NCBI GenBank assembly: GCA_001823535.1
Contig: MHUT01000004.1
Location: 1 to 35,371, forward strand
Source: Candidatus Yonathbacteria bacterium RIFCSPHIGHO2_02_FULL_44_14
GTDB taxonomy: Bacteria; Patescibacteriota; Minisyncoccia; Phycocordibacterales; UBA1550
DNA length: 35,371 bases
Direction: 5' to 3'
The position numbers and the translations under genes are program-made. Numbering within the stretch: the first letter of the stretch is position 1; the number at the start of each line of letters is the position of its first letter. Below are positions 1 to 35,371 of this stretch, piece after piece. A model generated the notes under the pieces. That model had not been told where the DNA came from and made no database searches. It was given only the letters and a program-made list of their open reading frames with translations.

Positions 1-1106
1 GATTGCGTCGCCAAAATCACTGATGCACTATTGCTACTTGCAACCGACCCACTACTAGACAATCCCGATGCAATAGCGTTATACACAGCGGAACCAACTG
101 CAAACACGCCATTACCAACAAATTTCCCGAGCGCCACCGTTGTGTCGTATGTCCATTTTGCAGTATCTACTGCGACTACATAGGTTTTTATCGCAATAGG
201 TATATCTTTTTTGAGAGTTAATATCGCAAAATCGATTATTGCATTTCTTCTAGCAGTAAGAGCAACTGTTCCTGTAGCCAAAACGGAGTCGACAGAATAG
301 ACAACAGGTTTTGTCACTTTTTCAAAAGCAGAAAGTGCTTTTGGTGGATTGATGCATGTGGTGTATTCGGAGCGTGTTGGGTCAACTGATAATTTACTCA
401 AGGATTGTTCTATCTCCTTTTTAATTTCCTCACCACGATATTCTAAATATATTTCACGAAATCCATGCCCTCGGCCATCGTCATCAGACTCTTTGTAATC
501 AATACTGTCATGCGCTGGCAAAAATGTTCCGGGGAGAGCCTTTCTTGCGCGATTAATAACAGTGTCCGTGCTAGATGTACGGTATATTCCACCTCCTGCT
601 ACATAACTTGCAGGTGTCGCAACACTATATACACCGATTGATTTAGTTGGAACATCGCCACTATCGGTAACAGCCTTGTAAAAATTGTTAGCATAGAAAT
701 TGCCCTGCGAGTGGGCAACAACAAGGACTTTCTGTGTTTTTACTTGCGTGCTTGCGGCGTTGAGGATTTTAAGAAAATCAGGATCCTGCATATCAACATC
801 TTCAAATGTTTTTTGAATGGCGACGTCGGTAAGGTCAAGTAAGCCGTGCGTGGGGTTGTAGAGGTACTTAACAGTTAACTTTTCACCTTTGTATATCAGT
901 GGCAACAGAAGCTCGACAGATTTCCTATTAGCTTCAGCGCCATCATCACCACCTGGAGTGCCTTCTTTTGTAAAAATTCCGTTAATTGTTTCAATGGTAT
1001 ATCCGCTCTTTAAACAAGCTGCACCGCTCACCTGAGCAAATGAAATCAGTGGAAATAAAAATACTGTAATAATTATTCCAAATTTTCTAAAGTACAGCTT
1101 TAACAT
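1..1106 (-). CDS. Secreted lipase-like alpha/beta hydrolase, C-terminus cut by window edge
   Basis: An open frame runs from an ATG at 1106 to the window start without a stop (368 codons seen). The first ~25 residues are a signal peptide: basic start, hydrophobic stretch, and a cut after a small residue near SFA. A strand followed by AHSQG (Ser about residue 133) is the nucleophile elbow of serine alpha/beta hydrolases. An Asp in the DTVIN segment (about 181) and a His in GRGHGF (about 214) lie where class-3-lipase-like enzymes keep their acid and base. The first elbow residue is Ala rather than the usual Gly. After about residue 240 the protein becomes a low-complexity Ala/Ser/Val-rich tail, perhaps a wall or membrane stalk. 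The ATG lies 2 nt after the stop of the upstream gene, so the two are almost certainly co-transcribed. The substrate is unknown; esterase or lipase-like activity outside the cell is inferred. Confidence 0.72.
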   Translation of the reverse strand, partial: MLKLYFRKFGIIITVFLFPLISFAQVSGAACLKSGYTIETINGIFTKEGTPGGDDGAEANRKSVELLLPLIYKGEKLTVKYLYNPTHGLLDLTDVAIQKTFEDVDMQDPDFLKILNAASTQVKTQKVLVVAHSQGNFYANNFYKAVTDSGDVPTKSIGVYSVATPASYVAGGGIYRTSSTDTVINRARKALPGTFLPAHDSIDYKESDDDGRGHGFREIYLEYRGEEIKKEIEQSLSKLSVDPTRSEYTTCINPPKALSAFEKVTKPVVYSVDSVLATGTVALTARRNAIIDFAILTLKKDIPIAIKTYVVAVDTAKWTYDTTVALGKFVGNGVFAVGSAVYNAIASGLSSSGSVASSNSASVILATQ

Positions 1107-1108
1107 AA

Positions 1109-1744
1109 TTAATTAGGAAGTGTAAATAAATCAATATCACAAACAACTTCATCAAGTGGTCCAAAACTTCTCAAGTTTTCGTAAAAATTACTTTTTGTGA
1201 ATTTTCTTTCTTTTGTATTGAACTGTTTACTTTCTATTGAACTAATATAATTCTCAATCTTTTTAACATCAGTCATGCTTCTCCCTGATTCTGGGGTTTC
1301 CCTTGGTACGAGAGCATCGGCAACACAAGAGTGTGCCCTATCCTCCTCCCTCACCACCTCCGTAACATTTACTGTATTCTCAAACGGCTGCGTCACCTCC
1401 ATCTGAAGCACCAGCGCATACTGCAAAAGCACCGCCCTCGTCTTTGCTGAATTTGGATATTCTTTAAAAATAGCGAGTTCCACGTCATCACGGATACCAT
1501 TTTTATTTGCATCAACACCAGCAACTGTTTTGTCTGCTTCTGCGCCCGGATCTGGTGGTAAATTTACCCCCATAACATCATCCATCGTGAGTTTGGTTGC
1601 GTGAATTTTCGCAACCTGCTCCTTTGTATTTTCATTTCTTAAGTAGAAAGGAAGACGCGCAACAAGAAGTACCACAAACACCACCATCACCCACTTCAAA
1701 ATCCTAGCGCCCTTTTTTACTATTTTTTTTGTATTTGTATCCAT
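1109..1744 (-). CDS. Membrane-anchored hypothetical protein with an EF-hand-like calcium loop
   Basis: A 211-residue protein with a basic N-terminus and one transmembrane helix at about residues 15-34, placing the rest outside the membrane. Residues 78-89 (DANKNGIRDDVE) match the EF-hand/dockerin calcium-loop pattern: Asp, Asn, Asn, Gly, Asp and Glu at positions 1, 3, 5, 6, 9 and 12. A Cys pair in the last 75 residues could form a disulfide. I do not recognise a named family. It is followed after 2 nt by the lipase-like hydrolase gene, so a role with that secreted enzyme (partner, inhibitor or tether) is possible but only inferred from context. A RAYT transposon unit separates it from the O-antigen-ligase-like gene upstream. 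Confidence 0.7.
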   Translation of the reverse strand: MDTNTKKIVKKGARILKWVMVVFVVLLVARLPFYLRNENTKEQVAKIHATKLTMDDVMGVNLPPDPGAEADKTVAGVDANKNGIRDDVELAIFKEYPNSAKTRAVLLQYALVLQMEVTQPFENTVNVTEVVREEDRAHSCVADALVPRETPESGRSMTDVKKIENYISSIESKQFNTKERKFTKSNFYENLRSFGPLDEVVCDIDLFTLPN

Positions 1745-1793
1745 ATAATTCCACTAATTCTACCAACCACCCCCACAATTCCCTAATTCCCCT

Positions 1794-1802
1794 TGTGGAT
1801 AA
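1794..1802 (-). other. DnaA-box-like 9-mer
   Basis: The reverse strand reads TTATCCACA, a perfect match to the consensus DnaA box. It sits alone next to the palindrome at 1805. The same word occurs once more at 9760-9768. A single box with no dnaA or dnaN nearby is weak evidence for function. Confidence 0.2.
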
Positions 1803-1804
1803 CT

Positions 1805-1848
1805 CCCAAAAAGCTCCGGCCTTTTTAAAAAGGCCGGAGCTTTTTGGG
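1805..1848. repeat. Perfect 44-bp palindrome at the 3' edge of the RAYT gene (family A, copy 1)
   Basis: Two perfect 22-bp arms meet with no spacer. Each arm has CCCAAAAAG outside, a CTCCGGCC core and a T-run. The palindrome ends at 1848 and the RAYT stop codon starts at 1849. The GC-rich stem with flanking A and T runs would also act as an intrinsic terminator in both directions. Related copies lie at 2541-2586 and 5574-5621. Confidence 0.85.
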
Positions 1849-2517
1849 CTACTTCTCTTCAAACCCTAGCCAATCATTCACAAAATTATTGAAGTCGTTT
1901 GCTGTTGTAAAATATTCTGGAGCAGCTTCACGGTTAAGAATCTTTGACTCAAGACGAGTGCTCCCATTCCAATCAAGAAAGCTTGAATGCACATAATCAC
2001 TCAAATAACCCTCTGCGGCAACTCGGTCTTGAATACCACTTTCCTTCCACAGTGGGTCAATAAGTTTAACTGGATTCAAGTGAATATATGCAAAAAGGTA
2101 CTTTAGATACTCATCATTATCAGCGTGCTTTGCTTTAAACCGACTTTCAAATAGTGTACCTGTGCGTTTATTTTTACTATTAAAATACATCGAATATCCC
2201 GTTGATAGTTTCTGCATAAATTTCTGAATACCACATTCAGATTTTTCCCGTACCAAAAGATGGAAATGGTTTGGCATAAGGCAGTAAGCGATAATATATA
2301 CCAAGGTTTCACCTCTTTCAACGGCAAAAAGTTCAGAAAAGGTCCGGCCTTTTTGGAAATGATCGGCTATATTTACTGGATCCATACTATTGCAGGCATA
2401 CAAAAGAGCGATGAATCGCTTGTAATCATGCGGTTCCATAAAAATGGTGCGTTTATCTGTTCCACGATTGTAAATGTGGTAGTATTCGCCGATTGATAAT
2501 TGTACTTTTCTTCGCAT
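1849..2517 (-). CDS. REP-associated tyrosine transposase (RAYT, Y1/HUH family)
   Basis: A 222-residue HUH single-strand endonuclease of the IS200-like Y1 family. It shows the family opening YYHIYNRG (about residues 12-19), the HUH metal motif HFH (84-86, in MPNHFHLL), and a catalytic Tyr in GYSMYFN (about 108). The following RTGTLFESRFK and YIHLNPVK segments are typical of RAYTs, which cut and join single-stranded palindromic DNA. I chose the ATG at 2517 because homologues start just before this motif and because a perfect TATAAT lies at 2524-2529, making a leaderless transcript likely. An in-frame ATG at 2535 would add six residues. All catalytic residues are present and there is no frameshift, so it may be active. 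Palindromes abut it at 1848 and just upstream at 2541. Confidence 0.9.
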   Translation of the reverse strand: MRRKVQLSIGEYYHIYNRGTDKRTIFMEPHDYKRFIALLYACNSMDPVNIADHFQKGRTFSELFAVERGETLVYIIAYCLMPNHFHLLVREKSECGIQKFMQKLSTGYSMYFNSKNKRTGTLFESRFKAKHADNDEYLKYLFAYIHLNPVKLIDPLWKESGIQDRVAAEGYLSDYVHSSFLDWNGSTRLESKILNREAAPEYFTTANDFNNFVNDWLGFEEK

Positions 2518-2523
2518 ACAAGA

Positions 2524-2529
2524 ATTATA
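2524..2529 (-). promoter_or_regulatory. Perfect -10 box immediately upstream of the RAYT start
   Basis: The reverse strand reads TATAAT, 6 nt before the ATG at 2517. No good -35 is visible; the region at that distance is the palindrome 2541-2586. Transcription would begin at or within a few bases of the ATG, predicting a leaderless mRNA. Confidence 0.4.
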
Positions 2530-2540
2530 CACCATGTGTA

Positions 2541-2586
2541 CCCCAAAAATCTCCGGCCTTTTTAAGAAGGCCGGAGCTTTTTGGGG
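2541..2586. repeat. Imperfect 46-bp palindrome abutting a stop codon (family A, copy 2)
   Basis: Arms CCCCAAAAA-CTCCGGCCTT and GGCCGGAG-TTTTTGGGG pair with few mismatches. It ends at 2586 and the TAA of the O-antigen-ligase-like gene begins at 2587. It is probably also that gene's transcription terminator, and it forms the upstream border of the RAYT unit. Confidence 0.8.
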
Positions 2587-4830
2587 TTAGCGCTGGTAGG
2601 AATTTAAAATTTTACTCGTGAGGTCAGGTTCTTTGTCGAGGAATTTGGGGTTGATGTTGTTCACCTTGTTGAGTGCTTCAACCGCTTCATCGACTTTTCC
2701 ATTCATGTAGTAAATCTTCGCTAAATCTACCATCGCATCAAGATTGCCAGGATTGGAGTCCGAAAGATCCTTGAAATACCGCTCTGCGTGCTTGTAATCA
2801 TTGGTTCTAATGAGATACGTAACAGCCCTCTTTGCAACCCCAGGGTCTGGCAAGTAGACTGCATCCCCTCTCTTGAAATACTCCGCTGCCAACCGTTTCT
2901 CACCAGCCTTCTCTGCAACATTTGCAACGATAAACTGCGCTTCTGCATAATGTGGCACAAGGTCGGCATAGCTTTTCAGTACACCAAGCGCTTTTGCGTT
3001 TGCCTCTGTTTTTTGAGCTGTGGTACCCCCCTGAAGCTCGCCTAAATACACATTCGCAAGTATATAATACGCCTGAGGGCGCATCGGGCTAAGCTCAATC
3101 GCTTTCTCCATCAAATCAATGATTTTATTTTTGTCATACGGGGTGCCTTCCGGACGACCTTCGACAACATGCCCCCAATATATATACAAACGGGTATTCC
3201 ATGGGTATTTCTCTATAAGGCGACCGAGGAACGCTTCTGAAAATTCATAACTTTCTTTCAAGTCTTTCTGTGAAATCTTTCCGTATTCAAGCTTGTTTTT
3301 GTACATATCATACACCTGGTATCCGTATCCCATATCACCAAAAGTACCATAGGAAAGCCCTCGATTGAGCGCAGCAGTAGAACGAGGGATATCTACGATC
3401 TGATACATATACCCCTCAGCAAGGGCTGTATTTGCGCGAATAGGGAGATAATTTGCCCAATATCCAGAAATTACCACACCAGAAGCAAAAACGACGGAGA
3501 GGACCTTGCCCCATAGTGGTATTTCTTGAGTTGTAACATTTCGACGGACAGACACTTTCTCCTCCCCTTTCGACAAAAATACAATAAATGCAAAAAGTGC
3601 CCAGAATAAGAAGCTGCTACTTATGGTATCGAATACAAAAAAGTTTTGTATTGAATAAACAAGAAGAAGCGCGCTCAAAAGGAGCGCCGTCTCTTGATCT
3701 CGCGTGCGATACTGCCAAAGCGCGTAAAACATGAAGCCAAGCAATGCAAGATAGACCCCGAGTCCGACGATGCCGCCGTGTATCAGCTCGTCAATATACA
3801 CGTTGTGCGAACGGTCAAACCACTCTTCTCCAATCTTTTGCGGATCATAAAACTTGTTGTACACATACTCGAAATTTTCAAAACCATAGCCAATAACTGG
3901 TCTTTCAGCGGATGCTTCCAACGATTTCCCCCACACAAACAAACGACTCTGTGTCGTAGGATCCACAGCGGAAATACTTGCCACACGCGAAAGCATGGGG
4001 ATATTGGCAGATGCAATCTCGTGACGATAGGCATAAAAAAGCGCCCCGGAAACAACGATGAGCAAAATGCCTCCGGCGGCCCACATTCTTTTTGTTCTTT
4101 CGCGAGTAGTAACCGCCCATACCGCAAAGAGCGTTGCTGCCGCTGCAAAAATCGCCACGAAAATACCGCGCGTCTGCGACCAAATAATTGCAAACGCGTG
4201 AATAAATAAGGCGAACCACCAAAAATACCTTACAAACACTGACCGCGACTTGCGCGCAAGATCAAATACAAAGAAAGCGGTAATGGCAAGATAGCTCGCA
4301 AGGAATGCAGGATTTCCAATCGTTCCCTTTACGCGTGGGTCTGCCTTGTCCAAAAACCATGCGATTCCAAAATGCTGTCCGACCGCATAGAGCGCGACGA
4401 GAGACCCGATGACAGCATTTGCCGTAAAGAAAAGCTTCCAGTCTTTTTCTCGGAAAACAATGAGCAGTAAATAGCAATATGCGACCACGTGCGTAAGGGT
4501 AAACAAGCCGTCCATACGCTCAAATGTTGACCAAAAACTATGATAAAAATCAATTCCGAACACCGACGACACATAACTCATACCCAAAAACAGAGCGGGG
4601 AGCCATGTGATTTTATTTTTAAAAAATGAAAGATCGATGCCATCTATGCGATAAATTGCATATACCGCAAGAAATGCCACAGAAAACTCAACAAGCGTTC
4701 TGAAATACACAACCTTTGGGACAATAAACGGGTAATAAATGCCGCTCACATAGAGGAGTGGCGTTAGGGCCGTTGCGACGAGCACCCATCGTAAGGTATT
4801 CCATAATATTGCGAGATTCTTGGGTGACAT
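2587..4830 (-). CDS. O-antigen ligase / Wzy-like polytopic membrane protein with C-terminal TPRs
   Basis: A 747-residue protein. Residues 1-460 contain about a dozen hydrophobic helices. Residues 480-747 are soluble TPR-like helical repeats (for example AYYILANVYLGEL and AMVDLAKIYYMNGKVDEAVEAL). The family signature is clear: an Arg in WSQTRG (about 221) before a helix, and a large extracellular loop ending in DRSHNVYIDELIHGGIVG (about 339-356), where the His of the RSHN motif matches the essential His of WaaL/Wzy enzymes. Such proteins join or polymerise lipid-linked glycans, or glycosylate surface proteins, on the outer face of the membrane. The gene follows a TPR membrane protein by 12 bp and a palindrome abuts its stop. 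It could glycosylate the S-layer-like protein encoded next door, as O-oligosaccharyltransferases of this fold do; that is inference. Confidence 0.85.
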   Translation of the reverse strand: MSPKNLAILWNTLRWVLVATALTPLLYVSGIYYPFIVPKVVYFRTLVEFSVAFLAVYAIYRIDGIDLSFFKNKITWLPALFLGMSYVSSVFGIDFYHSFWSTFERMDGLFTLTHVVAYCYLLLIVFREKDWKLFFTANAVIGSLVALYAVGQHFGIAWFLDKADPRVKGTIGNPAFLASYLAITAFFVFDLARKSRSVFVRYFWWFALFIHAFAIIWSQTRGIFVAIFAAAATLFAVWAVTTRERTKRMWAAGGILLIVVSGALFYAYRHEIASANIPMLSRVASISAVDPTTQSRLFVWGKSLEASAERPVIGYGFENFEYVYNKFYDPQKIGEEWFDRSHNVYIDELIHGGIVGLGVYLALLGFMFYALWQYRTRDQETALLLSALLLVYSIQNFFVFDTISSSFLFWALFAFIVFLSKGEEKVSVRRNVTTQEIPLWGKVLSVVFASGVVISGYWANYLPIRANTALAEGYMYQIVDIPRSTAALNRGLSYGTFGDMGYGYQVYDMYKNKLEYGKISQKDLKESYEFSEAFLGRLIEKYPWNTRLYIYWGHVVEGRPEGTPYDKNKIIDLMEKAIELSPMRPQAYYILANVYLGELQGGTTAQKTEANAKALGVLKSYADLVPHYAEAQFIVANVAEKAGEKRLAAEYFKRGDAVYLPDPGVAKRAVTYLIRTNDYKHAERYFKDLSDSNPGNLDAMVDLAKIYYMNGKVDEAVEALNKVNNINPKFLDKEPDLTSKILNSYQR

Positions 4831-4842
4831 GATCTTCTTGTT

Positions 4843-5532
4843 TTATTTTGCCAACTTCTTCAATTGCGACACTTTTCTTTCAACAGCGGTGTTCGGATCG
4901 CGCGCAAAAACTTCTTCCCATGCAGAAAGCGAATCACTGTAACGATTTTCACCCTCAAGCCACTGTCCGTATTCCTTGAGAAGATTGATGTTGCGGTCAG
5001 TGCTATTGAGCGCCTTTACAAAAGTATCATCAATCGTCAAAGCCTCTTTGTTATGCCTTTTGTAAAATTCAATAAGAACAAGGTGGTTTTGAGCGATATG
5101 AGGTTGTGTTTCGATGCCTTTTTTAAATGCCTGTTCTGCTGCATCAATGGCAGTGGTAGATTCAAAAAGGGTTCCCATTGTCTGATAAGTAATGGAATTG
5201 ATAGGATCTATTTTCTCAGCACGAAGAAGGTACTCGTATGCCTCCTTACCTTGCCCGATATGCATATATTCTTGCGCAATAGAAACTGCGATGTCATATT
5301 TTTCTTCAGTTGATCCTCCTACTCTGCCTTGAAAGGTCTTAATATTAGCCTGCGCCTTTGCGATTTGCTCTGGCGTTGTATAAAACCCCTTATATTGCCA
5401 CTCTCTTGGAAGAAGATTTGATTCAATCGCAAAAAAAGTGACAGTAGACTTGTTCCCCAGGAAAAACAACGCGTCACCAGCAATAACAGCAACAAGGACG
5501 GCAATCGAACCCCATTTCAAATACGTATTCAT
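4843..5532 (-). CDS. Membrane-anchored TPR protein
   Basis: A 229-residue protein with one N-terminal transmembrane helix (about 7-26) and then TPR-type helical pairs. Recognisable repeats include the stretch with AQEYMHIGQGKEAYEYLLRAEKIDP, then ITYQTMGTLFESTTAIDAAEQAF, and a third near residues 190-220. TPRs bind protein partners, so it probably docks other proteins at the membrane surface. It lies 12 bp upstream of the O-antigen-ligase-like gene, itself TPR-tailed, which suggests one complex. A -10-like TATAGT on its strand at 5542-5547 is 9 bp before the ATG. No specific family name is supported. Confidence 0.8.
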   Translation of the reverse strand: MNTYLKWGSIAVLVAVIAGDALFFLGNKSTVTFFAIESNLLPREWQYKGFYTTPEQIAKAQANIKTFQGRVGGSTEEKYDIAVSIAQEYMHIGQGKEAYEYLLRAEKIDPINSITYQTMGTLFESTTAIDAAEQAFKKGIETQPHIAQNHLVLIEFYKRHNKEALTIDDTFVKALNSTDRNINLLKEYGQWLEGENRYSDSLSAWEEVFARDPNTAVERKVSQLKKLAK

Positions 5533-5541
5533 AATATATCT

Positions 5542-5547
5542 ACTATA
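5542..5547 (-). promoter_or_regulatory. -10-like hexamer just upstream of the TPR gene
   Basis: The reverse strand reads TATAGT, 9 bp before the ATG at 5532. No convincing -35 is seen. It would give a very short or absent leader, like several other genes in this window. Confidence 0.3.
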
Positions 5548-5573
5548 TCACGAGGAAAACACTTTTCATACCA

Positions 5574-5621
5574 TTCCCAAAAAGGTCCGGCCTTTTTAAA
5601 AAGGCCGGACCTTTTTGGGAA
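5574..5621. repeat. Perfect 48-bp palindrome (family A, copy 3)
   Basis: Two perfect 24-bp arms without spacer, carrying AAAAAGGTCCGGCC and its complement. The stem differs from copies 1 and 2 in the outer stem bases (GGTCCGG against GCTCCGG) but keeps symmetry on both arms, as expected if the fold is selected. It lies upstream of the TPR gene and downstream of the S-layer-like gene. Confidence 0.85.
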
Positions 5622-5660
5622 TCCTGGATGGGAAGGGCGGTCCTTCCTGGGTATTCAAAC

Positions 5661-5697
5661 AAAAAACCCCCGAATCCTTGCGGAAGCGGGGGTTTTT
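5661..5697. terminator. Bidirectional intrinsic terminator
   Basis: AAAAAACCCCCG and CGGGGGTTTTT flank a 14-nt loop. On the minus strand this gives a GC-rich stem followed by a T-run, about 105 bp after the S-layer-like gene's stop. Between this terminator and that stop (5698-5803) I see no gene. Confidence 0.75.
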
Positions 5698-5803
5698 GCT
5701 GAATTGAGGATAATTCGATGAATTTGCCAGATTCGAGATATTTCTCTGAATCAGTGGATTAACTCATATTGAATCTATTCTCTTTTCTATAAACTAACCT
5801 AGA

Positions 5804-8800
5804 TTAGTAGGTGTAGCTGTAAGCGTCCGAACTGAGATCCTTGAGCAAGTAGCCACCAATCCAGTCAGTAGTAATCGTTGTGTGGCTTGTAGCCGAACGA
5901 TCTGACCAAACAAAGTTAGCTCCATGAGCAAGTGATGATGCATTTGCAGAACCTGCTGCAGTTGTATCATCAGTGATGCTGAATACTGCGCTGTCGCCAG
6001 AGGCATTCCATCCTGTAACAGTACCAGTGATCTCGTAGGTCTTTGAAGAACCTGCGCCAATCTGCTGGATATCGTCAGTGAGTGTAGTACCGATGGTGAA
6101 TGCTACAAGACCTGCAGTTGTTGCATTTGCAGCAGTGGTGTTCAAGTCTGTTGAACTGCCAGCTTCACGGATGTGCATATCAGCGATGGTTACGCTCGTG
6201 GTTGCTACCGTAAGCGTAATCTTCTTGAATTCTACCGATGAAGCTGTGTCCGCGGTAAGGCTGAACTTGTAGAGAGCCTGTCCTGTCGTAGGAACCGAGG
6301 TAAGACCTGAGGTTACGCGTGCGAATGTAGGAACAGTCTTTCTAACGTAGAACGTACCATTGTTACCCGAAGCAGCAGTTACGTCAGCTGATCCGATCGT
6401 TGTAGCGGTCGTGCCTGCTGAGTTCTTTTGCTGGTATCCTTCGTTGTAATCAATAGTTACTGTAATAGCAGCACCTGATGTTGCGCCTGACGCAATCGTA
6501 GGAATATCTACGTATACATCGAGGAGCGCATCTGTACCTGTGCTTGGAACATACATCGTCAAACCATCAAAGGTTGCCGTTGCATTTGATTCCGAGCCAG
6601 TAGTAAGAGGCTGTGATACAGTCTGCTCTACACCTGCTGCGTTCTTGTACTTAAGCGTAATGCCAGTAGTCGAAGTTGCCGCGTTGTTTGAAACCTTGAT
6701 CTTCAATTTTTCAATTGTGTAGGAATCATTAGCTGCGGTAAATACGAACTGTCCAACCTTTACGTTTGTAGAACCAGCAATTACGTTTGCAGAAGTTGGG
6801 TTATTTGCAGCAACTGCAAGGGTAAGTGAACCGTTTCCAACCGTAATGGTCTGAAGAGTTACGTTCGATGCTGTTACTGATGTACCCAACGTGCCGGTAC
6901 CTGTTGCTGCGGCTCCCGCTGCAATTGTACCTGCGTTTGCTGCAGTCAAGATATCAGCGTAGATATCAATCGTCTTGGTCTGTGATGCTGCGAGAGCAAG
7001 GTTAACACCAAAAGCGTTTGTTGGAGCTCCAGGTGTCGTCTTTACAGTACCAATTTGCGCGCCTGTTGCTGCATCCTTGAGTGTAAGGTTTGTGAGAGAT
7101 GCTGCGTTTGCTGTTGAAAGTGCAATGGTGAGAGTATCAACATTAACACCCTCTGATGAACCTGCTGAAAGCACGAACGAACCAATCTTTGCATTGTTAC
7201 GTCCTGCAACCATTGTCTGGTTACCGTAACCAGAGTACTTAGTTGTAGTAAGTGTTGATGCTGCAACGGTAATCGTGTTTGCGGCAACCGCTGTTGCTGG
7301 AACTGTCAACGTGTTAAGTGATGACATTCCCTGTGCATTACCGGATGTACCGACTGCAACTGTAACCAAGATGGTTTCTGTTGCAGAAAGGTTAGTACCA
7401 GTTGATGTCTTTGCGTCTGCATAGATGTCAATGATACCAGTCGTTCCTGCGTTCACAATGAGTGATGAACCGAAAGTAAAGTTAACTGAAGCGCCTTCTG
7501 AGAGGTCCTTTGTAGAACCTACCTGTACGCCATTGAAGAATACTTTACCATTGTCGAGACCACCATTGTGAATTGACGTGTCAGCCTGAACGTTCAAGTT
7601 TTCAATCTTGATGTTCTCACCTGCTGCACGGAACTCAAAACTTCCGAGTTTCACATTGGACGAAGCAACGGCGATGTCGCTTGAAGGTGACGATGCCGCT
7701 TTGGTTACTGAAAGTGAACCTGCGGTAATCGTTGCCGATGTTGCGCTGCGAGCTGCGAATGTTCCTGTTGAAGAAGTATCGTTACCAGTAGCCAATACTG
7801 CCTGATTGAGGTCAGAATCAACTGCAGTAACATCACTTGCCTGACGAAGTGACATTGCGAAGGTACGTGTTGAGCCACCAGTGATGTCTGCAACTACCTT
7901 AATAATGCGTCCTCCTGTTGCGAGTGACTTTGGTGCTGCTGAAAGATCAAACGTTACATAACCGTTTGAATCAAGATTTGCAACAGTTGAAAGAAGTGAT
8001 CCGTCTACATAGAGGCGGAAGTTCTTGATGTCGCTCGTATTGATCGAACCAACGTTACGAAGTGACAACGCCTTAAGATTAAGAGCGTGTGTACCTACAG
8101 TAACAGTGTTCTGCCATACAGTGTAGTCGTTCTGTGGGTCTACTGATGTTGCAGTAGGTGTTGTTGCTGTGCTGAATGCAAGAGTTCCAAGTGTTGCGGA
8201 TGCGATATTCAAGTATCCACCGTTAACTGGAAGTGTTGTCGTAAGTGTACCTGTTGAAGTTACGCTTGTGAGTGACACACCAACAATCTGACCTGCAGAT
8301 GTGCTCAAGATGTCGCCGAGAACCTTTATGGTCTTCGATGAACCTGCAGCAATCGTGAAGATACCTGTTGAAGAGTTGAAAGTAGCTTTACCACTCGAAA
8401 CTGATGTCGAGTCGGTTAAGCGATTTGCTCCATCGTAGAGGTATACGTTTACGAGTGTGTCATCGTTTGAAACGCCAGTGCGGTTCAAAGTGATGCTGGT
8501 AACCTTCACTTCACTTCCCGAGTTGTTCGAGAAGGTGAGGTGTGCAAGGTCGCCAAGAGCCTGTCCTGCAACCAACGCGCCACTCATTGGAGAGTCTGAT
8601 GCGAGGGTTACGTTGAAGCCTGCGCCTGTAGCTACTCCAGTTGTTGTAGTAGTTGTTGAAGCGTCACATTTCTGACCTGTCGTTGGGCTAAAGCCAACAA
8701 CTGAAGTACAACCAGGAACCGTACTTATTGTTGCGCCTGTAGCACACGACTGACCTGTGGTTGAGCTAAAGCCAACGAGTGAGGTACAACCAGGAACCAT

Positions 8801-9184
8801 TCCTGTTGTTGATCCGCCACCCATGGTGTTCAACTTCGCACGAGTCATAGCACCAACGAAGCCTGTACCACTGGTCAAGCCAGCTGGTGCGAGAACTTCT
8901 GATGCGTACTTGTTCTGGAAATTGATAACTGCGGCTTTGGTTGCTGGTCCAAAGTAAGAAGTTTCCTTACCTGCTGAACCTGCTCCTATTCCGTCTACCT
9001 TTGTGTCAGCGCTCATGTTCAAAACTATTTGAAGGTTTTTTACATCAGCACCGGTGCTGCCTTGCTTCAAGTTTGTTGAGAATGTGTATGCTGATGCGGT
9101 TGATACAACCATTGCGAATCCAGCAATCACTCCTACCAAACCTGCAGCAATTTTTGCAGACTTTGATGAAATAATTTTATTCAT
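5804..9184 (-). CDS. S-layer-like secreted protein with N-terminal peptidoglycan-binding domain
   Basis: An 1126-residue protein with a classic signal peptide (residues 1-32, cut after STASA). A PG_binding_1-type domain follows at about 38-120, with GSTGADVKNLQ, SYFGPATKAAVINFQ and GFVGAMTRAKLN, which should hold it to cell-wall peptidoglycan. Next are two copies of a Cys-paired module, VPGCTSxVGFSxTTGQxC (about 130-147 and 156-173), and a Thr-rich linker. The rest is a Ser/Thr/Ala-rich chain of beta domains with a recurring pattern (for example SSNVKLGSFEF, GRNNAKIGSFVL and GSTNVKVGQFVF). There is no LPXTG motif. The size, composition and wall-binding head fit a main surface-layer component of CPR cells; this is inferred. 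It stands alone, with a terminator downstream and about 740 bp of non-coding DNA upstream. Confidence 0.85.
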   Translation of the reverse strand: MNKIISSKSAKIAAGLVGVIAGFAMVVSTASAYTFSTNLKQGSTGADVKNLQIVLNMSADTKVDGIGAGSAGKETSYFGPATKAAVINFQNKYASEVLAPAGLTSGTGFVGAMTRAKLNTMGGGSTTGMVPGCTSLVGFSSTTGQSCATGATISTVPGCTSVVGFSPTTGQKCDASTTTTTTGVATGAGFNVTLASDSPMSGALVAGQALGDLAHLTFSNNSGSEVKVTSITLNRTGVSNDDTLVNVYLYDGANRLTDSTSVSSGKATFNSSTGIFTIAAGSSKTIKVLGDILSTSAGQIVGVSLTSVTSTGTLTTTLPVNGGYLNIASATLGTLAFSTATTPTATSVDPQNDYTVWQNTVTVGTHALNLKALSLRNVGSINTSDIKNFRLYVDGSLLSTVANLDSNGYVTFDLSAAPKSLATGGRIIKVVADITGGSTRTFAMSLRQASDVTAVDSDLNQAVLATGNDTSSTGTFAARSATSATITAGSLSVTKAASSPSSDIAVASSNVKLGSFEFRAAGENIKIENLNVQADTSIHNGGLDNGKVFFNGVQVGSTKDLSEGASVNFTFGSSLIVNAGTTGIIDIYADAKTSTGTNLSATETILVTVAVGTSGNAQGMSSLNTLTVPATAVAANTITVAASTLTTTKYSGYGNQTMVAGRNNAKIGSFVLSAGSSEGVNVDTLTIALSTANAASLTNLTLKDAATGAQIGTVKTTPGAPTNAFGVNLALAASQTKTIDIYADILTAANAGTIAAGAAATGTGTLGTSVTASNVTLQTITVGNGSLTLAVAANNPTSANVIAGSTNVKVGQFVFTAANDSYTIEKLKIKVSNNAATSTTGITLKYKNAAGVEQTVSQPLTTGSESNATATFDGLTMYVPSTGTDALLDVYVDIPTIASGATSGAAITVTIDYNEGYQQKNSAGTTATTIGSADVTAASGNNGTFYVRKTVPTFARVTSGLTSVPTTGQALYKFSLTADTASSVEFKKITLTVATTSVTIADMHIREAGSSTDLNTTAANATTAGLVAFTIGTTLTDDIQQIGAGSSKTYEITGTVTGWNASGDSAVFSITDDTTAAGSANASSLAHGANFVWSDRSATSHTTITTDWIGGYLLKDLSSDAYSYTY

Positions 9185-9269
9185 AAATAATGATTACAAT
9201 ATTTTCGTATCCGCTCGGACGTTGTGTAAGAGATTACTCTTCCACACGCTCCTCGCTCTACGAAATAAT

Positions 9270-9298
9270 TGATAAGTTTCTAATAGCACGAGTATCAA
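9270..9298 (-). promoter_or_regulatory. Candidate promoter of the S-layer-like gene
   Basis: On the minus strand, TTGATA (9293-9298) and TTATCA (9270-9275) are 17 bp apart, about 85 bp before the start codon. The -35 overlaps a 7-bp inverted repeat (AGTATCA, 13-bp spacer, TGATACT; 9291-9317) that could be an operator. No Shine-Dalgarno sequence precedes the ATG. Confidence 0.4.
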
Positions 9299-9317
9299 TG
9301 ATTAAATTACTGATACT
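9291..9317. repeat. Operator-like inverted repeat overlapping a -35 box
   Basis: AGTATCA and TGATACT are separated by 13 bp and straddle the proposed -35 of the S-layer-like gene promoter. The half-site spacing suits a dimeric regulator, but no regulator is known. Confidence 0.35.
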
Positions 9318-9432
9318 TTTGATTCTGTCGTTTTGTCGGTCATGCGGTAGTGCTTCGACCACTCGGGTCGAGGCCATAGAAAACTGAAAATGCACCGTAT
9401 TGTGTGATGCGATTTTCTATGCAAGACCCGCT

Positions 9433-9574
9433 GCGCAAAAACTTTTTTTTAAAATAAAGGACCGACCTTCTATTTATAGTCTACGTCCAAGAGTCTACGG
9501 CCAAGCCGTGAATCTCCTGATTCAGAATCAGCTGATTCGAAGGTCGGACCTTGGGTGCAAAAAAGTTTTTGCGC
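9433..9574. repeat. Nested cloverleaf-like palindromic element (family B, copy 1)
   Basis: The outer stem pairs 9433-9448 with 9559-9574 perfectly (GCGCAAAAACTTTTTT). The inner stem pairs 9457-9470 with 9539-9552 (13 of 14). Between them lie three small hairpins: ACGGC-CAA-GCCGT (9497-9509), GAATC-TCCT-GATTC (9510-9523) and GAATCAGCTGATTC (9525-9538). A 14-bp imperfect tandem repeat starts at 9479. The core at 9493-9526 recurs at 22765-22798. Confidence 0.8.
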
Positions 9575-9684
9575 AACGGATCTAGTTTTCAATGACCTCT
9601 CCCACAAGCTTGCAATCTATCGTCTGCCGGGAGCTTTCTATTTAATGGGCAATGGGGATGCGAACATCTTATTACGCCTAAATC

Positions 9685-9711
9685 CAGTGCGGTGTATTTC
9701 TACACGCACTG
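9685..9711. repeat. Isolated 11-bp hairpin
   Basis: CAGTGC-GTGTA pairs with TACAC-GCACTG around a TTTC loop, with one bulged G at 9691. It is not followed by a T-run on the plus strand. It could belong to an unrecognised non-coding RNA. Confidence 0.45.
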
Positions 9712-9867
9712 AACTTACATACATTATATACGGCACAGGATAAACCTGCAAAGTATATGTGTGGATAACTCGTGGATAGCAGCTTGCAAACGTTGCAAAC
9801 TACCAAAACCGACATCACTCCACACGAGTGTAATGTAGCAGAAAAAAGGAGAAAGTACAATACAAAC

Positions 9868-9915
9868 ACAAAGGTCCGACCTCTGATTTTGCAAAATCAG
9901 AGGTCGGACCTTTGT
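9868..9915. repeat. Perfect 48-bp palindrome downstream of the winged-helix gene (family B, copy 2)
   Basis: Two perfect 24-bp arms carrying ACAAAGGTCCGACCTC and a central GATTTTGCAAAATC. It lies 12 bp past the regulator's stop codon. The same central 14-mer recurs inside the regulator gene at 10202-10215. There is no clear T-run, so terminator function is uncertain. Confidence 0.8.
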
Positions 9916-9927
9916 TAAATGCGTTGG

Positions 9928-10860
9928 CTATACTAATGCATAGCGAGACCATCTGCGCTCCCCTAATTTCTTAAGGACACCTGTTTCTGTTAGAAGAACG
10001 AGCTCTCGCTGAATTGTCTTTTCTGATAGGTCTGGAAAATGAGTAGTAATGTCCTTTATAGTAACTTCTCGATTGTCCTTTATAAGTTTTAAAATGCGGG
10101 CACGGCGGGATTCTTTGGCGACATCGGTGGTGGCACGATTTGGTGCGGGATTCATAAAGGTCCGACCTTCAGATCGCGCTTCATTCGACAGAGCGCGATC
10201 TGATTTTGCAAAATCAGCAAGGATAGACCTTTGTGTGCGGGATGCGGGGACATGTCCTTTTGTATTTCTATCGGACATTGTGATGCTCGTTTGTCCGATA
10301 GAATGTCCTTTAGGGTATGCGGGTGCATAAAGGTCAGGACTTGGGTGCGGGTTGCGTTTATTTCCAAGACACGAATCAGCTGATTCGAAGGTCAGGCCTT
10401 TTTGATGCAATGCGGAATCAGGTGTTCCAAAAAACTTGTCGCCGAGGATGCTGTCTGTGCGAGATTCGCGTAATGCTTTTTTAACCTCGATTGTATCACG
10501 GAGTGCAACGTACTCGCGCTTCAAAATAGTGAAGTTCATCTCTGATACAAGACCTGCAATAAATGCGAGCTCAAGGAGGGAGAGGGTCTCTTCTATCTTT
10601 GCGCGGAGCGCATCAAGGACATTCGTCTCAAGCATCTGACTACCATTTTTTATAAAGGACGCATCTCGGACAAAGTCGATAGACAATGTGCGAAGGCGAA
10701 ACTTCATCGGCTCTGTGTCCGATAGAAAGTTAGTGATGAGATAAATTGCAGTTGCAATACGTTCGCATTTTTTTGAAAGGTTATTTCCAAACGACACCAT
10801 TCCGCTTGATGATTCGTGGCTTGCGATCCCCCTGTCTTTAATGTCTTTTTTGTAGTCCAT
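9928..10860 (-). CDS. Winged-helix (DeoR-like) putative transcription regulator with palindrome-encoded linker
   Basis: A 310-residue protein. Residues 30-130 are predicted mostly helical. Residues 253-310 form a winged helix of DeoR type: RARILKLIKDN, then VTIKDITTHFPDLSEKTIQREL (helix-turn-helix) and a wing ending WSRYALV. The linker, about 130-250, is low-complexity and is encoded by palindromic repeats at 10157-10232, 10266-10303 and 10325-10405. Their reading frame is kept, so they add peptide without breaking the gene. The gene diverges from ftsK across 132 bp with overlapping promoters and repeated TGTCC words, so it may regulate itself and ftsK. Target and ligand are unknown; the DNA-binding call is firm only for the C-terminal domain. 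Confidence 0.75.
   Translation of the reverse strand: MDYKKDIKDRGIASHESSSGMVSFGNNLSKKCERIATAIYLITNFLSDTEPMKFRLRTLSIDFVRDASFIKNGSQMLETNVLDALRAKIEETLSLLELAFIAGLVSEMNFTILKREYVALRDTIEVKKALRESRTDSILGDKFFGTPDSALHQKGLTFESADSCLGNKRNPHPSPDLYAPAYPKGHSIGQTSITMSDRNTKGHVPASRTQRSILADFAKSDRALSNEARSEGRTFMNPAPNRATTDVAKESRRARILKLIKDNREVTIKDITTHFPDLSEKTIQRELVLLTETGVLKKLGERRWSRYALV
10157..10232. repeat. Three-way palindromic repeat inside the regulator gene (family B, copy 3)
   Basis: Outer arms AAAGGTC and GACCTTT enclose AGATCGCGCT / AGCGCGATCT (10171-10180 with 10192-10201, perfect, 11-nt loop) and the 14-bp palindrome GATTTTGCAAAATC (10202-10215). It encodes about residues 210-235 of the linker. Confidence 0.7.
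10266..10303. repeat. 12-bp inverted repeat inside the regulator gene
   Basis: TTCTATCGGACA (10266-10277) and TGTCCGATAGAA (10292-10303) are perfect complements with a 14-nt spacer. The same 12-mer occurs a third time at 10716-10727 in the conserved N-terminal part of the gene. The TGTCC core matches the words in the divergent promoter region. Confidence 0.7.
10325..10405. repeat. Palindromic repeat inside the regulator gene (family B, copy 4)
   Basis: GCAT-AAAGGTCAGG at the left and CCTTTTTGATGC at the right are approximate complements around a perfect 16-bp palindrome (CGAATCAGCTGATTCG, 10372-10387). The 14-bp core of that palindrome, plus the following GAAGGTC, also occurs in the element at 9433-9574. 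It encodes about residues 153-179. Confidence 0.6.
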
Positions 10861-10915
10861 TGTATGTCCTTTAAATGTCTTTTATTGGTTGGTTTTTTGA
10901 CATGAATGTCCTTTA

Positions 10916-10944
10916 TTGATACCTCTGCAATGTTTGTCTATTAT
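10916..10944 (+). promoter_or_regulatory. ftsK promoter
   Basis: TTGATA (10916-10921) and TATTAT (10939-10944) are 17 bp apart, one mismatch from consensus in each box. The -35 begins directly after an AATGTCCTTTA word (10905-10915). Confidence 0.6.
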
Positions 10945-10969
10945 ATAACGGACATTTGAACAAAGTCAA
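10940..10969 (-). promoter_or_regulatory. Promoter of the winged-helix regulator gene, overlapping the ftsK promoter
   Basis: On the minus strand, TTGACT (10964-10969) and a perfect TATAAT (10940-10945) are 18 bp apart. The -10 shares five base pairs with the divergent ftsK -10, so RNA polymerase can occupy only one at a time. An inverted GGACATT word sits in the spacer. Confidence 0.6.
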
Positions 10970-11043
10970 TGATTGTAAATGTCTTTTAGAAAATGATCTC
11001 TTGGGAAGATGTCTATTATCTGTTACTATGTATGAATATTTAT

Positions 11044-13281
11044 ATGGCAAAGAAAGAAATCGGCAGACATAAAAAAACTGAGGTGAAGAATCCTAAAAAA
11101 ACAAGTGGGACTCCTGAGGAACAAACATCGTTATTCTCTGACATTTCATTCTTTGGCGGCTTGTCATCTGAGATACGGCACAGTGTCATTGCAATTCTCT
11201 TTTTTGTCATTGGTATCTTTTTTTCTGTCGCGCCGTGGGGCTATGCAGGGATATTGGGCGGGTCGGTTTATGGAGGTTTTAATTATCTTCTTGGGGTAGG
11301 GTATTTTGCGCTCCCCCTTCTTCTCTTTCTCCTTGGTGTTTCTTTTTTTCGCGAGTCACGTCCAAACATTGCCATGACCGCAAGCCTCGGGGCATTCCTT
11401 TTTCTTTTTTCCATTCTCGGACTCGTGAATATTTTTTCGGGAGACAATTCGGGTGGAATCCTCGGGCGTATTGTTTCCAATCCGCTCGTAAAACTTTTTG
11501 ACACCTACATCGCCACACTGTTCCTCATTGCATTCCTTGCGATATCACTCCTTGTTATGTTCAACACGCGACCAAACTTTAACGCATTGCTTTTCTGGAG
11601 AAAAAAAGTTGACGAAGAAGGTGATATTGATGAAGAGGTGGAGATTCAATCGGTCGGGCGCGAAATAAAAGAGGAGGAAAAAATAGAAGAGGACAGACCA
11701 CCGAAGCTCGCGCAAGTAGTGGCGAAAATAAAAAAAGAAATCGCTTCAACAGATGAATCGGGTATCTCGCTCAACCAAGTGATGAATACAACGTACGTCC
11801 CCCCTCCACTTTCAATCCTTGAGGGCGACCGTGGCAAGCCTGGTGTTGGCGACATCAAAGCGAATGCAAACATCATCAAACGCACGCTCGGGCAGTACGG
11901 CATCACTGTTGAAATGGACGAGGTTTCCATCGGACCATCGGTTACAAGGTACGCTCTCAAACCTGCAGAAGGCGTGAAGCTTGCGCGCATCGTTGGGCTT
12001 CAAAGCGAGCTCTCGTACGCGCTCGCGGCGCACCCTATTCGTATTGAGGCACCTATCCCCGGGCAATCCCTTGTCGGTATCGAAGTGCCAAACTCCACGA
12101 AGACAGTGGTGGGGTTGAAGACACTCTTTTCTTCTGATGAGTTCCGCGAGTCGCCTAAGCCGCTTCTCGTTGCGCTTGGTCGCGGTGTCTCTGGAAAACT
12201 TTATTATGCGGATCTTGCAAAGATGCCCCACGTGCTCATCGCGGGCGCCACTGGTTCGGGTAAGTCGGTGACAATTCATGCGGTCGTGAATTCGCTCCTC
12301 TACAGAAATGGACCCGAGGCAATGCGTTTTATTATGATCGACCCGAAGCGCGTTGAGCTCACCCTCTACAACAAGATCCCCCATCTGCTCACTCCCGTTA
12401 TTACCGATGCGAAAAAAGCTATTCTCGCGCTCAAATGGGCTGCAAAGGAAATGGATCGTCGCTACAATATTCTTGAGGCAGAATCAGTGCGAGATATTTC
12501 TTCGTATCACAAAAACATCGTTGAGCCGGCGCTAAAAGCAACAGAGAAAGCGAAGAATGCAGGAAAACCGGAAGGGGTACTCCCTGAGCGAATGCCGTAT
12601 ATCGTCATCGTTCTTGATGAGCTCGCGGACATCATGCAGACATACCCTCGCGAGCTTGAAAGTGCCATCGTGCGCCTTGCACAAATGAGTCGCGCGGTGG
12701 GTATTCATCTTATCCTCTCAACACAGCGTCCATCGGTGAATGTCATTACGGGGCTTATCAAGGCAAACGTTCCTGCGCGCGTGGCGCTGCAAGTGGCGTC
12801 GCAAATCGACTCACGTACTATTTTGGACGCATCAGGAGCCGAAAAACTCCTTGGTGCCGGCGATATGCTCTACATCTCCGGCGAAATGTCGAAGCCCACG
12901 CGTATTCAGTCAGCATTTATGTCGGAAACAGAAGTGAAGGCAGTAGTGAAATACTTGAGCAACATGCCAACGGACGGAATTCCTGATACTGATGAGATAA
13001 ACCTCTCGAGCGGCAGTATCAGCAATGAGCGCGATTCGCTGTTTAGTTCTTCATTTGACGAAGAAGAAGGAAATAGCGATGACGACCTATATGAAGATGC
13101 AAGGCTAATCGTTATTGAAGCAGGGAAGGCATCGACTTCATACCTCCAAAGACGCCTCAAGGTGGGTTACGCTCGCGCCGCACGACTTATCGATATGCTT
13201 GAAGATCGAAACGTTATCGGTCCTGGAGATGGGGCAAAACCTCGCGAGGTCCTGACAAAGTCTGACAACACAGTCGAGTAA
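11044..13281 (+). CDS. ftsK: DNA translocase FtsK/SpoIIIE
   Basis: About 745 residues. The N-terminal quarter has four transmembrane helices, followed by an acidic linker. The motor domain has Walker A GATGSGKS (about residue 400), Walker B IVLDELADIM (about 520) and LILSTQRPSVNVITGLIK. The C-terminal gamma winged helix (about 680-740, ending SYLQRRLKVGYARAARLIDMLE) reads KOPS-like orienting sequences. FtsK pumps DNA at the septum so that chromosomes separate before division. I chose the ATG at 11044 (MAKKEIG); in-frame starts at 10993 and 11032 would add a hydrophobic stub. There is no clear Shine-Dalgarno sequence. It is followed after 5 bp by a small membrane protein gene and then recA, so it heads an operon for chromosome handling. 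Confidence 0.95.
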   Translation: MAKKEIGRHKKTEVKNPKKTSGTPEEQTSLFSDISFFGGLSSEIRHSVIAILFFVIGIFFSVAPWGYAGILGGSVYGGFNYLLGVGYFALPLLLFLLGVSFFRESRPNIAMTASLGAFLFLFSILGLVNIFSGDNSGGILGRIVSNPLVKLFDTYIATLFLIAFLAISLLVMFNTRPNFNALLFWRKKVDEEGDIDEEVEIQSVGREIKEEEKIEEDRPPKLAQVVAKIKKEIASTDESGISLNQVMNTTYVPPPLSILEGDRGKPGVGDIKANANIIKRTLGQYGITVEMDEVSIGPSVTRYALKPAEGVKLARIVGLQSELSYALAAHPIRIEAPIPGQSLVGIEVPNSTKTVVGLKTLFSSDEFRESPKPLLVALGRGVSGKLYYADLAKMPHVLIAGATGSGKSVTIHAVVNSLLYRNGPEAMRFIMIDPKRVELTLYNKIPHLLTPVITDAKKAILALKWAAKEMDRRYNILEAESVRDISSYHKNIVEPALKATEKAKNAGKPEGVLPERMPYIVIVLDELADIMQTYPRELESAIVRLAQMSRAVGIHLILSTQRPSVNVITGLIKANVPARVALQVASQIDSRTILDASGAEKLLGAGDMLYISGEMSKPTRIQSAFMSETEVKAVVKYLSNMPTDGIPDTDEINLSSGSISNERDSLFSSSFDEEEGNSDDDLYEDARLIVIEAGKASTSYLQRRLKVGYARAARLIDMLEDRNVIGPGDGAKPREVLTKSDNTVE

Positions 13282-13286
13282 ACGAT

Positions 13287-13709
13287 ATGGAAGGCCGTAA
13301 AATACTAAAATGGTGGCTCGGTGGGCTTGGTGTCGCCCTCATTGTTGTTTATTCCTTTTTTACGTTAAACGATTTTATTCGGGGACCAAGAATCATTATT
13401 TCAAACCCTGAGAATGGATTTTCGACCACAACACCCGTGATAGTGGTCGCGGGGCGCGGAGTCCATACAAACAACCTTGCAATCAACGGCGCGCAAACTG
13501 CTGTTGATTTGAACGGAAACTTTATTAGTCAATTGATACTCGCACCAGGATATAATATAATTGAAATTACGGCAAAGGATAATTACGAGAGGATCGTAAA
13601 AAAAACAATAGAGATGGTGCTTGTTGTTCCACCAGAGGAGATTGAGACAACTTTCGCGACAACAACACAAGAAATACAAATTAGCTCAACGACTATCAAT
13701 CAAATTTAA
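13287..13709 (+). CDS. Small membrane-anchored beta-sandwich protein between ftsK and recA
   Basis: A 140-residue protein with one N-terminal transmembrane helix (about 8-27), then a single beta-rich domain: [64 protein letters not shown]. This resembles the glucodextranase-B / bacterial Ig-like fold seen in many extracellular proteins. The last 25 residues are Thr-rich. It lies 5 bp after ftsK and 7 bp before recA, so it is co-transcribed. Its position suggests a division or envelope role, but the sequence does not prove one. Confidence 0.75.
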
Positions 13710-13716
13710 TATTATT

Positions 13717-14742
13717 ATGGCACTAGCAAAGAAAAAGGCGACTGAGAAAAAAGAATCGGGTGCGAATATCGAGGACACAATAAAGGCGATTCAGGCAAAA
13801 TTCGGTGAAGGTGCCATTATGAAACTCGGTGATAAGCCAAAGGTTGGCGTTGATGCCATTTCGACAGGCTCAATTGGTCTCGACTATGCTCTCGGCGTTG
13901 GCGGACTTCCCCGCGGACGCATCATCGAAATTTTTGGACCAGAATCATCGGGAAAAACTACCCTCACCCTTCACGTCGTCGCGGAGGCACAAAAAATGGG
14001 AGGCATCTGTGCGTTCGTTGATGCGGAACACGCAATGGATCCTGAGTATGCAAAGAAGCTCGGCGTAAACATTGACGAGCTTCTCATCTCTCAGCCAGAC
14101 AACGGCGAGCAGGCGCTTGAGATTGTAGAGAGCCTTGTGCGCTCAGGAAAAATGGACGTTATTGTCATTGACTCGGTCGCGGCGCTCACACCAAAGGACG
14201 AGATAGAGGGCGATATGGGTGCGCACCACGTCGGCAAGCAAGCGCGCCTCATGTCACAAGCGCTTCGCAAACTTACAGCGATAGTCGCTCACTCGAAAAC
14301 AATTGTCATTTTCATCAACCAAATCCGTATGCAGATTGGCGTGATGTTTGGCAACCCCGAGACAACACCCGGTGGCAAAGCTCTAAAGTTTTATACATCA
14401 GTGCGTCTCGATATCCGTCGCATCGCGCAGATCAAAAAAGGAGATGAGGTTGTGGGTAGTCGCACTCGAGTAAAGGTTATTAAGAACAAAGTTGCGGCTC
14501 CATTCAAGCAGGCGGAGTTTGACCTCATGCACGGCAAAGGTATCTCGCAGGAAGGCGAGATTTTGGGGCTTGGAGAGAAATTTGAAATTTTACAAAAGTC
14601 TGGCTCTTCGTATTCATATGGGGATACTAAAATCGGTCGCGGCTATGATTCTGCATGTACTTTCCTCGCTGACAAAGAGAATAAGGCGATTCGCGCTTCC
14701 CTCTTGAAAGAAATTCGCGCAAAATTGAGAGAGGTGGAATAA
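13717..14742 (+). CDS. recA: Recombinase RecA
   Basis: A 341-residue protein with the full RecA core: [19 protein letters not shown], Walker [19 protein letters not shown], the Walker B strand [12 protein letters not shown], the loop [20 protein letters not shown], and [22 protein letters not shown]. It forms filaments on single-stranded DNA and drives strand exchange and the SOS signal. The C-terminus ([13 protein letters not shown]) lacks the long acidic tail of the E. coli protein. I start it at the ATG at 13717, just before the usual AxKKKxTEKK opening; longer upstream extensions overlap the previous gene and look spurious. No Shine-Dalgarno sequence is visible and no SOS box was identified. 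Confidence 0.97.
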
Positions 14743-14756
14743 TTCATATGTATTTA

Positions 14757-14812
14757 TTTATAATTTATTACCTATTTGCATCTATCGATGCAAATAGGTA
14801 ATAAATTATAAA
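14757..14812. repeat. Perfect AT-rich palindrome (family C, copy 1)
   Basis: 26-bp perfect arms around a TATC loop, with core TTACCTATTTGCATC. It lies between recA and efp. Copy 2 at 22671-22724 shares the core in the opposite orientation. Confidence 0.85.
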
Positions 14813-14821
14813 CTGTAAACG

Positions 14822-14849
14822 TTGCATTTTCTCAAAAAACCCGTAGAAT
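14822..14849 (+). promoter_or_regulatory. Candidate efp promoter
   Basis: TAGAAT (14844-14849), with a weak -35 TTGCAT (14822-14827) 16 bp upstream. The -10 ends 9 bp before the efp ATG, implying a leader of only a few bases. Confidence 0.4.
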
Positions 14850-14858
14850 AGGCAGATT

Positions 14859-15434
14859 ATGGCTATTATAGATTACAATGAAATTACCCCAAGAAAGTGT
14901 ATTGTTTTGAAGGGCGAACCATACGAGGTTATGTCTTCGCACGTAGCTCAGAAACAAAAGCGTCGCCCTACAAACCAGACAAAACTTAGGCATCTCATTA
15001 CAGGGCGCGTCGTTGAGGAGACATTCCAGCAGTCAGACCGTGTAGAAGAGGCGGACATCGAAACAAAAGAGATCAAGTACCTATACTCTGGCAAAGGTGA
15101 ATCATGGTTCTGTGATCCAAAAAAACCTGCGGACCGCTATGCGCTTAAAACCGAGCTTCTCGATGGCAAAGAAGGTTTCTTAAAGGCAAATACGCTTGTG
15201 ACTGCAATGATATTCAATGAGAAGGTAATTGGTGTCCGCCTCCCTATCAAGGTTGACCTGCTTGTGAAAGAAGCGCCTCCTGCAGTGCGCGGTAACACCG
15301 TGCAGGGTGGTTCAAACACAGTAACTCTTGAAACTGGCGCAACAATCAACGTGCCGATGTTTATCCACGAAGGAGATCTCATTCGTGTAAACACCGAGAC
15401 TGGAACATACGCAGAACGCGTGGACAAAAAATAA
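14859..15434 (+). CDS. efp: Elongation factor P
   Basis: A 191-residue protein of normal EF-P length with three beta-barrel domains: KOW-like (1-60), OB-like (65-125) and C-terminal OB (130-190). It shows TKLRHLITGRVVEETF and the EF-P signature region near VTLETGATINVPMFIHEGD. EF-P binds between the P and E sites and rescues ribosomes stalled on polyproline. The tip loop that normally reads KPGKG around the modified Lys34 is instead VAQKQKRRPTNQTK, one residue longer, with Lys at two possible positions and no Pro-Gly pair. Its modification state is therefore unclear. A bidirectional terminator overlaps its stop codon. A near-leaderless promoter is likely. Confidence 0.95.
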   Translation: MAIIDYNEITPRKCIVLKGEPYEVMSSHVAQKQKRRPTNQTKLRHLITGRVVEETFQQSDRVEEADIETKEIKYLYSGKGESWFCDPKKPADRYALKTELLDGKEGFLKANTLVTAMIFNEKVIGVRLPIKVDLLVKEAPPAVRGNTVQGGSNTVTLETGATINVPMFIHEGDLIRVNTETGTYAERVDKK

Positions 15435-15482
15435 AAATAAAACCCAGCCCCACTAGTGGGGCTGGGTTTTATTTTTATTTTT
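15427..15482. terminator. Bidirectional terminator between efp and rpsR
   Basis: A perfect inverted repeat of 28-bp arms centred at 15454/15455. The GC core AACCCAGCCCCACTAGTGGG continues into GCTGGGTT, with A-rich and T-rich flanks. It serves both convergent operons and overlaps the efp stop codon. Confidence 0.9.
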
Positions 15483-15690
15483 ATTTCGCAACGAATGGGA
15501 GGAGCCCCATGAATCGCGCGCGCTTCACCGCCGAGGCAAGCTGACGCTGATGCTTCGAACATACGCCAGTACGTTCTCCTGCAATCATGCGGGCATGTGG
15601 ATTGAGAAACTTCTTCAAAATGTCGACATCCTTATAGTCGATCTGCTTTACATTGTTTGTCGTAAAGTAACATTGGGTATTTTTTTTCAT
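15481..15690 (-). CDS. rpsR: Ribosomal protein bS18
   Basis: A 69-residue protein with the S18 core IDYKDVDILKKFLNPHARMIAGERTGVC, split as IDYKDVDILKKFL and RMIAGERTG, then SKHQRQLASAVKRARFMGLLPF. It binds with bS6 on the 30S platform. It is the last gene of rpsF-ssb-rpsR, 2 bp after ssb, and its stop sits at the foot of the shared terminator. Confidence 0.95.
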   Translation of the reverse strand: MKKNTQCYFTTNNVKQIDYKDVDILKKFLNPHARMIAGERTGVCSKHQRQLASAVKRARFMGLLPFVAK

Positions 15691-15692
15691 AA

Positions 15693-16151
15693 TTAGAATG
15701 GAATATCGTCTGGGTTAATGTCCTCTTCTGGGTATTCAATGGTTTCGAGTGCCTCTGGTGCAGCCACGGGAGCAGCAGATTTTGATGATACTGATGGAGA
15801 ATAACTTCCTGAAGCGGGAGCACTGCTTGCGCGTGGTCCAAACTGCATCGTATCAGCCACAATCTCGGTGCGGTATTTTTTGCCCGTTGCGTCGTCCCAA
15901 CTTCGCGTCTGCATGCGACCTTCAATAAACACCGCTGAACCTTTTTTCAAATACTGAGCCGCAAGTTCAGCCAATTTCGCAAACATCACAATGTTATGAT
16001 AATCGACACTCTCCTGTTTGCTACCTGCTTTGTCCTTCCATACGCGATTTGTTGCAAGACTAAAACTTGCTACTTGCTGTCCTGACGGAAGCGCTCTCAT
16101 TTCTGGATCGCGTGTCAAATTCCCGTAAACCATCGCTTTGTTTATATACAT
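15693..16151 (-). CDS. ssb: Single-stranded DNA-binding protein
   Basis: A 152-residue protein with an N-terminal OB fold (about 1-105; MYINKAMVYGNLTRDPEMR, FSLATNRVWKD, YLKKGSAVFIEGRMQTRSW), a Ser/Pro/Ala-rich linker, and the acidic tip INPDDIPF that recruits repair and replication partners. It coats single-stranded DNA during replication and recombination. It sits between rpsF (4 bp) and rpsR (2 bp), the order most bacteria keep. If the RAYT transposase works on single-stranded palindromes, SSB and RecA would be relevant host factors; that is only context. Confidence 0.96.
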   Translation of the reverse strand: MYINKAMVYGNLTRDPEMRALPSGQQVASFSLATNRVWKDKAGSKQESVDYHNIVMFAKLAELAAQYLKKGSAVFIEGRMQTRSWDDATGKKYRTEIVADTMQFGPRASSAPASGSYSPSVSSKSAAPVAAPEALETIEYPEEDINPDDIPF

Positions 16152-16155
16152 AGTA

Positions 16156-16629
16156 CTATGCTACCAATTCTTCAATAGCCTTGTCCAGTACCTCATCGAC
16201 AGGAGTTGCTGTGGCTTCTTCTGCTGCAACAACAGCTACTTCTTCCGGCTCCTTTACCTTTACTCCGGTAAACTTCTTTGCGATAAAAGTGTTCTCACGA
16301 ATCGTCTTAACGATTAGGTAACGAAGAACATTTTCGTCCTTTTTGAGACCTTCTTCAAGCTCTGCGATACCCTCTGGAGAACCGTCGAATTTAATCCACC
16401 CAAAGTAGGCTTGATCAAAACGCTTATTCTTGTGTTCGACTGTTTTTACAATCTGATAGGCGAGGTCGATGAATACGGGTAATTCCTCGGCAATAATATC
16501 CTTGGAAATCCGCTCAATCATACCACGCACGGCTCCCGACGCTTTTGGGATTTGCTCCTCTGCAAGCGTTGGAACGAGATGGTAACCTAGCTCGTAAATG
16601 CGAGGCTCCGTGTGTTCATTATGATTCAT
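16156..16629 (-). CDS. rpsF: Ribosomal protein bS6 with acidic C-terminal extension
   Basis: A 157-residue protein. Residues 8-115 form the S6 ferredoxin-like fold (YELGYHLVPTL, AYQIVKTVEHKNKRFDQAYFGWIKFD, VLRYLIVKTI). An Ala/Glu-rich tail of about 40 residues follows (EEVAVVAAEEATATPVDEVL). An extended acidic tail also occurs in E. coli S6, where it is glutamylated; modification here is not known. It heads the rpsF-ssb-rpsR operon. Its promoter lies between it and the IS30 element. A weak GGGGGAG Shine-Dalgarno-like word lies 13 nt before the ATG. Confidence 0.93.
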   Translation of the reverse strand: MNHNEHTEPRIYELGYHLVPTLAEEQIPKASGAVRGMIERISKDIIAEELPVFIDLAYQIVKTVEHKNKRFDQAYFGWIKFDGSPEGIAELEEGLKKDENVLRYLIVKTIRENTFIAKKFTGVKVKEPEEVAVVAAEEATATPVDEVLDKAIEELVA

Positions 16630-16669
16630 ATTTTTATAGGGTCTCCCCCGTTAACCTGATAACTAGTGC

Positions 16670-16698
16670 ATCCTACCAAAGAAAATGCGAGAAGTCAA
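16670..16698 (-). promoter_or_regulatory. rpsF operon promoter
   Basis: On the minus strand, TTGACT (16693-16698) and TAGGAT (16670-16675) are 17 bp apart, giving a leader of about 34 nt. The -35 is only about 15 bp from the left end of the IS30 element, so the insertion spared the promoter narrowly. Confidence 0.5.
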
Positions 16699-16713
16699 AA
16701 ATCATGGAAGGTA

Positions 16714-17769
16714 AATTCTCTACCTAAATGCAATTGCTTTTCGTCTTGATAATAGGGGAACTTTTTTAATAATATCACAATCCATAGCCACCTCGTACGC
16801 ACTCTTGTACCCTAAGGACTTTCGATACTTGTGGTTCAAAACAAACAGCATGGATTGGAAGGCTGCGTCGGGTACTTTTGCGAGATCCGTACCCTTGGGA
16901 AGAAACCACTTCCGTGTGAGTCCAATACTGCTCTCGACGTGGGGTTTCTGCCAAGGGCTACCCTTCGTGCAGAAGAAGGTGGGTATGCCAAACTGCTCGT
17001 GCCACTGATTCTCCGTTCCATTGTCCATCGTCCACGTAGTGACTGCCACTCTTCTCTGTATTAATTTCATAGAAGCAACCATGGTGCTCGGTTTCTTGTT
17101 TGCAATGAGTTGTCCGACGAGCAGGTGTGCCTTCGGTACTACGGTTAGGTGTCCAACAGTTTTTGAATGAAGATTTGTCGGAGAAACAAACAAGTCGCTC
17201 TCCCCATGCACCTGTATTTCGTCATTAGGCCGTTCTCGTAAGGATATTCTGTTCGGTATGAGGTGTCGCTTTCCTCGTCGCGACTGCTTCTTTTTGTGTA
17301 CCCTGCGGGAACAGAGATACTTGCAGTATGGCTTTCCATACTCGCTGTAAAGCCATTTGTAAAGTGCGTTGGTCCCAATGCGAACGGCGAGATTTTCCTT
17401 CTTCATACGCCCAGCGATCTCGTCTGGGGCGCGCAGTTCTTTTAACTCTCTGATAATCCGCTCCTTGAGCTCGGGATGCGTTTCAATCTTCATTCCTTCA
17501 CACTTACTGTGGGTACGCTTTTCTTTTGAATCTGCTTCCGCACGGATGGCATTGTAGCGCCACGTGGTTCTGCCCCCACGGTCGAGCTCGCGACATATGG
17601 TGCTTGGGTCGACCCCTAGCACTTCGGCTACAGATTTCTGATTGTGTCCCTCTCCATACAGGGCGTGGATTCTATCTCGGTGCCGTTCGCGCAAATGCAC
17701 AAATGGGGCTCTTTTTTGATGTTTTTTCATACAATTCTATGTTACAGAATTGCATTTCAAAAGAGAATT
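16714..17769 (-). mobile_element. IS30-family insertion sequence, complete
   Basis: A 1056-bp element with terminal inverted repeats at 16714-16735 and 17748-17769. Both read AATTCTCT, four mismatched bases, then AAATGCAATT (18 of 22 match). It carries a single transposase gene whose last codons and stop lie inside the left repeat. The length fits the IS30 family. I could not find a clear 2-3 bp target duplication, so the insertion may be old or the ends slightly misplaced. It separates tatD from the rpsF operon. Confidence 0.8.
16720..17730 (-). CDS. IS30-family transposase
   Basis: A 336-residue protein. The N-terminus has two helix-turn-helix regions (for example GEGHNQKSVAEVLGVDPSTI, residues 26-45) that read the inverted repeats. 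The rve-type DDE core has Asp179 in HGESDLF, Asp236 in TMDNGTEN, and Glu266 in SPWQKPHVESSIG. The family tail RKWFLPKGTDL and VLNHKYRKSLGYKSAYE (usually RPRK-LGY-TP-E) is present. No frameshift or missing catalytic residue is seen, so it may be active. The ATG at 17730 is 18 bp inside the right inverted repeat. Confidence 0.93.
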   Translation of the reverse strand: MKKHQKRAPFVHLRERHRDRIHALYGEGHNQKSVAEVLGVDPSTICRELDRGGRTTWRYNAIRAEADSKEKRTHSKCEGMKIETHPELKERIIRELKELRAPDEIAGRMKKENLAVRIGTNALYKWLYSEYGKPYCKYLCSRRVHKKKQSRRGKRHLIPNRISLRERPNDEIQVHGESDLFVSPTNLHSKTVGHLTVVPKAHLLVGQLIANKKPSTMVASMKLIQRRVAVTTWTMDNGTENQWHEQFGIPTFFCTKGSPWQKPHVESSIGLTRKWFLPKGTDLAKVPDAAFQSMLFVLNHKYRKSLGYKSAYEVAMDCDIIKKVPLLSRRKAIAFR

Positions 17770-17796
17770 AAATGAAATCCTAGATTACTCCTCAGT

Positions 17797-17821
17797 TTCC
17801 CCGAGGACCGTCCTCGGGGAA
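17797..17821. terminator. Hairpin directly abutting the tatD stop codon
   Basis: TTCCCCGAGGA and TCCTCGGGGAA form a perfect 11-bp stem with a CCG loop. It ends one base before the TAA of tatD (17822). It is very GC-rich but has no T-run on either side, so it may stall RNase or polymerase rather than be a standard terminator. Confidence 0.6.
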
Positions 17822-18643
17822 TTAAATGTGTGTTGTAATATTAAAAACACGGAGGGCGTTTTGCACGAGAGCAACGCGTACAGTTTCGAAATCCTCACCG
17901 CGAATTTCCGCTATTATCCTCACTACCTCTTCCACAAAAATAGGTTCGTTGCGTTTACCACGATAAGGAACGGGCGAAACATACGGGCAATCTGTTTCTG
18001 ACATGATGCGATCAAGCGGGGCCAAGCGCACAACATCATTGTATTCATCTGAAAACGTAATTACCCCCGTGAATGAAATAGTGAAATCGATAGCAAAATA
18101 CTCTCGCGCGATGTCAATTGTCTGCGAGAAAAAGTGTATGTTCCCGCGCAATTTTGAATTCTTACTTTTCTTGTCGACAAGCATTGCAATGACATCACGG
18201 TGTGCATCAGCGAGCGCCTTGTCGCTGTCACGGCAATGAATCATGAGTGGTAGGTCGTACGCGAGCGCAAAATCTATTTGCGTCTCAAAAAGCTCTCTTT
18301 GACGCGCTTTTTCTGTAGAAACATCATTTGTATCACCCAAGCGAGAATAATCAAGACCACATTCGCCCACTGAAACAACGCGTGGACCAACCGCAAGATC
18401 GGCAAAAAAAGGTTCCCGAAAACGCTCTTTTTTGTCATCAATCGGATGGACGCCTATGGACGCGTACACTCCACTCTCAGAAAACGATGCCATTATTGCC
18501 GCACCCTGCGAGCTTTTGTAATCGGTGCCGACCATGATCGCCCACACTCCCCGATCACGCATGCGCTCCAAAACATTATTCCTGTCTTCGTCGAAACTCG
18601 CATCATTCACGTGCGCGTGTATGTCAAAAAATCGTGGGAGCAT
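17822..18643 (-). CDS. tatD: TatD-family metal-dependent deoxyribonuclease
   Basis: A 273-residue TIM-barrel hydrolase. Metal ligands are visible: FFDIHAHVND (His9 and His11), SVGECGLDY (Glu), MIHCRDSDKAL (His), a His in GNIHFFSQ, and SETDCPYVSP (Asp). TatD enzymes act as 3'-5' exonucleases or DNA-repair nucleases in the cytoplasm. I set the start at the ATG at 18643, 1 bp after the metG stop, because the family begins just before the DxHxH motif; a longer reading into metG adds 20 unrelated residues. The metG-tatD pair is a common bacterial arrangement. Confidence 0.93.
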   Translation of the reverse strand: MLPRFFDIHAHVNDASFDEDRNNVLERMRDRGVWAIMVGTDYKSSQGAAIMASFSESGVYASIGVHPIDDKKERFREPFFADLAVGPRVVSVGECGLDYSRLGDTNDVSTEKARQRELFETQIDFALAYDLPLMIHCRDSDKALADAHRDVIAMLVDKKSKNSKLRGNIHFFSQTIDIAREYFAIDFTISFTGVITFSDEYNDVVRLAPLDRIMSETDCPYVSPVPYRGKRNEPIFVEEVVRIIAEIRGEDFETVRVALVQNALRVFNITTHI

Positions 18644-18644
18644 A

Positions 18645-20213
18645 CTATTCTTTGCGTCTAAAGAGCGGCTCAGATGGAGCTTTTGAATTAAATACCATTT
18701 CATCAGCGCCGACTAGAGAAACTCCTACAAGAAGAGTGATTCTTTCTGCGGTGTCGGGCATCATTGGCACAAGCATTTGACCAACTTCGCGAAGACCGTA
18801 CAAAAGTCCCCAAATTACGGCTTCTGCCGCCTTTTTGTCTGTTTTAACGAGCTTGAACGGCTCATAGTCGGTGACAAACTGATCAAGATGTCCGATGAGT
18901 TCCCAAACGACATCAGCCGCCTTATTTATTTCACTCACACTCATGTGTTTATGATAGCGTGGGAGAATATCGTTAGTAATAATATAAGGAATATTCAAAC
19001 CCGCGACATCGCCAGGGGCTTCTATGGTAGTCAATTTCGTACGAATAGACGGGCTATGTGTCGCATCGCCCCTAACAACACCGCCGAAATACTGTTCTGC
19101 CATTTTAAGCGTACGCGACACCAAATTCCCCAAGCCATTTGCAAGATTCGCATTGTAAACTTCTTTGAATTTTTCACGCGTCAGGTCCCAGTCCTCAATT
19201 GGAGAAACTTCTCGCGCCAAATAATAACGCAGAGCATCTCTGCTGTACAGAGCAATGAACTCGCCGGGGCTCAATACATTACCCAAGCTCTTTGACATTT
19301 TTTTGCCGCCAGAGTTTACAAATCCGTGAACAAGGAGTTCGCGGGGAAGCGGAAGTTTTGCAGAGAGGAGAAATGCGGGCCAAAGCAATGCGTGGAATCG
19401 AAGAATATCTTTCCCCAGCACTTGAATGTCAGCCGGCCAAAAACTTTTAAACTTTTCCTCGTTATCACTCCCGTAACCTAGCGCAGAGATATAATTCGAC
19501 AGCGCGTCGCACCACACATACATAAGTTGGGTGGGGTCGTCTGGCACAGGTACCCCCCACGGTATCGCGCGTTCAGGGCGAGAAATACTTACATCACCCA
19601 AACTATTTTCACCAGTTAATGAGGATAACAGCGCGATTATTTCATTCACCTTTGAATGTGGCGTGATCTTTAACTCTCCGCTTTCAAGCAGACGCTTGAT
19701 TTCTGGTCCATATTTTGAAAGTTTGAAAAAATAATTTTCTTCTTCGATATGCTCTGGTTCGGTGTCGTGCAGCGGGCATTTCCCATTCACGAGTTCTTTT
19801 TCCGTGATGAACGCTTCACATCCCACGCAATACAGTCCCTTGTATGTGCCTTTATAAATGTCCCCCGCAGACTCAAGAGCGTGCCATAGCTTTTTCGCTC
19901 CAGGCCAATGAAGCTCACGGTCAGATGTGCGTATAAAAAGATCATTGGATATACCGAGCTCTTTGAGAAGTTCTTGCATCTTTGCGACATTTCCATTTAC
20001 AAATGCCTGTGGACCAATTCCCTCTTTTTGCGCTGCGCGCACAATTTTATCACCGTGTTCGTCAGAACCAGTCAAAAAAAAGGTTCTATCTCCTATTAAG
20101 CGATGATAGCGCGCCAAAATATCTGACAACACAAGTGTATACGTATGCCCCAAATGCAGTTCCGCATTCGCGTAAAAAATTGGCGTCGTAATGTAGAATT
20201 TTTTCTCACTCAT
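18645..20213 (-). CDS. metG: Methionyl-tRNA synthetase
   Basis: A 522-residue class I enzyme. The HIGH motif appears as HLGH (about 20-23, in AELHLGHTYT), the KMSKS loop as KKMSKSLGN (about 302-308), and a single zinc knuckle as CVGC...CPLH. The last zinc ligand is His, as in Thermus-type MetRS. It charges tRNA-Met. It ends after the anticodon-binding helical domain with no C-terminal EMAP-like tRNA-binding domain, which is common in reduced genomes. I chose the ATG at 20213 rather than a TTG 12 bp upstream. It is 12 bp after the AI-2E-type permease gene and 1 bp before tatD. Confidence 0.95.
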   Translation of the reverse strand: MSEKKFYITTPIFYANAELHLGHTYTLVLSDILARYHRLIGDRTFFLTGSDEHGDKIVRAAQKEGIGPQAFVNGNVAKMQELLKELGISNDLFIRTSDRELHWPGAKKLWHALESAGDIYKGTYKGLYCVGCEAFITEKELVNGKCPLHDTEPEHIEEENYFFKLSKYGPEIKRLLESGELKITPHSKVNEIIALLSSLTGENSLGDVSISRPERAIPWGVPVPDDPTQLMYVWCDALSNYISALGYGSDNEEKFKSFWPADIQVLGKDILRFHALLWPAFLLSAKLPLPRELLVHGFVNSGGKKMSKSLGNVLSPGEFIALYSRDALRYYLAREVSPIEDWDLTREKFKEVYNANLANGLGNLVSRTLKMAEQYFGGVVRGDATHSPSIRTKLTTIEAPGDVAGLNIPYIITNDILPRYHKHMSVSEINKAADVVWELIGHLDQFVTDYEPFKLVKTDKKAAEAVIWGLLYGLREVGQMLVPMMPDTAERITLLVGVSLVGADEMVFNSKAPSEPLFRRKE

Positions 20214-20225
20214 AATTGTAAACAA

Positions 20226-21296
20226 TTAAACAAGCATTCCTTTTTTGCGCTCAATATCTTCTACGAGTTCCATAAGGGCAGCTGCAACAGGCACAGAGAT
20301 AAGGATGCCGAGGAACCCACCAAGCTGTGCGCCGATGATAAGGGCGAGGATGACGAGAATAGGCGGGACACCAACAACCTTGCGTACGACGAGTGGATAA
20401 ATGAGGTGGCTTTCAAACTGTTGCACAAGCAGATAGAATCCAGCAACAATTGCTGCAAGTGTCGGCCCTCCAACGGTAAACGCAAGAATAACTCCCGGAA
20501 TTGCCGCAAGAATTGGTCCGAACACTGGAATAATTTCCAAAACTCCCGCGAGGAGCGCGAGCGACATTGCATACGGCACACCAAAAATAGTAAGTCCAAG
20601 ATATACGAGTACGAAAATGAGCACCCCGAGGAGCAACTGCCCCTGCATCCACTTGCCGATCTTTGCTTTAGAGCGCTCCCAGAGGTTTATCGCATATTCT
20701 TCATTCCCAAACGGAAGAATGATTCGCAAAAAATTCTCGATGCCACGCTCTTGCATTGCAAAATAAAATGAGAGTACGACAATGAGCACAAAACTAAAGA
20801 TGCCGCCAAATATTGCGCTTGCAGCTCCAAACATACCTTTTGATGTATCGCCAGCGCCAAAAATCTTGCCAAATAAATCTTCGAGTGCTGGGTTTACAGA
20901 GGAATCTCCCGCCTTATTATCACCCCAGAACACATTAGATAAGATCCCTTTATCGCCCAAAATATTCTTATCGACAGACTGCATCATGCTTGGGAGTTTT
21001 TGTGTAATATCCGCCGCTTCGTTTACTATTGGCGGAACAAAGGCAACAATGAGGCCGAAAAATAATCCGGCAATACACACGTACATCAAAAGCACTGCTG
21101 GAATACGGTGAATGCGGAGCCTCGACAAAAACTTGATTCCGGGCTCAATCGAAGAAGCGAGTATGACAGAGGTGACGATAACCATAAGAAGATCGCGCAA
21201 AATCCATAGTCCCCATGCGCCCAGAAGAATAGCAAGTCCTTTTACAATAGTGCCGGCGGTGATAGAGATAACCGTATCGTGTTCTTGCCTTTTCAT
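20226..21296 (-). CDS. AI-2E family transporter-like membrane protein
   Basis: A 356-residue protein. Two N-terminal hydrophobic helices, a third near 70-90, a soluble middle section (about 95-150), and a C-terminal half with at least four helices. Family hallmarks include the GVPYAMSLALLAGVLEIIPVFGPILAAIPGVI stretch (seen as LEIIPVFGPILAAIP) and GFYLLVQQFESHLIYPLVV with GVPPILVI. This matches the UPF0118/AI-2E exporter family (PF01594), whose members have been linked to autoinducer-2 export and to Na+/H+ antiport. The real substrate cannot be told from sequence. It lies between the M16 peptidase gene (59 bp gap) and metG (12 bp gap). Confidence 0.88.
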   Translation of the reverse strand: MKRQEHDTVISITAGTIVKGLAILLGAWGLWILRDLLMVIVTSVILASSIEPGIKFLSRLRIHRIPAVLLMYVCIAGLFFGLIVAFVPPIVNEAADITQKLPSMMQSVDKNILGDKGILSNVFWGDNKAGDSSVNPALEDLFGKIFGAGDTSKGMFGAASAIFGGIFSFVLIVVLSFYFAMQERGIENFLRIILPFGNEEYAINLWERSKAKIGKWMQGQLLLGVLIFVLVYLGLTIFGVPYAMSLALLAGVLEIIPVFGPILAAIPGVILAFTVGGPTLAAIVAGFYLLVQQFESHLIYPLVVRKVVGVPPILVILALIIGAQLGGFLGILISVPVAAALMELVEDIERKKGMLV

Positions 21297-21355
21297 AGAG
21301 TCATGATACCACAGAAGGGGTAATTAACAATTGTGGCTCTTTATAAATAAATGTC

Positions 21356-22624
21356 CTAAAATTTTAGGATTGGCTTTAGCGATGCATCATCTTTGACCGG
21401 TCCAATGAGCGCCAAATTCAAATTTTTCTCAAGAAAGATCTTCTTTGCCATATTGCGCACATCATCTGCGGTCACCGCGCGAATGATCTTCTCTCGTTCT
21501 TTTGGCGTGCGCGTTTCGCGATGGAGCACCTCTTGCATACCATAATATTCTGCAAGATCGTCCGACGACTCAAGCCCGAGGTACATCATGCCCACAAGGT
21601 GTTCTTTTACTTTTGCCAATTCATCCGCGGGCACCATGTCGTTTTTCAAACTATTGAGCTCTACCATTACCGCACGAAGCACCTCTGGAAGACGGTCATT
21701 CGCAACTCCTGCTGAAACAGCAAAATACCCACTATCAGTCGAAGTACTATTTCCCGCGCGCACATAGTACCCTACCCCCATTTCATCACGGATCTTACGA
21801 AACAAGCGCGACGACATACCGCTACCGAGCACTCCGCCAAGCACAGAGAGAATTGGATTTCTTTTGTCGTAAATCGGGAATGACCTCACTCCAAGAATAA
21901 AGTGTGTTTGATCAGTTTCCTTAAACTTAAGCGCAACCTTTGGCGCCGACTGCGTGTCGCGCGTTTTTTTCTTGTTATTTTTTTTACCCTCGGTGATGCC
22001 CTTGAATTTTTTTGCCACTTCTTTGAACGCGGTATTCGCATCGACATTACCCGATACAATAACGGTCGTTGCGCTTGCAACGTAATGTGCTTTTCTGTAT
22101 GCGACAAAATCTTTTCTGGACATTCCGCGCACAACATCTCGCTCCCCCGTGATGGTCCACCCTGCAGGCTGGTCGCCATACAGAAGGTCCATCCACACTT
22201 CATGTACTTTTTGCATCGGCATATCATCGTACATATTGATTTCGTCAACGATCACCCCTTTTTCCTTTTCAATCTCATCCTCTTTGAGAAGCGGATTCAA
22301 ATAGAGGTCAGAAATAATATCAATGAGTTTTGGAAAGTCTGCCGCCTTTCCTTTTGCATAGTACCCGGTAAATTCTTGCCCAGTAAATGCGTTGAACTCG
22401 CAACCGAGCGTATCGAGTTCTTTGGAAAGATCGCTTGTATTAGGGCGATTGGTCGTCCCTTTGAAGCACATATGCTCGAGAAAGTGCGAGAGGCCGTTTT
22501 TTGCTTTCTTTTCGTATTTTGAACCGGTTTCGACAAGCACAAGGACTGTCACAGTAGGGTTGTCCACCATTGGCACCGCAAGCATTCTGAGGCCATTCGG
22601 TAATACTTTTTTCTTGAATTTCAT
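21356..22624 (-). CDS. M16-family zinc metallopeptidase (insulinase/processing-peptidase type)
   Basis: A 422-residue protein. The inverted zinc motif HxxEH is present at 47-51 (HFLEH, in GLSHFLEHMCFKGT), and the third ligand Glu lies 76 residues on, in VIVDEINMYDD. The C-terminal half repeats the fold without the zinc site (LGVRSFPIYDKRNPILSVL, GMSSRLFRKIRDEMGVGYYV). Length and layout match the small bacterial M16B enzymes such as YmxG or the mitochondrial processing-peptidase beta type. It lacks a signal peptide, so it probably acts on peptides in the cytoplasm. An AGTCTA at 22631-22636 gives TAGACT on its strand, 6 bp before the ATG, a possible -10 for a leaderless mRNA. Confidence 0.93.
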   Translation of the reverse strand: MKFKKKVLPNGLRMLAVPMVDNPTVTVLVLVETGSKYEKKAKNGLSHFLEHMCFKGTTNRPNTSDLSKELDTLGCEFNAFTGQEFTGYYAKGKAADFPKLIDIISDLYLNPLLKEDEIEKEKGVIVDEINMYDDMPMQKVHEVWMDLLYGDQPAGWTITGERDVVRGMSRKDFVAYRKAHYVASATTVIVSGNVDANTAFKEVAKKFKGITEGKKNNKKKTRDTQSAPKVALKFKETDQTHFILGVRSFPIYDKRNPILSVLGGVLGSGMSSRLFRKIRDEMGVGYYVRAGNSTSTDSGYFAVSAGVANDRLPEVLRAVMVELNSLKNDMVPADELAKVKEHLVGMMYLGLESSDDLAEYYGMQEVLHRETRTPKEREKIIRAVTADDVRNMAKKIFLEKNLNLALIGPVKDDASLKPILKF

Positions 22625-22670
22625 CCCGTTAGTCTAACACAAAATCTCTCTTGGTAGAATTTTCACAGTT

Positions 22671-22724
22671 TTCAACTTTGTTACCTATTTACATCGATAG
22701 ATGTAAATAGGTAACAAAGTTGAA
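22671..22724. repeat. Perfect palindrome (family C, copy 2)
   Basis: 25-bp perfect arms around a GATA loop, with core TTACCTATTTACATC. Relative to copy 1 the loop is reverse-complemented, so the element is inverted. It sits 46 bp before the M16 start codon. Confidence 0.85.
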
Positions 22725-22734
22725 TAATTAATGA

Positions 22735-22823
22735 CCCTCCACCTATCTGTCGCGCAACTAAAGTGTCTGCGGCCAGGCCGTGAATTTACTAATTCAGACT
22801 TTAGTTACGCGACAGAGGTAGGT
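22735..22823. repeat. Nested palindromic element sharing a core with 9493-9526
   Basis: A long imperfect stem: CTGTCGCG pairs with CGCGACAG and AACTAAAG with CTTTAGTT, with small bulges. At its tip are two small hairpins, CGGC-CAG-GCCG and GAATT-TACT-AATTC. The tip (22765-22798) matches 9493-9526 at 29 of 34 positions. Confidence 0.75.
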
Positions 22824-22824
22824 T

Positions 22825-22856
22825 AAAAATAAAAAGGCTCTCGCAAGAGAGCCTTT
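22825..22856 (-). terminator. Intrinsic terminator after the small membrane protein gene
   Basis: On the minus strand AAAGGCTCTC and GAGAGCCTTT form a 10-bp stem around a 4-nt loop, followed by TTTTTATTTTT. It ends the transcript of the 22873-23034 gene and probably of the operon above it. Confidence 0.85.
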
Positions 22857-22872
22857 AAGTTGTGACTCCTAA

Positions 22873-23034
22873 CTAGTCACGCCAGATTATCTGGTAAATA
22901 CCTACTCCCCAGAAAATCCCCCATATATACAAAAACGTCTGATGAGCTGCTTCCGGGATCAAATATGTAATCCCTATACCGAAAACAGCGACAGTAATTG
23001 CCAAAACTGCCATTACAAAAAGTTTTATTAGCAC
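22873..23034 (-). CDS. 53-residue hypothetical membrane protein
   Basis: A short frame starting at GTG (23034) with a strong Shine-Dalgarno word, AAAGGGG, 6 nt upstream; this is the best ribosome site I see in the window. It encodes two hydrophobic segments (VLIKLFVMAVLAITVAVFGI and TFLYIWGIFWGVGIYQIIW) separated by a short polar turn with PEAAHQ, so it should be a two-helix hairpin in the membrane. A terminator follows 16 bp after its stop. It lies 36 bp downstream of glyS and may be co-transcribed or have its own promoter. No family is recognised. Confidence 0.65.
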   Translation of the reverse strand: MLIKLFVMAVLAITVAVFGIGITYLIPEAAHQTFLYIWGIFWGVGIYQIIWRD

Positions 23035-23070
23035 AGCATTCCCCTTTCAATGAGCAAGATTTGATATTTT

Positions 23071-24411
23071 TTAAAGTATAGCAGTTTTAATGTAGTTTGT
23101 CAAATCAGCAATTCCCATACGCTTTTGCGCGCCGGTATCGCGGTCGCGGATAGTGACAGTGTCTTTGTGCTCTGGTGTCTCGCCCAGCGTGTCGAAGTCA
23201 ATGACGATGCAGAATGGTGTGCCGATTTCATCCTGACGGCGATAGCGCTTACCCACATTGCCATTGTCGTCCCACATGACCTGCGGAATTGCACTCTTCA
23301 GCATCGTATACACTTCGCGTGCTTTTTCTACAAGTTCGGGTTTATTTTTAAGGAGCGGTGATACGGCTGCTTTAATAGGCGCGATGCGCGGATGAAACTT
23401 GAGGTACTCTCTAGGACTGTCACCCATTATGTCCTCGGTATATACAGAAAGAAGTACTGCGAGCATTGTGCGATCAAGCCCAAACGATGGCTCAATCACA
23501 TGTGGCATAAATTTCTCGCCTGCCTCTTCGTCGCGATACGACAAATCTACTTTGCTTGCTTCGGAGTGGCGCGAGAGGTCAAAGTCGGTGCGATATGCGA
23601 GTCCGTAAAGCTCCTTTTGTCCAAATGGATAATCAAATTCAAAATCAATCGTACGTTTTGAATAATGCGCGCGGTCGCCATCTGGAATCTCCACCTCATG
23701 CAAACGCTCGCGATCAATGCCCACTGTATCAATCCATGTATTCATTGCTACGCGCCACTCTTCAAATGCGCGCTCCCAGTCATTTTCGTTTACAAAGTAT
23801 TCGATCTCCATTTGCTCGAGCTCGCGAAGACGAAAAATAAAATCGCGCGGCGTGATTTCATTTCGAAAAGCTTTACCAATCTGCCCCAAACCAAACGGCA
23901 TCTTTGGGTGAAAAGAATCAACTACATTTTTAAAATTGACAAACATACCCTGCGCAGTCTCAGGGCGGAGATATGAAATGGACGAAGAATCTTCCATTGC
24001 TCCCACCTGGGTAGAGAGCATCATGTTGAATTGACGTTCGGGGCCGAGAGCCGCCCCGCACTCTGGACACTTGGTGTGGTCAACAAGTTGGTCGGTGCGA
24101 AAACGTTTTTTGCATTTAATACATTCCGAAAGTGGGTCTGCAAAACCTGCGACATGGCCTGTAGTTTCCCAAACACGCGGGTTCATCAAAATCGATGCGT
24201 CCATGCCATACATGTCATCACGGCCATCGACAAACATTCTCCACCAAATATTTTTGATATTGTTTTTGAGTGTGGTGCCAAGAGGGCCGTAGTCGTACGT
24301 CCCCGCAAGCCCGCCGTATATCTCGGACCCTTGATAAATAAAGCCACGGCGCTTGCAAAGCGACACGAGCTTTTCCATCATATCCACGGGGTAGGGTTTC
24401 TTTTCAAGCAT
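23071..24411 (-). CDS. glyS: Glycyl-tRNA synthetase, single-chain (dimeric) type
   Basis: A 446-residue class II enzyme of the archaeal/eukaryotic-like homodimeric type, not the alpha-beta bacterial type. It shows GSEIYGGLAGTYDYGPLG (motif 1 region), a Cys4 zinc site (CIKC...CPEC), LRPETAQGMFVNF and GQIGKAFRNEITPRDFIFR (motif 2), and PHVIEPSFGLDRTMLAVL (motif 3). The anticodon-binding domain follows (about 345-446). It charges tRNA-Gly. It is 25 bp after the beta-domain membrane protein gene. I see no T-box or other leader regulation. Confidence 0.96.
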   Translation of the reverse strand: MLEKKPYPVDMMEKLVSLCKRRGFIYQGSEIYGGLAGTYDYGPLGTTLKNNIKNIWWRMFVDGRDDMYGMDASILMNPRVWETTGHVAGFADPLSECIKCKKRFRTDQLVDHTKCPECGAALGPERQFNMMLSTQVGAMEDSSSISYLRPETAQGMFVNFKNVVDSFHPKMPFGLGQIGKAFRNEITPRDFIFRLRELEQMEIEYFVNENDWERAFEEWRVAMNTWIDTVGIDRERLHEVEIPDGDRAHYSKRTIDFEFDYPFGQKELYGLAYRTDFDLSRHSEASKVDLSYRDEEAGEKFMPHVIEPSFGLDRTMLAVLLSVYTEDIMGDSPREYLKFHPRIAPIKAAVSPLLKNKPELVEKAREVYTMLKSAIPQVMWDDNGNVGKRYRRQDEIGTPFCIVIDFDTLGETPEHKDTVTIRDRDTGAQKRMGIADLTNYIKTAIL

Positions 24412-24436
24412 AAGTGTTTAATATCTGTGAGTGGGC

Positions 24437-26347
24437 TCAATTTACCACATTTGCGTCATTTGGACCAAATTGCGGGTCTGATGAAATATAAGTTGTTACG
24501 GGGGGCTTTTTGTCCCGAACTTCGGTTTTAGTAAAGTCATCCATTGCAATAATGTTGATATCTCCTGTAAGGAGTGGTGACCGATTGATATGACTTATGC
24601 TTGGCAACAATGAAATCTGAAACGAGGCATCCCGCGACCCTCCAGCGGGTATCCGACCCACATTCCAAATAACTTCACCAGCATTTTCATTAAAAGTGAG
24701 GTCTTCTCCTTCTGGCGACACCACCCCGAGCCATTTCACATAAATAGGTAGTGTCGTTTTTACTTGTGTGTTAGAAACATTATTTACTAAATTGCGCGCC
24801 GAGAGCGTAATTGTGTATGTTGTTTCTTTGTCTGCTTGCGGCGGTATTGGTCCGGTATTTTTGAACGGCCCCGAGAAATACAGCCCCTTGGCGCCAAGCC
24901 TTAGATCTGTTTCAAATTTTACACTGCGCGTCATAAAGGCAGCGATGCCCACGGGAGCATTTGCGTCGTTCACTTTTCCTGTGCGTGCGCGAACTTCAAA
25001 AAATATCTGAGGGTTTTTTATGAGACGATCCGAGCCAACCCCGAGAGCTATAGGAGAAAAACTGAAACTTACTGAACCTTTTTCTCCAGGGTCGATTACG
25101 GCAAGCTCTTGACTTCCCGTTTTTTCCCACACAATTGTGTTGTCGATGGATCGATAATAACCACCCCCTGATGCGTAGAGAGAATATCTGTCGAGCACCT
25201 CGCCTTTAAGCTTGACTTCAATGACAGCATCGGTGACTCTTACAGGGTTATTGCTTTGCCAAAGTACATCGACACGCACACTTTTATTAAGCGACATGGC
25301 ACTATTTAGTGACTTGTTGCCATTTACGGCAAGATCAAGCGCGAGAAAAGGCTTTGTGATAACACTAGACTCGATCGCTGCGTTGTATACGGTACCAATA
25401 ATGCGTTCGTCCTTCGGGCTCTCTTTACCAACAGAAATCTTTACCACTTTCTCCTCGCTTTCCTGCCCTTCGACGACTCCATGAATCTTTATCGTTCGTT
25501 TTTCCTGAGGATTAAGTCCTGAGATTCTCCATACATTGTTTCCGTACATCGGCGCAGGGCTTGCGCTCTGAAAAGTAAACCCAATAGGGTATGTCGCTTC
25601 TACAACAAGCGCACTGATGGAATCCTTGCTATTTGAAGCAACGTCCACAGCGATTTCTATCTCCTGCCCCGAGCTCGCCTCTTTTGGCATAGAAAGTTTA
25701 ATATTTACCGGGGATGAAGAAATTCTTATGGAGTATGTCGTCGTTTTTTTGAGTATCGCATTCGAACCTGACATACGGTACTCGAGAGTGACGAGTACTT
25801 CTTTGCTCGTATTTTCTTCACCATACAACAAGGCATTCACTGTTTCTGATATTGTTTGTCCTGAGGTAATAATCCCTAGGTTTTTTGATATGCGCGGAAG
25901 CTCTACGCTGTTTACCGCAGAATAAAATCCGATTGGATATTCAACAAAAAGTGTCGCGGCTTCGATTGAAACTTTATTGTTATTGGTTATCGCAAATTTT
26001 GTCTCAAACGGCTCCCCTCCCGCGGCGGCAACCGGCGCGGAAATATCAATGAGAATATTCTCTCCAGAAACTATGTTTGAACCGCGTGACCAAATAAATG
26101 CGGCCACTGCAACCGCAAGTATAAAAAATCCTATGGAGAGTTGAACAAATTTTTTCATCTTAAGGTGATGTTTCAAAATGGCAGCTTCATCCTGGAGTAG
26201 CGAGGCTTTGTCCTCTTCTATATTCCATGAAGGTGCCTCGGCGGCTTCTTTGTGCGGTAAAACATCTTCCACCCTGTGCGTTTTGAAGTTTTTTGAGTAG
26301 AGCTCTTTTTCTAGCTCAGAGATTTTGCTTTTTACATCGTCCTGCAT
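24437..26347 (-). CDS. Membrane-anchored protein with repeated extracellular beta domains
   Basis: A 636-residue protein. Residues 1-65 are charged and cytoplasmic, with predicted helices. Residues 66-87 form one transmembrane helix. The rest is outside and made of DUF11/Ig-like beta domains: SAPVAAAGGEPFETKFAITNNNKVSIE, LSMPKEASSGQEIEIAVDVASNSK and similar units that describe recurring strands such as ATLFVEYPIGF and VVEATYPIGF. There is no catalytic motif. Such architecture suits adhesion or structural support of the envelope. The gene lies inside a translation/repair operon (recO upstream by 60 bp, glyS downstream by 25 bp). Exact function is unknown. Confidence 0.75.
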   Translation of the reverse strand: MQDDVKSKISELEKELYSKNFKTHRVEDVLPHKEAAEAPSWNIEEDKASLLQDEAAILKHHLKMKKFVQLSIGFFILAVAVAAFIWSRGSNIVSGENILIDISAPVAAAGGEPFETKFAITNNNKVSIEAATLFVEYPIGFYSAVNSVELPRISKNLGIITSGQTISETVNALLYGEENTSKEVLVTLEYRMSGSNAILKKTTTYSIRISSSPVNIKLSMPKEASSGQEIEIAVDVASNSKDSISALVVEATYPIGFTFQSASPAPMYGNNVWRISGLNPQEKRTIKIHGVVEGQESEEKVVKISVGKESPKDERIIGTVYNAAIESSVITKPFLALDLAVNGNKSLNSAMSLNKSVRVDVLWQSNNPVRVTDAVIEVKLKGEVLDRYSLYASGGGYYRSIDNTIVWEKTGSQELAVIDPGEKGSVSFSFSPIALGVGSDRLIKNPQIFFEVRARTGKVNDANAPVGIAAFMTRSVKFETDLRLGAKGLYFSGPFKNTGPIPPQADKETTYTITLSARNLVNNVSNTQVKTTLPIYVKWLGVVSPEGEDLTFNENAGEVIWNVGRIPAGGSRDASFQISLLPSISHINRSPLLTGDINIIAMDDFTKTEVRDKKPPVTTYISSDPQFGPNDANVVN

Positions 26348-26407
26348 CTAGCCAGTATATCATTTTATTTAACCGATATTAATACCCTGCCTAGCCTCGC
26401 TCGTCTA

Positions 26408-26995
26408 TTATAAATGTGATTCGCGAAGCGCATCGTTGATTTTAGGAAGCGCGTTTAGGCGAATATTTTCAAATTCCTCTAAAATATCTGTTCTGTATGC
26501 GGTCGCGCTCAAAAACTTCTCAAATCCTTTGGGGTCTGCGTACCCCAAATGCACTAGCACGCGCAGCGTAACAAGGGTTTCAAAAGACAACACAAACTCT
26601 TGCTCAACCACATGTGCCTCCAAAAAATCTACTACTCTCATTATTTCCTCGAAAAGTTCTTGGTCGCGCGCCTCACCCTGGAGGAGTCGCGAGAGAAGCG
26701 AGCAGTAACCTGCAAAGAGTTTTATGCGCACTGAATCTTTTTTTATGACCTCGAGCGGTCGATAAGCCCCCGCACTTATGGTTCGCCACACTTCCTTCCC
26801 GCGCACAAGGTCGACAGTGACAATGGAAAAATCCTGAAGTACATATCGAAGTTTTGATCTTCCTTCACGCACCGACTGTGCTGTAGCACCCACAAGCCCC
26901 ATCTCATCGGTAAAAATTTTGTAAAAGCGATTCGATTCCCCTGACGGCTGGCTCCCCAAAATGACTCCACGTGTGTGGTAGATATGATGTGTCAT
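26408..26995 (-). CDS. recO: DNA repair protein RecO, short form
   Basis: A 195-residue protein. The N-terminal OB domain (about 1-80) shows the family opening YHTRGVILGSQPSGESNRFYKIFTDEMGLV and SKLRYVLQDFS. A helical domain follows. The E. coli protein is about 240 residues; this one lacks the later part and shows no Cys4 zinc motif. RecO anneals single strands coated by SSB and loads RecA with RecR, so it acts with the recA and ssb genes of this window. It lies 3 bp after ileS, so expression is coupled. Confidence 0.85.
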   Translation of the reverse strand: MTHHIYHTRGVILGSQPSGESNRFYKIFTDEMGLVGATAQSVREGRSKLRYVLQDFSIVTVDLVRGKEVWRTISAGAYRPLEVIKKDSVRIKLFAGYCSLLSRLLQGEARDQELFEEIMRVVDFLEAHVVEQEFVLSFETLVTLRVLVHLGYADPKGFEKFLSATAYRTDILEEFENIRLNALPKINDALRESHL

Positions 26996-26998
26996 ACA

Positions 26999-29900
26999 CT
27001 ATTTATTTAGTGCAAACACAAACGAGATGCCATCGATATCGAATGGCTCGCCCACCGCTTCTCCAAACACAATATCGCGAACAAGCGCGGTTTTTTTCAA
27101 CTCATCGGCAAACTCACTCACAAGGGATTGTCCTTCGGCTGTCGTTTTAATATTTAGTGTAACAATGTCCGATTGCGCAAGTTTGGATTCCTTGCGAAGC
27201 CCCTGCACAGTGCGAAGCAGGTCCCGAAACTGCCCCTCAAGCTTGAGCTCAGGCGTAATATTCGTATCGAGAACAACATCATCGAGAAGATTGCTGTCAA
27301 ACGCAATTTCTTTCATATTCACCTCATCCGCGATAAGTGCGATGTATTCCTCCTCTCCTTTGAGTGAGGAGTTTTTAACAGTAAGACGCGCAAGCGGTTG
27401 GCGAACTTTTATACTGTCCTTTGCGCGCGCTTCAAGGGCGAGCGACACAATGTGGCGTACATCGCTCATCTTTTTCAGAACGCTTATTTCATGATCCTCG
27501 CACATTGTCGCGGGCAGATTGTTCCATGCTTCGAGATGCACGCTTTCTTTCTTCCCCCCAGCGCGGTTATAGATATGCTCCGCAAGAAACGGCATTACCG
27601 GTGCAATAAGTTTTGAAAACTCGAGAAGCACAACGCGTGTTGTCGCAATGGCAGACGCACGGTCATTAATGTCATCCGATTTGAATCGATCTCGAGAACG
27701 GCGCAAATACCAGGTGGACAAATCATCTACAAAAAGATTGAGCGGTTTCACCGCGCGGTCGAGTTCATACGCATCAAGTGCCGCAGTTTCTTCGCAGGTG
27801 ACCTCTCTCAGGCGAGCAAGTATCCACAAATCGAGAACGTTTGGTGCGTGTGCTTCCACACTATCATCTACTCGGTAAAGCTCATAGAAAGAGAGCACGT
27901 TGGACAGGCGCATAATAAATTTCTTTACCACCTCGTCAACACCGCGCGACAAAAAAGCAAGGTCTTCAGCGTGTACAATCGGCGACGACAAAAGATAGTA
28001 CCGCACCGCATCAGCGCCGTATTGATTAAGCACCTCTTGTGGGTCCGGATAATTCTTGCGGCTTTTAGACATTTTTTGCCCATCTTCAGCGAGAACCATC
28101 CCATTCACTATTACATTTTTAAACGGCGCTTTGTCAAAAAGTGCGACCGAAAGAACCATCATAGAATAGAACCACCCACGGGTTTGATCCACACCCTCCG
28201 CAATAAAATTCGCAGGGAAATTTTTTTCAAAGAGTTCTTTGTTTTCAAATGGATAATGAAACTGCGCGTACGGCATTGAGCCAGACTCGAACCAGCAGTC
28301 AAACACATACGGCACACGGAGCATCAATCCCTCACATTTACACAAAACTTCCACCGTATCTATGTACGGCAAGTGTAGATCAAATTCAAAATCTGCATTG
28401 TGGGGAAACGGCACAAAAGATAGCTCGGTCACTTCTCCAGGCATCACAAAATCTTCTTTGCCGTCTTTGAGCAGAACACCACGCGCAATTCCCGCACCTT
28501 CGACACCAGTCGAGAGCATCCATATTGGGTATTCGTGGGTGACAATAAGGATTGTCTTGCCTGCATACTCTTTCTCGAGATCCTCGAGAAGTGCCATTGT
28601 ACGACGCTTCACGTCGAGGAGATTTTCACCGCCCTCCGGGCGCTTAGTAAATTTCTCCGCCGGTGAAGCAAAGTGTTTACGATACTCCTCTATGGACTTG
28701 CCATCAAACACTCCTGTGTCGATTTCCTTAATGCGTTCGTCGACAATTATTTTTCGAGTGTCAAAACTGATTGCGCTGGCGACAATCTCCGCAGTTTGCT
28801 TGGTGCGCACAAATGGCGACGTGATGATGATATCAATACCATCGTTTAAAAGTTTTTTACCAATTACTTCGACTGCATTGCGACCGTTTTCTGTCAATCC
28901 GTATGATGCGCTTCCGTCAATTTTCGAACTTACAATGCCGTGAACATTACTTTCTGCCTCACCATGTCGCATTACAAGGTATCTGTTGCCGGATTTTTTT
29001 GTGTGCTTCTCAAGCTCGGTGCGTGAGCCCAACACCTCGCGCGCGTTACATTTCTCGCATTGCCACACGGGAATAGGCGCGCCCCAAAAACGTGAGCGCG
29101 AGATAGCCCAATCGCGCGCTCCTAGTAGCCACTGCCCAAAACGGCCATCGCGCATATTTTTTGGCACCCATGAAGTGTTTGCGTTTTCCGCGATAAGTTT
29201 ATCTTTGAGTTCGGGAACTTTTACAAACCACGACTCGGCCGCATAGTTGAGGAGTGGCGTATCGCAGCGCCAACAGTGCGGATACGCGTGAATTATTTTC
29301 TCTTTCGAAAAAAGAGCATTTATTCCGGCAAGATGTTTGATAATCAAAATGTCTGTTGCTTGGTGGTCGTCCTTTGGTTTTACTGATGCACCGGCAAAAT
29401 CACGAACTTCTTTTTTCATTGTGCCATCCATTCCTACATGTTGAATAAACGGTAAATTTTCCCGTGTTCCAAGTGCCATGTCGTCCTCGCCAAAAGCGGG
29501 TGCGATATGCACAACACCAGTCCCGCTTTCCATTGTTACAAATTCCGCACCATATATCTTCCATCCATTTTCGCGGTTATCTAAGGTACCTTGTTCGGCG
29601 TAGTAATCAAAAATAGGGTTATATGATTTTCCTATTAATTCTTTACCAAGAAAACTCTCAACGATTCGCGGGTTTTTGAAGTTCTGCTTTATTTCATCGT
29701 ATCTATTTTTTGCAAAAATATAAAAAATTGTTGTTTCAATTGCTTTTGGTGGATTTTTACCCGGCTCAAGAGCGCTGGTTGCTAACTTTTCTATCCATAT
29801 ATCTTGTACTTTCACGTATTCCGATTCGGGGCTTACCGCAAGCGCTACGTTCCCGGGAAGCGTCCATGGTGTCGTCGTCCACGCAAGAATGTAGGTGCCA

Positions 29901-30559
29901 GGCTCCTTCGCGAGCTCAAATTTCGCCGTCACTGAAATATCGGTGATGTCCTTGTACCCACTGGTCACTTCATTATTTGAAAGCGTTGTTTCGCACCTCG
30001 GGCAAATGTGCATCGACTTGAAGCCCTGATACACGAGACCATTTTCATAGAGCGTTTTGAACGCCCACCAAACAGACTCGGTATAATTTGCATCCATCGT
30101 ACTGTATGAATGCTCCATGTCAATAAAACGCCCGATGCGGGGGATGAATTTTTTCCACTCGGTATCATAGCGAAATACTGACGCACGACATGCTTCATTA
30201 AATTTTCCGATACCATACGCCTTGATGTCTTTTTTGTGTCCAAGTTGAAGCTCCTTTTCAATTAAGTTTTCAATAGGGAGCCCGTGGCAATCCCAACCCC
30301 ACACGCGCCGAACATGGCGCCCACGCATTGTTTGGTAACGCGGAATCGCATCTTTGATTGTGCTGGCGAGCATGTGTCCATAATGCGGCAACCCTGTTGC
30401 AAAAGGCGGTCCATCATAAAAAACAAACTCTTCGTTTCCCTTTGTTTGCTCGAGAGACTTTTCGAAAATATGCTCGGCTTTCCAATACACAAGGGTCTCC
30501 TCCTCGCGCTTTGCGATTTCAGAAAGTTTTTTTGGTTCTTTTTCCATATTCCCATCCAT
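26999..30559 (-). CDS. ileS: Isoleucyl-tRNA synthetase with an inserted histidine-phosphatase domain
   Basis: A 1186-residue class I enzyme. The HIGH-type motif is PHYGHM (about 58-63), the CP1 editing domain is about 190-400 (AWTTTPWTLPGNVAL, GTGVVHIAPAFGEDD), KMSKS is at 829-833, and the anticodon domain follows. Editing and synthetic sites look intact. Between GSRTELEKH (about 511-519) and DLHLPYID (about 727-734), where relatives have a short loop, is a full phosphoglycerate-mutase-like domain (about 525-720). It has RHG (531-533), Arg585 in SPFVRT, Glu near 608-612 and His675 in VTHE, i.e. all catalytic residues. The frame is continuous, so this is one polypeptide, about 200 residues longer than usual. 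The phosphatase substrate is unknown. It heads the ileS-recO operon. Confidence 0.95.
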   Translation of the reverse strand: MDGNMEKEPKKLSEIAKREEETLVYWKAEHIFEKSLEQTKGNEEFVFYDGPPFATGLPHYGHMLASTIKDAIPRYQTMRGRHVRRVWGWDCHGLPIENLIEKELQLGHKKDIKAYGIGKFNEACRASVFRYDTEWKKFIPRIGRFIDMEHSYSTMDANYTESVWWAFKTLYENGLVYQGFKSMHICPRCETTLSNNEVTSGYKDITDISVTAKFELAKEPGTYILAWTTTPWTLPGNVALAVSPESEYVKVQDIWIEKLATSALEPGKNPPKAIETTIFYIFAKNRYDEIKQNFKNPRIVESFLGKELIGKSYNPIFDYYAEQGTLDNRENGWKIYGAEFVTMESGTGVVHIAPAFGEDDMALGTRENLPFIQHVGMDGTMKKEVRDFAGASVKPKDDHQATDILIIKHLAGINALFSKEKIIHAYPHCWRCDTPLLNYAAESWFVKVPELKDKLIAENANTSWVPKNMRDGRFGQWLLGARDWAISRSRFWGAPIPVWQCEKCNAREVLGSRTELEKHTKKSGNRYLVMRHGEAESNVHGIVSSKIDGSASYGLTENGRNAVEVIGKKLLNDGIDIIITSPFVRTKQTAEIVASAISFDTRKIIVDERIKEIDTGVFDGKSIEEYRKHFASPAEKFTKRPEGGENLLDVKRRTMALLEDLEKEYAGKTILIVTHEYPIWMLSTGVEGAGIARGVLLKDGKEDFVMPGEVTELSFVPFPHNADFEFDLHLPYIDTVEVLCKCEGLMLRVPYVFDCWFESGSMPYAQFHYPFENKELFEKNFPANFIAEGVDQTRGWFYSMMVLSVALFDKAPFKNVIVNGMVLAEDGQKMSKSRKNYPDPQEVLNQYGADAVRYYLLSSPIVHAEDLAFLSRGVDEVVKKFIMRLSNVLSFYELYRVDDSVEAHAPNVLDLWILARLREVTCEETAALDAYELDRAVKPLNLFVDDLSTWYLRRSRDRFKSDDINDRASAIATTRVVLLEFSKLIAPVMPFLAEHIYNRAGGKKESVHLEAWNNLPATMCEDHEISVLKKMSDVRHIVSLALEARAKDSIKVRQPLARLTVKNSSLKGEEEYIALIADEVNMKEIAFDSNLLDDVVLDTNITPELKLEGQFRDLLRTVQGLRKESKLAQSDIVTLNIKTTAEGQSLVSEFADELKKTALVRDIVFGEAVGEPFDIDGISFVFALNK
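28400..28987 (-). other. Histidine-phosphatase (PGAM-like) domain inside ileS
   Basis: The nucleotides encode IleRS residues about 525-720. The segment is a complete family fold: YLVMRHGEAESN at the start, GLTENGRNAVEVIG, TSPFVRTKQTAEIV, ERIKEIDTGVFDGKSIEEY, GGENLLDVKRR and ILIVTHEYPIWML. This order of motifs matches the cobC/phosphoglycerate-mutase branch of the histidine phosphatases. Confidence 0.88.
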
Positions 30560-30567
30560 ATTTCTTC

Positions 30568-30597
30568 AGAATACCACAAAATGTCATCTTGCTCCAA
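30568..30597 (-). promoter_or_regulatory. Candidate ileS promoter
   Basis: On the minus strand TTGGAG (30592-30597) and TATTCT (30568-30573) are 18 bp apart. The -10 ends 8 bp before the ATG, implying a nearly leaderless mRNA. Confidence 0.4.
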
Positions 30598-30618
30598 AAT
30601 GCCTACTTGGGTTACACA

Positions 30619-30676
30619 ACCCTTTACCTTTCAGCAAATTCTCGCTATCGTGAGAATTTGCTGAAAGGTAAAGGGT
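30619..30676. repeat. Palindrome between the PaaX/Cas2-like gene and ileS (family D, copy 1)
   Basis: 25-bp perfect arms around the 8-nt loop GCTATCGT; inner core CAGCAAATTCTC. It lies 30 bp past the PaaX/Cas2-like gene's stop codon. Without a T-run it is not a standard terminator. Confidence 0.85.
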
Positions 30677-30706
30677 ACTTCAAATATTAGACCGCCTGCT
30701 GTCTCA

Positions 30707-31288
30707 CTAGAGGAGCTTAAAATGCCTCTTTAATTCGAGTGCATTATCAATCTCTGTGGCTACAATAAAACGCACGAACCTTTGTGACTGATAAAACTCC
30801 ATAATATACTCGATTTCCTTTGCGCAAGGGTAAGGATGCACAAATACCGATTTTTGAAATTCATAAAATCCCATATTTTTGAGATGTGTACGGAGTGCGT
30901 CTCTGGTGCGCTTAAATTTTTCTGGAACATCAAACATTACGATACGCCACTTCCCGTCCCATTGTGCTGGTGTTTTTAACTCAATATTTTCGATATCGTA
31001 AGTAAGCGCTAAATGTTTCCCCTCCTTTGAAAGCACTAGCGTCAACGTTCCGTCATGATTGTCTTTTGTTGAGACAAGTTTTGATTCATACAGAGAGCGA
31101 ATTGCACGATTAAGAGAGTTACGTTCAATTTTCTTCCACTCTTTTCCAATTTCTTGCACTACGCGGAAATATTGATTTGGATTGCGCGTAAGACCAAGAG
31201 CGAGCCCCGCAGACAGAAGTAGGAGTACTTTTTTCTGAAGTACTCCTTTTTTAGGATTAATTTGAGATGTTGTTTTTATGATGCCCAC
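30707..31288 (-). CDS. PaaX-like / Cas2-fold protein, stand-alone
   Basis: A 193-residue protein starting at GTG. Residues 10-100 look like a winged-helix region (LNRAIRSLYESKLVSTKDNHDGTLTLVLSKEGK). Residues 110-193 are a ferredoxin-like Cas2/PaaX-middle domain: WDGKWRIVMFDVPEKFKRTRDALRTHLKNMGF, split as WRIVMFDVPE and LRTHLKNMGF, then FVHPYPC and RFVRFIVATEID. Cas2 folds are often used outside CRISPR in PaaX-type regulators and in VapD-like RNases. No CRISPR repeat or other cas gene is in the window, so an adaptation role is not supported. The Asp in FDVPE is the position of the Cas2 metal site, so nuclease activity is possible. It lies between two related palindromes. Confidence 0.8.
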   Translation of the reverse strand: MGIIKTTSQINPKKGVLQKKVLLLLSAGLALGLTRNPNQYFRVVQEIGKEWKKIERNSLNRAIRSLYESKLVSTKDNHDGTLTLVLSKEGKHLALTYDIENIELKTPAQWDGKWRIVMFDVPEKFKRTRDALRTHLKNMGFYEFQKSVFVHPYPCAKEIEYIMEFYQSQRFVRFIVATEIDNALELKRHFKLL

Positions 31289-31301
31289 GTATGCTGTATT
31301 T

Positions 31302-31330
31302 AGTGTACTTTAGTATCGTAAAAACAGCAA
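31302..31330 (-). promoter_or_regulatory. Candidate promoter of the PaaX/Cas2-like gene
   Basis: On the minus strand TTGCTG (31325-31330) and TACACT (31302-31307) are 17 bp apart. The -35 lies in the arm of the palindrome 31322-31359, so a protein or a cruciform on that palindrome would affect initiation. Confidence 0.3.
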
Positions 31331-31359
31331 ATTCTCACGATAGCGAGAATTTGCTGTTT
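31322..31359. repeat. Palindrome upstream of the PaaX/Cas2-like gene (family D, copy 2)
   Basis: 15-bp perfect arms AAACAGCAAATTCTC around the loop ACGATAGC, which is the reverse complement of copy 1's loop. The element is therefore an inverted copy of 30619-30676. Confidence 0.85.
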
Positions 31360-31402
31360 GGTAGATTAAGCATACTTCAATCCGTAGATCCACCAAATAT
31401 TT

Positions 31403-31451
31403 AGAGTTAGAAGCTCATTCATTTAGTCTAAATGAATGAGCTTCTAACTCT
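31403..31451. repeat. Perfect palindrome after the fibronectin gene
   Basis: 24-bp perfect arms around a single central base, starting AGAGTTAGAAGCTCATTC. It lies 16 bp past the stop of the giant fibronectin-type gene. It has no T-run; it may still end transcription or protect the mRNA 3' end. Confidence 0.8.
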
Positions 31452-31467
31452 TGCCTCTGTTTTCATC

Positions 31468-34400
31468 CTAGATCTTCCTTAAGAATTTAAAGCTGTCTTC
31501 AAAGTTCTTGAATATGATATCAGTAATCGACTCTGTCTGGCGAGGAGTGATGACGGTGCGCGGACCGAATGAACCGAGGTTGTCACTATCATCGCTCGAG
31601 GTTACCTTGAGACGATAGATGGTGCCTGGCTTTAAGTTTGGCAGAATCACACTGTGGTTCACGATGTAAGAATCGAGCGCTTCGTTCTTGTTTGCAAGCT
31701 CGGCTGTGTCTCCCGCAGTACCTGCTCCTTCCTCGTAGTACACGGTCGAGTTCGAAGGTTCGTCGGTCACCCAGCTGACGATGGTCTGAATGCGGTCGGT
31801 ACGTCCGGGCACGAGGGCGTTGTCGACTTTGAATCCCGAGATAGCGGGAGGAGTTACATCGCGCGAAGTGGTGACAGAGAGCGAGGATCCCGCTTCAGCA
31901 ACATTGCCTTGCTCGGTTGCTCCGGAGAGGTTCACCTCGTAGGAGACACCTGAAGGAAGGTTCTCGATCTTCATGGAGTGAGAGGTCTTCTTTGCATCGT
32001 CGGTTTTTCTTTCTGTGATGCCAGACTTCACATTTCTGTACTCGACAATGGACGATGTTGGTTGATCGGTAGTCCAAACCACCGTGAAGGAGTCTTTCTT
32101 CCTTTCAACAATAGAACCGGCGATCTTTGATGCCTTGGTGATGAAAGTGATGTCTGCTGATTTGCCGAGCACCTTTGGCAAGGAGAAGGCGCGGGCTTGG
32201 ACGTGGTACTTGGTATTGCCCTTGAGTCCGGTGAGATTGAGAGAGTGGTCAAGTGTCTTCTCTGTCGTGTCGGATACTTCGCCGGTGTATGGGTTGTCTT
32301 TTGTGGTGTCGTATGAGCCGTCATCCGCATACACGACCACAGGGAATGCTTTGATGTTTGTTCTGAATGAAATGGTTGCGCCGGCTTCCGTGATGTCGGT
32401 GATTGCAGGCTTAGAGACGAACGGTGGCACAAGGGATGGGAGGATAGACTCAATGGTGTCCTCGATTTCTCTCTGGAACTGCTCAATGTTCTCGATCTTG
32501 GCGAGGTCTTTGAGGTTCTCTGTGAGGAAAGAGGTTTTGAAGGTTTGATCGCCTGAGGTGCCGGTGTTGCCGGCTTTGTCGATGGCTTTCACGCGAAGAT
32601 GGTACTCAGTACCAAGAGTGAGCCCGCGAAGGATAACAGAATGCGAAGTTCCCCAATTGAAATTTGCGGTATTGCTGTTATATGAGGTATCCTTGCCAAA
32701 ATCAACTCCGCTCACCGTCTCTTCATTCGTCACAAACCCCACCGCCGCCCCAAACGGAGTGATATCTGAAACAGTTACATTAGAAATTGACGGGGGTGTC
32801 GTGTCGGGAGTTTCGCCCTCTTGTTTCCGTGCACCCGAAGAAATGATTGTGACAGTTACTGCACCTGTTGAGGGTGTGGTAAATGACCACTCACCAGATG
32901 ACGTGCCGTTCCCTGCCGCATCAACAGACTTCACGGTGACATAGTAGAGTGTTTCAGGAAGAAGAGCGTTACCACCTGTCACCAGTGAATTTGTAATATT
33001 GTCATATCTGCTTGTCGCCGCAGAAAGAGTTGCCACATGGAAAATCGACATCGTGGGTTCAATGGCGGTACGGTTTAAATACTGTGCGGTGTTCCCCGTC
33101 CGGGAAGTAGTGTCGTAAAATACCTGATTTGTTGCAAGCTCATCAGTCTGCCATACAATGACTGCGGCAGAAGAAGAAAGAACGGGCGTCGATGTGCCGG
33201 TAATCGTTGGTGGGGTGGTGTCACGAAGTGTGACAAAGCTAAAATATTGACCGCTATTGTTGTCCGTTGAAGAAAGAGCTCCCGCGTCCGTCGAAACGAC
33301 TTTGTAGTAATACGTTTGCCCTGAGGTCAGGCCGGTAAGGCCAACCTGGTGTTGATACGCGCCGTCGGTTCCAGCCACCGTGACGATACTTCCCGTTGCG
33401 GGCGTTGAGCCATTCACCCCAGCAGTAGAGACCGCATAGTATACCTTTGAGTCAGAACTCGTATTTGTATTCCAGAAAATCGTTGCTGAGGTGTCGGTAA
33501 TCTCGCGCTCGGTGACGTTTGAAATCACTGGACCGCTCACGGTGGTAAATGTTCCACCATGAGCACTGACCAACGATGCTGAACTCACGTTCCCCGTGAT
33601 ATCTCTAGCGAGAACACAAAAGACGTAGCTCGTCGCGGGAGTGAGTCCTGTCAGGTATATGCTGTGGTTTACCGTATAGGTGCCGGTGGAGACGGAGTTT
33701 GTCGCGCTCGGACAGGAAGTTGGGGCTCCACCCGTGTAGCTCGCGTACCGCACCGTCGAAGTGGCAAGCTCCCCTGTCGTCATGGAATTGTCAGTGTATG
33801 TGCTAAAGGTAATATTTGCAGACGAGTTTCCAACCGTAGGTGCGGCAATGCCGGCAAACGGTATGTACGGCGCAGTCACATCGATCCCGCCTGAACCGTC
33901 CGGGACGTCAGACTGCACTGCGGTGTAGTTTGAAATGTCGCCATTCGAACTAACTGACGTCACTTTGTAATACTGTGTTGAGCTCGTAGCCGAGGTGATG
34001 GTGTGAATGTAGTAATTCTGGGCTTGATCGGCAACTGTTGCGAGAAGGCTGTAAGTGCTGCCATCTGTTGAATGGTATACCTTGTACGAGCCAAAAGTAG
34101 CCGGGGTTGATGATGCCCAGTTTAAAAATTCTCGGTAGGTATTGGTCGAAGTATTTGAAATATCCGAGTAGCCAAAGTTTGCGGGCATCGCAGGAGCGAC
34201 GAGCGCAGGCGCCGTCACATTGCCGTACTGGTCGCGAACTTGGAGGTACACGGTTTCAGCATTTGGCGCGCCGGTGGCAGACCAATTCACTGGAGTTGCA
34301 ATGCCTGAAGTAACAGATGTCCACGTGGCACATGTCGCAAAGTCGGCGGTGTTGCATAGGCGGTATTCGATCGTTGAGCTGTCGGTCGCGGTAATGTTTA

Positions 34401-35371
34401 CGACGTCTTGCGTGCCAGATGAATTAAGGTTGGCAACAACAACTGGTGCGGTAGTATCGAGTGTGAATGTATTTGAGGTTCCATACCCAAGGTTGTTTGC
34501 TGCATCGCGGTCATTCACTTTGATACGGATCGTTTGTGTGTTTACTTTGTACTGAGACGCATAGTCGGTAGAGGGTGTCCATGTGATACTCTTACCAACA
34601 CCCAGCGCGACGCCGGTGCCCACATGCCCAGACACGGTCACGGCATCCGCCCACACTTCCGTCCCAGTGGAACAGTTGGTGGTGCAGTATTGCAAAGTGA
34701 CATCAACGATATTTCCGATGCCATTGTCGCTATCTGCGACATCATAGCCCACGGTTACGGCACCGCTACTTCCCTGCGATGCGGTGATGTTTGTAATTAC
34801 CGGGGGTCCGTTTACCACATACTGCACCGTGATGCTCGTGATAGTGGGAGTGGCGCTACCGCCTGAAGTAAGGAATGCTTTGTATTGTAAATATCGGTCA
34901 TCACTTCCTAAGCGGAGCGGATGGCTCGTAGACAGCCCGCCAACAACGCCGGTGCTTACGGTGAAGTAGTCGGTGCCATCGCAGGTAATGCTTGACCCGC
35001 ACCAGTTGGACCACGTGGCGCCGTCGGGAGATGAGCGCACTTGGAGCTTCACCACTTCGCTTGCGCTCGTGTTGGACGCAGACCAGAGGACGTTTGAGAT
35101 CAAGCTTGCCGATGATTCTGCATCGTACTTTGACGAGGTGATGTCTCCGCTTGTGCTGTACTGATTGTAGTTGATGGTGACTGAGTCAAGGGTTGGGGTT
35201 ACGGCAGCGTTAGTAGTGGAAAGATTTGCGCGGTATTGAATGTATCGATTACCTGCGAGACCAGCAATGCTTCCCCCGCTTGAGATGCCGGTCTGCCATG
35301 CAGTCCATGTGCCGTCTGGAGTCGCAATATTGCCGGCTCGTGCATCAACGGTGAGCGTCTGCCCGTTTAGT
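31468..35371 (-). CDS. Giant fibronectin type III surface protein, N-terminus outside the window
   Basis: The frame is open to the window end (1300 codons seen), so the start and any signal peptide are missing; an apparent TTG start at 35103 is not real, since the frame and the domain continue upstream. The first visible part is a beta domain with TWTAWQTGIS and SPDGATWSNW repeats. About eight FN3-like domains follow, each with a TPPxIxxxT-type opening and a strand such as HSLNLTGLKGNTKYHVQARA. A short helical linker (LTENLKDLAKIENIEQFQREIE) separates the fifth and sixth. The tail ends NFEDSFKFLRKI with no sorting signal. It is probably a long adhesin or sheath protein that reaches partner cells; that is inferred from fold and size. 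Confidence 0.85.
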   Translation of the reverse strand, partial: LNGQTLTVDARAGNIATPDGTWTAWQTGISSGGSIAGLAGNRYIQYRANLSTTNAAVTPTLDSVTINYNQYSTSGDITSSKYDAESSASLISNVLWSASNTSASEVVKLQVRSSPDGATWSNWCGSSITCDGTDYFTVSTGVVGGLSTSHPLRLGSDDRYLQYKAFLTSGGSATPTITSITVQYVVNGPPVITNITASQGSSGAVTVGYDVADSDNGIGNIVDVTLQYCTTNCSTGTEVWADAVTVSGHVGTGVALGVGKSITWTPSTDYASQYKVNTQTIRIKVNDRDAANNLGYGTSNTFTLDTTAPVVVANLNSSGTQDVVNITATDSSTIEYRLCNTADFATCATWTSVTSGIATPVNWSATGAPNAETVYLQVRDQYGNVTAPALVAPAMPANFGYSDISNTSTNTYREFLNWASSTPATFGSYKVYHSTDGSTYSLLATVADQAQNYYIHTITSATSSTQYYKVTSVSSNGDISNYTAVQSDVPDGSGGIDVTAPYIPFAGIAAPTVGNSSANITFSTYTDNSMTTGELATSTVRYASYTGGAPTSCPSATNSVSTGTYTVNHSIYLTGLTPATSYVFCVLARDITGNVSSASLVSAHGGTFTTVSGPVISNVTEREITDTSATIFWNTNTSSDSKVYYAVSTAGVNGSTPATGSIVTVAGTDGAYQHQVGLTGLTSGQTYYYKVVSTDAGALSSTDNNSGQYFSFVTLRDTTPPTITGTSTPVLSSSAAVIVWQTDELATNQVFYDTTSRTGNTAQYLNRTAIEPTMSIFHVATLSAATSRYDNITNSLVTGGNALLPETLYYVTVKSVDAAGNGTSSGEWSFTTPSTGAVTVTIISSGARKQEGETPDTTPPSISNVTVSDITPFGAAVGFVTNEETVSGVDFGKDTSYNSNTANFNWGTSHSVILRGLTLGTEYHLRVKAIDKAGNTGTSGDQTFKTSFLTENLKDLAKIENIEQFQREIEDTIESILPSLVPPFVSKPAITDITEAGATISFRTNIKAFPVVVYADDGSYDTTKDNPYTGEVSDTTEKTLDHSLNLTGLKGNTKYHVQARAFSLPKVLGKSADITFITKASKIAGSIVERKKDSFTVVWTTDQPTSSIVEYRNVKSGITERKTDDAKKTSHSMKIENLPSGVSYEVNLSGATEQGNVAEAGSSLSVTTSRDVTPPAISGFKVDNALVPGRTDRIQTIVSWVTDEPSNSTVYYEEGAGTAGDTAELANKNEALDSYIVNHSVILPNLKPGTIYRLKVTSSDDSDNLGSFGPRTVITPRQTESITDIIFKNFEDSFKFLRKI

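Follow-up and report, generated by a model that had tools for sequence, protein, structure and literature searches.

Few enzymes are as conserved as the aminoacyl-tRNA synthetases, and the extra domains that they carry are usually found at the ends. In the stretch of DNA analyzed here (the window, 35,371 nucleotides from Candidatus Yonathbacteria bacterium RIFCSPHIGHO2_02_FULL_44_14), the gene for isoleucyl-tRNA synthetase (IleRS) carries a histidine phosphatase domain within its catalytic core. This locus raises the question of whether the domain is a genuine and working part of the enzyme and, if so, what ties a phosphatase to IleRS.

The Synthetase Is a Complete Type 2 IleRS

The open reading frame translates into 1186 amino acids with zero internal stops, and it was identified as IleRS by the equivalog model TIGR00392, with 835.7 bits over a cutoff of 621.4. 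It belongs to type 2, the eukaryote-like, mupirocin-resistant type, and the best solved structures for it are IleRS2 from Priestia megaterium, which is the closest one at 31% identity, and the IleRS of Thermus and of the eukaryotic cytosol. An AlphaFold2 model of the full-length protein reached a mean pLDDT of 90.7 and a pTM of 0.83, and its synthetase core was comparable to that of IleRS2 (TM 0.81 of the target). The parts of the synthetase are the following:

26999..30559, minus strand: ileS, isoleucyl-tRNA synthetase with an internal phosphatase, 1186 aa (TIGR00392)
29000..30490, minus strand: first class I catalytic segment and CP1 editing region, residues 24-520 (PF00133)
30374..30385, minus strand: HxGH (HIGH) motif, HYGH, residues 59-62 (sequence)
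28061..28075, minus strand: KMSKS motif, residues 829-833 (sequence)
27392..27832, minus strand: anticodon-binding domain, residues 910-1056 (PF08264)
27005..27391, minus strand: C-terminal DUF5915 region, residues 1057-1185 (PF19302)

The original prediction that the synthetase and editing motifs are intact was confirmed, as HYGH, KMSKS and the CP1 region are all present, and K829 and K832 are invariant across 69 IleRS. Elsewhere in the window, at 31468-35103, a 1211-aa protein called with a TTG start codon contains fibronectin-III and purple-acid-phosphatase N-terminal repeats, and is probably a large surface protein.

The Insert Is a Predicted Histidine Phosphatase with a Conserved Active Site

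The profile PF00300 (His_Phos_1) covers residues 528-692 of the IleRS (E=9.2e-32, 110.7 bits, cutoff 21.7), and alignment with relatives lacking the insert set its limits at residues 524-722. In one of these relatives (L034), the sequence GSTQELKAHSASTIAEQADLHRPNIDS runs uninterrupted over the insertion site. The domain and its surroundings are as follows:

28394..28990, minus strand: inserted histidine phosphatase domain, residues 524-722 (PF00300, alignments, AlphaFold2, Foldseek)
28964..28969, minus strand: R531-H532 of RHG, phosphate-binding Arg and nucleophilic His (invariant in 150/150 IleRS inserts)
28805..28807, minus strand: R585, second catalytic Arg (invariant in 150/150)
28724..28726, minus strand: E612, general acid (Glu in 148/150, Asp in 2/150)
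28535..28537, minus strand: H675, second catalytic His (invariant in 150/150)
29048..29059, minus strand: first half of a split zinc-ribbon-like element, C501-x2-C504 (covariation of cysteines)
28334..28342, minus strand: second half of the same element, C740-x-C742 (covariation of cysteines)

These limits agree within a few bases with the 28400-28987 proposed originally, and the proposed placement after CP1, within the catalytic core, was also right; more exactly, the domain lies inside a CxxC...CxC zinc-ribbon-like element. The four cysteines C501, C504, C740 and C742 behave as all-or-none, with all four in 45 of 69 IleRS and none in 22, indicating that a zinc-ribbon-like element located after CP1 is interrupted by the domain. 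In the T. thermophilus IleRS, zinc is bound at a matching CxxC...CxC.

The completeness of the phosphatase domain, first recognized from its RHG motif (R531-H532-G533), second Arg, catalytic Glu and second His, was borne out by the PF00300 match and by residue alignment. The 150 inserts compared were gathered from the loci of this analysis, a few of which are present under more than one id, and the catalytic residues are likewise invariant in the 69 full-length IleRS; E645 and R653 are further conserved positions. Modeled alone with AlphaFold2 (pLDDT 95.6, pTM 0.92), the domain adopts a phosphoglycerate-mutase-like fold, with TM values of 0.75-0.82 to PspA, GpgP and PhoE. The best Foldseek matches were PspA (4ij6, a phosphoserine phosphatase), GpgP (Rv2419c) and PhoE (1h2e), and PhoE and PspA were also the best PDB matches in a profile search. 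The insert can thus be assigned, from sequence and predicted fold, to a full histidine phosphatase of branch 1 on the PhoE/PspA side, its nearest folds being phosphatases rather than mutases. None of the curated phosphatase subfamily models reaches its cutoff on the IleRS domain.

The insert might replace a missing phosphoglycerate mutase of reduced genomes, and no iPGM (PF06415) is encoded by the window's genome or, in all, by 32 of the 41 genomes of its genus and order set. Against this, the insert coexists with iPGM in G014, G017, G019, G021, G023, G026, G031 and G033, its closest relatives by sequence and fold are phosphatases, and the dPGM model NF038349 (dPGM_arch) gives only 87.6 bits for a cutoff of 225, in such a way that this replacement seems very unlikely. 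Neither a phosphoglycerate mutase gap nor a pyrophosphatase gap explains the distribution of the insert.

A purely structural insert with a decorative active site would suit the short linkers and the way in which the domain is built into the zinc-ribbon-like loop. The catalytic positions are nevertheless invariant or conservatively changed in the 150 inserts, separate-gene versions of the domain exist, and insert-less IleRS are common and intact. A decorative domain was rejected on residue conservation, and we give this possibility hardly any weight.

The Insert Is Genuine and Maintained by Selection

The set of 41 genomes consisted of the one that contains the window plus 40 others from its genus and order. 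Of the 39 genomes with a detectable IleRS, 38 have the insert in the same position, G036 being the only one without it. No IleRS was detected in the other two (G007 and G008, from the same genus), the assemblies of which are 97% and 93% complete, pointing to a missing contig or to a very different IleRS. An absence from close relatives combined with an assembly join had been named at the outset as the outcome that would speak against the domain; in addition to its presence in these relatives, the insert occupies this position in a genome that consists of one contig (G017) and on the 693-kb contig AWSN01000001.1 (L146), which excludes an assembly join. With its class-wide occurrence (see below), both a join and chance were ruled out.

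The composition of the insert (GC/GC3 of 0.469/0.457) is close to that of the rest of the gene (0.461/0.469). In comparisons of close pairs, dN/dS comes to about 0.03-0.10 within the insert, similar to the remainder of the gene, and column conservation is 53% for the insert, 55% for CP1 and 57% for the anticodon domain. To judge from these sequence comparisons, strong purifying selection acts on the insert. Together with the active site kept in the 150 inserts (apart from two Glu to Asp changes), this agrees with the original view of a widely conserved and probably active domain.

The Phosphatase Is Tied to ileS in Many CPR Genomes

In a sample of 113 genomes evenly drawn from the class, in which the domain was counted at E <= 1e-30, 86 genomes contained it, 76 in long frames and 10 as separate genes. 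All 13 long frames checked were IleRS, and 6 of the 10 separate genes adjoin an insert-less ileS. The mapping of the insertion among CPR IleRS that had been suggested thus yielded 38 of 39 genomes at the genus and order level and 76 of 113 (long frames) in the class. In a phylum sample of 381 evenly drawn genomes, the phosphatase was found in IleRS-length frames in at least about 60, a hand count among the matches listed and hence a lower bound.

From a scan of 84,980 GTDB species genomes, the 80 closest relatives of the domain were kept. Of these, 78 were inside IleRS, and the other two, in L162 (Staskawiczbacteria) and L173 (Nealsonbacteria), were separate genes immediately upstream of an ileS without the insert. 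The named hosts of these relatives are nearly all CPR/Patescibacteria. A contig titled as the Spirochaetia MAG PowLak16_MAG37 (L102) also encodes a CPR-type IleRS with the insert, and it is probably a mis-binned contig or bin contamination.

At seven loci (L068, L071, L173, L182, L222, L223 and L224) the gene order is argS-phosphatase-ileS, and insert carriers read argS-ileS with the phosphatase inside at the corresponding place (L233, L235, L238 and L241). The phosphatase and IleRS activities appear linked, because insert-less relatives often keep the phosphatase as a neighboring gene, and a separate gene adjoining ileS speaks in favor of a true link to IleRS. No version of the domain was detected in the relatives G236 and G311, in such a way that it is not essential everywhere.

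Some free-standing phosphatases were observed, by eye, in other contexts. One of the IleRS clade lies at L184:3220-7168 among genes resembling a dTDP-rhamnose cluster. At L044:1198-2441 (the window's genome, contig 6) and L183:3588-4597, free-standing histidine phosphatase genes overlap a Nudix-like gene, possibly as a nucleotide-handling pair.

The Domain Has Been Lost, Relocated and Replaced

Trees of the phosphatases and of the synthetases were obtained by quick searches and contain many weak forks. The main IleRS clade of the phosphatase tree, with an SH-aLRT support of 98, consists of 30 inserts, four separate genes adjoining ileS and four other members. In the synthetase tree, built without the insert columns, carriers, non-carriers and genomes with the separate gene are interleaved. 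The inserts of L018 and L029 belong to a different histidine phosphatase subfamily (99) and occupy the same site. In the insert-free tree, their synthetases branch from among normal carriers, and L034 represents a loss beside L025 (99). These patterns support that the domain has been lost, relocated and replaced in place.

The seven genomes examined with a separate phosphatase in or beside the IleRS clades all have an insert-less IleRS, and the separate phosphatases of the insert carriers G291, G278, G412 and G000 fall outside these clades. This complementarity between the inserted and separate forms is not universal, because several more distant insert-less genomes (G107, G249, G390 and others) have only out-of-clade phosphatases.

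Phosphatases Also Occur at Other Sites and in ValRS

Three IleRS of about 1450-1570 aa, from other CPR lineages, carry additional or displaced domains: two histidine phosphatases in L076:524-4873, three at three sites in L077:667-5382, and one at a different site together with a GNAT domain (residues 666-764) in L078:1638-5990. Valyl-tRNA synthetases (ValRS) with a histidine phosphatase at the homologous loop were found at no fewer than ten loci of other CPR genomes, among them:

L080:639-3422, L081:1094-3877, L082:690-3425 and L083:605-3307: ValRS with histidine phosphatase
L084:1207-4512, L085:1375-5208 (two copies), L089:1026-4004 and L094:3-1634: ValRS with histidine phosphatase

The ValRS inserts lie outside the main IleRS clade of the phosphatase tree, seven of them forming one clade (96), and their insertion was independent of that into IleRS. 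The general-acid position is altered in L084 and L089, the latter also lacking the second His, and some ValRS inserts may therefore be decaying. In L086:195-4037 and L088:1-3657, an alpha/beta-hydrolase (PF06821) lies just ahead of the phosphatase of ValRS, and L088 has an additional HAD domain at residues 171-284. One fusion without a synthetase was noted, at L090:1685-3556, in which an MFS/Atg22-like transporter of 624 aa ends in a C-terminal histidine phosphatase.

This variety could mean that the loop simply tolerates folded domains, with a phosphatase unrelated to translation being retained since ileS is essential. The use of one site by different subfamilies (L018 and L029), the three sites in L077, the GNAT domain of L078 and the hydrolase and HAD domains of the ValRS all fit such parking of a domain, and by analogy so would the MetRS of Mycoplasma penetrans, which is fused to an aminotransferase and in which the two activities are independent (PMC13215547). 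Parking alone does not predict, however, a separate gene of the same clade often right beside ileS; moreover, the 80 best GTDB relatives are all tied to IleRS, and where the domain lies in a long frame, its host is IleRS or ValRS rather than some other large protein. We consider this explanation possible, and on the unlikely side.

What the Phosphatase May Do

As a whole, the data make it rather probable that most IleRS of Paceibacteria-type CPR are bifunctional, combining a complete type 2 synthetase with an active, self-contained phosphatase of PhoE/PspA type that is kept with IleRS. The phosphatase, a putative phosphomonoesterase, would sit in the zinc-ribbon-like loop between CP1 and the second catalytic half. 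It would act through a phosphohistidine intermediate, as is usual in the histidine phosphatase superfamily, and as a self-contained module its chemistry would run apart from charging. Its carriage by IleRS, or its translation beside it, would fix the phosphatase to IleRS ratio and their closeness. PhoE-type enzymes are promiscuous and their sequence does not fix the substrate; our guess is a small phosphomonoester, either a nucleotide by-product or a phosphometabolite, connected with aminoacyl-tRNA synthesis.

Another reading is that the phosphatase has a direct part in the cycle of aminoacylation or editing, or in the regulation of that cycle, with AMP, pyrophosphate, adenosine polyphosphates or an alarmone as the ligand. 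It would account for the dedicated linkage to IleRS and for the independent insertions into ValRS, a sister synthetase that also has CP1 editing. An alarmone had been offered as an example of the substrate in the original prediction, and this did not hold up as a specific one: RelA/SpoT (PF04607) was not found in seven insert-bearing relatives, in such a way that (p)ppGpp cannot be the general substrate and a role in alarmone hydrolysis only is unlikely. Ap4A offers no terminal phosphate to histidine phosphatase chemistry. The window's genome and 30 of 40 relatives encode a soluble pyrophosphatase, in a search of soluble types other than family II, and a replacement of pyrophosphatase is accordingly not supported. 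Finally, the separate-gene version implies that physical insertion is not required. We regard a direct role as improbable.

A self-contained activity tied to IleRS seems to fit the sequence data better than participation in the charging reaction, because of the separate gene, the replacement by another subfamily, the other IleRS sites and the ValRS insertions. The subfamily swaps, other sites and other hosts also indicate that the precise position of the insert is not critical. The other sites, the ValRS hosts and the GNAT, HAD and alpha/beta-hydrolase inserts would also fit a merely permissive loop, which weighs against the bifunctional reading. A more remote and quite speculative variant is that enzymes with a protective or regulatory role (phosphatases repeatedly, but also GNAT, alpha/beta-hydrolase and HAD) dock at the CP loops of CPR IleRS and ValRS and clear phosphorylated or nucleotide-like inhibitors or by-products. 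If true, it would represent an embedded quality-control or self-resistance module at the synthetase itself.

Under the favored reading of a bifunctional enzyme, an intact and apparently active enzyme is maintained inside the catalytic core of IleRS across most of a bacterial class. The phosphatase has been swapped, moved out into a neighboring gene, raised to two or three copies per enzyme and separately gained by ValRS, and its presence as a neighboring gene in relatives points to a function shared with IleRS. CPR bacteria are hard to culture, and these sequences raise the testable question of why a phosphatase is needed by IleRS and ValRS.

Comparison with Known Systems

No description of a phosphatase-in-IleRS fusion was found among the open full-text papers in PMC. 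Protein-family databases may contain the architecture without remark. Other type 2 IleRS (the P. megaterium IleRS2, 8c8v, and the eukaryotic cytosolic IleRS) have in common with the window IleRS the synthetase core, CP1, anticodon and C-terminal regions; in contrast, 8c8u and 8c8v lack the insert of about 200 aa in the zinc-ribbon-like loop, their matched stretches ending at 478 and resuming at 480 at the site. PhoE (1ebb/1h2e, Geobacillus) and PspA (4ij5/4ij6, Hydrogenobacter) share with the insert the fold, the RHG motif, the second Arg, the general-acid Glu and the second His, but they are free-standing proteins of about 205 aa, whereas the IleRS domain, about 25% identical, sits inside a synthetase. 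The family NF040702 (ileS_w_GNAT) is likewise an IleRS with an extra enzyme domain, but this is an acetyltransferase and not a phosphatase; the window IleRS scores 338 bits for a cutoff of 1999 and lacks the GNAT domain.

The nearest precedent is the M. penetrans MetRS, also a synthetase joined to another enzyme and encoded by a reduced genome, although there the fusion is N-terminal, the enzyme is a different one and its link to methionine is metabolic (PMC13215547). Outside synthetases, the nearest likeness is the mycobacterial MutT1, in which a Nudix domain is combined with an RHG histidine phosphatase, that is, a phosphatase of this type joined to a nucleotide-handling enzyme, with the difference that its fusion is C-terminal and not within a synthetase (PMC11784022).
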